A stretch of DNA of 64,000 bases from Numidum massiliense. GTDB lineage: Bacteria; Bacillota; Bacilli; Thermoactinomycetales; Novibacillaceae. Shown one piece after another: positions 1-64,000 of the stretch (within the stretch, counting starts at the first letter, position 1; each line of letters opens with the position of its first letter). Position numbers and translations under genes: made by a program. The notes below the pieces were generated by a model that worked only from the letters and a program-made list of their open reading frames with translations, had not been told where the DNA came from and did not search any database. Location: NCBI RefSeq assembly GCF_001375555.1, contig NZ_CTDZ01000009.1, forward strand, positions 1,543,758-1,607,757, given 5' to 3'.

Positions 1-36
1 TAGCGATAGATCGCGCCGATGCTGGGCGCACCCGAT

Positions 37-70
37 AAAAACACCTCCCGTTCAGATCGAGAGGTGTTTT
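37..70 (-). terminator. Rho-independent terminator downstream of ribF
   Basis: A 10-bp perfect stem (38-47 with 61-70) has a 13-nt loop and, on the minus strand, runs straight into five T residues. It lies about 110 nt past the ribF stop and would end the long rimP-to-ribF transcript. The stem is followed by four T on the plus strand too, so it may act in both directions. Confidence 0.85.
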
Positions 71-181
71 CTTCCAAACCGTAAGCTTATTCATCAGTCC
101 CTACTTACTGCACCATAGCTAACTCAATCACCGCTTAGTCGCTCGAGTTAATGTTTATCTTTAGCCGGGCGTTAACGACAA

Positions 182-1138
182 TTATCCCTTAAGCTGAGCC
201 TGCTCCCGTTCGCCCCAAGCGCGCGTGTCTGCCACGTCTTTTTGCATTTGCGCAATTAACTCTGAGACGTCGTTAAATTTCTTTTCCGGACGTAAATAAT
301 GTAAAAAATGAATGCGCAACGTCTGGCCGTACAAATCTTCATCGACATCGAGTAGGTGCACTTCGAGTGAAGGAACCGGCATTTGATCGTCGAAGGTCGG
401 ATTGAAACCGATACTCATCGCGCCGTAGCGCGTGCCGCTCAATGTATCGACGCGAACGATGTACACGCCGACGCGCGGCACCGCGTATGAGCCACACAAT
501 TGCAAGTTTGCCGTCGGGAAACCGAGTAGTTTCCCTCCCCGTCCCTTGCCGTGCACAACTTCACCGTCGACGGCGTACGGCCGTCCAAGCAAGTCTGCAG
601 CACGCCCCATGTCTCCTTGTTTGAGTAGCTCGCGGATCGTCGTGCTACTCACATGTTGTGCCTTGAGTTGCACCGGTTGTACGATGTCGACCTCGTATCG
701 CCCTTGGCCTAAGTGAATTAAATCTTCCGTCGTCCCGCTCGCCTTGTGCCCGAAGGCGTAATTGTAGCCGACGACAATCCCCTTCACTTGCAACGGAATG
801 AGAAAGCGTTCCACGAAATCGCGCGGCGCGAGCTGAGCTAGCTGCTGGTCGAAGTGTACGACGTACGCGATATCGAGACCGCACTGTTCGAATTGCCGTA
901 GTTTTTCTGCGAGCGGTGTTAAATATTCTCCATCCGTCTTTCTCCCTAAAACTTCGCGCGGATGCGGATCGAATGTCATCGCCGCCGACGATACGTGTAA
1001 CTTTGCGGAAAGCTGCATCGCCCGCCCGAGTACTTCGCGGTGTCCGACGTGCACGCCGTCAAACGTACCGATCGCCAAAACGGCGGCGGAATAAGTGATA
1101 TTCTGATCTAACGGATAACGTAAATGGATAACTTGCAT
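182..1138 (-). CDS. ribF: Bifunctional riboflavin kinase / FAD synthetase RibF
   Basis: Cytoplasmic enzyme that phosphorylates riboflavin to FMN and then adenylylates FMN to FAD. The N-terminal nucleotidyltransferase domain shows the ATP-binding motif GTFDGVHVGH near residues 23-32. The C-terminal riboflavin kinase domain begins around residue 185 with GKGRGGKLLGFPTANL. Length 318 aa is normal for the family. It follows truB by 6 nt and is the last gene of the nusA-infB operon in this window, a position shared with many Bacillales. No oddities seen. Confidence 0.97.
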   Translation of the reverse strand: MQVIHLRYPLDQNITYSAAVLAIGTFDGVHVGHREVLGRAMQLSAKLHVSSAAMTFDPHPREVLGRKTDGEYLTPLAEKLRQFEQCGLDIAYVVHFDQQLAQLAPRDFVERFLIPLQVKGIVVGYNYAFGHKASGTTEDLIHLGQGRYEVDIVQPVQLKAQHVSSTTIRELLKQGDMGRAADLLGRPYAVDGEVVHGKGRGGKLLGFPTANLQLCGSYAVPRVGVYIVRVDTLSGTRYGAMSIGFNPTFDDQMPVPSLEVHLLDVDEDLYGQTLRIHFLHYLRPEKKFNDVSELIAQMQKDVADTRAWGEREQAQLKG

Positions 1139-1144
1139 CAGCTG

Positions 1145-2071
1145 TCACCTATTTTCTGCAAATACTTTAACGGCTTTCGCCTGCTTGCCCGTCGCGTCCG
1201 TTAAGTATAGGGCGCGAAAAGTATCCCCGACGTAAATGCGCACGAGTGTCCCGGGCGAGACAGCCTCCGGCTTTGTCTCGCTCCCGCTGGTCAGTTGCAG
1301 CGGCATACCGTTAGCGACGCGACGCGCGTCGCTCGCAGCAATTGTATAAGCGGGAAAGTGCGCCACGCCTGCCTCGAGTGGAAACAGCCATCGCTCGCCC
1401 CACTTCTCGCGCGGTGTCTCTTCCAACTGAGCGAGTGTGACGCACTGCTCAGCGCAAAACGGACCACTTTGCACGCGCACGAGGCGCGACATGTGTGCCG
1501 GATAGCCGAGGGCTGCCCCCATGTCGACACAGAGCGTTCGCACGTACGTCCCTTTGGAACACGTGACGGAGAAGTCGACTTCGGGAAAGGCACCTGCACG
1601 CATCGCGAGTAGTTCGAGGCGTTCAATCCGCACGGTGCGCGCTTTCCGCTCCACCACTTTACCTTCGCGCGCCAGGTCGTACAAGCGGCGCCCATCCACC
1701 TTCACTGCGGAGAACATCGGCGGCGTTTGTGTGATCTCACCCGTAAACTGCCGGAAGACGCGCCGGATGTCCTGTTCGCTAACGTCGCCTACTGCCGCCC
1801 GTTCGAGCTCCTGTCCTTCTTGGTCTTGCGTGTCGGTAGCGATCCCGAGCGTCATCGTCCCTTCATACGTTTTTGCTAGTTGTTGCACGTATTCAACGAC
1901 GCGAGTCGCTTGTCCGAGACAGAGTGGCAATACCCCTTCGACGGCTGGATCCAATGTCCCAGTGTGACCAACTCTTTTTTGCTGAGCCAAGCGGCGGACT
2001 TTGGCAACGACGTCGTGGGACGTCACATTGGCCGGTTTCCAGACGGGTAAGATGCCGTTTAACGTCGTCAC
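1145..2071 (-). CDS. truB: tRNA pseudouridine(55) synthase TruB
   Basis: Isomerises U55 in the T-loop of tRNAs to pseudouridine. The TruB core is recognisable from GILPVWKPANVTSHDV at the N-terminus and from GHTGTLDP near residues 36-43, whose Asp is the catalytic residue of the family. The C-terminal part carries a PUA-like region ending at residue 308. Its start codon overlaps the nrnA stop by 4 nt (ATGA), which implies translational coupling. Length matches the family. Confidence 0.97.
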   Translation of the reverse strand: MTTLNGILPVWKPANVTSHDVVAKVRRLAQQKRVGHTGTLDPAVEGVLPLCLGQATRVVEYVQQLAKTYEGTMTLGIATDTQDQEGQELERAAVGDVSEQDIRRVFRQFTGEITQTPPMFSAVKVDGRRLYDLAREGKVVERKARTVRIERLELLAMRAGAFPEVDFSVTCSKGTYVRTLCVDMGAALGYPAHMSRLVRVQSGPFCAEQCVTLAQLEETPREKWGERWLFPLEAGVAHFPAYTIAASDARRVANGMPLQLTSGSETKPEAVSPGTLVRIYVGDTFRALYLTDATGKQAKAVKVFAENR

Positions 2072-3111
2072 TCGTTAAGCGCCCTCCTCGTCGCCGCGAT
2101 CACTCGCGCCTCGACTTCTGGAAGCGTCCCTTCGACGTAACAACCGGCCGCGCGGGCGTGTCCACCGCCCCCGAGCGCTTGCGCGATTTGCGCCACGTCT
2201 ACTTTATGGCGCGAGCGCATACTCACTTTTACCCCGCGGCTGTCGATTTGTTTAAACAAAATACCGACTTCGACCCCTTCGATGTTGCGGGCGACGTTCA
2301 CGAGGCTGCCAAGATCTTCGTCTGTCGCGCCTGTGTCTTCTTTCTGCTGTACCGTCACTGACATCCACGCGATCCGTCCGTCCTCGGCGAAGGACAACGC
2401 ATTTAACGCTTCTTTCGTGACGAGAAGTTGCGCCTGAGACACACTTTCGTATACGTGTTCAGCGATACGGTACGGCACAACCCCGTAAGTAAGTAAATGT
2501 GCAGCTAACGCCATTACCGCAGGCGACGTGTTCGCATAGCGAAAGCTGCCTGTGTCGGTCATAACCCCCGTATAAATCGCTTCCGCAAATTCGCGATCCC
2601 ACGCAAGTTGTAAATACTCAGTGAGGTCATACAAAATTTCCGCGGTAGCCGCCTTTTCGGGAGCCACGGCATTGACGGTCCCAAAGTTGTCATTCGTCGG
2701 GTGGTGATCGATGTTTAACATTGGGTATTTCCCGATCACTTCCGTCACCGCGCCAAGCCGCTTCTGATCGGCGCAGTCGACACTGATGACGGCTTCAAAA
2801 TGTCCGTGCGCCTTTGCCTCCGGCCACGGAACGATCGAATCGACATGTGTTAAAAAACGGTACCTCTTTGGCACAGGGGAGTCATTCGTCAGCACGTACG
2901 ATTTACCGAGGCGCTGTAAAATGTGCGCCATCGCCAAAGTAGACCCGATCGCATCGCCGTCCGGCTGAATGTGTGCCACGACTAAAAACGAGTCGTAGCT
3001 CTGCAAAAAGCGCGCCACTTCCTCCCAAGCGATGGTTTGTTCGTCCCCGGTACGACCTTCCTGGTTCAGTTGCGCGGGAGCGGCGTTCTTACTCGTCTTG
3101 CGGCTGTCCAT
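2068..3111 (-). CDS. nrnA: Bifunctional oligoribonuclease / pAp phosphatase, DHH-DHHA1 family
   Basis: NrnA-type phosphoesterase that degrades nanoRNAs and dephosphorylates 3'-phosphoadenosine 5'-phosphate. The DHH domain shows [15 protein letters not shown] and NIDHHPTN, the metal-binding motifs. The C-terminal DHHA1 domain ends with [10 protein letters not shown]. The N-terminus is about 30 residues longer than the conserved core and polar. It overlaps the 3' end of rbfA by 23 nt and its ribosome binding site is weak, so a downstream start or coupling to rbfA is possible. The rbfA-nrnA-truB order is standard in Bacillales. Confidence 0.93.
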
Positions 3112-3451
3112 CCGTTTTCACTTCTTTCAGCAACTTTTCGATGCGGTTACCATACTGAATTGATTCATCCACTTTAAACGAGAGTTCAGGTGTGTGCCTT
3201 AAGCGAATGCGCTTGCCAATCTCGCTGCGAATAAACCCTTTCGCTTTTTCCAGCGCAGTCAGTGTGTTCTCTTTCGAATCATTGTCCCCTAACACACTAA
3301 TGTAGATCGCTGCCTGCTGTAAATCTCCGGTGACATCGACTCCCGTAACCGTCACGAAGCCGATGCGCGGGTCTTTTAACTCTTGCCCAATAATTTGTCC
3401 TAGCTCTTTCTTGATTTGCTCTCCGACGCGACTAGGGCGAATTTTGCTCAC
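3089..3451 (-). CDS. rbfA: 30S ribosome-binding factor RbfA
   Basis: Cold-shock-associated factor that binds the 30S subunit and helps 16S rRNA 5'-end maturation. A single KH-like domain is evident from [25 protein letters not shown] and the [18 protein letters not shown] block. I chose the GTG at 3451, giving 120 aa beginning [10 protein letters not shown], because GGAGGTG sits 6 nt before it. The longer frame starts with a GTG inside that ribosome binding site. It lies 12 nt after ylxP and overlaps nrnA. Confidence 0.95.
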
Positions 3452-3463
3452 GTCCGTCACCTC

Positions 3464-3745
3464 CTACCCTAACCACTGCTCGACTGCGACGACTTCTAAT
3501 TCGTGTGCTGCATCCAACACGTTTAGCGCGTGTTGCAACTGCTGCTCCACGCGCCGCCGTTCGTTGGCGACAGTCGCAATACCGATTGTCGCCAACTGAA
3601 TCACATCCTGATCCGCCACTTCAGCGATGGCCACGTTGTGCCGCGCGCGCAGGCGCTCGATGACACTTTTTATGACGCGCCGCTTGTCTTTGAGCGAAGT
3701 AGCAGCAGGTAGGCGGCATGTACATTCTAGTGTCCCGACGATCAT
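3464..3745 (-). CDS. ylxP: YlxP-like DUF503 family protein
   Basis: Small (93 aa) conserved protein of the infB operon. The DUF503 fold is suggested by the opening [11 protein letters not shown], the [12 protein letters not shown] helix and the VAIAEV segment. Its exact role is unknown; the constant position between infB and rbfA suggests a link to translation or ribosome assembly, which is inference only. The start overlaps the infB stop by 4 nt (ATGA), so it is probably translationally coupled to infB. Confidence 0.93.
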
Positions 3746-6198
3746 TTTTTCTTCACTTTAGGTGCGACTTCTTCCATAATATACGCTTCGATGACGTCGC
3801 CCTCTTTAATGTCGTTAAAGTTTTCGATCGTCACCCCGCACTCGTACCCTTGGGCAACTTCTTTCACGTCGTCCTTAAATCGTTTCAGCGTATCGACAGC
3901 ACCTTCGTGCACGATGACGCCGTCACGCAACAAGCGCAGTTTTGCGTCGCGCGTAATTTTTCCGTTCGTCACGTAGCAACCGGCAATCGTCCCGATACTC
4001 GATACTTTAAACGTTTGCCGCACTTCCACTTGCCCGATCGTCGCTTCGCGGTATTCGGGGTCGAGTAGTCCCGTCATCGCTTGTTCGATCTCTTCGATGG
4101 CATCGTAAATGACGCGGTAGAGGCGAATATCTACTTTCTCCGCTTCGGCCATCACGCGCGCATTCGGTTCAGGACGGACGTTAAAGCCAATAATGATGGC
4201 GTTGGAAGCAGAAGCTAAAATGACGTCCGACTCCGTTACCGCACCAGCGGCGGCGTGGATGATTTTCACCTTGACGCCTTCGATGTCAATTTTTTCGAGG
4301 GAACCTTTCACTGCCTCGACTGAACCGTGGACATCACCTTTAATAATGACGGGCAATTCGCGAATGTCGCCTTCTTGAATTTGTTTGAACAAGTCGTCGA
4401 GTGTGACGCGGCTACTCTCACCTAAGTCGGCTTGGCGCTGTTTAATCGCCCGCGCTTCGGCAATCGCGCGCGCTTTCCTCTCGTCAGGAAATACCATAAA
4501 GGCATCGCCCGCACTTGGCACGTCGCCTAACCCTAACACGGAGACCGGGGTAGACGGGGTCGCTTTTTTCACGCGGCGTCCGCGGTCGTTGATCATCGCC
4601 CGCACTTTCCCGAACACGTTACCGGCAACTAACGCGTCGCCGACGGATAACGTCCCGTGTTGGACGAGCATTGTCGCCACCGGACCGCGCCCTTTATCGA
4701 GCTCGGCCTCGATGATCGTGCCGCGCGCCCGTTTGTTTGGGTTACTCTGCAACTCTTGCATTTCGGCCACGAGCAAGACCATCTCTAGTAAGTCGTCGAT
4801 CCCTTCCCCTTTCAAGGCGGAAATCGGCGCAAAAATAGTGTCGCCGCCCCATTCTTCCGGCACCAGTTCGTATTCCGTCAACTCTTGTTTAATGCGATCC
4901 GGGTTGGCCGTCGGTTTATCCATTTTGTTCACTGCGACAATAATCGGCACTTGCGCCGCTTTCGCGTGGTTGATCGCCTCAACCGTCTGCGGCATGACGC
5001 CGTCGTCGGCAGCGACGACGAGGATCGTCACGTCTGTCACGCGTGCCCCGCGTGCGCGCATCGTCGTAAAGGCCGCGTGTCCCGGTGTGTCGAGGAACGT
5101 AATCGGCTTGTCGTTTACCGTCACTTGGTAAGCACCGATATGTTGCGTAATCCCGCCTGATTCGCCCGCGGTCACCTTCGAACTGCGAATGGAGTCGAGT
5201 AGTGTCGTTTTCCCGTGGTCGACGTGACCCATGATCGTGACGACTGGCGGCCGTTCGCGTAAGTCCTTCGGATCGTCCACTTCTTCGATCTCTTCGAACG
5301 CTTCCTCGTTAATGACGATTTTCTCTTCGACGTCGACTCCGTAGTCGCTCGCTAAGAGCGTAATCGTGTCGAGGTCTAATTCTTGATTAATCGTCGCCAT
5401 GACGCCGAGACCGATCAGTTTCTTAATCAGTTCCGACGGTTCGCGGTGCAACATTTTCGCTAGCTCGCTAACAGTTGCACTGCCCTCGATCTCGACTTTT
5501 TCCGGCAACGGCTTCGGTGCCGGCTTAACTTGCGGCGCTGCTTGCCTTCTTCCATTCCGCTTACCGCCCCGCTGTTGTTGGTTGCGCGATTTTTGATTGC
5601 GCCGCCCTTGTGACTTGTTGTTATTTTTATTACCTGGCTTAAATTTATTGCCTTGGGTTGTTTTGTTTGTCGACGTGCCTTTCGGAGCGTTCGTCCGCTG
5701 TGCCGAGTCTGCACGCGTTCGTCCATCGCCTGTACGTCCATTTCCCTTCGACGCATGCGTACGCGCATCCCCCCGCGCACTTGTACGCTCGCCTTTTGGC
5801 GCATTCGCCCCAGCTTGCCGGGCGTGAGCCGGTTTTTTCACATCGCGGGTCGGCTTCCCGCTTTGCGCACGCCCACCAGCGCCGCCCGCACTGTTAGCGT
5901 TGTGCGTGTGATTGGCTCCTTGTTGCCGCGGTTTTCCGCGATGCGTCCGCCGTTCTTTCTGTTTGCGTTCCTCTGCTGCTGTTTTCGTTCCGGCCGCCTC
6001 CCCAGTTGTCGCTGCTTGTTTTCGTGCCGCGTTCTCTTTTACATTTTTGAAAAACTGTTCCACTTGTTGAATCATGTTGTCGTCCATGACACTCATATGG
6101 TTACTAACTTTTATGTCTAAACGTTTTAAAATCGCCAATATTTCTTTACTGTTCATATTCAATTGCTTCGCGTACTCATAAATCCGCAATTTAGCCAA
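3742..6198 (-). CDS. infB: Translation initiation factor IF-2
   Basis: GTPase that brings initiator fMet-tRNA to the 30S P site and promotes subunit joining. The IF2N motif ([13 protein letters not shown]) opens the protein. A long basic, Gln/Asn/Gly/Ala/Arg-rich linker follows at about residues 60-225. The G domain has [13 protein letters not shown] and NKMD, then domains II-IV. I chose the TTG at 6198 (818 aa) because GGGGGTGA precedes it and the B. subtilis protein starts MAKMRVYEYAK; the upstream GTG lies inside the ribosome binding site. The linker is about 100 residues longer than in B. subtilis. It overlaps ylxQ by 8 nt. Confidence 0.97.
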
Positions 6199-6514
6199 AA
6201 GCGTCACCCCCTGAATACAATTGAGACAGTTTTAACAGTTGCCGCGCAAATCCCACCTCTGTCAATGCAACGACAACGCGTTCGCCTTTGCCGATGGCGC
6301 CGCCGAGCTGCCCGCGATCGAGCAACCGCAGCACGGGAACGCAATTCGTCGCTGCTTTATCGGTAATTTTTTTCGCCGTTTGCATGCCGGCGTCGCTGGC
6401 GAGAAAGACGAGTCTCGCCTGTCCCCGGCGCATCTTTTGTACGACCTGTTCTTCCCCGCTAACGATGTAACCTGCGCGCATGGCCAACCCGAGCATGTTC
6501 GTTAGCTGCTTCAT
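6191..6514 (-). CDS. ylxQ: L7Ae/L30e-type RNA-binding protein YlxQ
   Basis: Small kink-turn-binding protein of the L7Ae/L30e/S12e family (107 aa). [14 protein letters not shown] and the LVFLASDAG strand-helix are typical. In Bacillus the protein (also called RplGA) binds k-turn RNAs in vitro; its cellular target is not settled. Its start overlaps the rnpM stop (ATGA) and its end overlaps the infB start, which indicates tight coupling within the nusA operon. Confidence 0.93.
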
Positions 6515-6789
6515 TGCCTCTCGGTCACCGCCGCTAACTCTTGTTGCAACCGTTCGTATATATCATCGGGAACGTCACCTTTAAACGCCCGGTTGAGAGC
6601 CTTCTTTTTGCGTGCGCGTTCGAGACAGTCGGCGTCAGGACAAATATAGGCGCCGCGCCCCGATTTTTTACCCGTCGGATCGAGTAAAATCTCGTCTTCC
6701 GGTGTGCGTACGACGCGGAGGAGCGATTTTTTTGGTTTCTGTTCTTGACAACCGACACATTGACGAAGCGGTACTTTCCGCTGGCGCAT
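6511..6789 (-). CDS. rnpM: RNase P modulator RnpM (YlxR family)
   Basis: YlxR/DUF448 protein, 92 aa, RNA-binding; the B. subtilis homologue was reported to bind RNase P RNA and modulate its activity. [20 protein letters not shown] at the N-terminus and the [12 protein letters not shown] motif with paired cysteines are diagnostic. I chose the ATG at 6789 because AAGGAGGG stands just upstream; the longer frame to 6828 has no such site. It lies between nusA and ylxQ, as in B. subtilis. Confidence 0.93.
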
Positions 6790-6856
6790 CGCGCGTCCCT
6801 CCTTCTCAACTCTGTTCGATAACGACACACTAAAGGATTCCTTTACAAACTATGTG

Positions 6857-8011
6857 TTACTCCGAGTCGTCACGCGTCGCTTCGTGAACAACGTGGCCGT
6901 TGCCCGTCTCGAGTTCCTCACCTTCATTGAGGGAGCCACCGTCGTCAGCTTCCGGTTCATCATTGGCCATTTCGAGCTCATCGGCTTCCGACTGGCTCTT
7001 AATGTCGATTTTCCAACCGGTCAGTTTGGCAGCGAGGCGGGCGTTCTGCCCCTCTTTGCCGATGGCGAGCGACAATTGGTAATCGGGTACGACGACTTGG
7101 GCCAACTTATTGTCTTCATCGATGTCGACAGAGACGACCTTTGACGGACTAAGTGCATTGGCGACGTAAGCTTGCGGGTCGTCAGACCAGCGGACGATGT
7201 CAATTTTTTCACCTTTCAACTCACTGACGACCGTTTGTACGCGCATGCCGCGCGGCCCGACACAAGCGCCTACGGGATCGATGTCGTCTTGTTGTGAGTA
7301 AACGGCGATTTTTGAGCGATAGCCTGCCTCCCGCGCGACAGATTTGATTTCGACAATCCCGTCGTATATTTCCGGAACTTCCAACTCGAACAACCGCTTA
7401 ATGAGGCCGGGGTGGGTGCGTGAGACGAGAATTTGCGGTCCTTTTGTCGTCTTTTCCACCTTAGTAATGTACGCTTTGACGCGGTCGTGCGTTTGGAAGC
7501 GCTCCGTCGGCATTTTTTCCGCTAGCGGCATGAGCGCTTCCGTTTTTCCAAGCGAAATGTAGTAATAGCGACTGTCGTGCCGTTGCACCGTCCCCGTGAC
7601 GATGTCGTCTTCGCGATCGACATACTCTTCGTAAATCATGCTGCGCTCTGCTTCGCGAATGCGCTGTGTGACGACTTGCTTCGCCGTCTGCGCGGCGATT
7701 CGCCCAAAGTCGCGCGGCGTCACTTCGATTTCAACGACATCGTCTAAATTGTAGACGGGGCTAATTTCGTTGGCAGCGACGTGCGAGATTTCCAAGCGGG
7801 GATCGAGGACATCCTCGACGACCGTTTTCCGTGCGAATACGCGTACCTTTCCCGTTGCCCGGTCAATGTCGACACGCGCATTTTGTGCAGAGTTAAAGTT
7901 GCGCTTGTAAGCGGATATTAACGCTTGTTCAATGGCGTCGAGCAAAATATCTTTCCCGATGCCTTTTTCTTTTTCCAATTCGTCAAGCGCATCGATAAAC
8001 TCTGTGTTCAT
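6857..8011 (-). CDS. nusA: Transcription termination/antitermination protein NusA
   Basis: RNA polymerase-binding factor controlling pausing, intrinsic termination and antitermination. It has the N-terminal domain ([12 protein letters not shown]), the S1 domain after about residue 135 and two KH domains ([15 protein letters not shown] and [23 protein letters not shown]). The C-terminal 40 residues are acidic. I placed the start at the ATG at 8011, 6 nt after GGAGGAG (384 aa); an in-frame ATG at 8017 directly abuts that ribosome binding site. It follows rimP by 48 nt, and the shared leader holds a hairpin (see 8542-8573). Confidence 0.97.
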
Positions 8012-8059
8012 TGACATCTCCTCCCGTACTGTGCGCTAATAGACGTTATTCCCATTGCC

Positions 8060-8518
8060 CTAAAAAACGATAGCCAAACGCGCGTTGGCTACTTGGTTTA
8101 ACGGTACGTTCCACTGCTTGCCACCGCTCGCAATGACGAGTATTTCATCGTCGTAAGCGTGCAGCTTTCCTTCGAACACTTTTTGACCGTCTACAGGGGC
8201 GTATGTCGTCACGTGTACGTGCTTACCGACAGCGTGTAAGTAATCCCTCTCGTTTTTAAGCGGTCGCTCCGCCCCTGGGGAAGACACTTCTAAAAAATAC
8301 GGGCCCTGAATCGGATCTTTTTCGTCGAGTTGTTGACTCAAAGCTTCGCTTACGCGCTCGCAATCGGCGATGTCCACCCCACCTGGTTTATCGACAAAAA
8401 CGCGCAAAAACCAGTTGCTTCCTTCTTTCTTATATTCGATATCGACGAGTTCTAGTTGTTCCTGTTCGGCGATCGGGGATGCTAATTGTTCCACAATTTC
8501 TGTAATTTTTCGACTCAA
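8060..8518 (-). CDS. rimP: Ribosome maturation factor RimP
   Basis: Cytoplasmic factor needed for maturation of the 30S subunit. The 152-aa protein has the alpha/beta N-terminal domain with LELVDIEYKKEGSNWFLRVF and the motif GPYFLEVSSPGAERPL, followed by an SH3-like C-terminal domain. The start is a TTG 6 nt after AGGAGGG. It is the first gene of the rimP-nusA-infB operon, preceded by a promoter and a hairpin. Confidence 0.95.
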   Translation of the reverse strand: MSRKITEIVEQLASPIAEQEQLELVDIEYKKEGSNWFLRVFVDKPGGVDIADCERVSEALSQQLDEKDPIQGPYFLEVSSPGAERPLKNERDYLHAVGKHVHVTTYAPVDGQKVFEGKLHAYDDEILVIASGGKQWNVPLNQVANARLAIVF

Positions 8519-8541
8519 CGTGAGCCCTCCTATTTAATTGT

Positions 8542-8573
8542 AAAACGGAAAGAGTGGGTTGCCCCACTCTTTC
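8542..8573 (-). terminator. Hairpin terminator between polC and rimP, also in the rimP-nusA leader
   Basis: An 11-bp perfect stem (8548-8558 with 8563-8573) and 4-nt loop are followed on the minus strand by CGTTTTA. It can end polC transcription, but the promoter at 8605-8633 lies upstream of it, so it is also inside the leader of the rimP-nusA transcript and may serve as an attenuator. Confidence 0.75.
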
Positions 8574-8604
8574 GACGATCGTACCTAACAGTATATCCTG
8601 CTAC

Positions 8605-8633
8605 AGTATATCATAAACGTCATGTAGCGGCAA
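8605..8633 (-). promoter_or_regulatory. Putative SigA promoter of the rimP-nusA-infB operon
   Basis: On the minus strand TTGCCG (8628-8633) is separated by exactly 17 nt from TATACT (8605-8610). A second GATATACTGT copy lies about 15 nt downstream. The promoter is in the polC-rimP gap, about 85 nt before the rimP start. Confidence 0.65.
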
Positions 8634-8656
8634 ACAGACGAGCGGCACTGACGTGT

Positions 8657-11600
8657 TTAAAACAGTGACAGCTGGTTTGATTCGGGCATCCCCTCTAGGC
8701 AGCCGTGCTGCTGCAACGTTTCGACCACGGTGCGCGACACGCGACTGCGTTTCTGCAAGTCTTCGATCGAGAGAAACTCCCCTTCTTCCCGCGCCTTGAC
8801 GATGTTCTGAGCCGCTTGCACACCGACGCCAGCTACAGCGGAAAAGGGCGGTAACAGCTCGTCGCCGTCGACGATAAAGCGCCGGGCGTCGGAGCGGTAC
8901 AGATCGACGTTCGCAAACGACAGGCCGCGCGCCGTCATCTCCCGCGCTAACTCCATCACAGTCATGAGGCTCTTCTCTTTCGGGCTCGCGTCGAGGCCTT
9001 TTTTCTCAATCTGCTCGATTTGTCCATGAATCGCCTCATAACCTTTGACGGCTGTGGCGAGGTCGAAATCGTCGGCGCGCACGCTGAAGTACGTCGCGTA
9101 AAACTGGATCGGGTAGTACACTTTGAAATAGGCGATGCGTACGGCCATCAGCACGTAAGCTGCGGCGTGCGCCTTCGGGAACATGTATTTAATCTTTAAA
9201 CACGAATCGATGTACCAGTCGGGGACGCCGTGCGCTTTCATGACGTCGATCCACTCATCTTGTAGTCCGCGCCCTTTGCGCACGCTCTCCATAATTTTAA
9301 AGGAAAGGCTCGCCTCTAGTCCTTGATGAATTAAGTAGGTCATAATGTCGTCCCGCGTCGAGATTACTTCCGCTAACACGGCCGTACCGGAGCGCACGAG
9401 GTCTTGCGCGTTGTTGAGCCACACGTCCGTACCATGCGACAACCCCGATATTTGCACGAGTTCAGCAAATGTCTTTGGCTTCGTATCTTCTAACATTTGT
9501 CGTACAAAGCGCGTGCCGAATTCCGGGATGCCGAGGGTCCCCGTCTTCGAGCCGATTTGTTCCGGGGTCACGCCGAGGCTCTCCGTCGACGCGAACAGCG
9601 CCATCACTTTGTCGTCGTTCAGCGGCAGTTGCTTCGGATCGACGTCGGTTAAATCTTGCAGCATGCGGATGACCGTCGGATCATCGTGTCCGAGAATGTC
9701 CAGTTTCAGTAAGTTGTCGTGAATGGAGTGAAAGTCGTAATGGGTCGTGCGCCAGCGCGATTCCGTGTCGTCGGCCGGATATTGAATCGGGCAGAAATCG
9801 TATATTTCTAGATCGCTCGGCACGACGATAATGCCCCCCGGATGTTGTCCCGTCGTCCGCTTGGCCCCGGTACAGCCGGTTGCGAGGCGACTCACTTCCG
9901 CATTGCGCCACGTGTGACCGAACTCTTCCGCGTATTTTTTGACAAAGCCGAAGGCGGTTTTGTCGGCGACGGTCCCGATCGTCCCGGCACGGAAGACGTG
10001 GTCTTCCCCGAACAACTCTTTCGTGTAATCGTGGGCGACCGGCTGGTATTCGCCGGAGAAGTTCAGGTCGATATCCGGCACTTTATCCCCTTTAAAGCCG
10101 AGAAACGTTTCAAACGGAATGTCTTGTCCTTCACCGATCATCGCCGTCCCGCACTCGGGACACGCCTTCGCAGATAAATCGAAGCCACTGGCGATTTCCC
10201 CTTTTGTGAACCATTCCGTATGCTTGCAACTCGGGCAAATGTAGTGCGGCGCGAGCGGGTTGACCTCGGTAATGTTCAGCATCGTCGCCACGAACGACGA
10301 ACCGACCGAACCGCGACTCCCGACGAGGTAACCGTCGTCTAGCGACTTTTGCACCAGTTTTTGCGAGATCAAGTAGATGACAGCAAAACCGTGTGTAATG
10401 ATGCTGTTCAACTCTTTTTCTAGCCGCTTCTCGACGATGTCCGGGAGCGGATCCCCGTAAATGTCGCGGGCGCGCGTGTAACTCATGCGGCGAATTTCTT
10501 CATCCGCACCTTCGATCGTCGGCGTATACAGTTTATCCGGAATAATTTGAAGCTCGTCGAACTGTTCCGCCAATCGGTTTGGGGCGCCGATGACGACTTC
10601 GTAGGCTTCTTCCTCGCCGAGATAGGCGAACGCTTCGAGCATCTCTTCCGTCGTACGCAAATGGGCATCCGGTTTGCGCATATTTTTTAGCGGACTAAAT
10701 CCGGTAATGCCGTGGATGAGCACGTCGCGATACCGTTTTTCCAGCGGGTCGAGATAGTGCACGTTACCCGTCGCCACGACAGGCTTCCCTAATTTTTTTC
10801 CTATACGCACAATCGTCTCGTTCGCCTGACGCAAGACGTCTTCACTCGCGACGAGTTGCTTGTCCACTAAGTGCAAGTTAATGTCGCTCGGCTGAATTTC
10901 CAACACGTCGTAAAATTTCGCGACCTCTTCCGCCTCAGCATAACTTTTATTGAGCACTGTTTCAAAAAGTTCTCCTTTTTCGCAACCAGAAAAAACGACG
11001 AGTCCTTCCCGGTACTCCTCTAGTTTGCTACGCGGAATGCACGGCACGCGATAGAAAAATTCCGTATGCGACAAGGAGACGAGCTTGTACAAGTTTTTCT
11101 TACCCGTCTCGTTTTTGGCGTAAATGTTGCAGTGAAACGGGCGCGAGTTCTTCAAATCTAAGCCGACGAAATCGTTGAACTGATCGAGATTCGCAATATC
11201 TTTCGCCTCGGCCTCTTTCAACATGTGAAACAGGATGTGCCCCGTCGCTTCCGAATCGTCGACTGCCCGGTGGTGGTTGTCCAAGGTCACTTTAAAATTG
11301 GCAGCTAACGTGTTCAAACGGTGGTTGCGCATCTTCGGGTAAAGAAAGCGCGCCAGCTCTAGCGTATCGAGAACCGGATTTTCCAAGGTCGGCACACCGA
11401 CCTTCTCGCACGCAGCGTGCAAAAAGCCCATGTCGAAGCGGGCATTGTGCGCCACGAGGACACTGTCGCCGACGAAGGCGGCAAAGTCTCGAACGACGTT
11501 TGCGAGTTCCGGTGCATCGTGCACCATGTCGTCGGTAATGTTCGTCAGTTCCTGAATCTTCGGCGGAATCGGGCCGTGTGGGTTGACAAACGATTCGAAG

Positions 11601-12955
11601 CGGTCGATCACTTCGCCACCGCGCATTTTCACCCCGGCCAATTCAATAATCGTGTGGTGCACAACCGACAGGCCCGTCGTTTCGACGTCGAACACGACGT
11701 ATTCCGCCTCTTTTAGCGAACGCGATTCCGGGTTCAGCACGATGGGCACCCCGTCGCGCACGACGTTTGCTTCCAGGCCGTACAGCACTTTAATCCCGTG
11801 TTTTTTGGCAGCGTTGTACGCTTCCGGAAACGCCTGTACGACGCCGTGGTCGCTAATGCCGATTGCCTGGTGCCCCCACTCGGCGGCGCGTTCGACCAGT
11901 TTTGCTGGCGCACACAGGCCATCCATCGCGCTCATCGTCGTGTGCACGTGCCATTCGACGCGTTTCTCAGTCGCTGTATCGATGCGCGCTTCGATCAACG
12001 GTTCAATCTGTTCAATGTCGTTCGCGATCATGACGAGCTCGCGCGCAAACGTGTCGTGTTGCACGCTGCCGCGCACTTTCACCCACATCCCGTCTTTCAG
12101 TTGCTGTACCATCGCTGTCTCTTCTCTATCGCGCGCAAATAGCTTAATTTGCAGTGAATCGGTATAATCGGTTAAGTTAAACATGAGTAGCGTCCGGCCA
12201 CTCCTCAGTTCGCGCGTTTCGACGCGAAACACTTCTCCTTGCAAGGCGATGCGCCGCTCTTCCTCGACGATTGTCTGAATCGGCACCGGTTCCTCGCGAA
12301 TGCCATGGCCGATGACGACTTTCGTTACAACTTGTTCAGACGGACTGTTTTCCGGGGCACTGTCACGTTGCTTCAGCGCTTCTTCGATTAGCTGTTGTTC
12401 TTCGTCCCGCTTTTGCGATTCAAACCGCTCCTGTTCGTCTACTGCCATCTCTTGTAACGCCAAATGAACCGTCACGTGCTTACCGGCAATGTGCGAAAAG
12501 TAACGCTGCACGAGTTCGTCTATTTTTTTGGCACGCGCGATCTCGACGGCGGAAGGTGCACGAAACAACAGCGTCAGCTCGTCACCGCGTACGCGCCGCT
12601 CACTATTTTTTAGTAGATTAGCGGCATATACAGACACTGTATCGATCTGGGTGACGAAATCGCCCCAGTACTCTTCAACTAATGTATGTAGCTCAATCTC
12701 ACACTCGTAGCAAACGACGATGTCGACAGTGGCTACGTGGCGCAAGCAGTTTTTCACACCCGCAGTGAACTGGCGGTACGTTTTTTGCGGGAGTAGCTGC
12801 GGGAAGCGGAAGTGAAACGTCCACGTCTTGCTCTCTTTTTTCACTTCAACTTTCTCAATATAAGCGTGCCGCAGGTCGCGCAGAATTTCCTCAGGGAGGT
12901 TTGCCCTCTGTACTAACATGTTAAATCGTTCTTTTTTGTCCTCAAGCACACTCAT
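8657..12955 (-). CDS. polC: DNA polymerase III subunit alpha, PolC type
   Basis: Replicative polymerase of low-GC Gram-positives with built-in 3'-5' proofreading. It has an N-terminal region and OB-fold, a PHP domain split by the exonuclease (HVHTTMSAMDG near residue 335, then GISDHGVVQAF), a DnaQ-like exonuclease starting EYVVFDVETTGLS near residue 420, and the polymerase core with a Zn-type motif (CPSCKHTEWF and CPECG) and DIDLNFSGEYQ. C-terminal helix-hairpin-helix-like GVGVQAAQNIVKAREE. Length 1432 aa is typical. It stands between rseP and rimP; proS, usually upstream, is missing. Confidence 0.98.
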   Translation of the reverse strand: MSVLEDKKERFNMLVQRANLPEEILRDLRHAYIEKVEVKKESKTWTFHFRFPQLLPQKTYRQFTAGVKNCLRHVATVDIVVCYECEIELHTLVEEYWGDFVTQIDTVSVYAANLLKNSERRVRGDELTLLFRAPSAVEIARAKKIDELVQRYFSHIAGKHVTVHLALQEMAVDEQERFESQKRDEEQQLIEEALKQRDSAPENSPSEQVVTKVVIGHGIREEPVPIQTIVEEERRIALQGEVFRVETRELRSGRTLLMFNLTDYTDSLQIKLFARDREETAMVQQLKDGMWVKVRGSVQHDTFARELVMIANDIEQIEPLIEARIDTATEKRVEWHVHTTMSAMDGLCAPAKLVERAAEWGHQAIGISDHGVVQAFPEAYNAAKKHGIKVLYGLEANVVRDGVPIVLNPESRSLKEAEYVVFDVETTGLSVVHHTIIELAGVKMRGGEVIDRFESFVNPHGPIPPKIQELTNITDDMVHDAPELANVVRDFAAFVGDSVLVAHNARFDMGFLHAACEKVGVPTLENPVLDTLELARFLYPKMRNHRLNTLAANFKVTLDNHHRAVDDSEATGHILFHMLKEAEAKDIANLDQFNDFVGLDLKNSRPFHCNIYAKNETGKKNLYKLVSLSHTEFFYRVPCIPRSKLEEYREGLVVFSGCEKGELFETVLNKSYAEAEEVAKFYDVLEIQPSDINLHLVDKQLVASEDVLRQANETIVRIGKKLGKPVVATGNVHYLDPLEKRYRDVLIHGITGFSPLKNMRKPDAHLRTTEEMLEAFAYLGEEEAYEVVIGAPNRLAEQFDELQIIPDKLYTPTIEGADEEIRRMSYTRARDIYGDPLPDIVEKRLEKELNSIITHGFAVIYLISQKLVQKSLDDGYLVGSRGSVGSSFVATMLNITEVNPLAPHYICPSCKHTEWFTKGEIASGFDLSAKACPECGTAMIGEGQDIPFETFLGFKGDKVPDIDLNFSGEYQPVAHDYTKELFGEDHVFRAGTIGTVADKTAFGFVKKYAEEFGHTWRNAEVSRLATGCTGAKRTTGQHPGGIIVVPSDLEIYDFCPIQYPADDTESRWRTTHYDFHSIHDNLLKLDILGHDDPTVIRMLQDLTDVDPKQLPLNDDKVMALFASTESLGVTPEQIGSKTGTLGIPEFGTRFVRQMLEDTKPKTFAELVQISGLSHGTDVWLNNAQDLVRSGTAVLAEVISTRDDIMTYLIHQGLEASLSFKIMESVRKGRGLQDEWIDVMKAHGVPDWYIDSCLKIKYMFPKAHAAAYVLMAVRIAYFKVYYPIQFYATYFSVRADDFDLATAVKGYEAIHGQIEQIEKKGLDASPKEKSLMTVMELAREMTARGLSFANVDLYRSDARRFIVDGDELLPPFSAVAGVGVQAAQNIVKAREEGEFLSIEDLQKRSRVSRTVVETLQQHGCLEGMPESNQLSLF

Positions 12956-13050
12956 TAATAATATCCCCCCACGTGTTGCATCTCTACTATTCTAACAAAG
13001 CTATCTGCCTTATGCTATGGAATCTCTCGCGGCGCGTACATAACACAAAT

Positions 13051-13085
13051 CGCCGATCTTCCGAGGTGTATCGGAATGATCGGCG
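13051..13085 (-). terminator. Strong hairpin between rseP and polC
   Basis: CGCCGATC plus TTCCGA pair with TCGGAA and GATCGGCG, a 14-bp stem with one bulged T and a 6-nt loop. On the minus strand it is followed by ATTTGTGTT, a weak U-tract. It lies 85 nt past the rseP stop and could end or attenuate that transcript. In B. subtilis proS stands at this place. Confidence 0.55.
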
Positions 13086-13169
13086 CTTTAAAAGTAAAAT
13101 TGGTACGTTGAAAGGGGTTTAGGGTGGACCCCATTCCTACATTGAGGGGTAGAGAAAACCGATGTGCAG

Positions 13170-14423
13170 CTACGAAATCAAGCGCATAATGTCATTATAC
13201 GTGACGACGAGCATCAACATCATTAAAAGCGCAAACCCGATTAAGTGAACCATGCCTTCTTTTTGTGGGTCAATCGGTTTGCCGCGTACCGCTTCAATGC
13301 CGACGAACAAGAGGCGGCTACCGTCGAGCGCTGGGACGGGCAGTAAGTTAAAGATCCCTAAATACAAACTTAAAAAGCCTGTCCACTGCAGCGAATTGGC
13401 AAAACCCGTCGCCGCAATTTTACCTGTAAAGTTGGCGATACCGACTGGACCAGTTAAATCGTTCAACTGTGCTTGTCCGGTCAACATGATCCGAAAGCCG
13501 TCAAAGATCGCCAATGTCATGTTGTACGGGTGGACAAATCCCATCTTAAACGCAGTTACGACGTCCGCCGGTTTGTTCACTTCTTCCGGGATGACCCCGA
13601 TAATGTACTTCTCGTGCTCCTCTTCGTACTTCGGCGTCACGTTCGTCGTAAACGCCTGCCCGTTACGCTCCAGTTTTAGCGAGATCGCCTCCCCGCCGCG
13701 TTCCTGGATAAACGTCGTAAAGTCCGCGCCACTCTCGACTTTTTTATCGTCTACAGCGAGTACGCGGTCTCCTGTTTTTAAGCCGGCCGCCGCCGCGGGG
13801 CTATCTTTACTAATTTCGCCGAACTTGACGTAATCCGGTACACCGACGATGGCGAAATAGGCAATAAACAAGATGACAGCTAACACGATGTTAAACAGCG
13901 GACCCCCAAACAAGGTAAGGGCACGCGCCCCAACCGATTTCGCTGAAAATTGCCGATCGAGCGGGGCGATTTGCATTGCGCCGCGCTCGGTGACGACAAC
14001 CGCTTCCCGTGCGACGGCATACCGCGTCTCCCCGCCGTCTTCGTCCGCTAACAACACGTACAGGTCGCGTTCTAGGTCAATGTCCATGACGCGACCCCGT
14101 GCCGCATTACCACCTGCGAGCTCCGGGTTTAACAGTATGTGGGTGACCTCGCCGCGTTCATTTTGCCGCAGTGCGACTTCTTTTCCCGTTTTTACATCAC
14201 TGATTTCCGGATCTTCCCCGGCCATGCGCACATAACCGCCTAACGGCAACACGCGTACCGAATAGAGCGTCTCCCCTTTCTTATGGGAAAACAACTTCGG
14301 TCCAAAGCCGATGGCGAATTCGCGCACTAAGATGCCAGCGCGTTTCGCAAAGACGAAGTGGCCCAGTTCGTGAATAATCACGATCGTTCCAAACACGATA
14401 ATAAACGCGAGCAGTGTTTGCAT
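13170..14423 (-). CDS. rseP: RIP metalloprotease RseP (site-2 protease)
   Basis: Integral-membrane zinc protease that cleaves transmembrane segments of anti-sigma factors and signal-peptide remnants (RasP in B. subtilis). The active-site HExxH is in IIHELGHFVFAKRAG near residues 16-30. A PDZ domain follows around residues 200-280 (SPAAAAGLKTGDRVLAVDD). The second zinc motif is in LLPVPALDGSRLLF near residue 350. Four hydrophobic segments are visible. It lies between dxr and polC, 77 nt after dxr. Confidence 0.95.
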   Translation of the reverse strand: MQTLLAFIIVFGTIVIIHELGHFVFAKRAGILVREFAIGFGPKLFSHKKGETLYSVRVLPLGGYVRMAGEDPEISDVKTGKEVALRQNERGEVTHILLNPELAGGNAARGRVMDIDLERDLYVLLADEDGGETRYAVAREAVVVTERGAMQIAPLDRQFSAKSVGARALTLFGGPLFNIVLAVILFIAYFAIVGVPDYVKFGEISKDSPAAAAGLKTGDRVLAVDDKKVESGADFTTFIQERGGEAISLKLERNGQAFTTNVTPKYEEEHEKYIIGVIPEEVNKPADVVTAFKMGFVHPYNMTLAIFDGFRIMLTGQAQLNDLTGPVGIANFTGKIAATGFANSLQWTGFLSLYLGIFNLLPVPALDGSRLLFVGIEAVRGKPIDPQKEGMVHLIGFALLMMLMLVVTYNDIMRLIS

Positions 14424-14500
14424 AGTCGATCACCCTCTCTTTCATTTATACAGAGTCGTTCCAAAACAGGCTGTCTCTACAATCTTATTGTACACGCCTT

Positions 14501-15664
14501 TTAGGCAAATGTGTTCATCATTATGTCGCGGGCTGCGGCGCGAGCTCTGGCGTCGACTTCTTCTAACGCCTCCAGCTCTTCGACTGGTTGCGGCGTGTGT
14601 GCCTCCATCACGCGGGCCACGATTTGCTCAATCCCTAAAAACGGAATGTTCCCTTGTAAAAACTGGTCAACCGCCACTTCGTTCGCCGCGTTCATGACAG
14701 CTGGCATCGTACCGCCGGCTTTTCCAGCGTCGTAGGCCATTTTTACACATGGATAGCGCTCGAAGTCAAGCGCTATGAAGTGTAGTGTGCCCATCTGCGC
14801 CAGATCCAATCGTTCGCCGTAAGGCGCCGGCAACCGCTCGGGATAAGTGAGCGCATATTGAATCGGAATGCGCATATCGGGTGTACCGAGTTGTGCGATC
14901 ACAGAACTGTCGACAAACTCGACCATGGAGTGGATGATACTTTCGCGGTGGAGGACGACGTCAATTTGTTCGAAGGGGATATCAAACAGCCAGTACGCCT
15001 CTAACACTTCCAACCCTTTGTTCATCATCGTCGCCGAGTCGACAGTCAGTTTTTGCCCCATCGCCCAGTTGGGGTGGGCGAGAGCCTGTTCGACTGTCAC
15101 GTTATGTAACTCTGAGCGGTCAAAGTCGCGAAACGCGCCACCTGACGCCGTTAAGATGAGGCGGGACACTTGGGCGCGCTTTTCTCCGTTTAGACATTGA
15201 AAAATCGCCGAATGTTCGCTGTCGATCGGCACAATCGGTACGCCTTTCTTCCGCGCCGCGCGCATGACGAGCTCGCCGCCGGCGACGAGGGATTCTTTGT
15301 TCGCTAGCGCAACCGTTTTGCCAGCGGCAATGGCGGCGAGTGTTGCCCTTAGGCCAATGCTACCGACGACTGCGGCCACCACTGTATCGGCCTCAGCATC
15401 TTGGGCCACCGTTTCCAGTCCATCTTTTCCCCACACAACGTCAATCTCCGCAGGAAGAGCTTGCCGCGCCTCTTCCGCCCCCTCCTTCGTGGCGAGGGAG
15501 ACGAAGCGCGGCCTAAATTTGAGTGCCTGTTCGACGGCTAGGGCGACGTTTTTGCCGGCTGCGAAGGACGACAACTGAAATTTTTCGGGGTGAGCGGCGA
15601 TCACGTTTAGAGTATTTTTTCCGATTGAACCTGTAGATCCGAGGAGTGCGATTGATTTTGGCAT
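14501..15664 (-). CDS. dxr: 1-deoxy-D-xylulose-5-phosphate reductoisomerase Dxr
   Basis: Second enzyme of the non-mevalonate isoprenoid pathway, turning DXP into MEP with NADPH. The NADPH-binding LLGSTGSIGKNTL opens the protein. VPIDSEHSAIFQCL and the substrate-loop segment HPNWAMGQKLTVDSATMMNKGLE are characteristic. Length 387 aa is normal. It sits between cdsA and rseP, as in B. subtilis, next to uppS, which also uses isoprenoid units. Confidence 0.97.
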   Translation of the reverse strand: MPKSIALLGSTGSIGKNTLNVIAAHPEKFQLSSFAAGKNVALAVEQALKFRPRFVSLATKEGAEEARQALPAEIDVVWGKDGLETVAQDAEADTVVAAVVGSIGLRATLAAIAAGKTVALANKESLVAGGELVMRAARKKGVPIVPIDSEHSAIFQCLNGEKRAQVSRLILTASGGAFRDFDRSELHNVTVEQALAHPNWAMGQKLTVDSATMMNKGLEVLEAYWLFDIPFEQIDVVLHRESIIHSMVEFVDSSVIAQLGTPDMRIPIQYALTYPERLPAPYGERLDLAQMGTLHFIALDFERYPCVKMAYDAGKAGGTMPAVMNAANEVAVDQFLQGNIPFLGIEQIVARVMEAHTPQPVEELEALEEVDARARAAARDIMMNTFA

Positions 15665-15681
15665 ATGCTTTTGTCACCTCA

Positions 15682-16473
15682 TTAACCGATTAATTGAAAC
15701 AAATACAGGAAAATAAAGCTGTAAATTAAGCTGTCGAACCGATCGAGTACACCCCCGTGCCCCGGCAAAATGCGCCCTGAGTCCTTCACATCGTTCGTTC
15801 GCTTCAGCGCTGATTCGATCAAATCGCCCAGTTGACCGAAGACCGAAATGACCGCGGACAAAAAAAGCGTATACGAAAGGGTGTACGGCCCACGGACGAT
15901 GAGCCAAAACACGGTGCCAACGACCATCGCCGAAGCAATGGCACCGAGTGATCCCGCAATCGTCTTGTTTGGACTAACGACAGGGGCCAGCTTCCGCTTT
16001 CCCCACGCTTTTCCGATAAACAAGGCACCACTGTCGCTCGCCCACGTGCTGAACAAAATTAATAAGGTGATCACAAAGCCGTCCGTTAAAAACCGCGTTT
16101 GGGCCATAAAAGCGAACCCGATCCCGACGTACAGCGCGCCGGTGAGTAAATAGCCGATCGTATGAAACGTCGCCCGGTTACGACTAAATACTGTCCACAG
16201 TAAACCGACGAAAATGAATCCGACAGTTGCGGCAAACGGAGTCACGGCCGGAAGAAGCTTCGGTTTTACCATACTGAATAAAAGCAACCAAAGGTAGACG
16301 GTGGCAAGGAGGCTTTCGACGCGCAGGGAGGATATACGCACCATTTCACAAATTTCGCGGAGTGCAATGGTCGCTAGTAAGACGATTGCTGCTAAATATA
16401 GATTGCCTCCTACGTATAGGACCGCGAGAAAGCCGGCCCCTCCAATCGCTCCAGTTACAATTCGCTGCCACAT
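15682..16473 (-). CDS. cdsA: Phosphatidate cytidylyltransferase CdsA
   Basis: Membrane enzyme making CDP-diacylglycerol from phosphatidate and CTP for phospholipid synthesis. Seven or eight hydrophobic segments fill the 263 residues. The family signature is present near residues 215-240: KRTNDVKDSGRILPGHGG followed by DRFDS. SDSGALFIGKAWGKRKLAP is also typical. It is placed between uppS and dxr, the usual Bacillales arrangement. Confidence 0.96.
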   Translation of the reverse strand: MWQRIVTGAIGGAGFLAVLYVGGNLYLAAIVLLATIALREICEMVRISSLRVESLLATVYLWLLLFSMVKPKLLPAVTPFAATVGFIFVGLLWTVFSRNRATFHTIGYLLTGALYVGIGFAFMAQTRFLTDGFVITLLILFSTWASDSGALFIGKAWGKRKLAPVVSPNKTIAGSLGAIASAMVVGTVFWLIVRGPYTLSYTLFLSAVISVFGQLGDLIESALKRTNDVKDSGRILPGHGGVLDRFDSLIYSFIFLYLFQLIG

Positions 16474-16504
16474 TATGCATCACACCAATCTGTTATACAG
16501 CTGT

Positions 16505-17275
16505 CTAAATCGAACCGTACCGCCGCGACCGCTGCTGATATGCTAAAATCGCTTGCCTGAACGACTGCTCGTTAAAATCCGGCCACAAAATATCCGTAAA
16601 CCACAATTCTGCGTACGCCATTTGCCATAACATGAAATTGCTGAGGCGGATTTCCCCACTCGTGCGAATGAGTAAATCCGGATCGGGGAGCGCGTGACTG
16701 AGCAGCTGTTCGCCAACGAGTTGCTCGGTAATATGTTCTCCCTTTAGCTCACCTGTCTCGACTCGCGCGGCAATTTTTTTTACTGCCTGAACTAATTCAG
16801 ACCGACTGCCGTAGTTGAGGGCGAAATTTAGAATCATGCCGGTATTATGTGCTGTTTCACTTTTAAATTTATGCACCGCGCGTATCGTATGTTCCGGCAG
16901 TCCCTCTTCCGACCCCATCGATCGCACCTGTACGTTGCGTTCGATTAACTCGGGAAGTTCGGTCGCTAAAAAATCGACGGGTAATTTCATCAAATAGGAC
17001 ACTTCTTCAGCGGGCCGCTTCCAGTTTTCCGTAGAAAAAGCGTATAACGTTAACACTTCGATTCCTAACTCGTCCGCAACTCGGGTGATTCGCCTGACCG
17101 TCTTCATTCCTTCTCGATGTCCCGCGACGCGCGGGAGCCCTCGCTTTTTCGCCCATCTCCCGTTTCCGTCCATAATAATCGCGACGTGACGTGGGATCAG
17201 TTCAGGATTGAGTGCAATTTTTTGCCGGCTTTTCTTATTCGGAGACGAGAAAAGTTGTTTCAATTTATGAATCAT
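16505..17275 (-). CDS. uppS: Undecaprenyl diphosphate synthase UppS
   Basis: Cis-prenyltransferase making the C55 lipid carrier for peptidoglycan and teichoic acids. The substrate motif HVAIIMDGNGRWAKKRG near residues 30-46 carries the essential Asp; GHREGMKTVRR, TLYAFSTENWKRP and the C-terminal RTSGEIRLSNFMLWQ and ELWFTDILWPDF motifs follow. Length 256 aa is normal. It is separated from frr by a terminator, so it probably has its own promoter in the gap. Confidence 0.97.
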   Translation of the reverse strand: MIHKLKQLFSSPNKKSRQKIALNPELIPRHVAIIMDGNGRWAKKRGLPRVAGHREGMKTVRRITRVADELGIEVLTLYAFSTENWKRPAEEVSYLMKLPVDFLATELPELIERNVQVRSMGSEEGLPEHTIRAVHKFKSETAHNTGMILNFALNYGSRSELVQAVKKIAARVETGELKGEHITEQLVGEQLLSHALPDPDLLIRTSGEIRLSNFMLWQMAYAELWFTDILWPDFNEQSFRQAILAYQQRSRRYGSI

Positions 17276-17345
17276 AAACGTTTTCCTCCGCTATGGTTGC
17301 ATCTTTTCCCAATCTCTAGTATAAACGATGACTGTCAGTCTAAAA

Positions 17346-17378
17346 AGTATTAAAAGCCCCCTCGTGTACAGAGGGGGC
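17346..17378 (-). terminator. Rho-independent terminator downstream of frr
   Basis: An 8-bp GC-only stem (17356-17363 with 17371-17378) and 7-nt loop are followed on the minus strand by TTTTAATACTTTTTA. It lies 21 nt past the frr stop, separating rpsB-tsf-pyrH-frr from uppS-cdsA-dxr-rseP. Confidence 0.88.
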
Positions 17379-17398
17379 AAGATTTGCGAGCCTCACCG

Positions 17399-17956
17399 TC
17401 AAACAGTCATCACTTCTTTTTCCTTATCGGCAACTGTTTCGTCAATTTGTTTGACGAATTGGTCGGTAAGCTTCTGAATCTCTTCTTGGTGACGGCGACC
17501 CTCGTCTTCCGAAATGTCACCAGCTTTTTCCATTTTTTTCAGTTCATCATTCGCATCGCGGCGAAAACCGCGGATCGACACTTTTGTTTCTTCGCCCGCT
17601 TTTTTTATCACTTTAACTAATTCGGCGCGCCGCTCTTCGGTAAGTGCTGGGATGTTGATGCGGATGACGTTTCCGTCGTTGTTCGGCGTCAAACCTAGCT
17701 CCGACTTTTGCAACGCTTTTTCGATATTCGCTAGCGCCGACTTGTCCCACGGTTGTATGAGGAGCAGCCGCGCTTCCGGTGCGGACACATTCGCCAGTTG
17801 GTTGATTGGCGTCATCGCCCCGTAGTAGTCGACGAACACTTTATCGAGTAACGCCGGTGTCGCACGGCCGGCGCGAAGTGAAGCCAATTCTTTTTTTAAC
17901 GCTTGTACGGCTTTTGTCATCTGTTCTTTCGCTTCATTTTTTACACTACTTGCCAT
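17399..17956 (-). CDS. frr: Ribosome recycling factor
   Basis: Splits post-termination ribosomes together with EF-G. The 185-aa protein has the family's long three-helix bundle, with KELASLRAGRATPALLDKVFVDYYG near the N-terminus, NNDGNVIRINIPALTEERR and IRGFRRDANDELKK. It directly follows pyrH: the pyrH stop TAA abuts the frr ATG, and an AAGGGGGA ribosome binding site lies inside pyrH's last codons. Confidence 0.97.
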   Translation of the reverse strand: MASSVKNEAKEQMTKAVQALKKELASLRAGRATPALLDKVFVDYYGAMTPINQLANVSAPEARLLLIQPWDKSALANIEKALQKSELGLTPNNDGNVIRINIPALTEERRAELVKVIKKAGEETKVSIRGFRRDANDELKKMEKAGDISEDEGRRHQEEIQKLTDQFVKQIDETVADKEKEVMTV

Positions 17957-18718
<762 letters not shown>

Positions 18719-18812
18719 TTAGTTACCCATTCCTGCTACTTAACTCACATAAACTTCGCGCTTATGCGAATATATGAATAAATTAGGCCTTACTGGTCAA
18801 TTTTTCTTGCAC

Positions 18813-18837
18813 AAAGGGGACACACCGTGTCCCCTTT
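18813..18837 (-). terminator. Hairpin between tsf and pyrH
   Basis: An 11-bp perfect stem (18813-18823 with 18827-18837) closes a 3-nt loop just 4 nt after the tsf stop. On the minus strand the following bases are not T-rich, so it may reduce rather than stop read-through into pyrH, or protect the tsf 3' end. Confidence 0.6.
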
Positions 18838-18841
18838 ACAT

Positions 18842-19495
18842 TTAAGAGCCTTTAACTTGAGCCATCACTTCATCGGCGAAGCTTTCTTCCTTCTTTTCGA
18901 TCCCTTCGCCAAGTTCAAAGCGGACAAAGCGTCGAATGGAAATATTTTCGCCAATTTTAGCAATTTTTTCCTTTACTAACTGCTCGACTGTTTTGTCACT
19001 ATCCTTCACAAACGGTTGTTCCAAGAGACAAATATCTTTAAAGTATTTATCTAAGCGGCCTTCGATCATTTTGTCGACGATGTGCGCTGGTTTCCCTTCT
19101 TCCAACGCTTGTTCCCGCAAGAAGGCACGCTCCTTGTCTACGACGTCTGCCGGCACTTCCTCACGGCGAACGTACGACGGGTTCGTTGCGGCAATGTGCA
19201 TCGCCACGTCGCGTACAAACGCCTTAAAGTCGTCCGTCTTCGCGACAAAGTCCGTTTCACAGTTAACCTCGAGTAATACGCCGATTTTCCCGCCCGCGTG
19301 TATGTATGACTCGACTAAACCTTCTGCAGCGACGCGTCCAGCTTTTTTATCTGCAGCGGCGAGACCTTTTTTACGCAAAATCTCACTCGCTTTGTCCATG
19401 TTCCCGTCAGCTTCTTGTAGTGCCCGCTTGCAGTCCATCATGCCAGCACCCGTTTTTTCTCGCAATTCTTTGACCTGTGCTGCCGAAATTGCCAT
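18842..19495 (-). CDS. tsf: Elongation factor Ts (short form)
   Basis: Guanine-nucleotide exchange factor for EF-Tu. The N-terminal UBA-like domain ([19 protein letters not shown]) and the core motif [14 protein letters not shown] are clear. The protein has only 217 aa, whereas the B. subtilis protein has about 290, so one of the two core subdomains appears reduced, resembling the short EF-Ts of Thermus-like and some Bacillales lineages. GAGGAGG precedes the ATG. It lies 156 nt after rpsB, with a hairpin in the gap. Confidence 0.96.
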
Positions 19496-19559
19496 GTCAC
19501 AACCTCCTCAGTACGACTTCTATGATGCGTTTGGTTCCAGATAAGAATGACACGTTTAT

Positions 19560-19596
19560 GGCAAGGGTGGTGTGCGCCGCATCAACCACCCTTGCC
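19560..19596 (-). terminator. Hairpin in the rpsB-tsf gap
   Basis: A 12-bp perfect stem (19560-19571 with 19585-19596) with a 13-nt loop lies 55 nt past the rpsB stop. There is no U-tract on the minus strand, so it looks like an attenuator or processing/stability element setting the S2 to EF-Ts ratio rather than a full terminator. Confidence 0.55.
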
Positions 19597-19651
19597 GTTA
19601 CGTCGCTTCCATTAGCACTGTTAGCACCCTAAAGTGCACGTAGAACTACGT

Positions 19652-20386
19652 TTAAGAAACGGTTTGTTCTTCACTTTGCACTTGCTCTTCCTGTTCGTCT
19701 TGCTCCCCTTGTTTGCCTTCGAGAACTGCTTCCGCCATCTTCGACGTCAGCAAGCGTACCGCGCGAATCGCGTCGTCGTTCCCAGGAATGATGTGATCAA
19801 TTTCGTCAGGGTCGCAGTTCGTATCGACGATGGCGATAATCGGGATGCCCAACTTGCGCGCTTCGGCGACGGCAATCCGTTCTTTACGCGGGTCGATAAT
19901 GAACACGGCATCGGGTAACTTCTTCATGTGTTTGATCCCGCCCAAGAACTTCTCCAACCGCGCTCTTTCTTTGCGCAGCAAGATCACTTCTTTTTTCGGC
20001 AAGACGTCGAAGCGCCCGTCTGTTTCCATTTCGTCCAGTTCGTGCAAGCGCTGAATCCGCTTCTGGATGGTGGAAAAGTTCGTTAGCGTCCCACCTAACC
20101 AGCGTTGGTTGACGTAAAACATACCGCAGCGTTCTGCTTCTTCGCGTACGGAATCTTGCGCCTGTTTTTTCGTCCCCACGAATAGCAAGGTACCGCCAGA
20201 TTGCGCGAGATCGCGTACATAGTAATAGATTTCCTCAACCTTGCGCACAGTTTTTTGCAAATCGATGATGTAAATACCGTTTCTTTCGGTGAAGATGTAC
20301 TTTTCCATTTTCGGGTTCCAACGCCGCGTTTGGTGTCCAAAGTGTACACCAGCTTCGAGCAGTTGTTTCATGGAAATAATGGCCAT
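19652..20386 (-). CDS. rpsB: 30S ribosomal protein S2
   Basis: Component of the small subunit platform. [22 protein letters not shown] and the [29 protein letters not shown] region are typical. A Glu/Gln-rich tail ends the protein. I chose the ATG at 20386 (244 aa), 7 nt after GGAGGTG; the frame's first GTG at 20392 overlaps the ribosome binding site. It heads the rpsB-tsf-pyrH-frr group and has a promoter and a structured leader upstream. Confidence 0.97.
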
Positions 20387-20429
20387 CTTCACTCACCTCC
20401 TCTGGTTTTTTTCCTCCGCCCACCTCATC

Positions 20430-20472
20430 TTTGCCCAATAACTGCCGCTGTAGACAGCACCGACTGGGCAAA
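20430..20472 (-). promoter_or_regulatory. Structured 5' leader of rpsB
   Basis: Within the rpsB leader an outer 8-bp stem (20430-20437 with 20465-20472) encloses an inner 5-bp hairpin (GCTGT/ACAGC, 20447-20458). It lies between the promoter at 20503-20531 and the start codon, where a ribosomal-protein autoregulatory site could be. No S2-binding family could be assigned by eye. Confidence 0.45.
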
Positions 20473-20502
20473 TCGGCAGACGTGTGTAATATACCGTTGA
20501 TT

Positions 20503-20531
20503 AATATACCATACCGTTTTATTGATGGCAA
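20503..20531 (-). promoter_or_regulatory. Putative SigA promoter of rpsB
   Basis: Minus-strand TTGCCA (20526-20531) and TATATT (20503-20508) are separated by exactly 17 nt, about 120 nt upstream of the rpsB start and within the hslU-rpsB gap. Confidence 0.7.
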
Positions 20532-20601
20532 GTTCGTATGAGTCACAACTTGTTGTCGCACACAAAAAATCGTAAGTTTTCCGCCTGCGCTCTGTGACAC
20601 C

Positions 20602-22005
20602 CTACAAGATGTACTGACTTAAATCGCGGTTGCGTGCGAGGTCTGACAGCCGTTTACGCACGTATTCCGGTGTAATCTGGATGTGCTCAAGTTGTATGTC
20701 CGGCGCTTCGAACGACAGTTCCTCTAACAAGTATTCTAAAATCGTATGCAGCCGCCGTGCACCGATATTTTCTGTCGTTTGGTTCACTTCTTGCGCCAGT
20801 TCGGCAATTTCCCGAATCGCTTCCTCCGTAAACTCGACGTTGATCCCTTCCGTCTCCAGCAGGGAGATGTACTGCTTTGTCAGTGCGTTTTGCGGTTCGG
20901 TCATAATGCGGACGAAGTCGTCAGCCGTTAAGTTTTGCAACTCGACGCGAATCGGAAAACGCCCCTGCAGCTCCGGAATGAGGTCAGACGGCTTCGCAAT
21001 GTGAAACGCGCCCGCCGCGATGAAGAGAACGTGATCGGTTTTAACCGGTCCGTACTTCGTAACGATCGTCGAACCTTCGACGATGGGCAAAATGTCGCGC
21101 TGTACCCCTTCGCGTGAAATGTCGGCACTCGCTTGGTGCTCTTTGCCCGCGATTTTGTCGATTTCGTCGATAAATATAATGCCGCTCTGTTCGGCGCGTT
21201 CGATCGACTCTTGGATTAATTCGTCTTCATCGATCAATTTTTGTCCTTCTTCTTGCGTCAACACTTTGCGCGCGTCGCGAACAGTTAGTTTGCGTTTTTT
21301 TGTCCGCTTCGGCATCATGTTGCCGAACAGTTCTTGCATGTTGATGCCCATTTGCTCAACGCCGGATCCGGAAAAAATTTCTAGCATGTTCGGATACGTG
21401 TCTTCTACTTCGATTTCCACTTCCGCGTCTTCCAACTCGCCGTTGTACAGTTTAAAGCGGACTTGTCGCCGTTTCATCTCCAAGCTGCTCGACTCAGCTT
21501 TCCCTTCTTCCGCTTCCTCTTCTTCTTGCTGCCCGAACAGCATTTCGAGCGGGTTTTTAAAGTTTGCCTCTTTTTTGCCGCTCGGTACTAAGATGGAGAC
21601 GAGTCGTTCGTTAGCAAGTTGTTCCGCTTGGTCTTTGACGCGCTCGATTTTTTCCGCGCGGACGATGCGTATCGCCGTCTCGATGAGGTCGCGCACCATC
21701 GATTCGACGTCGCGCCCGACATAACCGACTTCTGTAAATTTGGTCGCTTCTACTTTAACGAACGGCGCCCCGACGAGTTTGGCTAAACGGCGCGCAATTT
21801 CCGTCTTTCCGACGCCGGTCGGCCCGATCATTAGGATGTTCTTTGGCACAATTTCATCTCTGAGCTCTGCGGGAAGTTTTGTCCGCCGATAACGGTTGCG
21901 CAAGGCGACCGCCACGGAGCGCTTCGCCTTCGTCTGCCCAACGATGTAGTTATCCAACTGTGCGACGATTTGTCTCGGGGTTAAGTCGTTTCGTTGCTTG
22001 GACAC
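20602..22005 (-). CDS. hslU: ATP-dependent protease ATPase subunit HslU (ClpY/CodX)
   Basis: AAA+ unfoldase that feeds substrates to HslV. Walker A is [15 protein letters not shown] near residues 56-70, Walker [11 protein letters not shown] near 255, and the C-terminal end is [10 protein letters not shown], the docking tail for HslV. A Glu-rich I-domain insertion lies at about residues 140-200. The start is a GTG after GGAGGAGTCAC. It follows hslV by 21 nt. codY, normally next in Bacillus, is absent, and rpsB comes directly. Confidence 0.96.
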
Positions 22006-22026
22006 GTGACTCCTCCGTTCTGATCG

Positions 22027-22572
22027 TTAGTCTAATTGTTCGACGACGATGTTCGCATTCGTGTAGACACATATTTCGGCCGCGATCTCCAGCGCTTGGT
22101 GGGCAATGTCTTTCGCTTCCAAGTGCACCGCGTGTCGCTTGAGTGCGCGCCCCGCAGCTAAAGCAAAAGCACCACCTGAACCGATCGCCATGAGGCCGTC
22201 GTCAGGTTCGATCACTTCGCCGTTCCCCGACACGAGTAATAAGTGTTCTTTATTTAGAACGAGCAGCATCGCTTCTAAGCGACGTAACATTTTGTCGGTG
22301 CGCCATTCTTTGGCAAGTTCCACCGCTGCCCGCTTCAAGTTGCCGTGAAACGTTTCTAACTGTGCCTCGAATTTTTCAAACAAGGTGACCGCATCGGCCA
22401 CCGATCCAGCAAAACCGGCGATCACTTCGCCGCGGTACAGACGCCGTACCTTCTTCGCCGCTTGTTTCATAATCATTTGATTGCCAAACGTGACTTGTCC
22501 ATCGCCGGCCATCGCCGCTTTTCCATTATGTTGGATCGCGAAGATCGTAGTCGCGTGAAACGTCGTCTCCAC
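22027..22572 (-). CDS. hslV: ATP-dependent protease peptidase subunit HslV (ClpQ/CodW)
   Basis: Threonine/serine-type proteasome-like peptidase that assembles as a dodecamer with Hsl[25 protein letters not shown] and [17 protein letters not shown] are characteristic. I chose the GTG at 22572 (181 aa, the same length as B. subtilis CodW): GGGGGG stands 7 nt before it, while the ATG at 22587 has no useful site. With this start the sequence is METTFHATT; aligned to CodW (MSSFHATT), the nucleophile position is Thr3, one residue further in than expected. Confidence 0.93.
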
Positions 22573-22610
22573 TTGCGTTCCCCCCATCCTGTTTTTGTTA
22601 CCGATTTTTG

Positions 22611-23954
22611 TTACCGAGTCCCTTCGTTCATCGTATCATACGCCGGATCGATGTGCCTAGCTGCAGCCGCCATTTGTTCAAGCGCTCGTGCGGCTAGGGC
22701 GCTATACCGTTCTTTTTTGTTGCGAATTTTTTCTTGGAGCGGCGGAAATAAGCCGAAGTTGACGTTCATCGGCTGAAAGTGTTCCGGATCGGCTGTCGTA
22801 ATGTAGTGGGCCAAACTGCCGATCGCCGTCTCCTGTGGCAACGTGACGAGTGGTTCGCCCCGGACGTAACGCGCAGCGTTCATGCCAGCGATTAAGCCTG
22901 CTGCCGCCGATTCGACATAACCTTCTACGCCGGTCATTTGTCCGGCAAAAAACAAGTCGTCGCGCCGTTTAAACTGGTATGTCGGTTTCAGTAGCCGCGG
23001 CGAATTAATAAACGTGTTGCGGTGCATGACGCCGTAGCGCACGATTTCCGCCTCTTCTAGTCCCGGAATCATGCGGATGATGCGTCTCTGATCGCCCCAC
23101 TTCAAATGTGTCTGAAAGCCGACGAGATTGTACAGTGTGCCCGCACTATTATCTTGGCGCAGTTGGACGACGGCGTACGGCCGTTTTCCGGTCGCCGGGT
23201 CCGTGAGGCCGACAGGCTTTAGCGGGCCGAACGTCAGCGTCCGTCTACCGCGCTTCGCCAACACTTCGATCGGAATGCACGCTTCGAAGTATATTTCTTT
23301 CTCAAACTGCTTAAGTGGCATCGTTTCTGCTCCGATGAGCGCCTCGTAAAATACGTCGAACTCGCTTTCCGTCATCGGGCAGTTCAAGTACGCAGCCTCT
23401 CCTTTATCGTAACGCGAGGCGAGAAAGGCGCGTGTCATGTCGATGCTCTCTTTTTCAACAATTGGTGCGGCCGCATCGTAAAAGTACAAGTAGTCTTCCC
23501 CCGTCAATTCCTTGAGTGCTTGAGATAACGGGTCAGAAGTCAGGGGACCGGTGGCAATTACCGTCGGACCGTCCGGGACGGCAGTCACTTCCTCATTCAC
23601 GACCTCCACGAGCGGGTGCTGGTGCAGCGCGTCAGTCACCGCATCGACGAACCCATCGCGATCGACGGCGAGCGCCCCGCCCGCAGGCACACTGTTCGCA
23701 TCCGCACTTCTAATAATAAGAGAGTGCAACTTTCGCATGTCTTCTTTTAACACGCCGACCGCATTCGTTAACGAGTTCGCCCGTAGCGAATTGCTGCAAA
23801 CCAGTTCGGCGAACTTGCCGGTAATGTGGGCTGGTGTCTGCTTCACCGGCCGCATTTCGTACAACCGGACGGGGACGCCGCGCGAGGCGATTTGCCACGC
23901 GGCTTCGCTGCCGGCGAGTCCCGCACCGATGACAGTCACTTTTTGTTCTTGCAT
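22611..23954 (-). CDS. trmFO: Methylenetetrahydrofolate-tRNA (uracil-5-)-methyltransferase TrmFO
   Basis: FAD- and folate-dependent enzyme making m5U54 (ribothymidine) in tRNA. The FAD-binding [19 protein letters not shown] opens the protein; [22 protein letters not shown] and [20 protein letters not shown] carry conserved family motifs. Length 447 aa is normal. In B. subtilis xerC follows; here hslV follows after 38 nt. Confidence 0.97.
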
Positions 23955-24018
23955 GCCGTGCTCCTTTCTTATAGCAAAACGCTTTTAATTGCGTTCGTCG
24001 TCTCTACTGCACGATGCA

Positions 24019-26091
24019 TTACGCCTCTTTGTAATCACAGTTGACGCACTGCACGGTCGTACCTTGCTTCTTCGATTTTTTCTCGACTAACATCGCGTCA
24101 CACTTCGGACAGCGGCGCGCGATTGGCTTATCCCAAGAGACGAAGTCACACTCGGGGTAGCGGTTGCAGCCGAAAAATTTGCGCCCTTTTTTCGATTTGC
24201 GCTCCACAATTTCCCCTTGCTTGCACGTCGGGCAGGTGACGCCAATGTGTTTCACGATCGGCTTCGTGTTGCGACAATCGGGAAAGCCGGAACAAGCGAG
24301 GAATTTGCCGAAGCGTCCAAACTTGTAAACCATCGGCTTGCCGCATTTCTCACACACTTCGTCCGACACTTCGTCGGCCACTTCCACTTGCTTCATTTCT
24401 TCTTCAGCTACTTCTAACCGTTTCTCAAAGTCGCCGTAAAAGACGTCGAGCACTTTGATCCAATCCGCAGTCCCTTCTTCGACGCTGTCGAGGCTTTCTT
24501 CCATGTGTGCCGTAAACTCAGTATCCAATATTTCCGGAAAAAACTCTGCCATCAATTCGATCACGATTTCTCCGAGTTCGGTCGGTATGAAGCGGCGCTC
24601 TTCTAAGGCGACGTATCCCCGTTTTTGAATCGTGTCCAGTGTTGGCGCATACGTACTCGGGCGTCCGATGCCGAGTTCTTCTAACGTCTTCACGAGGCTG
24701 GCCTCCGAATAACGCGGTGGCGGCTGGGTAAAGTGCTGCTGCGGATCGATTTTTTGTGCCTCGTATTGCTGGCCTTCTTCCAGCGGCGGTAAAAACTTAT
24801 CCTCTTCCCGCTTCGCGTCGTCTTTCCCCTCCACGTACACTTTCATAAAGCCAGGGAATTTGAGCTTCGAGCCCGTTGCGCGAAAGAGTGCGTCGCCGGC
24901 GTGCAAATCGGCCGACACTGTATCCATGACCGCTGGCGCCATCTGACTGGCGACGAACCGCTCCCACACGAGTTTGTACAAGCGGTATTGGTCGCGGCTT
25001 AAATGCGCCTTAACTGACGCCGGCTCGCGCCATACGGACGTCGGACGTACCGCTTCGTGCGCGTCTTGCGCACCCGCTTGTTTTTTCGTCGCCCGCGGTT
25101 TTGCCTGTAAATACGGTTGCCCGTATTTATCGGCGATGTAGCCGCGCGCCTCTTCGCGCGCCGTCTCCGAAATGCGCGTCGAGTCTGTCCGGATATAGGT
25201 GATCAGTCCGACCGTTCCCTCTTTCTTCCCGAGGGCAATCCCTTCGTACAGCTGTTGCGCGATCGCCATCGTCTTCCCGGCGCGAAATTTTAACTTGCGG
25301 GCCGCTTCTTGCTGTAAAGAACTCGTCGTAAACGGCGCTGCTGGATTGCGACGCCGCTCGCTTTTTCGGATCGACGTAATTTTAAACGTCTCGTCCGCGA
25401 TGTGGGCAAGCAGCTTCTGCACCTCTTCTTCGTTGTGCAGCTCCATCTTTTCTTTCCCGTAACCGTGAAACTTGGCGGTAAACGTTTCGTTCCCTTCTTG
25501 GAACGTCGCGGTGACCGTCCAGTACTCTTCCGGTTTAAAGTTGCGTATTTCTTTTTCCCGGTCGATGACGATTTTTACAGCGACCGATTGCACGCGCCCC
25601 GCACTGAGCCCTTTCTTTACCTTTTTCCATAAAAGGGGGCTAATTTTATAACCGACGAGGCGGTCTAAAATGCGGCGCGCCTGTTGTGCTTTTACTAAGT
25701 CCATATCGATGGCGCGCGGGTGTTTAAAGGCGTCTTTCACCGCCTGTTTCGTAATTTCGTTAAAGACGACGCGGCACCTTTCGTTTTCATCAATGTTTAA
25801 ACTGTGCGCCAAGTGCCACGCGATCGCCTCCCCTTCGCGGTCCGGGTCAGCGGCGAGGTAAATGCGTTTTACTTTTTTCGACGCGTCGCGCAACTCTTTT
25901 AGCACTGGTCCTTTGCCGCGAATCGTAATGTACTTCGGCTCGAAGTCGTTGTCGATATCGACTCCCATTTGACTGCGCGGCAAGTCGCGCACGTGCCCCA
26001 TCGACGCTTTGACAATATATTTTTTACCTAAATATTTTCCGATTGTTTTCGCTTTGGCTGGTGATTCGACTATGACGAGTGAGTCAGCCAT
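24019..26091 (-). CDS. topA: DNA topoisomerase I TopA
   Basis: Type IA topoisomerase that relaxes negative supercoils. The Toprim domain starts [18 protein letters not shown] and has the acidic [13 protein letters not shown] motif. The active-site Tyr lies in [13 protein letters not shown]. Three C-terminal zinc ribbons follow, of the CxxCG...C...C type ([24 protein letters not shown]). I chose the ATG at 26091 (690 aa), 9 nt after GGGGAGG, instead of an upstream start at 26121. Confidence 0.97.
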
Positions 26092-26171
26092 ATATCGGGT
26101 CCTCCCCTCAAAAAAGCACAATCCCTATTATTCATTATCGAACTCCTCTTTGTCAAACTATGCACGATTTT

Positions 26172-27263
26172 TTATACGCGCACAAAACGGGAGCCCGGCA
26201 GTTGTTTCACGAGCCGTTTCATTAACAGCGATAAGAGGAGCGGGTGGATTTCCGCGAGTGTGAAGCGCGTCTTGGCGCATAGCTCGTCGACGTGGAGCGG
26301 CTCCGCGGTGATCGCGTTTAACACCGCTGTCTCTTCTAACGTCAACTGCTCTGGCGGTTGTGGTTCAAGTGAGGCTGCCGGTTGCGCGACGTCCGGGTAT
26401 TCGTCTAGTATGTCCGTTAACGTCATGACACATTTAGCCCCATGCTGAATGAGGCGGTTTGTCCCTGCGCTATGCGGTGACGTAATTGGACCGGGAACAG
26501 CGAACACGTCGCGATTTTGTTCTAAGCTCGCATCGGCGGTAATGAGTGAACCGCTTCTCGCCGCCGCTTCGACGACGACCGTGCCGCGACTCAATCCGCT
26601 AATGATGCGGTTGCGCAGTGGAAAAAAAGCGGGGTGTGGCTTTGTCCCCGGCGGGAATTCGGAGACGACCGCTCCCGTGCGGAGGATGTCGCGGTAGAGC
26701 GCGTGATTCCGCTGCGGGTAGACTACGTCGACGCCACTGCCGAGGACGGCCACGGTCGCCCCTCCTCTTTCTAGCGCCCCGCGGTGGGCGATACTGTCAA
26801 TGCCACGCGCCATCCCGCTTACGACGGTCCAGCCGCAGGTAGCGAGTTCGGAGGAAAGTTTGTGCGCGACGGCTTCGCCGTAAGGGGTTGGCGTCCGCGT
26901 TCCGACGACCGCGAGTGCCGGCTTCTTAAGTAACGCAGCGTTCCCCAATATGTATAGCACCCACGGTGGCTGCGCGATTTCCCGCAACAGTGGAGGGTAG
27001 TGTGCGTCGAACACCGTCAGTGTCCTAATATTAGACTGCTTGAGGGCAACGACTGCCTGCCGCGTTTCGGTCGCCTTAAGCTGCGCCACGATCGTTTGCG
27101 GGCGGAGGCGTCGTCCGGCAAGCTCGTCGCCATGGGCGTTCATTGCCTGCGGTAAATTGGCAAACCCACCACATACTTCGTCAATCTTCGCGATCGTCTG
27201 CCAACCGACGCCGGCGATATGCGTCAAAGCGACTAGCCAGTCAGAAGCGGAAAAAGTAGTCAT
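26172..27263 (-). CDS. dprA: DNA-processing protein DprA
   Basis: RecA loader that protects single-stranded DNA during natural transformation. The Rossmann-like DprA domain is clear from AVVGTRTPTPYGEA, GWTVVSGMARGIDSIAH and AVLGSGVDVVYPQRN. A C-terminal winged-helix DML1-like domain ends the 363-aa protein. It lies between sucD and topA as in B. subtilis. The window also encodes YifB/ComM, another transformation-associated protein, though this is no proof of competence. Confidence 0.96.
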   Translation of the reverse strand: MTTFSASDWLVALTHIAGVGWQTIAKIDEVCGGFANLPQAMNAHGDELAGRRLRPQTIVAQLKATETRQAVVALKQSNIRTLTVFDAHYPPLLREIAQPPWVLYILGNAALLKKPALAVVGTRTPTPYGEAVAHKLSSELATCGWTVVSGMARGIDSIAHRGALERGGATVAVLGSGVDVVYPQRNHALYRDILRTGAVVSEFPPGTKPHPAFFPLRNRIISGLSRGTVVVEAAARSGSLITADASLEQNRDVFAVPGPITSPHSAGTNRLIQHGAKCVMTLTDILDEYPDVAQPAASLEPQPPEQLTLEETAVLNAITAEPLHVDELCAKTRFTLAEIHPLLLSLLMKRLVKQLPGSRFVRV

Positions 27264-27305
27264 TAATTAAGCCCTCCCATTTATACTCCATCGTTCACCA
27301 TCAGT

Positions 27306-27357
27306 CGTTCCCAATGCGCGTGTGCAATGTACGTGTGCAATGTGCGTGTCCGATGCG
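27306..27357. repeat. Four degenerate 13-bp tandem repeats upstream of dprA
   Basis: Four successive 13-nt units (27306, 27319, 27332, 27345) share the pattern CGTGTGCAATGTG; the two inner copies differ at one base. They lie in the 300-bp gap between dprA and sucD, which otherwise holds only the sucD terminator. Confidence 0.75.
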
Positions 27358-27487
27358 CAAATCGCGTCGATTCACACAGCTTCGCTTCCGCGCATGTGCC
27401 GGAAGTGCCGACAAGCGCCGCAAAGACGGCGTAAAAACAATCTTTCGCGACACGCGGGGACAATTCCTTCCTTCATATTAAAATTTT

Positions 27488-27529
27488 TTATACAAAAAAC
27501 CTCTCCAAGTAAAAAACTGGAGAGGTTTT
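27488..27529 (-). terminator. Rho-independent terminator of sucCD
   Basis: A 12-bp stem (27496-27507 with 27518-27529) with a 10-nt loop is followed on the minus strand by TTTTTTGTATAAAAAA. It lies 35 nt past the sucD stop, so sucCD and dprA-topA are separate transcripts. Confidence 0.9.
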
Positions 27530-27563
27530 CCCGCCCTAAACAGCGGAAAAAGTGCATGTTACA

Positions 27564-28469
27564 TTATTTGTTTGTTAGACACTTCTCGTACAAGCCGCGT
27601 TCTTTAATGACAGCTACGAGCGTTTCCCCGATTTCCGCAGGCGATTTGGCGACTTTTACGCCACACGCTTCGAGCGTCTTCATTTTTTCCGCCGCTGTCC
27701 CTTTACCGCCGGAAATAATCGCTCCGGCGTGTCCCATCCGCTTTCCTGGCGGTGCCGTTTGTCCGCCGATGAAGCCGACGACTGGTTTTTTCATGTTCGC
27801 CTTAATCCACTCGGCCGCTTCTTCTTCCGCCGTACCCCCAATTTCACCGATCATGACGACGGCTTCCGTATCGGGGTCTTCGTTAAACAACTTGAGTACA
27901 TCGATAAAGTTCGTGCCGTTTACAGGGTCGCCGCCAATCCCGACTGCCGTCGACTGGCCGATGCCGCGCTGCGACAGTTGGTGTACGGCTTCATACGTTA
28001 GCGTCCCGCTGCGCGAAACGACGCCGACGTGTCCTTTCGTATGAATGTACCCCGGCAAAATGCCGATTTTGCACTCGCCTGGCGTAATGAGACCCGGGCA
28101 GTTGGGCCCGATTAAGCGCGTTTTCTTCCCTTCCATGTAGCGCTTCACTTTCACCATGTCGAGCACCGGGATGCCTTCCGTAATACAGACGACTAAGTCC
28201 AACTCAGCGTCGACCGCTTCCATGATCGCGTCCGCGGCAAATGGCGGCGCAACGTAAATGACGGATGCCGTCGCGCCCGTTTCCGCAACCGCTTCAGCGA
28301 CTGTATCGTAAATGGGGAAGCCTTCGATTTCTTCTCCACCTTTGCCCGGTCGCGTTCCCCCGACCATTTGTGTGCCGTAATCTCTACACCCTTTGGCGTG
28401 GAACAGTCCGGTTGCCCCGGTAATTCCTTGCGTGATCACTTTCGTATCTTTATTAATTAAAATACTCAT
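27564..28469 (-). CDS. sucD: Succinyl-CoA synthetase subunit alpha
   Basis: TCA-cycle enzyme subunit binding CoA and carrying the phosphohistidine. The CoA-binding domain has [19 protein letters not shown] near residues 15-33; the phospho-His lies in [16 protein letters not shown] near residue 245. Length 301 aa is normal. It follows sucC by 45 nt and is ended by a strong terminator. Confidence 0.97.
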
Positions 28470-28514
28470 CGGTTAATTGTCCCGCCCTTCCTTCACTCAT
28501 ATTACATGACACGT

Positions 28515-29675
28515 TTATTGCACTGCCGCGACAATTTTTTCAGCTGCGTCGTCCATCGACGTTGCCGGCGTAATGTTCAGTCCGGATTTAGCCAAAATCT
28601 CTTTCCCGAGGTCGACGTTCGTCCCTTCGAGCCGCACGACGAGCGGACGGTCGATACCGATTTGTTTCGCCGCTTCGACGACACCGTTAGCAATAACGTC
28701 GCACTTCATAATTCCGCCAAAAATGTTGATTAAAATACCCTTCACTTTTTCGTCTGCCAAAATAATTTTGAACGCTTCCGTCACTTTTTCTGTCGTCGCC
28801 CCGCCGCCGACGTCGAGGAAGTTTGCCGGCTCGCCGCCGTGGTGTTTAATAATGTCCATCGTCGCCATCGCCAGACCGGCACCGTTGACCATGCAGCCGA
28901 TGTTGCCGTCTAAACTGATGTAACTGAGGTCGTACTTCGACGCTTCGACTTCTTTCGGGTCTTCTTCGTCGAGGTCGCGCAACTCGGCAATGTCTGCGTG
29001 GCGGAACAACGCGTTATCGTCAAAGTTCAACTTCGCGTCGAGTGCCATCACGTCGCCGTCACCCGTCACGACGAGCGGGTTAATTTCTGCGAGCGAACAG
29101 TCTTTTTCCACAAAAGCGTTATAAAGCGCGATCATAAATTTAACCGCTTTGTTCACGAGTGGCTTCGGGATGCCGATGGCGAACGCTAATTTGCGCGCTT
29201 GGAAAGGCAGTAAGCCAGTAACTGGATCGATCACTTCCGTAAAGATTTTTTCCGGTGTTTTCGCCGCCACTTCTTCGATTTCCGTACCGCCTTCGGCCGA
29301 TGCCATCATCGCCACGCCCCCGCTAGAGCGGTCGACGACCATCCCGATATAGTATTCTTTTTTAATGTCACACCCTTGCTCGATTAAGAGCCGCTTCACT
29401 TCTTGACCTTCCGGGCCCGTTTGATGCGTAACGAGCGTTTTTCCGAGTATTTCTTCGGCGTATGTACGCACCTCGTCCAAACTTTTGGCGAGCTTGACCC
29501 CGCCGGCTTTCCCGCGGCCCCCGGCATGGATTTGCGCCTTTACAACGGTAACATCTGTGCCGATCTCTTCAGCCGCTTTAACCGCTTCCTCCGGTGAAAA
29601 GACGACTTTCCCTTGCGGCACGACGACGCCGTATTGTTTTAACACTTCTTTTGCTTGGTACTCGTGAATATTCAT
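28515..29675 (-). CDS. sucC: ADP-forming succinyl-CoA synthetase subunit beta
   Basis: Partner of SucD in succinate to succinyl-CoA interconversion with ATP. The ATP-grasp fold is shown by [20 protein letters not shown] near residues 43-62, and [19 protein letters not shown] and [17 protein letters not shown] are typical. Length 386 aa is normal. The start has GGGAGGAT upstream; an inverted repeat (29690-29712) lies just before it. Confidence 0.97.
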
Positions 29676-29689
29676 AACGATCCTCCCAT

Positions 29690-29712
29690 TGTCGTAGTAA
29701 ACCTATGCGACA
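29690..29712. promoter_or_regulatory. Inverted repeat upstream of sucC
   Basis: TGTCG-TAG (29690-29697) faces CTA-..-CGACA (29703-29712) around a 5-nt centre, immediately before the sucC ribosome binding site. It could be an operator or an RNA hairpin near the ribosome binding site; no regulator can be named. Confidence 0.35.
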
Positions 29713-29737
29713 TTGTTTAATACCGATATAGGTACAG

Positions 29738-29761
29738 AAAAAAGAACGTCCGAAAACGTTC
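29738..29761 (-). terminator. Rho-independent terminator of the 46-aa peptide gene
   Basis: A 6-bp stem (29744-29749 with 29756-29761) is followed on the minus strand by six T residues. It separates the small upstream gene from sucC. Confidence 0.75.
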
Positions 29762-29790
29762 ACGAATGGCTTGTAGGTAGATGCTTTAAA

Positions 29791-29931
29791 TTAGTTAACT
29801 AATATTTCAATGACGGTTGCAACTGCCGCAATACCTAAAAAGAAGATGACAGCTGTGGCGGTCCCAACCACCATATCGTTAAAATCGTTCTCTCTGTTCT
29901 CTCTCCGGCGCTCCGGTTGTGCGTCAGTCAT
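29791..29931 (-). CDS. YqzM-like small membrane protein (46 aa)
   Basis: An intact short frame with ATG 8 nt after GGAGGGAA. The protein is a charged N-terminal half (MTDAQPERRRENREN) followed by one hydrophobic helix (about residues 20-43, MVVGTATAVIFFLGIAAVAT). Size and layout resemble the YqzM family of Bacillales single-span proteins; that assignment is a suggestion from memory of the family, not proof. It has its own terminator and probably its own promoter. Confidence 0.7.
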   Translation of the reverse strand: MTDAQPERRRENRENDFNDMVVGTATAVIFFLGIAAVATVIEILVN

Positions 29932-29999
29932 ACGGCATTCCCTCCTGTGACGATATTGTTACGACACTGTTAAGTATAAACGTCATTTGGGCGAAAGGC

Positions 30000-30031
30000 A
30001 AAGGGGGAATGAACTTAACACCCCCCTTTTT
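30000..30031 (-). terminator. GC-rich hairpin downstream of the WYL-like gene
   Basis: AAAGGGGG (30000-30007) and CCCCCCTTTTT (30021-30031) form a stem with a 13-nt loop. On the minus strand it follows the WYL-like gene by 58 nt; the T-run is stronger on the plus strand, so it could terminate in either direction. Confidence 0.55.
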
Positions 30032-30089
30032 GCACATTTTACTATTGTAACGTTCACGAAATCGTCACACCCGTACGCATTTTGCTCCC

Positions 30090-30362
30090 TTACAGTGGCG
30101 TTCGCTGTTGCGGATGCGTACGGCATGGTTGTAGTAGTGTTGCTTGGCTGCGAACGCTGTATGCATCGATTTGTGCGGCATATATGCGCGCGATACGGAA
30201 CGTGCGCACGCCCTTGCGACTGAAACAGTACGCATACACGCAGTCGTCGGCAATGGTGCGAATGCGAATGATCCGCTGCGACCATTTCCCACTCGCATCG
30301 ACGTACACAATTTGCACGGGCACTTGTTGGGCAAACGCCCATTGTAACACGCGATCGATCAT
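30090..30362 (-). CDS. Small WYL-like domain protein
   Basis: A 90-aa protein with ATG preceded by AAGGGGGC. Strand-rich pattern VQIVYVDASGKWSQRIIRI...VYAYCFSRKGVRTFRIARI resembles the core of WYL ligand-binding domains (Tyr followed by Gly, then R-x-I, then AYC and RTFR) but without the usual HTH. It may bind a nucleotide-like ligand or be an orphan regulator; function unknown. It is divergent from the cupredoxin gene. Confidence 0.6.
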   Translation of the reverse strand: MIDRVLQWAFAQQVPVQIVYVDASGKWSQRIIRIRTIADDCVYAYCFSRKGVRTFRIARIYAAQIDAYSVRSQATLLQPCRTHPQQRTPL

Positions 30363-30517
30363 TCGTTACGCCCCCTTGCGCAGTAAGAACATTTGTTCCT
30401 ATTTTATGCGCAAACATGTGTGAGCGTCAACAGAAATAACTGGGAATCTTGTATATGTAACGAGGAAGTTGGAAATAAATCTAAATAGTTGTACAAAAAA
30501 TAAAGGAGGTGCACCCG

Positions 30518-30982
30518 ATGAAATCAACATCGCGCCAGTGGCTCATCTTGTCACTCGTTACCGGATTGTTAGTAATTGGTGCGACTGTCATCGTCGCGGG
30601 TAACGCGCTCAATTGGACAAGTGCCAAAACAACGAGCCAAAACGACCCATCACAAGTGACGAAGACGTTTCACATCGTAACCGGCGAGTTTAAGACGAAA
30701 ACGGCTGACGGCCAGGAAAGAGACGTTTATCGCTTCAGTCCCGGACATTTAACCGTATTGAAGGGAGACCGCGTTACACTAAATATTCACGGTATCAATG
30801 GACACGCACATCATTTCAAGATCAAAGAATTCGGAGTTAGCGGAACTGTGAAGCGCGGCGAAGTGGCGACGGTCACATTTGACGCCGACCAAGCGGGAAC
30901 GTTCGAACTCGTCTGCACGAATCATAGGGCGGCGGAAGACGGTGGTCCGATGATTGCCTACATTACCGTGCTAGATCAATAG
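30518..30982 (+). CDS. Membrane-anchored cupredoxin-domain protein
   Basis: The 154-aa protein has an N-terminal signal anchor (about residues 8-28, LILSLVTGLLVIGATVIVAG) and an extracytoplasmic cupredoxin fold. Type-1 copper ligands are all present: His in GHAHHF, then Cys and His in VCTNH, then Met in GPMIAY. The region resembles plastocyanin/nitrosocyanin-like or COX2-like domains, so electron transfer or copper handling outside the membrane is likely; the partner is unknown. The start is the ATG 6 nt after AAAGGAGGTG. Confidence 0.8.
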   Translation: MKSTSRQWLILSLVTGLLVIGATVIVAGNALNWTSAKTTSQNDPSQVTKTFHIVTGEFKTKTADGQERDVYRFSPGHLTVLKGDRVTLNIHGINGHAHHFKIKEFGVSGTVKRGEVATVTFDADQAGTFELVCTNHRAAEDGGPMIAYITVLDQ

Positions 30983-31009
30983 GACCGTTCTGGGATTAAT
31001 AAGGCAAGA

Positions 31010-31042
31010 AAAAGGGGCCTCGCCACTAATATGGGGAGGCCC
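31010..31042 (-). terminator. Hairpin between the cupredoxin gene and the 162-aa protein gene
   Basis: A 7-bp stem (GGGCCTC 31015-31021 with GAGGCCC 31036-31042). The U-tract (TTTTTC) is on the minus strand, while the adjacent genes are on the plus strand, so direction and role are uncertain. Confidence 0.35.
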
Positions 31043-31190
31043 AAACAGTATTGGGGTAATAAAGGAATTGTGAAGGTTCACTTATACAGACGTATACGAT
31101 CCGCAAAAGGTTCCCTCATTTTAAGGATTTAATACAAAAAACTTTTCTTTTGCCTCTTCGCGCGGTATTGTGTATGAAGAGGTGAAAGCG

Positions 31191-31679
31191 ATGCAACTAC
31201 AGTTTCGTACCCCGCACCAATATTTTTTTGTTCACGAACAAGTGAAGCACTTATTGTTACTGTGGTCGAAAGATCGGCACCGCGAGCTGTACTTAGTCGA
31301 AGAAGACGACGATCGCCTCGTCTTGAACTACCCAGGCGAAGTATACCGCGAGCTACTTCTCGATCAATTAGGAGACATTTTTTTCCAGCGCCTCGAAACG
31401 GATAGCGAGTCGTTTCGCGCGGCGCTCGCAGCGACGTTTCGGTACGACGGACGCCTAATTGGCGCCTACTACTGCACGGCGGACGATGCAAGCAGTGTAG
31501 GCGATGCGAGCGCAGGAGATAATGCAGACGAAGCGCGTACGCGCGGTCCGATCGAGCAGCTGTACTTTTTTGAAATCGCACACGGGCGACTTTGCGAACT
31601 CGAAAGCAGCGAATACGAAGCGGTAGCCCAACTATTTTTTGAGACTTTTCCCGAGTACGCAAGTGAAACGGTTGACTAA
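31191..31679 (+). CDS. Uncharacterised 162-aa protein
   Basis: Not recognised. The start is the ATG at 31191 after GAGGTG; an ATG 21 nt upstream is in frame but less well placed. The protein is soluble, acidic and mixed alpha/beta, with the conserved-looking segment LYLVEEDDDRLVLNYPGE. A low-complexity Asp/Ala/Ser/Gly stretch (about residues 103-122) splits two folded parts, the second being IEQLYFFEIAHGRLCELE. It converges on hflX with a 45-nt gap and no clear terminator between them. Confidence 0.7.
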   Translation: MQLQFRTPHQYFFVHEQVKHLLLLWSKDRHRELYLVEEDDDRLVLNYPGEVYRELLLDQLGDIFFQRLETDSESFRAALAATFRYDGRLIGAYYCTADDASSVGDASAGDNADEARTRGPIEQLYFFEIAHGRLCELESSEYEAVAQLFFETFPEYASETVD

Positions 31680-31724
31680 GGGTGCGCAGCGACAGACACG
31701 TTCGCGACCTTAGTTTCGCATCTG

Positions 31725-33044
31725 TTAACGATCGCCTTCTCGTTGTTGCCCCTTTGCTGTCAAGTGCGCGTGCAACTGTTTCGCCAACCCTTTTTCCAGT
31801 TCGGCGCGGACGTAAATGCCGTCGACGCGATGTGCCTCCTCGAGCACGTGACCGTGTGCGTACAGCCACGGCACCCACGACGCGTCGGCGTAGGGGATCG
31901 TACACGCTACCGTTTCGCGCCTTCTGGCTAATACTTGCTGAATCGTTCGTTGGAGCTGGTCGAGATTTAAGTGATGGCGCGCCGAAACAGCGATGGAAAG
32001 TTCCTTTCCGTCCTCTGGCGCGGCCTCGCCACTAGCTACGCCTTCTCCCGCATCGGGGGACGCTTGCCGTAACCCGTCTTCTGATTTGTTGTAAACAACG
32101 ATAGTCGGCTTGTCCCCCGCGCCTAATTCGGCAAGTACTTCTTGTACGGTCTGCATTTGCTCGTGCCGCTTCGGGTGCGTGGCATCGACGACGTGGAGCA
32201 GCAAATCAGCAGCTTTAACCTCTTCCAACGTCGAACGAAAGGCGGCGACGAGAAACGTCGGCAATTGGTTAATAAAACCGACTGTATCGATGAGTACGTA
32301 TGGCTCACCGTCCTCTGGCTCAACTTTGCGCGCCGTCGCATCGAGCGTCGCAAATAAGCGGTCCTCTACTAAAACAGACGATCCGGCAAGTACGCGGTGT
32401 AACGTCGATTTACCCGCGTTCGTATAACCGGTCAGGGCGACGACAGGAAGCGACCCCTCTCTTCGCTTCGCGCGCAGCATCGTCCGATGCGCTGTAACCT
32501 CCGCTAACTCCCGCTTCACGGCGGCGATGCGATCGCGGATGCGTCGCCGATCGACTTCGAGCTTTGTCTCCCCCGGCCCACGCGTGCCGATCCCTCCACC
32601 GAGACGCGACAGTTCCGTCCCTTTCCCTACAATGCGTGGCAAGCGATATTGCAATTGTGCCAACTCGACTTGTAATTTTGCCTCATTGCTACGCGCCCGC
32701 TGCGCGAATATATCTAAAATGACCGTCGTGCGGTCAATGACTGGACAGCCCGTTAAGCGCTCCAAATTGCGCTGTTGCAGCGGCGACAATTCTCCGTCAA
32801 AAATGATGAGGTCAAACCCGAGTGCCTGCTGTAGGCTACCGAGTTCGATCGCTTTCCCCTTGCCGATGTACGTCACTGCGTCGCGGTGAGGACGCCGCTG
32901 AATCTCGCGCCCGACGACAGTAGCTCCAGCCGTACCGGCCAAGTTCTCTAATTCGTCTAGCGACTCGGACGCCGTCCACCCGCCGCCGTCCCCGTATGTC
33001 TCCAGTGCAACTAAAAGAGCGCGCTGTGTCTCGCTATGTGTCAT
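31725..33044 (-). CDS. hflX: GTPase HflX
   Basis: Ribosome-binding GTPase that rescues or splits stalled and hibernating ribosomes. The N-terminal glycine-rich domain has TYIGKGKAIEL. The G domain begins with GYTNAGKSTL (G1) and DTVGFI (G3). The G4 motif reads NKSE where NKxD is usual, and a 20-residue Ala/Gly/Glu/Pro-rich stretch follows it. GGGIGTRGPGETKLE is the family signature before the G domain. The start has GAGGTGAACATGA upstream. It stands alone on the minus strand. Confidence 0.94.
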   Translation of the reverse strand: MTHSETQRALLVALETYGDGGGWTASESLDELENLAGTAGATVVGREIQRRPHRDAVTYIGKGKAIELGSLQQALGFDLIIFDGELSPLQQRNLERLTGCPVIDRTTVILDIFAQRARSNEAKLQVELAQLQYRLPRIVGKGTELSRLGGGIGTRGPGETKLEVDRRRIRDRIAAVKRELAEVTAHRTMLRAKRREGSLPVVALTGYTNAGKSTLHRVLAGSSVLVEDRLFATLDATARKVEPEDGEPYVLIDTVGFINQLPTFLVAAFRSTLEEVKAADLLLHVVDATHPKRHEQMQTVQEVLAELGAGDKPTIVVYNKSEDGLRQASPDAGEGVASGEAAPEDGKELSIAVSARHHLNLDQLQRTIQQVLARRRETVACTIPYADASWVPWLYAHGHVLEEAHRVDGIYVRAELEKGLAKQLHAHLTAKGQQREGDR

Positions 33045-33183
33045 TCATGTTCACCTCTTCGTTTATAAGCCCTCGCGTTCACGATAGTGCCATAAAGCGC
33101 TAACGATTTGTGACTGCCGTCACAGAAGCGAACGCCATTTTTTTATATCGTCGGTAACGAAAGGACAATTATTTTTTTGTGAC

Positions 33184-33468
33184 GAGGAAACCGACGTTTT
33201 TCCGCACATTGTCGCTTACGAACAGGCGCCTACGGCAGCAAAGCTAACGGCACTGCGGCAAACGATCGTCGACCGAGAAAGCGAACACGCCGCTACCGGT
33301 GACATCTTGAAACAAATACGCGCGATGACAGACGGTTTTGAGCCGCCGCAAGGCGCCTGCACGACGTACCGCGCCACATACGGGCGCCTCGCTGAGCTCG
33401 AAGCCGATTTGTTTCAGCATTTACACCTCGAAAACAACATCTTGTTTCTCCGCTACACACAGGCATAA
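33184..33468 (+). pseudogene. Truncated remnant of ric/scdA (iron-sulfur cluster repair di-iron protein)
   Basis: Ninety-four codons read open to a TAA but have no start. The translation ends with the Ric/ScdA C-terminus: the SEHAATGDILKQIRAMTDGF helix with His, the PPQGACTTY motif, and FQHLHLENNILF, the di-iron HxHxEN ligand segment. The N-terminal ScdA domain and about half the hemerythrin-like domain are missing, with only about 140 bp left before hflX, so a deletion rather than a frameshift is likely. Intact Ric repairs Fe-S clusters damaged by NO; this fragment cannot. It fills most of the 555-bp hflX-amidase gap. Confidence 0.8.
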
Positions 33469-33550
33469 GCAATCGCAAAGCGTCGTCATTGAATGTCGCA
33501 ATAAAGCCGTTAAAAGACACGAAAATTGTTGTGCGCCGCCGAGTGCAGTG

Positions 33551-33568
33551 GGGGGCTATTCCGCCCCC
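33551..33568 (-). terminator. GC-rich hairpin past the amidase gene
   Basis: GGGGGC and GCCCCC (33551-33556 with 33563-33568) enclose a 6-nt loop, 32 nt past the amidase stop on the minus strand. There is no U-tract, so efficient termination is doubtful. Confidence 0.4.
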
Positions 33569-33599
33569 TAAGTGTCGCGTACTGCCCAAACCCGATCCG

Positions 33600-35039
33600 T
33601 TAGTTCACTGGTGCAGCTGCAACAGTCGACGGTACGCCACTCGTCCCGTAAGCAGACTCAAAAGCGTGCGATAACCTTAAGACGGTGCTCTCGTTAAACC
33701 GGTCAGCCGCTATTTGCAGCCCGATTGGCAGCCCATCTGCTGAAAAGCCGACCGGAAGCGATGCCGCGGGCATGCCTGTGACGTTAAACATTTGCGTTAG
33801 CATCCAATCAGAATCTCGCTTAATCGCCCGGCCGTTAATTTCGCGCGGCCCTAACAACTCGTGTGGAAATGCCGTCACCGCTAGCGTCGGCGAGAGCAGT
33901 GCGTCGTACGTCTGCATCACTTCTTGCACCTTCAGCCACAGTTTTGTCCGCGTATATTCCAATTGCCGGAACTCGACCGCGCTTAAGGCATACCCTTTGC
34001 GGATCATATACTGCATCGACTCCGAAACGAGTTCTGGATGTTCTTCCAGTAACGCGCCGCTCCCCGCCGCCGCTGCAGAGTGCCACATACTTTCAAAGAA
34101 CGTAATAAACGTACGCAAATCCATCCCGAAATCGAGTGATATTTCTTCAACCGTACAACCGAGGGCGCGCCACTGAGCCAACGTCTCCCGCACCTTTCGC
34201 TGCACGTCGGGAGCGACTTCGTACATCCCAAAATCGGGCGTATAGGCCAACTTCAGGCCCGCAACACTTTTTTTCATTTCCTCGCGGTAAGAAACGTCCG
34301 TCCTGGGGAGAGAAAAAGGGTCTGTCGCTGTCGGTCCCTGCATCACCTGCAGTAACAACGCGGCGTCCTCTACCGCGTGCGTCAATGTCCCGTGGTGCAA
34401 AAACGGTTCGTGCGCACTAAACACGTTACTTAAGTTGCTGTCGTACGGGATACGTCCGAACGTCGGCTTAAACCCGTACACACCGCAAAAACTGGCTGGG
34501 ATGCGAATCGAACCGCCACCGTCACTCCCCTCGGCGACGGGCACGAGTCGCGCTGCTACAGCCGCTGCCGCACCACCGCTCGAACCGCCAGCGGTCATTG
34601 CCAAGTGCCACGGGTTTTTCGTCGCGCCGAATAACAGGTTGTCCGTCGTCCCTTTATGTCCGAACTCTGGCGTATTTGTTTTACCGACGACGATCGCTCC
34701 CGCTTGCTTTAGGCGCTGTACGACTGTCGCATCGCGATCGGGAATGTAATCTTTGTAAGCGGGAGAACCGTATGTCGTGCGGATCCCCTTCGTCACTGTC
34801 AAATCTTTAATCGCCACCGGAACACCGTGCAGCGGCCCGAGCGCTGCTCCGTGGACAACTGCCTCTTCCGCCTGTTTCGCCGCTTGGCGCGCCTCCGCGT
34901 CGGCAAGAGTAACAAACGCGTTAATTTGTGGGTTAAGCGCCGTAATCCGCCCTAAGAAGTGATCCATCACTTCGACAGGGGAAACTTCTTTCGCTTTAAT
35001 TTTGTCGACTATTTCTGTCGCCGACCATGCATGAATCAT
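33600..35039 (-). CDS. Amidase signature family hydrolase
   Basis: Hydrolyses an unknown amide; broad family including GatA and bacterial amidases. The Ser-cisSer-Lys triad is seen as VPVAIKDLTVTKG (Lys), AGGSSGGAAAAVAA (cis-Ser) and EGSDGGGSIRIPA (nucleophile Ser). 479 aa with the chosen ATG at 35039; a GTG at 35051 lies in the likely ribosome binding site. No gatC or gatB is adjacent, so it is not taken as the tRNA amidotransferase subunit. Substrate cannot be named from sequence. Confidence 0.92.
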   Translation of the reverse strand: MIHAWSATEIVDKIKAKEVSPVEVMDHFLGRITALNPQINAFVTLADAEARQAAKQAEEAVVHGAALGPLHGVPVAIKDLTVTKGIRTTYGSPAYKDYIPDRDATVVQRLKQAGAIVVGKTNTPEFGHKGTTDNLLFGATKNPWHLAMTAGGSSGGAAAAVAARLVPVAEGSDGGGSIRIPASFCGVYGFKPTFGRIPYDSNLSNVFSAHEPFLHHGTLTHAVEDAALLLQVMQGPTATDPFSLPRTDVSYREEMKKSVAGLKLAYTPDFGMYEVAPDVQRKVRETLAQWRALGCTVEEISLDFGMDLRTFITFFESMWHSAAAAGSGALLEEHPELVSESMQYMIRKGYALSAVEFRQLEYTRTKLWLKVQEVMQTYDALLSPTLAVTAFPHELLGPREINGRAIKRDSDWMLTQMFNVTGMPAASLPVGFSADGLPIGLQIAADRFNESTVLRLSHAFESAYGTSGVPSTVAAAPVN

Positions 35040-35284
35040 GTATGTAAGCACACCTTCCGTTTTTTATATTGAGAAGCCCGCATGAAGGGCCTGTCCATTT
35101 TTTTTGACTTGCTGAGCTGTCCCCGCCAGAGCGGTTAAGTCCATTATAGTCATTGAGGGCGTTTTATTAAAGGCGCGTCGAGAGCAGGAATTTGAACCTC
35201 CATATGGAACTAAGTATATACGAACACGATCGACATTGCCGGATACGAACGACATATGTCCGATCGAGGAGGTGAGTCCCTTTC

Positions 35285-36814
35285 ATGTACGCCAAATTAT
35301 ACAGCGCGGCCGTCCACGGAATTGACGGCTATATCGTAGAGGTCGAAGTGGACATTTCCAACGGGTTGCCGCAATTCGACATTGTCGGCCTTCCCGATTC
35401 CGCCGTGCGCGAATCGCGCGACCGCGTGCGCGCCGCGGTGAAAAACAGCGGGTGCCAATTTCCGATGCAACGCATGACGACGAACTTAGCCCCAGCTGAC
35501 GTGAAAAAAGCAGGCTCCGGCTTTGACCTCGCCATCTCTCTCGGCGTCTTACTCGCCAGCGAACAGTTGCACACCACCGCACTACGCGGCGCGGTCGTCA
35601 TCGGGGAGATGGCGTTAGACGGCACGCTCCGCCCATTAAACGGCGTCTTGCCGATGGTCATCGCTGCAAAAGAAGAAGGATTCACTGCCGCCTACGTGCC
35701 TGCAGCAAACGCTGCGGAAGCGATGTTAGTCGACGGGATTCGAGTTTTTCCAATACACACGTTAAAACAAGCCGTTGCCCACTTAAACGGTTCTAAGACG
35801 CTCGCGCCGACATCCGCCAAACCGGTTACTACCGCGTCTACAGAGCCGGGAATGACTGATGACTTTGCAGACGTCAAAGGACAATTCCACGTAAAACGCG
35901 CCCTAGAAGTCGCCGCAGCCGGCATGCACAACATTTTACTCATCGGCCCACCCGGCGCGGGCAAAACGATGCTCGCGCGTCGCATTCCGTCCATCTTACC
36001 GCAACTCGCCAAGTCGGAAGCGCTCGAAGTGACGAAAATTTACAGCGCGGCCGGCCTGCTCGCCGACCGCGGTCAACTAATCGCCGTACGGCCGTTTCGC
36101 GCTCCCCACCATACGATTTCCCGCGCTGGTCTCATCGGTGGCGGCGTCATTCCAAAGCCGGGCGAAGTAAGTTTGGCACACCGCGGCGTTCTCTTTCTTG
36201 ACGAAATGCCTGAATTTTCCAAGAGTGCCTTAGAAGTACTGCGGCAACCGTTGGAGGACCGTGAAGTGACGCTCAGCCGCGCGCGCGTCTCTTTAACCTT
36301 CCCGACTAAATTTATGCTCGTCGCTTCGTTAAACCCTTGTCCGTGCGGTTTTTACGGTTCCACAGACGACACGTGTACGTGCACGCCGTATCAAATTCAA
36401 CGTTACCGCGCGAAAATATCTGGCCCGTTACTCGACCGCATCGATATCCACATCGAAGTGCCGAAAGTAAACTATCAAACGTTAACAGTATCGGGCACGA
36501 GTGAATCGTCTCAGGCGATCCGCGAACGAGTTAATCGTGCACACGCGACCCAAGCGGCGCGCTACGGGGACGACGGCTTTTCGACGAATGCGACAATGTC
36601 TCCCCGCGCCATTCGCCAGTACTGCCAATTAACGAAACAGTCTCGCGCCTTACTCGAGCAATCGTTTGACACCCTCGGGTTAAGTGCCCGCGCGCACGAC
36701 CGCATTTTGAAAGTGGCGCGTACGATTGCCGACCTCGAGGGCAGTGTAGAGATCGGCACGCCACACGTCGCCGAAGCGATTCAGTACCGCAGTCTCGACC
36801 GCAAATATTGGTGA
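35285..36814 (+). CDS. YifB/ComM family AAA ATPase (Mg chelatase-like)
   Basis: A 509-aa protein with the N-terminal ChlI-like domain (EVEVDISNGLPQFDIVGLPDSAVRESRDRVR), Walker A GPPGAGKTMLARRIPS near residue 220, Walker B LFLDEMPEF near residue 300 and a C-terminal Mg-chelatase domain with SRAHDRILK. In Gram-negative bacteria ComM is a branch-migration helicase promoting integration of transforming DNA. Here GAGGAGGTGAG precedes the ATG. It shares the divergent 245-bp gap with the amidase, which lies on the other strand. Confidence 0.93.
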   Translation: MYAKLYSAAVHGIDGYIVEVEVDISNGLPQFDIVGLPDSAVRESRDRVRAAVKNSGCQFPMQRMTTNLAPADVKKAGSGFDLAISLGVLLASEQLHTTALRGAVVIGEMALDGTLRPLNGVLPMVIAAKEEGFTAAYVPAANAAEAMLVDGIRVFPIHTLKQAVAHLNGSKTLAPTSAKPVTTASTEPGMTDDFADVKGQFHVKRALEVAAAGMHNILLIGPPGAGKTMLARRIPSILPQLAKSEALEVTKIYSAAGLLADRGQLIAVRPFRAPHHTISRAGLIGGGVIPKPGEVSLAHRGVLFLDEMPEFSKSALEVLRQPLEDREVTLSRARVSLTFPTKFMLVASLNPCPCGFYGSTDDTCTCTPYQIQRYRAKISGPLLDRIDIHIEVPKVNYQTLTVSGTSESSQAIRERVNRAHATQAARYGDDGFSTNATMSPRAIRQYCQLTKQSRALLEQSFDTLGLSARAHDRILKVARTIADLEGSVEIGTPHVAEAIQYRSLDRKYW

Positions 36815-37007
36815 GTTAATGTAAACTTAAGGTTCACCTAAGTGCGAGTTAATGCCCCCCACCTACAATTAAACTATAAAACCAAACGGCGGAATCAATC
36901 GTCTTATGACGTACAAGCATATATCCGTCCTATTGCGTACAGCTGGCGTCGAGGTAAATATATGCACCGCATGTCATCGATACAATCTCGGAGTGGGGGC
37001 GCTTCTT

Positions 37008-37838
37008 ATGAACGCTATGACAAACGAACAAACGCGTCGTCGAACGATCGAACGGACGAAAGAACACACGAAGAAACGCACGAAAAATAGGCAACGCCGT
37101 CCGCGGCGTCTGCTCGCAATCGCCATTGCCGCCGTACTCGTCGCGTTAGTTGCCATGCCTGCGCTCGGGGTCATAGGAAATGTACTCATTGACGATCAAA
37201 AACTGTTAGAACTCGAACGTCCTGTCTTTCAACAACAAAGCGACTCGCAGGCATTCGTCCATTATAGCGATATGCCCGACTATTTGTGGCAAGCGTTTAT
37301 CGCGATCGAAGACCACCGCTTCGAACGCCACAACGGTGTCGATCTGCAGGCACTCGCGCGAGCGCTAGTCGCTGACGTCGCCGCGGGAAGTAAAGCTGAG
37401 GGCGGCAGCACCATCACGATGCAACTGGCGCGCAACGTCTTTTTGTCGCACGACAAAAGTTTCAGCCGCAAGCTAAAAGAAATCGCGATCGCAATCCATT
37501 TAGAACAACGGTACACGAAACAACAACTATTAGAAATGTACCTTAACCGCATCTACTTTGGTCACGGGCAGTACGGCATCGAAGCAGCGGCTAATATGTA
37601 TTTCGGCAAAACCGTCCGCGCCGGAAGCGCAGACAGAGCGACTATTACTTTGAACGAAGCGGCCCTACTTGCCGCCCTGCCGAAAGCGCCGGAAATATAT
37701 TCGCCAAGGAATAACTTTGCGAAGGCGATCGAGCGCCGCAATCTCGTCTTGCAACGCATGGTCGATGTCGGGTTTATTACGAACGCCGAGAAGGAAGCTG
37801 CCATGAGTGAAGACGTCACCGTATTACCAGCAGAATGA
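37008..37838 (+). CDS. Monofunctional peptidoglycan glycosyltransferase (GT51)
   Basis: Polymerises lipid II into glycan strands at the outer face of the membrane. The GT51 signatures are EDHRFERHNGVD (catalytic Glu), GGSTITMQLARN and the RKLKEIAIAIHLEQRYTKQ to LEMYLNRIYFGHGQYGIEAA block. A highly basic Arg/Lys/Thr N-terminus precedes one transmembrane helix (about residues 35-58). No transpeptidase domain follows, so this is the stand-alone (MtgA/SgtB-like) kind. I chose the ATG at 37008 (276 aa); GGAGTGGGGGC upstream is a modest ribosome binding site. Confidence 0.9.
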   Translation: MNAMTNEQTRRRTIERTKEHTKKRTKNRQRRPRRLLAIAIAAVLVALVAMPALGVIGNVLIDDQKLLELERPVFQQQSDSQAFVHYSDMPDYLWQAFIAIEDHRFERHNGVDLQALARALVADVAAGSKAEGGSTITMQLARNVFLSHDKSFSRKLKEIAIAIHLEQRYTKQQLLEMYLNRIYFGHGQYGIEAAANMYFGKTVRAGSADRATITLNEAALLAALPKAPEIYSPRNNFAKAIERRNLVLQRMVDVGFITNAEKEAAMSEDVTVLPAE

Positions 37839-37952
37839 AGATAATGCCCCTCTCAAAATCTACCAACAAGAAATTACCAGACAAATAGGCGATAATCTTA
37901 TGTTACGATAAAAACCACAGAACGATCATCCAAAAATTCTGGGAGGGGTACA

Positions 37953-38687
37953 ATGAAGAAAACACTCGTTATGTTCACAGTATTCGCCCTGTTACTCACC
38001 TTTAACGCCGGGGCGGCACTCGCTTTTGAAAAACCTGTTGACGGCAACTGCACCGTCATATACGGCCAAGTTACATATGGGGGGAACCCGTATGGGCAAA
38101 CTGGCGATTGGAACCATTCGATTGGACAGCGAGATGTTGAAAAGTGGCTGAACGATCTTGCGGATCGCTTTATACGAGACCAAGGCAAGCAACCAGCTCA
38201 ACCAGCCAAACAAGCACCGGCCGCAGACAAACCAGTCAATCAGCCTTCAAAACAACAACCGAAGCCAACCGAACCGAAACAATCGACCAAGTCAGACCAA
38301 ACGGGGATGACCACAGCTGAGCAGCAAATGCTCGATCTCGTAAACAAAGAACGGCAAAAAAACGGGCTGAAAGCCTTAAAAGCGAATAACGAACTCGTTA
38401 AAGTTGCCCGCGTTAAAGCGAAAGACATGATCGATAAAAACTACTTCGATCACCAATCTCCGACCTACGGTTCGCCGTCGCAAATGCTCGACAAATTCGG
38501 CATCTCCTACCGCCTCATGGGTGAAAACTTGGCCGGTCACCAGTCGGTCGAAGGTGCCCACAACGGCTTAATGAATTCGCCGGGCCACCGCACCAACATC
38601 CTCAAAGCTGATTTCACGGAAATCGGTATCGGCATTGTCGACGGGGGACCGTACGGTAAAATGTTCGTCCAACTGTTCAAAGGTTAA
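37953..38687 (+). CDS. Secreted CAP/SCP-domain protein (YkwD-like)
   Basis: A 244-aa protein with a Sec signal peptide (LVMFTVFALLLTFNAGAALAF, cleavage likely after ALA). A Pro/Gln/Lys-rich linker (about residues 75-115) leads to a C-terminal CAP domain: MLDLVNKERQKNGLKAL, ENLAGHQSVEGAHNGLMNSPGHRTNIL and GIGIVDGGPYGKMFVQLF. Such Bacillales proteins (YkwD family; SafA/YlbC relatives) are exported and often spore- or wall-linked; enzymatic activity is not established. GGGAGGGG precedes the ATG and may pair with CCCCTC at 37847-37852. Confidence 0.88.
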   Translation: MKKTLVMFTVFALLLTFNAGAALAFEKPVDGNCTVIYGQVTYGGNPYGQTGDWNHSIGQRDVEKWLNDLADRFIRDQGKQPAQPAKQAPAADKPVNQPSKQQPKPTEPKQSTKSDQTGMTTAEQQMLDLVNKERQKNGLKALKANNELVKVARVKAKDMIDKNYFDHQSPTYGSPSQMLDKFGISYRLMGENLAGHQSVEGAHNGLMNSPGHRTNILKADFTEIGIGIVDGGPYGKMFVQLFKG

Positions 38688-38732
38688 GCGCGTCGTTAAC
38701 GTGCGCAACTCGTGAACTCAACTAGCAAACGC

Positions 38733-38782
38733 AAGGGATTGTCTACAAGAGTTACCGCTCTTCGTAGGCAGTCCCTTTTTTT
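38733..38782 (+). terminator. Rho-independent terminator of the CAP-protein gene
   Basis: AAGGGA...TCCCTT form a long interrupted stem with GTCTAC/GTAGGC and AGAG/CTCT pairs inside, followed by seven T. It sits 45 nt past the stop codon. Confidence 0.85.
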
Positions 38783-38784
38783 AG

Positions 38785-38814
38785 TTGGTACCGCGATTAA
38801 AAGCGCGCTACAAT
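38785..38814 (+). promoter_or_regulatory. Putative SigA promoter of the aldehyde dehydrogenase gene
   Basis: TTGGTA (38785-38790) and TACAAT (38809-38814) are separated by 18 nt, directly after the terminator and 50 nt before the TTG start at 38865. Confidence 0.6.
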
Positions 38815-38864
38815 GAGACATATACATGACAATAAGACTTACATAATCGGAGGAGGGTTTTCTG

Positions 38865-40406
38865 TTGGAGAAGTTACAGGTGATCAACCCGGCTACGGGA
38901 GAAACGATCGGCGAAATACCGGCCACGCCTCTAGAAGAAACGGACGAGATCATGCGGCGGGCGCGAAAAGCCTTTACTAACTGGCAGACGCAGCCACTCG
39001 CCACCCGCCTGCACGTGTTGCGAAGACTGCGGCATTATCTCATCGATCACCTCGACGAAGCGATCGCCCTCATTGCCGAAGATACCGGAAAACCGAAAGT
39101 CGAGGCCATCACCGCCGACATTTTGACCGTCGTCGATATGATTCGTTATTTAGAGAAAAACGCGACGAAATCGCTACGCACGAGAAAAGTAAAAACGCCT
39201 CTGACACTCATCGGCAAAAAATCTTACGTCACCTATCAACCGCGCGGCGTCGTTCTCGTCATCTCCCCTTGGAACTATCCGTTTCAACTGGCGATGATCC
39301 CAGTACTAAACGCACTTGCCGCAGGCAACAGCGTCATCCTCAAGCCGTCAGAAGTAACGCCCCGCGTCGGCGAATGGATGGCACACCTGTTTCGCGCCTG
39401 CCGCTTCCCCGACGACGTCGTCCAAGTCGCCCACGGCGGCGGTGCACTAGGCGCTGAACTCGTCGCCGCCGGACCCGACTACATCTTTTTCACTGGTTCG
39501 GTGGCAACGGGTAAACGCATCCAGCAAGAAGCAGCTAAACGGCTCATCCCGACGACACTCGAACTCGGGGGCAAAGACCCGATGATCGTCTTTCGCGATG
39601 CGCCTATAGAGCGCGCCGTACAAGGGGCTATATGGGGAGCGTTTACACATAGTGGCCAAGTGTGCATGTCCGTCGAGCGCTTGTACGTCGAGCGGCCGCT
39701 GTACGTCGATTTTTTGCACGCTTTGAAGGCGGAGCTCGACCGCTTGCGGCAAGCGGACGACGCAGACAGCGATCTCGGCGCCATGACCTCCCCTAGCCAA
39801 CGACACATCGTACACACCCACATCCGCGACGCGATTAGTAAGGGAGCTACCGTCGCTTGGGGGAGCGAACCGGAACAGTGGCCCGAACGGCGAGGCTTGC
39901 AACTGCCGCCGACCGTTTTAACGGACGTGACGGAAGAAATGGACATCGCGCACGAAGAGACGTTCGGCCCGGTGCTGTCCGTCTTGCCGTTTGACGACGA
40001 AGCGGAAGCGATTCAGTTGGCAAACGATTCCTCGTTCGGACTGAATGCTAGCGTATGGAGCCGCGACTTGAGCAAAGCGAAGCGCGTCGCCGCCGCCCTC
40101 GTCTCCGGCAACGTCGTCATTAACGACGTCATCGTTTCTGTAGCCAACCCGTACTTGCCGTTCGGGGGCAGCAAGGAAAGCGGCATCGGCCGTTACCACG
40201 CCGATGTCGGCCTGAAGGCGTTTTGCCATGAAAAATCGCTCCTCGTCGATCCGGGCAAGAAAAAAACGGAGGTCAACTGGTTTCCATACCGCGGGAAACT
40301 GCCGCTGTTTCGCACCCTCGTCGCGAGCTTATACGGCAAAAAACGGAGCCCGCTCCGCTTCGTCAGCTCATACTTGCAGCTTCTTAAGCGCGCGAACAAA
40401 CGCTAG
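38865..40406 (+). CDS. NAD(P)+-dependent aldehyde dehydrogenase family protein
   Basis: Oxidises an aldehyde to its acid; substrate undetermined. The family motifs are PWNYPFQLAMIPVLNALAAGN and LKPSEVTP (cofactor), FTGSVATGKRI, ELGGKDPMIVF with the general-base Glu, and the catalytic Cys in FTHSGQVCMSVERLY. 513 aa with a hydrophilic C-terminal extension after about residue 455 (WFPYRGKLPLFRTLVASLYGKK), typical of membrane-associated long-chain aldehyde dehydrogenases. The start is a TTG, 7 nt after GGAGGAGGG. It is followed by an unusual repeat tract. Confidence 0.93.
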   Translation: MEKLQVINPATGETIGEIPATPLEETDEIMRRARKAFTNWQTQPLATRLHVLRRLRHYLIDHLDEAIALIAEDTGKPKVEAITADILTVVDMIRYLEKNATKSLRTRKVKTPLTLIGKKSYVTYQPRGVVLVISPWNYPFQLAMIPVLNALAAGNSVILKPSEVTPRVGEWMAHLFRACRFPDDVVQVAHGGGALGAELVAAGPDYIFFTGSVATGKRIQQEAAKRLIPTTLELGGKDPMIVFRDAPIERAVQGAIWGAFTHSGQVCMSVERLYVERPLYVDFLHALKAELDRLRQADDADSDLGAMTSPSQRHIVHTHIRDAISKGATVAWGSEPEQWPERRGLQLPPTVLTDVTEEMDIAHEETFGPVLSVLPFDDEAEAIQLANDSSFGLNASVWSRDLSKAKRVAAALVSGNVVINDVIVSVANPYLPFGGSKESGIGRYHADVGLKAFCHEKSLLVDPGKKKTEVNWFPYRGKLPLFRTLVASLYGKKRSPLRFVSSYLQLLKRANKR

Positions 40407-40488
40407 CTCCTCTCAAGCACCCGCAGCAAACGCCGCGGGGCACTCCGCCCTACGTATGCCGAGCGAGGCATCTCTTAGAGCGGCATCT

Positions 40489-40631
40489 GGCGGTATTTGC
40501 TGCGCATGTGGCGGTCTTGCTGCGCATGTGGCGGTGCTTGCTGGGCATGCGGCGGTCTTGCTGCGCATGTGGCAGTCTTGCTGGGCAGGTGGCGGTGCTT
40601 GCTGCGCATACGGCGGTCTTGCTGCGCATGC
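40489..40631. repeat. Seven-copy 20/21-bp tandem repeat between the aldehyde dehydrogenase and ytxJ genes
   Basis: Seven head-to-tail units start at 40489, 40510, 40530, 40551, 40571, 40591 and 40612. Consensus is GGCGGTCTTGCTGCGCATGT, with single-base variants and an extra G or T in alternate units (lengths 21, 20, 21, 20, 20, 21, 20). No promoter or terminator is seen, and none of the six frames gives a convincing protein here. Confidence 0.9.
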
Positions 40632-40697
40632 TTACGACGGCGCCCTTGCAATATGCGCCCTTCGCGCTACGTGCGATTGTGCGATTACGTGGATCCG

Positions 40698-41039
40698 TTA
40701 GCCGAGAGCTTCGCGAATCGCTTGTTCTGTTATGGCGCGATGCGAGGCATGCCATACTTCTTTTTTATTTTTGACGACGAACGCTTGCGGCGACTCGTGC
40801 TTGACATCTAAATCTTCAGCAACCTGATTCGAAACCGGTCGGGATTCGATCACTTTGACGAGTACGTACGTTGCGTCCTCGCGCGGATCGTTTTGCAAGT
40901 ACGCCTCTGCCTCTTGATAAGCACCCGCACTAATCGGACATTGTGTACTATGCTTGAACACGAACAACGGCGCTTCGTGCGAACGTCCCACAACTTCTTC
41001 CCAATCGGCAACTGTAACGATTTCTTTCCATTCTGCCAC
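40698..41039 (-). CDS. ytxJ: Bacillithiol system redox protein YtxJ/BrxC
   Basis: Thioredoxin-like monothiol protein, probably a debacillithiolase or oxidant sensor for bacillithiolated proteins. The redox site is QCPISAGAYQE (family TCP-x-S, here QCPIS) near residues 33-43, after FVFKHSTQ. 113 aa with GTG start 11 nt after AGAGG. It is convergent with the aldehyde dehydrogenase gene. Its presence suggests that the organism uses bacillithiol. Confidence 0.9.
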   Translation of the reverse strand: MAEWKEIVTVADWEEVVGRSHEAPLFVFKHSTQCPISAGAYQEAEAYLQNDPREDATYVLVKVIESRPVSNQVAEDLDVKHESPQAFVVKNKKEVWHASHRAITEQAIREALG

Positions 41040-41090
41040 TTGTGCGACATCCTCTCTTTATTCTCTGACAGTCTAATCAAATACTACATG

Positions 41091-41133
41091 TCCCTCGGTT
41101 ATGGTTGAAAATTCCCTCGTTATGGTTGAAAAT
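41091..41133. repeat. 21/22-bp tandem duplication upstream of ytxJ
   Basis: TCCCTCGGTTATGGTTGAAAAT (41091-41112) is followed directly by the same sequence with one G missing (41113-41133). It lies in the ytxJ promoter region of the 510-bp gap between ytxJ and trhO, which holds no gene I can support. Confidence 0.85.
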
Positions 41134-41178
41134 ATCCGGTTAAGGAAGGCCTTCCATTCCACTGCGGAAATATATCTC

Positions 41179-41204
41179 CTGTGCGAAACATGTGTGAGAA
41201 ACAT
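41179..41204. repeat. 13-bp tandem duplication in the ytxJ-trhO gap
   Basis: CTGTGCGAAACAT (41179-41191) is followed by GTGTGAGAAACAT (41192-41204), 10 of 13 identical. A further ATGATCACC direct repeat lies at about 41236-41253. Confidence 0.65.
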
Positions 41205-41549
41205 GCCTTCCTAGTTTACCATATTTTTTATCCGTATGATCACCATGATCACCGAACCGTCGCGGTCTTTTAACGGCGTGCATAAACGATCTGCCATTCG
41301 CTCGCCGTCATCTGACACGATTCGCCAAACAGAGACAAGCAGGGGCGATTCGCGCGGTTTTTCTTATTTTCCCGGCAATAATCTGCTGCACCGACCGTGC
41401 ACGCGCGTTAATCTTGTGATAACATATATAACGTTGTAAACGCAAACGCTAATAAGTGGGAGATAACCGGGAGCGAGGTAATTGAAAGCGCCGGTTCAAC
41501 CTGACCGCGCATATGCGGAAAGCGAGACACGAAAGATAGGTGATATTCG

Positions 41550-42473
41550 ATGTGTACAAAAAACCCGTACAGAGTCCTGTTATATTATAAATACGTGCCG
41601 ATCGACAACACAGAAACGTTTAAAGAGGAGCATCGCACCCTTTGCGAACAACTCGGCTTGCGCGGTCGCATCATCGTCGCCGCAGAAGGGATTAACGGCA
41701 CCGTCTCGGGAACGAAGGCGCAGACAGACGCCTACGTCAAAGCGTTGCACGCCGACCCGCGCTTCGCCGACATGCCGTTTAAAATTGACGAAGCGACTGA
41801 GCACGCCTTTCCTAAGTTAAAGGTCAAAGTGAAACGCGAAATCGTCAACTTAAACTTAAGCGACGATATCGATCCAAACATCCTTTCCGGAAAGCGGTTA
41901 TCGCCCGAGCAATTTTATGAAGCGCTGCAGGACGACGATTGTATCGTCATCGACGGGCGCAACGACTACGAGTACGACATCGGCCACTTCCGCGGCGCCA
42001 TTCGCCCCAATGTGAAGACGTTTCGCGAATTCCCAGACTGGATTCGCGAAAACTTGCAACCGTACAAACATAAAAAAGTGCTCACTTACTGCACCGGCGG
42101 CATCCGCTGCGAGAAGTTATCCGGGCTGCTTTTGCGCGAAGGGTTTACTGACGTCTCGCAACTTGACGGCGGAATCGTCACATACGGGAAACACCCGGAG
42201 GTTCAAGGTAAACGATACGACGGAAAATGCTACGTGTTTGACAATCGCATTTCTGTTCCCGTCAACCAAACGGAGGATGTCGTTGTCGGTAAATGCTACC
42301 ACTGCGGTAAACCGGAAGATCGTTACGTTAACTGCGCCAATCCGGAATGCCACTTGCAACACATTTGCTGTGACGCGTGTGAACGAAAGTATAGACGGTC
42401 GTGTTCTGACGCCTGCCGCGCGCACCCGCGCAACCGCTATGAACTAGAAACGTCTGGCCACGCACACTCGTAA
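41550..42473 (+). CDS. trhO: tRNA uridine-5 hydroxylase TrhO (rhodanese-related)
   Basis: Adds oxygen to wobble uridine (ho5U34) in tRNA, the first step to mo5U-type modification. The N-terminal acylphosphatase-like domain contains [26 protein letters not shown]; the rhodanese domain has [18 protein letters not shown] and the active-site Cys in [19 protein letters not shown]-terminal Cys-rich tail ([24 protein letters not shown]) probably binds zinc. 307 aa; the ATG follows TAGGTGAT. It aligns closely in my memory with B. subtilis YbfQ. Confidence 0.92.
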
Positions 42474-42550
42474 CCGTTTCGCACGATTGCCTGTCGTAAG
42501 TTAGCAACCTCCCCCATTAGGAGGAGTCCCGCGAGTGGCGACTTTTTCCC

Positions 42551-42901
42551 CTACCCTTTTGGCTTAAATACGAGCGCGGCAAAAAAACTAAAAATGATTG
42601 CCGCGGAAATACCAGCACTCGTCACTTCAAAAATACCAGTAATGACCCCGATCGGTCCGTGGCGTTCTGCCTCGGCCAACGCCCCGCGCACGAGGGAGTT
42701 ACCGAAACTCGTAATTGGTACGCTTGCACCGGCACCAGCGAAATCGGCCAACGGCTCGTACAACCCGAGCCCACCCAATATAGCGCCGATGACGACGAGC
42801 GTACTCGTCATGTGTGCGGGGGTAATTTTTAACACATCTAACATTAATTGTCCAATGACACAAATTAACCCACCGACGACGAATGCCCACACAAAAGTCA
42901 T
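42551..42901 (-). CDS. spoVAEb: Stage V sporulation protein AE (SpoVAEb)
   Basis: Inner spore-membrane protein of the SpoVA channel for dipicolinic acid. Three to four hydrophobic segments fill 116 residues; GLYEPLADFAGAGASVPITSFGNSLVRGA is the conserved family block. I chose the ATG at 42901, 6 nt after AAAGGAGTG. It follows spoVAC by 30 nt; spoVAD, normally between them, is absent. Confidence 0.93.
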   Translation of the reverse strand: MTFVWAFVVGGLICVIGQLMLDVLKITPAHMTSTLVVIGAILGGLGLYEPLADFAGAGASVPITSFGNSLVRGALAEAERHGPIGVITGIFEVTSAGISAAIIFSFFAALVFKPKG

Positions 42902-42931
42902 CTTTTCCACTCCTTTTATTCGCGACACAGG

Positions 42932-43426
42932 TTACGACACTAGTCCTAATGATTGTAGGATAATTTTTATCATCGCCATAAGAAAGGCGGCTACGACGCC
43001 GAAGACGATGACCGATCCAGTCAACTTAAACATATTGCCCCCTACCCCGAGTACAAGCCCTTCCGTGCGGTGTTCGAGCGCCGCAGCAGCTGTCGCATTA
43101 GCAAAACCGGTGACAGGCACCCCGGCGCCTGCTCCGGCCCATTGCCCGAGCGAACTGTACTGACCTAAACCTGTCAACAACACCGCGATAAAGATGAGTG
43201 TCGCTACCGTCGGGTCACCGGCGTCCTTTTCCGTAAAATCAAAGTAACGCATATACATGTAATGGAGGACTTGTCCAAACAGACAAACTCCCCCGCCGAC
43301 GAAAAAAGCGCGCACACAGTTGCGGCCGACAGGACGTCCAACTTCCCACTTTTTTACAAATGCTGCGTATTGTCGCTGTTCTTCTTGTTGCTGTTCTTTC
43401 GTTCCTTTGCTGCGCGTGCCAATCAT
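42932..43426 (-). CDS. spoVAC: Stage V sporulation protein AC (SpoVAC)
   Basis: Membrane subunit of the SpoVA calcium-dipicolinate channel (mechanosensitive in B. subtilis). A charged Gln/Glu-rich N-terminus (about 35 residues) precedes several hydrophobic helices; GGGVCLFGQVLHYMY, GLGQYSSLGQWAGAGAGVPVTGFANATAAAALEH and FKLTGSVIVFG are typical. Length 164 aa. GAGGTGAGACG precedes the ATG. It is divergent from the YhcN-like lipoprotein gene. Confidence 0.94.
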   Translation of the reverse strand: MIGTRSKGTKEQQQEEQRQYAAFVKKWEVGRPVGRNCVRAFFVGGGVCLFGQVLHYMYMRYFDFTEKDAGDPTVATLIFIAVLLTGLGQYSSLGQWAGAGAGVPVTGFANATAAAALEHRTEGLVLGVGGNMFKLTGSVIVFGVVAAFLMAMIKIILQSLGLVS

Positions 43427-43540
43427 CGTCTCACCTCAAATGCGTTAGTCACTCTTTTTGATTGTGATACATATTTAGCGATTTTATGCAAACAATGTTA
43501 AGCAAACGATGAACAGAGACGATTGCGAGGAGTTACGACG

Positions 43541-44206
43541 ATGAGCAAAACGATGAGCAACGTACGGTCTTTAAAAAAACAGGACGCGAGGGCTAGGAAA
43601 GTTAAGACATTCGTTAGTCGTAAGGGTTACAAGGCGCTTTCGATGATAAGCACTGTCGCGGTCACCGTTACAATCAGCTGTGTGCTGACGTTAACAGCAA
43701 CCGGCTGCACCAAAACAGCGCCGCCGAAACAAGGCGCCACGACGAAAGGGACGCAAACAAAAGATAAGCGCACGGACAAAAAACGTGCGACTATGAAGCA
43801 AACGGAAAAGAAGCTGCAGGCGGAAAAGAAGCATACGGCACAGAAACATACCGTACAAAAGTATACGGTGCACAACTTTAGTCACGACAATTTGTCTAAT
43901 GTGGCCGAACAAATCGTCAAACAGGACAAGCGCGTCACTGACGCCACCGCCGTCGTACGCGGTGATGACTTATACACGGCGCTCAAAGTAACGAATTTTA
44001 ATCGTTTGCGCATGAAACAAATTCGCGAGAAGGCACACAGTAAGTTGCGCGCCCAATTTCCCGATCACGAGATTCACGTGACGACTGACAATAAATTATT
44101 CCTCGAACTACAGCGGATCAACACCGAAGCGAAAAAGAAACGCCAACCAAAAAAGAAGGACTTAATGAAAAAACTACAAAAAATTCACGATGGCATGAAA
44201 GGTTAA
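43541..44206 (+). CDS. YhcN/YlaJ-family sporulation lipoprotein
   Basis: 221 aa, secreted and probably lipid-anchored: a long basic N-region, a hydrophobic stretch (TVTISCVLTLTATGC) ending in a lipobox-like ATGC with Cys. A Lys/Thr/Gln-rich low-complexity linker follows; the C-terminal half is the YhcN/YlaJ domain (NVAEQIVKQDKRVTDATAVVRGDDLYTALKV). Members are forespore-expressed and affect spore germination. I chose the ATG at 43541, 8 nt after GAGGAG. The signal peptide is atypically long, so lipidation needs checking. Confidence 0.8.
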   Translation: MSKTMSNVRSLKKQDARARKVKTFVSRKGYKALSMISTVAVTVTISCVLTLTATGCTKTAPPKQGATTKGTQTKDKRTDKKRATMKQTEKKLQAEKKHTAQKHTVQKYTVHNFSHDNLSNVAEQIVKQDKRVTDATAVVRGDDLYTALKVTNFNRLRMKQIREKAHSKLRAQFPDHEIHVTTDNKLFLELQRINTEAKKKRQPKKKDLMKKLQKIHDGMKG

Positions 44207-44238
44207 CTACTCGTTGTACATCCCAACGAATAGTTTTT
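44205..44238 (+). terminator. Rho-independent terminator of the YhcN-like gene
   Basis: AACTA-TCGTTG (44205-44216) and CAACGA-TAGTT (44224-44235) pair over 12 positions with one mismatch around a 7-nt loop, followed by TTT. The stem starts inside the stop codon. Confidence 0.8.
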
Positions 44239-44281
44239 GTTCATACGACTCCTTCAGGCGGCCGTCATGTCCGTAGACGAC

Positions 44282-44878
44282 TCATTGACCTCGTTCTTCC
44301 TCCAATTTTTCCCACTCTTCGCGCAGGATACCCATATTGACCGAATCGTAGTAGCGGCCATTCACTAAGCGCGCTTTGCGAATGCGGCCTTCGTGCTGCA
44401 TGCCTTGCTTTTTCGCCAGTTTGATCATCCGCTCATTACCGGACCACGTCGAAATGCCAAGCCGCACGATATCCATTTGCGCAAACAAATAGCCGATCCA
44501 CAGGCGAAACGCCTCGGAACCGTATCCACCGCTCCAGTAGTGTGGGTCGTAAATACAGATCCCGATGTTTAACCAGTTCGTACTTTGGTCAATCCAGTAG
44601 CGGCGCACGATCCCAATAAACTGCCCATCCACTTCAATCGCTAGTTTTTTCGGTACCACCAGTTTGTACGATTGGGCAATATCCCACGTTTGCTCTATAA
44701 AAAACTCGTCCTTCGTACTTTTTTCTATCTTTTTAAAAGGCGTGTACCATTTCATCCACTCCGGCTCAGCGCATTCAAAATGCCAATACCACAAAGCTGC
44801 AATATCGGATTCACTCACGTCTCGCAACACGACTTTTTTTCCTTCTATACGTACATCTCCTCGCTTTTTTTCAGCCAT
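44282..44878 (-). CDS. GNAT family N-acetyltransferase (RimJ/RimL-like)
   Basis: Transfers an acetyl group from acetyl-CoA to an unknown acceptor. The fold is shown by KKVVLRDVSESDIAALWYW at the N-terminus, LNIGICIYDPHYWSGGYGSEAFRLWIGYLF (CoA-binding strand and helix, near residues 108-137) and RLGISTWSGNERMIKLAKKQGMQHEGR. Length 198 aa. Its gap upstream (44879-45209) has no gene on the minus strand. Confidence 0.9.
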   Translation of the reverse strand: MAEKKRGDVRIEGKKVVLRDVSESDIAALWYWHFECAEPEWMKWYTPFKKIEKSTKDEFFIEQTWDIAQSYKLVVPKKLAIEVDGQFIGIVRRYWIDQSTNWLNIGICIYDPHYWSGGYGSEAFRLWIGYLFAQMDIVRLGISTWSGNERMIKLAKKQGMQHEGRIRKARLVNGRYYDSVNMGILREEWEKLEEERGQ

Positions 44879-45153
44879 TGTAAACGCCTCCTACGTTTCA
44901 CTTAGCATAAGTTTACCTCAAAAATGGCGGTTGCGGCACACCTGTCCTACTGAAGTAAATAAAAAAAGTGTCAACCGCAACTTTTAATCGTTGGCAAAAA
45001 ACTTTCGTTTATAAAGCGCTTACGACTCTAATGGTATCCGTCCTGCCCTATTTTAGAATTTAAAGGCCCCCGGAACATTTTTTCCTCTCGAAAGCGATAT
45101 TACGCCGATATACAGCATACTGATATAATAAGCCCCCATATTCAACGCATTAC

Positions 45154-45179
45154 CAAAAATTGTACACAAAAATTGTACA
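45154..45179. repeat. Perfect 13-bp tandem repeat upstream of the 34-aa peptide
   Basis: CAAAAATTGTACA occurs twice without spacer (45154-45166 and 45167-45179). Each copy contains TGTACA. The tract lies 31 nt before the peptide start and downstream of a TATAAT at about 45123-45128, so it could be an operator or an unstable promoter element. Confidence 0.85.
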
Positions 45180-45209
45180 TTAACGCGCGAAGAAAGGTGG
45201 TGAATCGCG

Positions 45210-45314
45210 ATGGGTGATTGGATCTTGCTCCTTGCTGCCCTCATCAAGCTAGCAGACACGATCATCCAATTTAAAGGCAGTAAGGGAAAAAACCCCCCAC
45301 CGTGCGATGAGTAA
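45210..45314 (+). CDS. Putative 34-aa hydrophobic peptide
   Basis: Begins MGDWILLLAALIKLADTIIQF and ends with a Lys/Pro/Cys polar tail. AGGTGGTGAATCGCG precedes the ATG, and a TATAAT-type -10 is 85 nt upstream. The N-terminal half is a short amphipathic or membrane helix. The layout resembles small membrane peptides such as type I toxins or modulin-like peptides, but no antisense RNA is obvious. It is not in an annotated family that I recognise. A long perfect hairpin follows it. Confidence 0.55.
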   Translation: MGDWILLLAALIKLADTIIQFKGSKGKNPPPCDE

Positions 45315-45330
45315 AGGCCTTTTCCCTGTG

Positions 45331-45363
45331 AGAACCTAGAGAAGCCCCCCTTCTCTAGGTTCT
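45331..45363 (+). terminator. Hairpin between the 34-aa peptide and ytpB
   Basis: A perfect 13-bp stem (45331-45343 with 45351-45363) with a loop of seven bases, mostly C, is followed by TACTTCATTAT on the plus strand. It lies between the convergent peptide and ytpB genes and could end both. Confidence 0.65.
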
Positions 45364-45391
45364 TACTTCATTATATTCTACCACGTCATTT

Positions 45392-46465
45392 TTATGTAGT
45401 CCTAAAAGCTGCGAACCGGTGCAAACGGCTGTACACATAAAGCAACATTGTGAGAGAACGCGATTTTTTCATGACAGCGCGGGAAACGTCACGCACGTGC
45501 GGCTGCTCGCGCACTTTGTTGTCTGATAAGTACAAACCTAAGAGCCCTTCAACGATCATCGTATGGTACGCCTTGTCAGGTAGGGAGGCGAGGTGCTTGC
45601 GTGACTGCTCGCGGAAATAAGTGAGGCGCTCGATCGTATCATCCGTCCCGAAGTAGTACGAGCAAAAATTCAGATCGCCCCCCTCTTCATCTTCTTTTTG
45701 GTCGATTAAGTAGTCTAACAAAATATGCAAGGCGGCAATCCACGGAAAGTAAGCGCGGGTTATGTCCTGCACCCGCCGTTCACTCACACCTTCTTCACAT
45801 GCGACTTGAAAGAGCATAAACACACCGAGGGTCGATCCTGTCGCTGCGGCAAACTCGTACCACCTCAGTTGCGGATATTGCGCCGCGTGCGCCTGCCACC
45901 AGTCTTTTAGCTGTTGCTCACGCGCACTCGGGTGGATATGTTTATACACTTGTAAATCCGAGTAAAGTGAGACGAAACGGACGATCGGCTCCTGCACGAG
46001 CCCGTAATGCGGCAACGTCGCGATGTGCTGCTGACACGTCTCGACGAGTGCGCGTAAATAGCCACTATCGTCTTTCTCCTGGCGGTATTTATAGTAATCG
46101 GCACACGTCGCCTCAGGGTCGACGGCATCTAACATCGCTTGGTGCAATTGGCGAAAGTCAGTAGGATCGAGCGACGTACTGCGGTCACACAAGTTATCCA
46201 AATAGTCGCTGATCGTCTGAAAGGCGACGATGAGCGGCACTAATTTGTGGCGGTGACGCAAATCGGCGGCCGCGTAAAAGCTACCGCCTTCGCAATGAAA
46301 TTGTTTGCTTTTTATGCTCGCCAACGCTTGCTTGCGCAATTCGGGGTCGTTAATGTGCTCCGCCTTTTGTCGCCAAAAGCGCAATTGTTCGTGCACGAGT
46401 GGAAACACGTGGCGGTACATGCGGAAAAGTAATTTAAACGTTGAACGCGGTGTTTGATCTGGCAC
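45392..46465 (-). CDS. ytpB: Tetraprenyl-beta-curcumene synthase (YtpB-like)
   Basis: DUF2600 family enzyme that cyclises C35 heptaprenyl diphosphate to sesquarterpenes in Bacillus. The Asp-rich segment DYLDNLCDR near residues 86-94 and DYLIDQKEDEEGGDLNFCSYYF are characteristic. 357 aa; GTG start. In B. subtilis its products (sporulenes) are found in spores, and dxr and uppS in this window feed or share the isoprenoid pool. No squalene-hopene cyclase-like partner is seen nearby. Confidence 0.9.
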   Translation of the reverse strand: MPDQTPRSTFKLLFRMYRHVFPLVHEQLRFWRQKAEHINDPELRKQALASIKSKQFHCEGGSFYAAADLRHRHKLVPLIVAFQTISDYLDNLCDRSTSLDPTDFRQLHQAMLDAVDPEATCADYYKYRQEKDDSGYLRALVETCQQHIATLPHYGLVQEPIVRFVSLYSDLQVYKHIHPSAREQQLKDWWQAHAAQYPQLRWYEFAAATGSTLGVFMLFQVACEEGVSERRVQDITRAYFPWIAALHILLDYLIDQKEDEEGGDLNFCSYYFGTDDTIERLTYFREQSRKHLASLPDKAYHTMIVEGLLGLYLSDNKVREQPHVRDVSRAVMKKSRSLTMLLYVYSRLHRFAAFRTT

Positions 46466-46587
46466 TACAACAATCGCTCCTTAACTAAACAGGTTCTTAT
46501 CTATAGTTTACACGACTTATCGGTGAAAGGCTGTTAATTATAGGCGACATTTTCATAAAAACTGGATTGATTCCGATGGAATCTTTA

Positions 46588-46616
46588 TTGTGTAAATCCC
46601 CGTTAAACTATATAAT
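46588..46616 (+). promoter_or_regulatory. Putative SigA promoter of the 186-aa protein gene
   Basis: TTGTGT (46588-46593) and TATAAT (46611-46616) are separated by exactly 17 nt, 34 nt before the TTG start. Confidence 0.65.
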
Positions 46617-46650
46617 AACAGCAGATTAAATGTACGAGGAGGGAATTCGC

Positions 46651-47211
46651 TTGCTATCGAAAATTAAACAGTTGCTCGACGATCACAAACGCGAACCGTT
46701 AGAGAACGAGCAACTCGCTCTACAAGAGCTGCAAAAATTACAGGCCGAAAACGAGAGGTTACAAGAAAATATAACGTCGCTCCGCGAGCAAACGTTACCG
46801 CCGCGACTTCACCTCGAATTTTTTTACTATCATGTGCAAGCCAACGCACATGAGCAATACACCGAACAACAATTGGACCATTTCCCTATTATGGCTATCG
46901 CCGTTCATTTTATGGACGAGATTCGCGCCGTTCCGTATTGGTTACAAGCGTTACTCAGCGGGCTGGAACAGACGCTCCACGCGATGCGCACACGCTGTCA
47001 AACCGTCAAACAAAAAGACGTGTTCAGTTTGTTCGTCGATACGAAAGTGTATCCACAGCAAGAAGTGAGACGGGTTCTACAATACGCCGTTAAGCAGTTG
47101 CAACAACTACAACAGTTGAGCGACAATATGATGACCGTCCGCGTACACGTCGGCGGGGACGATCTGTACGATCAACTACTCGAAACGTACGCACAGTACA
47201 CGCGAGGTTAA
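46651..47211 (+). CDS. Uncharacterised coiled-coil protein (186 aa)
   Basis: Not recognised. The chosen start is the TTG at 46651, 8 nt after GAGGAGGG; an upstream ATG at 46630 lacks a site. Residues 10-60 form a heptad-like Glu/Gln/Leu coiled coil (NEQLALQELQKLQAENERLQEN). The rest is alpha-helical with a conserved-looking LEFFYYHVQANAHEQYTEQQLDHFPIMAIAVHF and a long second Gln/Leu helix. It may be a cytoplasmic scaffold or regulator; no motif for catalysis. It is the last gene of the accessory block. Confidence 0.7.
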   Translation: MLSKIKQLLDDHKREPLENEQLALQELQKLQAENERLQENITSLREQTLPPRLHLEFFYYHVQANAHEQYTEQQLDHFPIMAIAVHFMDEIRAVPYWLQALLSGLEQTLHAMRTRCQTVKQKDVFSLFVDTKVYPQQEVRRVLQYAVKQLQQLQQLSDNMMTVRVHVGGDDLYDQLLETYAQYTRG

Positions 47212-47280
47212 CGGGCATTCATTTTCTTTAGCATACTTTAGCATACATAGGTCGTACAAGGCGCATAAACCACGCGCGCC

Positions 47281-47646
47281 TCAAAACGCGGCGACGATAT
47301 GCGTGACTTGCGGACGTTCCGCAGCCGACGGGATGTACACCGCAATGACGTCGAAACGTAACGGATGATTCAAGAGGCCGTGCATTTGGGCGTATTGGAG
47401 ACCGAGACGGCGCAGTTTCTGCTGTTTGCGGTAGTCGACCGACTCTGCTGCGGTACCGTACGCCTTGGAGCGCCGCGTACGCACTTCGACAAACACGACA
47501 TGCGCATCTTCCGGGCTTTTGGCAACGATGTCAAGTTCTCCGAGGCGCGTACGCCAATTCATCGCCAATATCGTCCAACCTTTTCCCTCTAAATATTGCC
47601 GGGCCAACCGTTCCCCTCTTTGCCCCGTCTGTTTCCGCTGATCCAC
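47281..47646 (-). CDS. yraN: YraN family endonuclease-like protein (UPF0102)
   Basis: Restriction-endonuclease-fold protein of unknown physiological role. The conserved motif is usually RxGEIDLI...E; here RTRLGELDIVA near residues 33-43 and VVFVEVRTRRS follow. Length 121 aa, GTG start 8 nt after AGGGGG. It is placed downstream of rnhB, as is its homologue YlqH/YraN relative in Bacillales. Confidence 0.9.
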   Translation of the reverse strand: MDQRKQTGQRGERLARQYLEGKGWTILAMNWRTRLGELDIVAKSPEDAHVVFVEVRTRRSKAYGTAAESVDYRKQQKLRRLGLQYAQMHGLLNHPLRFDVIAVYIPSAAERPQVTHIVAAF

Positions 47647-47711
47647 TCCGTGCGCCCCCTTCTCCCGTCCCCACTGTTCTCGACTGACGACTATATGGTT
47701 ACTACAGCTTG

Positions 47712-48491
47712 CTACTTACTGCGGCACACTTCCTTCACCGGCGCGAAGGACCGGCGGTGTTCCGGTGTCGGGCCGTTTGTGCGGAGCGCCTGCAAATGTT
47801 CTGCAGTCCCGTACCCCATATTCCGTTCAAATCCGTACCCTTCGTACGTCTCGGCGAGTTTTGCCATTAACCGATCACGCGTCACTTTCGCCACGATCGA
47901 AGCGGCGGCGATTGAGATACTCCGCGCGTCGCCAGCAACAATTTTCTCTTGGGCGATGGCGATCTCCTTAAGGTGTACCGCATCGTTTAGCAACAGCTGC
48001 GGCTCACTGCGCAGCGATTTAACGGCCGCTGTCATCGCCTCGAGCGTCGCGTGGTAAATGTTGACCTCGTCAATGCGCGCAACTGGCACGATCGCCGTTT
48101 GCCAGTCGAGAGCCACGTGGACGATTTCGCCGTACAGGCGCTCCCGCTCGCTAGCTGAAAGTTTTTTTGAATCGTTTAACCCGGGAAGGTATGCATCAGG
48201 GGGGAGAATGACGGCAGCTGCGACGACTGGGCCTGCTAGCGGGCCGCGACCGACTTCGTCGACGCCGGCGAGTAACGTCTTTCCTAAGCGCCAGTAGTGT
48301 CGTTCGTACGTCGTCATCGCGTGCCACTGATCTCGTAGCGTCTGCTCGCGCGTTTGGCGACGTTCCCACTGCGCCAACAACTGCTGGACGCCGCGACGTT
48401 CATCGGCTTCGAGAGCGTCGATCCACTCGCGCGACACGTCCCCTTGCGCTAACTGTTCTTTAATTTCGCGAATCGTAAGTTGAACGCGCAT
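47712..48491 (-). CDS. rnhB: Ribonuclease HII RnhB
   Basis: Cleaves RNA in RNA-DNA hybrids and excises single ribonucleotides from DNA. The catalytic DEG-like motif is LAGVDEVGRGPLAGPVVAAAV near residues 70-90 of the frame; the conserved NDAVHLKE and SIAAASIVAKVTRDRL also show. I chose the ATG at 48491 (259 aa); its A overlaps the rbgA stop (TAATG). The N-terminal 65 residues are longer than the catalytic core, as often in Bacillus. Confidence 0.95.
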   Translation of the reverse strand: MRVQLTIREIKEQLAQGDVSREWIDALEADERRGVQQLLAQWERRQTREQTLRDQWHAMTTYERHYWRLGKTLLAGVDEVGRGPLAGPVVAAAVILPPDAYLPGLNDSKKLSASERERLYGEIVHVALDWQTAIVPVARIDEVNIYHATLEAMTAAVKSLRSEPQLLLNDAVHLKEIAIAQEKIVAGDARSISIAAASIVAKVTRDRLMAKLAETYEGYGFERNMGYGTAEHLQALRTNGPTPEHRRSFAPVKEVCRSK

Positions 48492-49357
48492 TAGCTGTCC
48501 GCCACCCAATCGGCGGGCTGCTCAAAGCTTATGCGCCCGAGTTTGCCGGTCTGTAAATCGTGCAGTAACAGTTCGGATGCTTTTTCCAAATCAATTGTAC
48601 CCCCACTTCTCATACAGCCGCGTTTTTTCCCGATTTCTTCTAGCAGTTGCCCGCTGTCATCGGGAAGTTCACTCAGGCGGTAACGCGATTGCAAGGCGTC
48701 GGGATAACGGTTACGCAGTAATGTAAGTGCATAAAAAGCGGCCTCACTGGCGGCAAAGATCGTCGACTTAATCGCCCCACTCGCCGCTAACCGCTGTCCG
48801 ACGACCGGATCGTCGAATTTTGGCCATAAAATACCCGGCGTATCGAGTAGTTGGATGTGCTTGTCCACCTTAATCCACTGCTGCGCCTTCGTCACCCCCG
48901 GCTTATTTCCCGTTTTCGTCGCACTGCGCCGCGCTAGCCGGTTAATGAGCGATGACTTTCCGACGTTCGGGATTCCGACGATCATACAGCGGGCGAGTTG
49001 TTTGCGAATGCCTTTCGCCTCTAGCGCCTCCCATTTCCGTTGCATTAGCGTGGCAACGAGCGGTGGCAGTTCGCGCACGCCAGCACCCGATTGCGCGTCA
49101 ATCGGTACGACGTATACACCGTCGTTACGGAAATAGTGCACCCATTCCCGATTGACCGCTTCGTCTGCGAGGTCGCGCTTATTCAGCACGACGACGCGAG
49201 GTTTGTCCCCTAATATGTCATGCATCATCGGATTGCGGCTCGACAGCGGCAGTCGCGCATCTAGCAATTCAATCACGACGTCGATCCGTTTTAAATTTTC
49301 TTCTACTTCGCGCCGCGCTTTCGCCATATGGCCCGGAAACCATTGAATCGTCGTCAT
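48491..49357 (-). CDS. rbgA: Ribosome biogenesis GTPase RbgA (YlqF)
   Basis: Circularly permuted GTPase needed for late 50S assembly in Bacillus. WFPGHMAKARREVEENLKRIDVVIELLDARLPLSSRNP at the N-terminus, G4 NKRD, G1 GIPNVGKSS and G3 DTPGIL in permuted order are diagnostic. 288 aa; it overlaps lepB by 4 nt (ATGA) and rnhB by 1 nt. In B. subtilis rbgA is also paired with rnhB. Confidence 0.96.
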   Translation of the reverse strand: MTTIQWFPGHMAKARREVEENLKRIDVVIELLDARLPLSSRNPMMHDILGDKPRVVVLNKRDLADEAVNREWVHYFRNDGVYVVPIDAQSGAGVRELPPLVATLMQRKWEALEAKGIRKQLARCMIVGIPNVGKSSLINRLARRSATKTGNKPGVTKAQQWIKVDKHIQLLDTPGILWPKFDDPVVGQRLAASGAIKSTIFAASEAAFYALTLLRNRYPDALQSRYRLSELPDDSGQLLEEIGKKRGCMRSGGTIDLEKASELLLHDLQTGKLGRISFEQPADWVADS

Positions 49358-50016
49358 GAACCATCACCTAACATGCGAAATTGAGGTAGCGGCCACAGCA
49401 CGACCTCGGCCCGTCCAACCACTTTGTCTAGCGGGATCGTTCCGATCGCGCGGCTGTCTTCACTTCCCGGCCGATTATCGCCGAGGACGAACAGCTCGCC
49501 TTTCGGCACACTAATCGGTCCGATGTTTTCTGTATAGTGAACGCCACCGCCCGTTTCTTGCAACTCGTCATTGTTGTTACTTTCTGTGTTTTCCCTTCCT
49601 GTTTGGCCGCTACTGTTTTTTTGTTCTTCTTCACGGTACTGCTTTTTTGCTTTCTCTATGTATGGTTCGGCAATTTTTTTGCCGTTCACGTACAGCGTAT
49701 CGTCACGCACTTCCACAGTGTCACCCGGGACGCCGATGACGCGTTTAATGTAATCCCGCCCTAGTGGGGCGTGAAAGACGAGAATTTCCCCTCGCTCCGG
49801 TTCCCGCATCTTATATATGACCTTGTTCACGATGAGCCCTTCACCGCTTTCGAGATTCGGCTCCATTGACTGGCCGGATACGAAATACGGCTCAAATAAA
49901 AACATCCGAATGACGACGGCCAATCCGATCGCGATCAAGATCGCCTTCGTCCATTCCCACAGTTCGTTCCGCTCTGAATTCGCCTTGTCCGCCGAACGGG
50001 AACCTTCTGCAGTCAT
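49354..50016 (-). CDS. lepB: Signal peptidase I
   Basis: Removes Sec and Tat signal peptides at the outer membrane face. One N-terminal transmembrane helix (about residues 23-40, AILIAIGLAVVIRMFLF) is followed by the catalytic Ser in SGQSMEP (Ser50) and Lys in YIKRVIG (Lys91). The chosen ATG at 50016 gives 220 aa, 5 nt after GAGGAG. About 30 Asn/Glu/Gln/Gly-rich residues (128-158) are inserted between two conserved blocks and are absent from typical Bacillus enzymes. Confidence 0.95.
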   Translation of the reverse strand: MTAEGSRSADKANSERNELWEWTKAILIAIGLAVVIRMFLFEPYFVSGQSMEPNLESGEGLIVNKVIYKMREPERGEILVFHAPLGRDYIKRVIGVPGDTVEVRDDTLYVNGKKIAEPYIEKAKKQYREEEQKNSSGQTGRENTESNNNDELQETGGGVHYTENIGPISVPKGELFVLGDNRPGSEDSRAIGTIPLDKVVGRAEVVLWPLPQFRMLGDGS

Positions 50017-50102
50017 GCGCACTCCTCGCTTCCTTTAAACACGTATTAAAAATTTACAGACCACTCTCGCGACACGTGATATGTACACGTACGATATATA
50101 AG

Positions 50103-50127
50103 AAAAGGGACTTGTTTCCCAAGCCCC
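50103..50127 (-). terminator. Rho-independent terminator of rplS
   Basis: An 8-bp stem with one G-U pair (50107-50114 with 50120-50127) and a 5-nt loop is followed on the minus strand by TTTTCTTATATA. It lies 13 nt past the rplS stop and separates rplS from lepB. Confidence 0.85.
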
Positions 50128-50140
50128 TCCCTCTTGTCGC

Positions 50141-50488
50141 TTATCGACGTGCTTCCTTAATTCTTGCTGCTTTACCGCGCAAGTTACGCAAGTAGTAAAG
50201 CTTAGCCCGACGAACCTTACCGCGGCGAATCACTTCAATCTTATCCAGTTTCGGCGAGTGTAGCGGGAATGTCCGCTCGACGCCTACACCGTAAGAAATT
50301 TTACGAACAGTAAACGTTTCGCTAATGCCGCCGCCGCGTCGCTTAATGACGACGCCCTCGAACACCTGAATCCGTTCGCGTTGGCCCTCGATGACCTTAA
50401 CGTGGACGCGCAGCGTATCCCCAGCGCGAAAGTCGGGAATGTCGCTCTTAAGCTGTTCCTGTCCAATTTGACGTACTAATTCGTTCAT
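50141..50488 (-). CDS. rplS: 50S ribosomal protein L19
   Basis: Large-subunit protein at the subunit interface. [44 protein letters not shown] is characteristic. I chose the ATG at 50488 (115 aa, the B. subtilis length), 7 nt after AAGGAGGG; the frame extends 10 codons further without a site. It has its own promoter, leader and terminator, so it is a single-gene unit. Confidence 0.97.
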
Positions 50489-50560
50489 CGGTGTCCCTCC
50501 TTCCGCACGAGCGTTCATACCAGGCTCGATTAGTCCCGGTAGCGGACCGCCGTATTCACA
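50489..50560 (-). ncRNA. Candidate L19 leader region upstream of rplS
   Basis: The transcript from the 50567-50595 promoter carries about 70 nt before the start, containing self-complementary segments (for example GGCGGTCCGCTACCGGGA). Ribosomal protein L19 leaders are described upstream of rplS in Bacillales, and position and length fit; the actual fold was not computed. Confidence 0.45.
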
Positions 50561-50566
50561 TGTGAT

Positions 50567-50595
50567 ATTCTACCACACGCATTACAAAAAAACAA
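50567..50595 (-). promoter_or_regulatory. Putative SigA promoter of rplS
   Basis: Minus-strand TTGTTT (50590-50595) and TAGAAT (50567-50572) are separated by exactly 17 nt and lie just after trmD. Confidence 0.7.
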
Positions 50596-50606
50596 CGACA
50601 CACCCT

Positions 50607-51518
50607 CTACGTATTGTCCGTTTCATTGGCGAGCTCAGCTAAAAATTCCCGGTCGTCATCACTCAAGCTCGCTTCGCGCAGTAAGTCCGGACGCCGCTCC
50701 CACGTGCGCCTGATCGCTTCTTGGCGGCGCCATTTGGCGATCTCGGCGTGGTTACCAGAAAGGAGCACATCCGGTACCGTCCAGCCGCGAAACGAGGCTG
50801 GACGCGTGTATTGCGGATATTCAAGCAGCCCTGCCGCGTGTGAATCGTCATGTGCCGATTGCTCGTTGCCGAGCACGCCCGGTAGCAGCCGAGTCACGCT
50901 GTCGACGACGACCATCGCCGCAAGTTCGCCCCCCGTGAGCACGTAATCGCCGAGCGAAAGTTCATCAGTCGCTAAATGGGTGCGAATCCGCTCGTCGAAC
51001 CCTTCATAGTGCCCGCAAATGAGAACTAAGTGATCTTCTTGCGCCAGTTCAGCCGCCTTGCGCTGCTCGAAGCGCTCCCCTTGCGGCGTCAGCAACACGA
51101 TGCGCGTACCGCGCCGCGGTTGAGGTTTACCTGTGGGGAAAGGCAGCTGTTCACTTTTGGAACCCAACTGCGCTTCGGCTGCTGAACGCGACTGGGGCTC
51201 GCCCACTGAAACCGACTGCCCTTCACCTACTGGGCACGTCGGTCGTTCACCTGTAGATGGTGTGTCGCTAGGCTGCGCACCATCTCTTGTTGCGAGTACG
51301 TGTTCCACTGCACTAAAAATCGGCTGGGGCCGGAGCAGCATCCCCCCGCCCCCTCCGTACGGCGGTTCGTCGACGGTGCGGTGTTTGTTGTCGCTAAAGT
51401 CGCGAAAATTGACGACGTCGACGGAGACTTTGCCATTCGCGATCGCCTTCCCTATAATACTCGCCTGTAACACGGGCGCGAACATCTCCGGAAACAGCGT
51501 TAAAATATGTATGTGCAC
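50607..51518 (-). CDS. trmD: tRNA (guanine(37)-N1)-methyltransferase TrmD, with repeat insertion
   Basis: SAM-dependent SPOUT-class enzyme making m1G37, essential for reading-frame maintenance. [43 protein letters not shown] and [22 protein letters not shown] are all present. The protein has 303 aa versus about 243 in B. subtilis; the extra 60 residues (about 77-135) consist of six degenerate 8-residue repeats near the N-terminal domain's surface, before LLTPQGERF. The active-site motifs are intact, so activity is likely kept. It overlaps none of its neighbours (6 nt after rimM). Confidence 0.95.
51114..51290 (-). repeat. Minisatellite-derived insertion inside trmD
   Basis: The insertion codes six 24-bp units (residues 88-135), consensus TCAGTAGGTGAACGGCAGTC.., giving octads such as [16 protein letters not shown] and SAAEAQLG. 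Copies have diverged, so it is old, but the reading frame has been kept because the unit is a multiple of three. Confidence 0.7.
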
Positions 51519-51524
51519 CGTCAG

Positions 51525-52052
51525 TCACTCCAACCCCGGCATCCATTCAATCACCACTTTTTTTTGTTCGGGGAGCACTTGTTTCACGACGTCGGCGATG
51601 TACGGTAAGTAGAGCTCTCCGGCTTTAGCCCCTTGACGCTTGACGACCCACACGTCGTTCGCACCCGGTTGCAAGATGTCAGTGATCGTCCCGACGCGCT
51701 CCCCGTCCGTCGTGACAACTTCGCAACCGACGATCTCGTAAAAATAGTATTCGTGTTCGTCGAGCGCATGCGCGGCTGCAGCGGCAATTTTTATTTCGCC
51801 ACCTCGCAACTGTTCCACCTCGTCAACCGTTTCGAATTCGCGAAATTTAACGACATACTGACCCTTGTGCGAGCGGCTGTGCGCCACTGTCACTTGCAAG
51901 GGCTTAAGCTCGCCCTTCGGAAATACGAACAGTGCTTCACCGCTAGCGAAGCGCTGCTCCGGGAAATCTGTCGCTACTTTTACGCGTACTTCACCAGCTA
52001 AGCCTTGTGGTTTCGATATATATCCTACCGTTAACCATTCGGGTGCGCTCAT
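51525..52052 (-). CDS. rimM: Ribosome maturation factor RimM
   Basis: Assists late 30S assembly. The N-terminal PRC-barrel-linked domain shows TVGYISKPQGLAGEVRVKVATDFPE; the PRC barrel has YYFYEIVGCEV and VGTITDILQPGANDVWVV. The ATG at 52052 gives 175 aa after AAGGGGGG; the longer frame runs into ylqD. It overlaps ylqD by 4 nt (ATGA), so translation may be coupled. Confidence 0.95.
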   Translation of the reverse strand: MSAPEWLTVGYISKPQGLAGEVRVKVATDFPEQRFASGEALFVFPKGELKPLQVTVAHSRSHKGQYVVKFREFETVDEVEQLRGGEIKIAAAAAHALDEHEYYFYEIVGCEVVTTDGERVGTITDILQPGANDVWVVKRQGAKAGELYLPYIADVVKQVLPEQKKVVIEWMPGLE

Positions 52053-52462
52053 GTTGTCCCCCCTTGGCGAATGTCGTGGACGAAACCGTCTTTCAACACA
52101 ATTTCCGTCTGTCTCATTAGCTCGTCCCAATTGTCGCCGATCGTTACATCGACTTCACTATCTACTTGACTGTGAATAATTTCACTGCCTTCAGCGAGCT
52201 TTTCAATTTGCGCATACTGCAGCCGCAGCCGCTCCATTTTTTCTTGCCTACTCGACACTTCATCGTTCAAGCGCTCTTCTGCTTGTTGTAGTGCCTCGCG
52301 GCCATGCTTCTCGGCGCGATGAAGTAATTTCCGCCGTTCAAACGACAATTGCTCCAGCTCTAATTCCAATTGCCTCAGCGCCTGTTCACATTGCTTAAGT
52401 AAGTCGTTTTTAGTATGTTCAGTTACGAGCAACTTTACTGTCACTGGGCGTTTAATGCGCAC
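52049..52462 (-). CDS. ylqD: YlqD-like protein
   Basis: A 137-aa coiled-coil-rich protein found between rpsP/khpA and rimM in Bacillus; function unknown. GTG start after GGGAGGTGG. Residues 5-17 (PVTVKLLVTEHTK) match the conserved start; residues 18-95 form a charged coiled coil (ALRQLELELEQLSFERRKLL). The start of rimM overlaps its stop. Confidence 0.88.
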   Translation of the reverse strand: MRIKRPVTVKLLVTEHTKNDLLKQCEQALRQLELELEQLSFERRKLLHRAEKHGREALQQAEERLNDEVSSRQEKMERLRLQYAQIEKLAEGSEIIHSQVDSEVDVTIGDNWDELMRQTEIVLKDGFVHDIRQGGTT

Positions 52463-52605
52463 GTGGCCACCTCCCTCTCGCAACCGTCTGCCTATTCACA
52501 CGAAGCGGATTCCCGCTCAAGGTTCGATGCGATCGCGTTCAAAAAAGAGGACAAACGTCTGTCTACATCTCCCCACTTCTCTGAACGACCTTTCGTTGGA
52601 CGACG

Positions 52606-52627
52606 AAAAGGGTTGGCACCCCAACCC
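52606..52627 (-). terminator. Terminator downstream of khpA
   Basis: GGGTTGG (52610-52616) and CCAACCC (52621-52627) enclose 4 nt and are followed on the minus strand by TTTTCGTCG. It lies 6 nt past the khpA stop, so ylqD-rimM-trmD may partly rely on read-through. Confidence 0.75.
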
Positions 52628-52633
52628 CTCACT

Positions 52634-52861
52634 TTAAACGATTTCAATCGTCACCCGCTTATCCTCTTTAACCGCTGCTGCACTGAGCACGGTACGCATC
52701 GCTTTAGCGATCCGCCCTTGCCTGCCGATCACCTTCCCCATGTCTTCGGGGGCGACGGACAATTCGTATACGATGGTACGTTCACCGGGCACTTCCCGAA
52801 CGCGCACCTCTTCGGGGTGATCGACGAGTGCTTTCGCCAACGTTTCGACAAGCTCTTTCAC
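52634..52861 (-). CDS. khpA: KH-domain RNA-binding protein KhpA
   Basis: Small KH-domain protein that partners KhpB in several Gram-positives and affects cell size and sRNA use. [25 protein letters not shown] and the KH core [19 protein letters not shown] are clear. I chose the GTG at 52861 (75 aa, MKELVETL): GGAGGG is 7 nt upstream, whereas the ATG at 52876 has none. It lies 122 nt after rpsP with an attenuator-like hairpin in between. Confidence 0.9.
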
Positions 52862-52876
52862 GGTCAGACCCTCCAT

Positions 52877-52909
52877 TTTAAAAAACAGAGGTGCCCTAAG
52901 GCACTCTCT
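52877..52909 (-). terminator. Terminator/attenuator between rpsP and khpA
   Basis: AGAG-GTGCC (52887-52895) and GGCAC-T-CTCT (52900-52909) form a stem with a single bulge; the minus strand then reads GTTTTTTA. It falls within the ffh-rpsP-khpA operon, so it likely tunes S16 versus KhpA levels. Confidence 0.7.
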
Positions 52910-52982
52910 AAGTCGACTCACTAACTGACGATCACCGAGTTAACTTTTCGAGCTCCTTAAGGTCCTCCTGCGCGAGCGCCAG

Positions 52983-53267
52983 TTACTTATTCGCTTTGGC
53001 ACTCGTTTTTGCCTCGTGAAATTTCTTCATCAACCCCGCGTCGCTGAACAAATTGCGCACCGTGTCAGACGGTTGGGCGCCGTTTTGCAACCATTGCAAC
53101 GCTTTTTCTTCGTCGATTTTCACTTGCGCCGGTTGGGCAACCGGGTTGTAATAACCGATTTCTTCGATAAAACGTCCATCGCGCGGCGAACGAGAGTCGG
53201 CGACGACGAGACGGTAGAACGGCGCTTTTTTTGCACCCATTCTTTTTAAACGGATTTTTACAGCCAT
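52983..53267 (-). CDS. rpsP: 30S ribosomal protein S16
   Basis: Small-subunit protein important for 30S assembly. [42 protein letters not shown] is diagnostic. 94 aa. It follows ffh by 42 nt. The ffh-rpsP-khpA-ylqD-rimM-trmD order is as in B. subtilis. Confidence 0.97.
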
Positions 53268-53309
53268 GATGTGTTCACCTCCTGCTTCTAGTAAACAAAG
53301 GACAGCCGT

Positions 53310-54659
<1,350 letters not shown>

Positions 54660-54671
54660 GCTGTTGCCTCC

Positions 54672-55013
54672 TTAATCGACGGCTAACAGTTGGTCGAGCA
54701 ACGGCCGGACGCGCTTTGCCACGTCGGGGCGATCGGCAATCGCCCGTTCCACCTGTTTGATCAGCTGTTTGCGCGCTGTATGCTTTTCGACCAACCGCAA
54801 GGCGTCTTCCATATGTGAGAGCGTCTTTTCCGTTCGCTTTATATGATCGTGCACCGCTTGGCGACTAATGCCGTAATGTTCGGCGATTTCGCCGAGCGAC
54901 CAATCTTCCGCATAATATAACGCCATAAACGTCTGTTGTTTCTCATTTAACAGCGGACGATAAAAATCGTACAGTAAATTGAAGGTAGTCGTTTTGTCCA
55001 GCAGTTGGATCAT
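54672..55013 (-). CDS. ylxM: YlxM family DNA-binding protein (SRP operon)
   Basis: Helix-turn-helix protein of the ylxM-ffh operon; homologues bind SRP components in Streptococcus. WSLGEIAEHYGISRQAVHDHIKRTEKTL near residues 42-63 is the HTH. Length 113 aa. The promoter at 55148-55176 lies within the 169-bp gap before it. Confidence 0.93.
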   Translation of the reverse strand: MIQLLDKTTTFNLLYDFYRPLLNEKQQTFMALYYAEDWSLGEIAEHYGISRQAVHDHIKRTEKTLSHMEDALRLVEKHTARKQLIKQVERAIADRPDVAKRVRPLLDQLLAVD

Positions 55014-55092
55014 CCCATTTTTATTAAAAAAACGTCAGTTTCCCGTCACACGCTTCTCCATATTACCTGTCACGTGACGCTGTCATATGGCA

Positions 55093-55121
55093 ATAACATC
55101 ACCTGATGTGTCACATGTCAA
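55093..55121 (-). promoter_or_regulatory. Second putative promoter upstream of ylxM
   Basis: Minus-strand TTGACA (55116-55121) with TGTTAT (55093-55098) at 17 nt. The -10 matches consensus at four of six positions. Hairpin-forming CACCTGATGTG and GTCACGTGAC motifs lie between and around it. Confidence 0.45.
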
Positions 55122-55147
55122 CGTCCATATCACGATCACGGTTATAA

Positions 55148-55176
55148 ACTATACCGTACCGTTATGCAGCTGTCAA
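55148..55176 (-). promoter_or_regulatory. Strong SigA promoter of the ylxM-ffh operon
   Basis: Minus-strand consensus TTGACA (55171-55176) and TATAGT (55148-55153), spacer 17 nt, placed 6 nt past the ftsY stop. It probably drives ylxM-ffh-rpsP and, with read-through, khpA-ylqD-rimM-trmD. Confidence 0.85.
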
Positions 55177-55182
55177 GTACTT

Positions 55183-56172
55183 TTACTTGTCGGGTTTGGC
55201 GTCCAGTAGCGGTTCGAATAGCGCGTACACGAACTCTTCCGCATCGAACGCTTGCAAATCGCTCATTTGTTCGCCGAGCCCGACAAATTTCACCGGAATG
55301 TCTAGTTCGTTTTTAATAGCGACGACGATGCCGCCCTTCGCCGTCCCGTCCAATTTTGTCAACACGATTCCGGTGACGCCAGCCGCTTCTTGGAACGTTT
55401 TCGCTTGCGTCAGCGCGTTTTGGCCGGTCGTCGCATCTAACACGAGTAACACTTCGTGCGGCGCGTCCGGCACTTCGCGCGCGATGACGCGGAACACTTT
55501 ATTCAGCTCTTGCATAAGGTTCACTTTATTTTGCAACCGGCCAGCCGTATCGACGAGCAGCACATCGATACCACGCGATTTCGCTGCTTGAATCGCGTCG
55601 AAAGCGACTGCCGCGGGATCGGCGCCGCTCTGGTGGCGAACGACGTCGACGCCGACGCGCTCTCCCCACACTTCTAACTGTTCGATCGCCCCGGCGCGAA
55701 ACGTATCGCCCGCCGCAAGGAGCACGCGCTTTCCATCTGACTTCAGCTTGTGCGCCAGTTTGCCGATCGTCGTCGTTTTACCGACGCCGTTGACGCCGAC
55801 GAACAAATAGACCGTTAAGCCGTCACTGTTCCACGCAAGCTCCGGATCGCCGCTCGTTTCATTCAACAAGCTGACGAGTTTTTCCGAGAAGAGCGGGCGC
55901 AAGTCCGCCGGATCCTCGATTTTCTGCTCTTTCACGGCGGCGCGCAAGTCGTCGACGAGATCCATCACTGTCGCGACGCCGACGTCGGCTTCGATGAGGA
56001 TCTCTTCTAACTCTTCGTAAAATTCCTCGTCGATCCGTTTGCGCCGTAAGATGAGCTCTTCCATTTTGCCCATTAAACTTTTACTCGTTTTCGCTAATCC
56101 CCGCTGAAATTTCGTAGTGACTTCTGCCGTTTTTTTGGACACGCTTTGCTTCAATTTTTGAAAAAAGTTCAT
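55183..56172 (-). CDS. ftsY: Signal recognition particle receptor FtsY
   Basis: SRP receptor GTPase, membrane-associated. The short basic N-terminus (FQKLKQSVSKKTAEVTTKFQ) and no long acidic A domain are typical of Bacillus. NG domain motifs: VGVNGVGKTTTIGKLA (near residue 130), DTAGRLQN, TKLDGTAKGG and GLGEQMSDLQAFD. The chosen ATG at 56172 gives 329 aa, 6 nt after AAAGGGGG; the preceding ATG at 56178 adjoins the ribosome binding site. It lies 28 nt after smc. Confidence 0.96.
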   Translation of the reverse strand: MNFFQKLKQSVSKKTAEVTTKFQRGLAKTSKSLMGKMEELILRRKRIDEEFYEELEEILIEADVGVATVMDLVDDLRAAVKEQKIEDPADLRPLFSEKLVSLLNETSGDPELAWNSDGLTVYLFVGVNGVGKTTTIGKLAHKLKSDGKRVLLAAGDTFRAGAIEQLEVWGERVGVDVVRHQSGADPAAVAFDAIQAAKSRGIDVLLVDTAGRLQNKVNLMQELNKVFRVIAREVPDAPHEVLLVLDATTGQNALTQAKTFQEAAGVTGIVLTKLDGTAKGGIVVAIKNELDIPVKFVGLGEQMSDLQAFDAEEFVYALFEPLLDAKPDK

Positions 56173-56199
56173 CGACATCCCCCTTTAATGAATGTTTAC

Positions 56200-59100
56200 T
56201 TACTCCGCGGCGGCAGCGACTTCTTCGTCCGCTGTACGCTCTTCTAGTTTAACAGAAACTAACTTGGAAACGCCGGATTCTTGCATCGTCACACCGTATA
56301 ATACATCGGCTGCTTCCATCGTCCCTTTGCGGTGAGTAATGACGATAAATTGCGTTTTATGACTGAATTCCTGTAAAAAATTCGCAAAGCGCACGATGTT
56401 CGCTTCGTCTAACGCCGCTTCTACTTCGTCGAGAATACAGAACGGCACCGGCCGCACGCGCAAAATGGCAAACAACAAGCCGATCGCCGTCAACGTGCGT
56501 TCCCCACCGGAAAGCAAGCTCAAATGTTGCAGTTTTTTTCCCGGCGGTTGGGCGACGATGTCAATGCCCGTCGTCAGCGGTGCCTCCGGATCGGTCAACT
56601 GTAAGTCGGCGCGTCCACCGCCGAACAGTTCGCGAAATACACCGTGAAACTGTGTACGAATGGCAGCAAATGTCGCGTTGAACCGCTCCGACATTTCCGC
56701 GTCCATTTCCCGGATCACTTCGTACAATGTCGCTTTCGCTTCGATCAAATCTTGTTGCTGGCTTTCCAAAAACTGCAGCCGCTCAGTCAGACGGCGGAAT
56801 TCGCCGATCGCGCCTAAATTGACATCGCCGAGTGCCGCCAGTTGGTCTTTCAATACGCGCACGTCACGTTCCGCGATCTCCGGGTCGTCGGGCACCGCGT
56901 AACGGGCTTTGGCCAGTTCAAAACTCAATTCGTATTGTTCGCTAAGCGCATTTAACCAATTGTTTAAATTGACGTCGAACCGGTTCACTTTCACTTCTAG
57001 TTCGTGGAAAGCAGCGGCGACCCTGCGCGCCTTTTTTTGCGCCTCGCGATAGGCGGCGTCGCGGGTGGTTAGTTTGCCCTGCACGTCGGCCCGCTCGGTG
57101 CGCAAGGTCTTAAGCCGCTCTCCGACCTGTTCTTTTTCACGCTGTAGCTGTTCGATTTGTTCGCCACAACTCTTCTGTTCCGCGGCGTTGTCGGTCACCT
57201 TCGCGGCAAGCGCCTCTCCTTCTGCCACAAGGCGAGCGAGCGCTGCATCGGTGGCGTCTACTTCGCCCGCTACACGCCTACAGTTCTCCAGTAAGTGTTC
57301 GTGTGCTTGCACCGCTTTGGCTAGAGCGACTTTTAACGATGTGACGTGCTCACTCGCGGCCTCTTTCGCTTGTTGTTGCTCCGCGAGTAACTCGGTTAAC
57401 CGGGCGATGTCGCGAGATAATTCTTCTTCTTGCGCGCGTTTGGCAGCAAGAGTTTGCTTAAGTTCACTGCGCATCTGTCGTTCGTTCACGCGTTCGCTCG
57501 TCACTTGCTGAAGCTCCTGTTCGAGACGCGCGAATTGTTCCTCGGCTTGACGGCATTCACTTCGCTTATGTGCGCAATCACTTGCTAATTGTTGTTCTGC
57601 TAAGCGCAAGTTCTCACCTGTCTTCCGCGCTGCCTCGAGCTGCGCCTCAAGCGTCTCGCGGGCGTCCCCCTGCTGTGCCACTGTGGCTTGCAAGCGGCGG
57701 CGTTCCTCCTCCGCCCTCTTAAGCTCCTTCGTGAGCGACTCCAATTCGCGTTTGCGGCCGAGTAAGTTCGCCTGCCGCTTAAATTTACTTCCCCCGCTCA
57801 TCGAACCGCCCGGGTTGACGATATCGCCGTCCAGCGTCACGACGCGATAACGGTAATTGAGTAAGCGGGCAAGGCGGTTGGCGTCGTTTAACGTTTTTGC
57901 AACGACAATTTGTCCGAGTAACCACGAAATAATATTTTCATACGCGCGGTCGTAACTGACGAGGTCGACGGCCACCCCAACGAAGCCTGCTTCACCGTCT
58001 AACCGCCGCCGATCTCCCGCGGCGAGTGCGCGCGGGCGGATCACTTGCAACGGTAAAAACGTCGCCCGCCCGAGGCGGTGTTGCTTTAAGTAGGCGATAC
58101 ACGCCCGACCGTCCGCCTCACTGTTGACGACGATATGTTGCAACGCCCCGCCGAGTGCCGTTTCAATCGCAGACTCGAGCGCCTCCGGCACAGTGACGAG
58201 TTCCGCGACCGCCCCTTCGACACCAGACAGTTTGCCGCGCTTTTCTGCCTGCAATATTTCTTTTACCCCTTGTAAAAAACCGGAAAAGTCCGCTTCCAAT
58301 TCTTGCAAAACATCGCGGCGCGAGGCCAGTTGGTGGAGTTTTTGTTCCACCGCTCTGAGAGCGGACAGCTGTGCCTCACTGTCGCGCGCTAACTCGTTTT
58401 TCCGTTTCGCTATCGCCTCAAAATCGGCGCGAGCCGCCGCAAGGCGCTCGCTCGCCTGCGCTTTTCTCCGTTCTAGCGCCGCCAACTGTGACGTCATCTG
58501 CTCGACGTAGGCCGCTTGTTCCCTGTGCGCTTCACTGAGTACCTCGCCCCGCTCGCCGCTCACCCGTTCCCGGTCGTCGGCGTGGCGCAGTTCGCTCGCG
58601 AGTGCGGCCACTTCCTGCTGCAACCCCGCTAACTGCTCTTTCGCCCGCTCTAACGTTTTTTCTGTTTCGTATGCGCGCTTGCCCCACTGCTCGCTATGTG
58701 CCGCCAGTTGTCGCTCGAGGTCGGCAACTTCGGCCGCCTTTTGCTCGCACGCGGCAGTTAGGCGCGTCACTTCGGCAGCTGCGGTCTCCCGTTTTTGTTG
58801 CAATGTTTCCTTTTGTTCCGCAAGGCGCTCGCACTCCGCCGCTAAGTTGCGTTCCCGCTCCGCAAGCACGTCGCGCCTGCCTTCCGCTTTTTCTACTGCC
58901 TCACTGGCTGCGAGTAACGCTTGCTGCTCCGTCTCGAGCTGTGCATCGAGTTGCTGCAGTTGCCACTTTTGCTGCGTCATTGCCGCCTCGATGCGGGAGA
59001 GTGCCGTCTGTGCCGTCACTTTTTCCTGTTCGCGCGTTTTCAGCTCCGCAGCAGCCGCTTGCCACTGGGAGTGCACCTCAGTGATGCGGTACACGTACAA

Positions 59101-59784
59101 ACCGATGTCGCGCGTCTTTAATTGCGACTCTAATTTGCGGTACTTCTCAGCCGTTTCCGCCTGCTCGGCCAGCGGGCCACGCTGTTGTTTTAACTCAAAG
59201 AGCAAGTCGTTTAGTCGCGCTAAGTTTTGTTCGGTTTCTTCTAACTTTTGTTCCGCCTCGCGCTTGCGCGTCTTAAATTTGACGATGCCCGCCGCATCTT
59301 CAAAAATGGTGCGCCGATCTTCCGGTTTCGTACTGAGCACTTCGTCGATGCCGCCTTGCCCAATAATCGAATACGCCTCTTTGCCGAGTCCAGTGTCCAT
59401 CAACAGTTCGGTAATGTCCTTTAAGCGACAAAGCTGTTTGTTTAAGTAATATTCACTTTCTCCGGAACGGTAGAGGCGACGCGTCACAGTCACTTCACTG
59501 TACGCGAGAGGCAACTCTCCTTCGCTGTTGTCTAGCGTCAAAGACACTTCGCAAAAGTTGACCGCTTGTCGGCTGTCGCTCCCGGCAAAGATGACATCTT
59601 CCATTCTCCCACCGCGTAGCGTGCGCGCACTCTGTTCGCCAAGCACCCAGCGCACCGCATCGGAAATGTTACTCTTCCCACTGCCATTCGGACCGACGAC
59701 TGCCGTGATGCCGCGGACAAACTCTAACTCGGTCCGCACGGCAAAAGATTTAAAGCCGTTTACTTCGAGTTGTTTTAAATACAC
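56200..59784 (-). CDS. smc: Chromosome segregation protein SMC
   Basis: Condensin ATPase that loops DNA and organises the origin. Head domain halves: Walker A VVGPNGSGKSNISDAVRWVLG near residue 30 and the C-motif LLSGGERTLTA plus Walker B CILDEVEAALDEAN near the C-terminus. Long coiled coils (residues about 165-505 and 680-1010) flank a hinge near 510-660 (GVEGAVAELVTVPEALESAIETALGGALQ). Length 1194 aa. GTG start after GGAGGTG. It is followed by ftsY, as in B. subtilis, where rnc-smc-ftsY form an operon. Confidence 0.97.
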   Translation of the reverse strand: MYLKQLEVNGFKSFAVRTELEFVRGITAVVGPNGSGKSNISDAVRWVLGEQSARTLRGGRMEDVIFAGSDSRQAVNFCEVSLTLDNSEGELPLAYSEVTVTRRLYRSGESEYYLNKQLCRLKDITELLMDTGLGKEAYSIIGQGGIDEVLSTKPEDRRTIFEDAAGIVKFKTRKREAEQKLEETEQNLARLNDLLFELKQQRGPLAEQAETAEKYRKLESQLKTRDIGLYVYRITEVHSQWQAAAAELKTREQEKVTAQTALSRIEAAMTQQKWQLQQLDAQLETEQQALLAASEAVEKAEGRRDVLAERERNLAAECERLAEQKETLQQKRETAAAEVTRLTAACEQKAAEVADLERQLAAHSEQWGKRAYETEKTLERAKEQLAGLQQEVAALASELRHADDRERVSGERGEVLSEAHREQAAYVEQMTSQLAALERRKAQASERLAAARADFEAIAKRKNELARDSEAQLSALRAVEQKLHQLASRRDVLQELEADFSGFLQGVKEILQAEKRGKLSGVEGAVAELVTVPEALESAIETALGGALQHIVVNSEADGRACIAYLKQHRLGRATFLPLQVIRPRALAAGDRRRLDGEAGFVGVAVDLVSYDRAYENIISWLLGQIVVAKTLNDANRLARLLNYRYRVVTLDGDIVNPGGSMSGGSKFKRQANLLGRKRELESLTKELKRAEEERRRLQATVAQQGDARETLEAQLEAARKTGENLRLAEQQLASDCAHKRSECRQAEEQFARLEQELQQVTSERVNERQMRSELKQTLAAKRAQEEELSRDIARLTELLAEQQQAKEAASEHVTSLKVALAKAVQAHEHLLENCRRVAGEVDATDAALARLVAEGEALAAKVTDNAAEQKSCGEQIEQLQREKEQVGERLKTLRTERADVQGKLTTRDAAYREAQKKARRVAAAFHELEVKVNRFDVNLNNWLNALSEQYELSFELAKARYAVPDDPEIAERDVRVLKDQLAALGDVNLGAIGEFRRLTERLQFLESQQQDLIEAKATLYEVIREMDAEMSERFNATFAAIRTQFHGVFRELFGGGRADLQLTDPEAPLTTGIDIVAQPPGKKLQHLSLLSGGERTLTAIGLLFAILRVRPVPFCILDEVEAALDEANIVRFANFLQEFSHKTQFIVITHRKGTMEAADVLYGVTMQESGVSKLVSVKLEERTADEEVAAAAE

Positions 59785-59814
59785 TCCGGTTCTGTCACCT
59801 CCTTAAGCGCAAAG

Positions 59815-59839
59815 AACCCAGGGAGAGAGACCCTAGGTT
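59815..59839 (-). terminator. Hairpin overlapping the 3' end of rnc
   Basis: A 9-bp stem with one G-U pair (59815-59823 with 59831-59839) starts inside the last codons of rnc and is followed by CTTTGCG on the minus strand. It may act as a partial terminator or a processing site before smc. Confidence 0.45.
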
Positions 59840-60537
59840 TGATTATTTAACCTGAGTTTTAGCAACGCTTCGGAAGCGGCGCGTTGTTCAGCTTCCTTTT
59901 TCGACCGTCCACTTCCCTTTCCGAGCACTTGCTCGGCGAGCCGTACTTCGGCTACGAATTGGCGGTCGTGTGCCGGTCCCTGCTCGGAGACAATCGCATA
60001 ATGCAAACTGCCGAGTCCCTCGTGTTGCACAACCTCTTGCAGTTGACTTTTATAATCCATCACGTAAGAAAAATGACCCGCGCTAATGCGCGGATAAATC
60101 GTGGTCTGAAAAAAGTGTTGCACCGCGGGAAACCCTTGATCCAAATAAAGTGCACCGATAAACGCTTCAAAAACGTCTGCTAGCAAGGAGGGCCGCTTGC
60201 GCCCTCCCGAAAGTTCCTCCCCCTTGCCCAGTAACACATACGCACCAAAATTTAGCTCGGCAGCAAAAGCGACGAGGGATGCTTCACACACAATATTCGC
60301 TCTTAGTTTCGTCATTTCGCCCTCACTCATCCGGGGGAAACGGCGGTACAGAAATTCGGAAATGATCAGCTCTAACACCGCGTCCCCTAAAAACTCTAAC
60401 CGTTCGTTATCTTTAAAGCGCCGTCTACGGTGCTCGTTCACGTAAGAAGAATGGGTAAATGCTTGACGAAATAAAGCACGGTCTTTAAACGTTATTTGCA
60501 ATTGTTTTTCGAGGGCTCCTAAGTCCACAACGATCAC
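59833..60537 (-). CDS. rnc: Ribonuclease III
   Basis: Double-strand-specific endonuclease for rRNA and mRNA processing. The catalytic motif is [20 protein letters not shown] near residues 42-61; the C-terminal dsRBD has [36 protein letters not shown]. Length 234 aa. The GTG at 60537 overlaps the fabF stop; a GTG at 60528 with AGGTGAT upstream is an alternative. It heads the rnc-smc-ftsY group. Confidence 0.96.
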
Positions 60538-61775
60538 CTGTCATACTTTTTCAAAGCGAGTGTCGCATTGTGTCCGCCAAAACCGAGCGAATTGGAAATA
60601 GCGGCATCGAAGGTGAGCTTGCGCGCAACCTTCGGCACGTAATCTAAGTCACATTCTGGATCCGGTTCGTCGAGGTTAACCGTTGGCGGTACGATTTGCT
60701 GCTCCAGCGCGAGTGCCGTCGCGATCGCTTCAATGCCACCCGCTGCGCCGAGCAAGTGGCCCGTCATCGATTTCGTCGAACTGATGGCCATGCGGTACGC
60801 GTGCTCGCCGAAGGCGTTCTTGATCGCGAGTGTCTCTAACGGGTCGTTGTAGTCGGTCGACGTCCCGTGCGCGTTCACATAACCGAACGCTTCCGGCGTT
60901 AGGCCGCTGTCTTTAATCGCTCGCACGATTGCTCGCTTTGCCCCTTCACCTTCCGGTGCAGGACTCGTCATGTGATAGGCGTCGCCACTCATTCCGTATC
61001 CGATAACCTCGGCATAAATGTGGGCGCCGCGCGACTCGGCGTGCGACAGTTCCTCTAACAGCAACACGCCCGCTCCTTCTCCCATCACAAAGCCGTCGCG
61101 GTTCTTGTCGAACGGGCGCGACGCTTTCGTCGGTTCGTCGTTGCGGGTGGACATGGCCTTCATACTGCAAAAACCGGCAAAGGCGAGTGGAGCGACTGTC
61201 GCTTCGGCGCCGCCGGCGATCATCGCGTCGGCTTCGCCGCGCTGAATGATGCGAAACGCGTCGCCGATTGCGTGTGTCCCAGTCGCACAGGCAGTCACGA
61301 CCGCACTGTTCGGACCTTTCGCTCCCGTGGCGATCGACACTTGGCCAGAAGCCATATTGGCGATCAACATCGGAATAAAGAAAGGACTTACCCGCCGCGG
61401 GCCTTTTTCCAACAATTTCTTATGCTGTTCTTCTAACGTATCTAGCCCGCCAATACCGGAACCGATATATACGCCAATCCGATCGGGATCGTGTTCTTTT
61501 ATGTCAAACGCGCCGTCTTGTAACGCCATTTGTGCAGCTGCTACCGCAAACTGCGTAAAGCGGTCCATCCGGCGCGCGTCTTTTTTCTCCATGTAAGTTA
61601 AAGGGTCGAACTGCTTCACTTCTGCAGCGATGCGCGTCGAATACTCGCTCGCGTCAAAATGGGTGACCGGTCCGATCCCTGACTTTCCAGCAAGTAGGGA
61701 TTCCCAAAATGTTTTCGTGTCGTTTCCTAACGGTGAGACAACACCCATTCCCGTAATCACGACGCGATGTTCCAT
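60534..61775 (-). CDS. fabF: Beta-ketoacyl-ACP synthase II FabF
   Basis: Condensing enzyme of fatty-acid elongation. The Cys-His-His triad is [12 protein letters not shown] (Cys), NAHGTSTD and [15 protein letters not shown]. The chosen ATG at 61775 gives 413 aa (MEHRVVITG), 6 nt after GAGAGGTGG; the frame extends 14 codons more without a site. The enzyme lies after acpP, and fabG and fabD follow in the transcript's upstream direction. Confidence 0.97.
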
Positions 61776-61837
61776 CCTTTTCCACCTCTCATTTTGCTCA
61801 AAATCCATCCCGGTCATTCACTAATGATAATGTTTTT

Positions 61838-61879
61838 GGCAGCGCCCCGCAATAAAGCTTACTTAGGTGGGGCACTGCC
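61838..61879 (-). terminator. Hairpin in the acpP-fabF gap
   Basis: GGCAG-C-GCCCC (61838-61848) pairs with GGGGC-A-CTGCC (61869-61879) across a 20-nt loop, 17 nt past the acpP stop. There is no U-tract on the minus strand, so it more likely modulates the abundance of acpP RNA than ends it. Confidence 0.45.
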
Positions 61880-61896
61880 GCGCACGCGATTAAACG

Positions 61897-62130
61897 TTAC
61901 TTGTGCGCTTCGATGTAATCGACAACCTCTTGTACCTTGGAAATTTTTTCTGCCTCTTCGTCAGAAATCTCTAGGCCAAAATTATCTTCCAACTCCATAA
62001 TGAGTTCCACGACATCGAGTGAATCGGCACCTAAATCGTCGCGAAACGAAGCTGTCGGAACAACTTCAGCAGCGTCGACATCTAACTGCTCGACGATAAT
62101 ATTTTTTACGCGTTCAAACGTATCAGCCAC
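61897..62130 (-). CDS. acpP: Acyl carrier protein
   Basis: Carries growing fatty acids on 4'-phosphopantetheine. The attachment Ser is in [16 protein letters not shown] near residue 36. 77 aa, acidic. GTG start at 62130, 5 nt after GGAGGTG; the upstream TTG is inside the ribosome binding region. The order fabD-fabG-acpP-fabF is typical of Firmicutes. Confidence 0.97.
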
Positions 62131-62250
62131 ACGCTCACCTCCTCTCAAGGTATTATACGAAAAACATGGTTAAAAAACTAGGAATTTACATTCTGCCAAT
62201 ATCATACATTCAGGCGCACCAACCGTGTTGCCCGGACTTTTTGCAAGACA

Positions 62251-62314
62251 TTACTAACGCATGATCTTACTAACGCATGATCTTACTAAGGCATGATCTT
62301 ACTAAGGCATGACC
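62251..62314. repeat. Four 16-bp tandem repeats covering the fabG 3' end
   Basis: TTACTAACGCATGATC or a one-base variant (TTACTAAGGCATGATC) occurs at 62251, 62267, 62283 and 62299, head to tail. The last unit includes the fabG stop codon, so three further copies follow the gene in its own reading direction. Confidence 0.9.
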
Positions 62315-63051
62315 ATACCGCCGTCGACGTGCAACGTCTGCCCTGTCATGTACGCCGCTTCGCTCGAGGCGAGAAAACGGACAACGCCCGCGACATCTTG
62401 CGGTTGCCCTAAACGGCCGAGTGGAATTTGCCCCTTGAGCTGCTCTGCCGCTTCCTCTCCTAACTGCGCCGTCATATCTGTCGCGATGAAACCCGGTGCG
62501 ACAGCGTTGACGGTAATGCCGCGACTCGCTAGCTCGCGCGCTGCCGTCTTTGTCAAGCCGATGACGCCCGCTTTCGCCGCGACGTAGTTCGCTTGTCCAG
62601 CATTGCCGGCGACTCCGACGACGGAAGACAAGTTAACAATGCGGCCATACCGCTGTTTCATCATCGGGCGCGACACGGCTTTAATCCCGTTAAACACGCC
62701 TTTTAAGTTCGTCGCGATGACAGCGTCCCAATCGTCTTCTTTCATCCTCACGAGCAAATTGTCGCGGGTTATACCTGCGTTGTTCACCAGTATGTCCAAG
62801 CGGCCCCATTCGCGTACGACGCGCTTCACCATCGCTTCCACTTCCGCGTAAACGGCGACGTTCGCTTGCAACGCGATCGCGCGACGGCCGAGCGCCGCAA
62901 TTTCGGCGACAACAGCTTGCGCCTTCTCTTCACTTCCAGCGTAGTTGACGACGACGTCGGCACCCGCGGAAGCTAACGCAAGGGCGATTTCTCGCCCGAT
63001 CCCGCGCGAAGCACCGGTTACGAGGGCCGTTTTTCCCGTTAGCTCAATCAC
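62302..63051 (-). CDS. fabG: 3-oxoacyl-ACP reductase FabG
   Basis: NADPH-dependent short-chain dehydrogenase reducing beta-ketoacyl-ACP. The cofactor motif TGASRGIG, the NNAG motif and the catalytic YVAAKAG (Tyr-x3-Lys) are present. 249 aa; GTG start after GGGGGAA. Its stop codon lies in a tandem repeat whose units extend into the acpP intergenic region. Confidence 0.97.
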
Positions 63052-63170
63052 TTGTCACATTCCCCCAGGCTATAGTTTAACAAAAATCGCAATGTACGGC
63101 TGCCCCATGGACAAAATGCCGCAAAAACGTCTCTTTTAACTGCGCATCCGCATGTTGTCGCGCGAATTGT

Positions 63171-64000
63171 TTACTGTACTTTTTCTGCACTTTGCTGCAA
63201 CTCCTGCAACTTCTCCTGTGTCTCGCGCAACGTTTGGACGTCTTCCACGCTGTACACTGTCGTACGGCGGGCGATTTTGCGCACGAGTCCGCTTAGTACG
63301 CGCCCTGGGCCAATTTCGACGAACGTATCGACCCCTTGTGCAATCATCCAGTTCACACTGTCTTCCCACAGTACGGGCGAAGCAACTTGCCGGACAAGTG
63401 CCGCCCGAATGTCTGTGGCACGCGTGAGTGGTTCGGCGGATACGTTACTGACAACTGATACATTCGCATCGCGTACGTCGACTTCATTTAGTACGTCGCC
63501 AAGCCGTTCTGCCGCTGGCGCCATAAGCGACGAGTGAAACGGTCCACTCACCTCGAGGGGCAACACGCGCCGTGCCCCGGCCGTTTTCGCTTGTTCGCTG
63601 ACCGCTGCGACACCTGCCGCTGTTCCGGAAATGACAATTTGTCCCGGACAGTTGAGGTTTGCTAGCTCTACTGCCCCGTGCACCTTGCTCGCATCGCGGC
63701 AAATGTCCGCCAGCTGCTCGCGCGCGAGCCCGAGAACAGCGGCCATGGCCCCTTCACCGCTCGGCACGGCTTCTTCCATTAACTGCCCCCGCGTACGCAC
63801 CGTCCGTACCGCGTCGGCAAACGCGAGTGACCCGGCAGCAACTAACGCCGCGTATTCGCCGAGGCTGTGGCCGGCGACGTAATCTGGCGCGGGTGCACCC
63901 GCTTGAAACGCCTGCCACAAGGCGATACTCGTCGCTAAAATCGCTGGCTGTGTGTTTACCGTCTGCCGCAGCGCCTCCTCCGGCCCGTGAAAACAGAGCG
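63171..64000 (-). CDS. fabD: Malonyl CoA-acyl carrier protein transacylase FabD (5' end cut by window)
   Basis: Loads malonyl groups from CoA to ACP. The nucleophile elbow is AGHSLGEYAALVAAG. The frame continues past the right edge: upstream of the shortest start the coding reads GPEEALRQTVNTQPAILATSIAL, a typical FabD region, so the true start is beyond position 64000. The visible 276 codons lack roughly 35-40 residues at the N-terminus. It precedes fabG by 119 nt. Confidence 0.93.
   Translation of the reverse strand, partial: LCFHGPEEALRQTVNTQPAILATSIALWQAFQAGAPAPDYVAGHSLGEYAALVAAGSLAFADAVRTVRTRGQLMEEAVPSGEGAMAAVLGLAREQLADICRDASKVHGAVELANLNCPGQIVISGTAAGVAAVSEQAKTAGARRVLPLEVSGPFHSSLMAPAAERLGDVLNEVDVRDANVSVVSNVSAEPLTRATDIRAALVRQVASPVLWEDSVNWMIAQGVDTFVEIGPGRVLSGLVRKIARRTTVYSVEDVQTLRETQEKLQELQQSAEKVQ

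Follow-up and report, generated by a model that had tools for sequence, protein, structure and literature searches.

A conserved hydrophobic peptide gene faced by a predicted antisense RNA: a candidate chromosomal type I toxin-antitoxin-like module in Thermoactinomycetales

Is a solitary 34-codon hydrophobic frame in the genome of Numidum massiliense a chance reading frame, an ordinary small gene, or half of a toxin-antitoxin pair? The frame (45210..45314, + strand) lies in the window, the 64,000-nt stretch of DNA analyzed here, and it stands isolated, since both flanking genes are on the opposite strand: a GNAT acetyltransferase (44282-44878, - strand) and, convergent with the peptide gene, a DUF2600 protein (45392..46465, - strand; PF10776, 1.1e-143) that we take to be YtpB-like. 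A SpoVAC/SpoVAEB pair (42551-43426) and a YhcN/YlaJ-type sporulation lipoprotein gene (43523-44206) are found nearby. We favor, with a probability of roughly 0.58, the reading that this chromosomal locus is a module like those of type I toxin-antitoxin systems, with a peptide from a new family and txpA/RatA-like action. The peptide and the antisense RNA that faces it may thus be a previously undescribed toxin-antitoxin pair.

The elements described in the first-pass annotation, namely a TATAAT, a perfect 13-bp tandem repeat with two TGTACA, a ribosome binding site, and the 34-codon frame, were all found. The TATAAT (45124..45129, + strand) is preceded by TGA, giving the extended -10 TGATATAAT, and is the predicted promoter element of the peptide mRNA, with no acceptable -35 upstream of it in a promoter scan (0 sigma-70 sites). 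The repeat consists of two copies of CAAAAATTGTACA (45154..45179, + strand) within the predicted 5' leader, each with one TGTACA (at 45161 and 45174). A Shine-Dalgarno-like (SD) sequence, AAAGGTGGT, occupies 45193..45201 on the + strand, with AAAGGTGG beginning at 45193, and a G-rich SD precedes the start codon in the 16 family loci. The hairpin after the frame also exists, its reported 13 bp being an understatement: it is an intrinsic terminator with a 17-pair stem and a T-rich tail (45328..45366, + strand).

We compared families f1 to f6 within the order, f1 being the window's own family with two genomes, that of the window and G001. A search with the 34-amino-acid peptide found a 69% identical copy in G001, the only other f1 genome compared. 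A family profile of ten members, f1 copies included, gave clear hits in 16/42 genomes from the order, covering all 16 of f1 to f4 (f1 2/2, f2 10/10, f3 1/1, f4 3/3) and none of the 26 of f5 and f6 (0/23 and 0/3). At the limit used, E<=1, some match appeared in 34/42 genomes; apart from the f4 paralog, we read the weak matches (best E 0.025) as noise. Because this profile included the f1 copies, another was built from f2-f4 members only and used to rank 1170 open reading frames (ORFs), taken from one 13-kb G001 locus and the window; E values were adjusted to the size of a genome. The two top ranks went to the f1 peptides, with E 5e-6 for G001 and E 0.012 for the window copy, ahead of the next ORF at 8.6. 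By itself the window copy would be borderline, and its predicted membership in the family rests on G001. Purifying selection is evident in f2, with a median dN/dS of 0.067 over 37 of 45 pairs, the other 8 lacking a finite dS. Since the ORF is conserved, it is not a chance frame, a reading that we reject on the G001 copy, the distribution in 16/42 genomes, the dN/dS, and the f2-f4 profile ranking. The 34-codon frame is a real gene common to related bacteria, and the conservation in close relatives that the first-pass annotation had named as one half of its refutation test was borne out.

At 34 amino acids and with a conserved frame, the product is a small hydrophobic peptide of the size expected in type I toxin-antitoxin systems (<60 amino acids). 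It matched no described type I toxin peptide family: Pfam gave no family at E<=0.1 for two representative peptides, and neither NCBIfam (two peptides) nor PADLOC (three peptides) gave one at E<=1, while Pfam with ten A2 members returned only three weak, unrelated names (E>=0.099). Type I systems are difficult to detect, their peptides being very small and quick to diverge. The peptide and its paralog were also undescribed in the titles and abstract openings searched, which is weak evidence of absence, as most subscription journals lie outside that scope. A mobile or phage origin was rejected on searches of phage records (no relative of one f2 peptide at E<=1), viral contigs (no confirmed member of the family), and plasmids (none found with the distant G131 peptide as the only query). 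Distant short peptides encoded by other Bacilli (among them G131 and G105) resemble the helix only and were excluded from the family counts, and matches in L059-L061 appeared to be unrelated frames. Other Bacilli (L066, L058, L067, L068, L082) carry peptides of 25 to 40 amino acids that follow the pattern ME.WILL.TAVINL.TA and are preceded by a conserved leader, GAGGGTGTGA..., and a second small hydrophobic ORF seems to follow them in at least some loci.

The N-terminal half of the window peptide is hydrophobic (mean Eisenberg hydrophobicity 0.45 over residues 2-23) with a polar stripe of K13, D16, T17, and Q20, and the tail is polar. The helix keeps its polar positions on one face across the family: K/R13, D/E16, and Q20 (15/16; H in G003). 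The hydrophobic moment is marginal in the family, being reached by 0.010-0.067 of shuffles, and not significant in the window copy (0.379). This weak moment and a net charge of 0 count against reading the locus as a toxin-antitoxin module.

Features that speak for such a module lie on the opposite strand, where the first-pass annotation had seen no evident antisense RNA. Just past the sense terminator, a -10-like TATAAT (45370..45375, - strand) faces the gene. It would drive a predicted antisense RNA of about 77 nt with two hairpins (45287..45363, - strand), a candidate RNA antitoxin, whose 5' hairpin is the complement of the sense terminator and whose own intrinsic terminator (45287..45323, - strand) is nested in the last codons, the stop, and the start of the 3' untranslated region (UTR). 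Both the -10-like box and the nested terminator recur in 16/16 loci, contrary to that earlier impression. The box reads TATAAT or, in G001, TATAAA in f1, CATATAATG or CATATATTG in f2, CATAAGAATA in f4, and CATAGGATA in f3; its degeneration in f4 and f3 counts against the module. The -35, which also counts against it, is non-consensus: no sigma-A -35 was found for the antisense promoter, a TTGACA-like hexamer being present in none of the 16 loci (best 4/6), and sporulation sigma factors were considered as an assumption of ours.

The T-run of the antisense terminator begins 9-22 nt 5' of the stop codon, within the ORF, and the sequence of the stem varies among families with its pairing kept. When the protein was kept constant, codons were drawn anew according to local usage, and the 3' UTR was shuffled over 40 nt (400 draws per locus), 7-188 draws contained a terminator of any kind and 0-41 one that equalled or bettered the real one, with the window among the weaker cases (34/400); because the loci are related and codon usage was taken from a relative for five genomes, these are not independent tests. 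The lysine codons under the T-run are AAA-AAA in 13/14 f2-f4 loci, against a nearby AAA use of 0.49-0.69. Taken by itself, the terminator hairpin has the more stable fold on the antisense strand in 16/16 loci, but it was selected on that strand; for the full predicted RNA, the antisense strand is the more stable of the two in only 13/16, with one tie and two reversals, which counts against the module. Across the 16 loci, the predicted RNAs are 73-95 nt long with two hairpins. The window RNA (45285-45363) folds with a minimum free energy of -40.6 kcal/mol (z -5.63), and four further ones gave z scores of -3.67 to -6.15. If transcribed, each would by position be complementary to the final 19-31 nt of the ORF and to the sense terminator in the mRNA. 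In Rfam searches, the window gave no RNA family at gathering thresholds, and six loci gave only tRNA, a ylbH leader, and two sub-threshold matches. The ylbH leader (RF00516, 79.8 bits; L041:645-762, - strand) belongs to the G003 locus, where it lies close to the recG-site peptide.

The main rival explanation dispenses with a separate antisense RNA: the nested terminator would simply end the mRNA of the convergent gene, and the peptide would be an ordinary small protein gene. The genomic setting gives this reading its weight. Among ten 13- to 14-kb loci compared (nine from f2/f4 and one from G001) and the recG flanks, the peptide adjoins recG, convergent with it, in 14/14 f2-f4 genomes (13 recG flanks and the G003 flank), and in f1 it adjoins DUF2600 and not recG; recG lies about 30 kb from the peptide in G000, and the recG 3' flanks in G000 and G001 have no peptide. 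Every locus examined has recG or DUF2600 in convergent orientation to the peptide, and f1 and f2-f4 each have a convergent gene that needs a terminator, which counts against the module. In f2-f4, moreover, no terminator other than the complement of the sense terminator was seen between the recG stop and the nested one, and peptide-less f5/f6 genomes often have a terminator-like hairpin directly 3' of recG (judged by eye, uncounted). However, a convergent mRNA leaves unexplained a two-block motif after the recG stop, ACAAGTTTTA-N15-CATATAATG, which was found with <=3 mismatches in 13/14 peptide genomes of f2-f4 (6 mismatches in G015) and in 0/17 peptide-less f5/f6 genomes (best 5 mismatches), the 17 being those of 26 that yielded recG loci. 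The first block is not a sigma-A -35, and in f4 the best-scoring register is N13 rather than N15. Since the motif was derived from the positives, the contrast is an association and not proof of a promoter. The rival also fails to explain why the f1 module keeps an antisense -10 and terminator beside a different convergent gene. We consider it unlikely, if the most serious of the alternatives to an antisense-controlled toxin.

A second rival grants the peptide its membrane location and denies it toxicity: it would be a membrane peptide with a regulatory or structural function, whether or not under antisense control, for example modulating a membrane protein or taking part in sporulation or envelope stress. 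Inheritance in synteny and the strength of purifying selection would suit such a housekeeping role, as would the position among sporulation genes. Against this, the anatomy of a dedicated antisense gene suits a product that is kept off, as do the leaders of f2-f4. There the predicted sense promoter is TTTACA-17-TATATT in 14/14 loci (TACATT in two), the predicted leaders are 151-252 nt long, and the SD is sequestered in 13/14 folds (mean unpaired <=0.34; 0.70 in G003). The window mRNA folds with an exposed SD (0.74 unpaired) and a start codon that is paired in part, and its exposed SD counts against the module. Because removing the first 30 nt did not release the SD in most loci, a 5'-end anti-SD switch freed by processing, plausible on inspection by eye, is unsupported and was rejected; exposure clearly shifted in 2/16 folds, up in G015 and down in G000, with the 5' end of G001 being a guess. 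The neighborhood, too, differs between f1 and f2-f4. A non-toxic peptide is improbable in our view, even less expected than the convergent-gene terminator. The two alternatives offered by the first-pass annotation, a small regulatory membrane peptide or a type I toxin-like gene, both fit the evidence and the conservation in relatives, and the role of the product is predicted from sequence.

The same annotation had seen operator-like repeats upstream of the frame, which would make the unit a repressor-controlled peptide gene. A perfect 13-bp duplication does exceed first-order chance: 60 simulations of the window by a first-order Markov model yielded none of >=13 bp. But the real window holds further perfect tandem duplications, with a 13-bp unit at 22592-22617 and 16-bp units at 62251 and 62275 (62251-62306), so the repeat is not special to the peptide gene. 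It is absent in the sister genome G001, and it sits at 45154-45179, downstream of the -10 in the predicted leader, where it folds as a 6-bp RNA hairpin. An operator role was thus rejected as very improbable, and the tandem repeat is probably incidental or a 6-bp RNA hairpin.

A paralogous peptide (ME[KR]W[VIL]Q...) was found with a separate profile in 14/14 f2-f4 genomes and 0/28 others, as an ORF at about 1501 in match orientation (L085-L098) that lies upstream of tRNA-Arg(CCT) in 13/14 genomes. All 14 paralog promoters carry a LexA-like site with 1-3 mismatches, scored against what we take to be the 14-bp LexA consensus, that runs into TATAAT. The recG-site and window copies score 2-4 mismatches, and the window gene has no convincing LexA box over its promoter, its best site (2/14 mismatches, 45072-45085) being 5' of the -10. 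Many paralog promoters (L085-L098) also have TTTTGTCGAA or near variants, presumably resembling a Spo0A box, upstream of the LexA-like box (uncounted). In a tentative extension that we regard as doubtful, the core genome may hold a two-branch dormancy or membrane-depolarization circuit, with an antisense-held peptide (at recG in f2-f4, at DUF2600 in f1) and a LexA-controlled homologue at tRNA-Arg in f2-f4. If true, this would give the Bacillota an SOS-linked equivalent of TisB that is inherited vertically and comes from a peptide family not yet described. The purpose of type I systems is debated. A module retained in four families at constant chromosomal positions, one for f2-f4 and a different one for f1, and kept under purifying selection would indicate a cellular role over selfish maintenance, and an SOS-controlled paralog would tie the family to DNA damage.

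In the mechanism that we propose for the toxin-antitoxin module, the sense promoter would give an mRNA encoding a short membrane peptide, hydrophobic and in part amphipathic, and the opposite-strand promoter just past the sense terminator would give a two-hairpin antisense RNA ending within the 3' end of the coding sequence. The two RNAs would be complementary over the mRNA 3' end; their pairing would let RNase III degrade the mRNA and hold peptide levels down, and if antisense synthesis lagged, the peptide would enter the membrane and slow or stop growth. Antisense transcription, RNase III control, membrane insertion, and toxicity are what we infer from this arrangement. Pairing of RatA, SR4, and SR6 in Bacillus subtilis likewise exposes the toxin mRNA to RNase III decay.

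According to the accessible text of two sources, the type I antitoxins of B. subtilis act on the toxin mRNA by binding its 3' end and promote its decay (PMC6562991, PMC3531473), with a complementarity of 100-140 bp (PMC6562991). The module described here resembles txpA/RatA, bsrG/SR4, and yonT/SR6 in its short hydrophobic peptide and in complementarity at the mRNA 3' end, as far as those sources describe them (PMC6562991, PMC3531473). Its predicted overlap is shorter than the 100-140 bp given in the consulted part of PMC6562991, which counts against the module reading, and so does its chromosomal, syntenic, single-copy inheritance, the B. subtilis systems being prophage-borne. Unlike those three systems, it has no peptide family match. 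With tisB/IstR-1 of Escherichia coli the likeness is one of anatomy, with no claim of homology: the window gene lacks a convincing LexA box, the LexA-like boxes that recall tisB belong to the f2-f4 paralog, and the shared trait is a short membrane peptide whose helix bears its charged residues on one side (for TisB, in the portion of PMC8309996 available), with K13, D16, and Q20 at 220, 160, and 200 degrees in the window peptide. In that same portion, IstR-1 acts at a standby site in the 5' leader (PMC8309996), whereas the predicted antisense RNA here would act at the 3' end.
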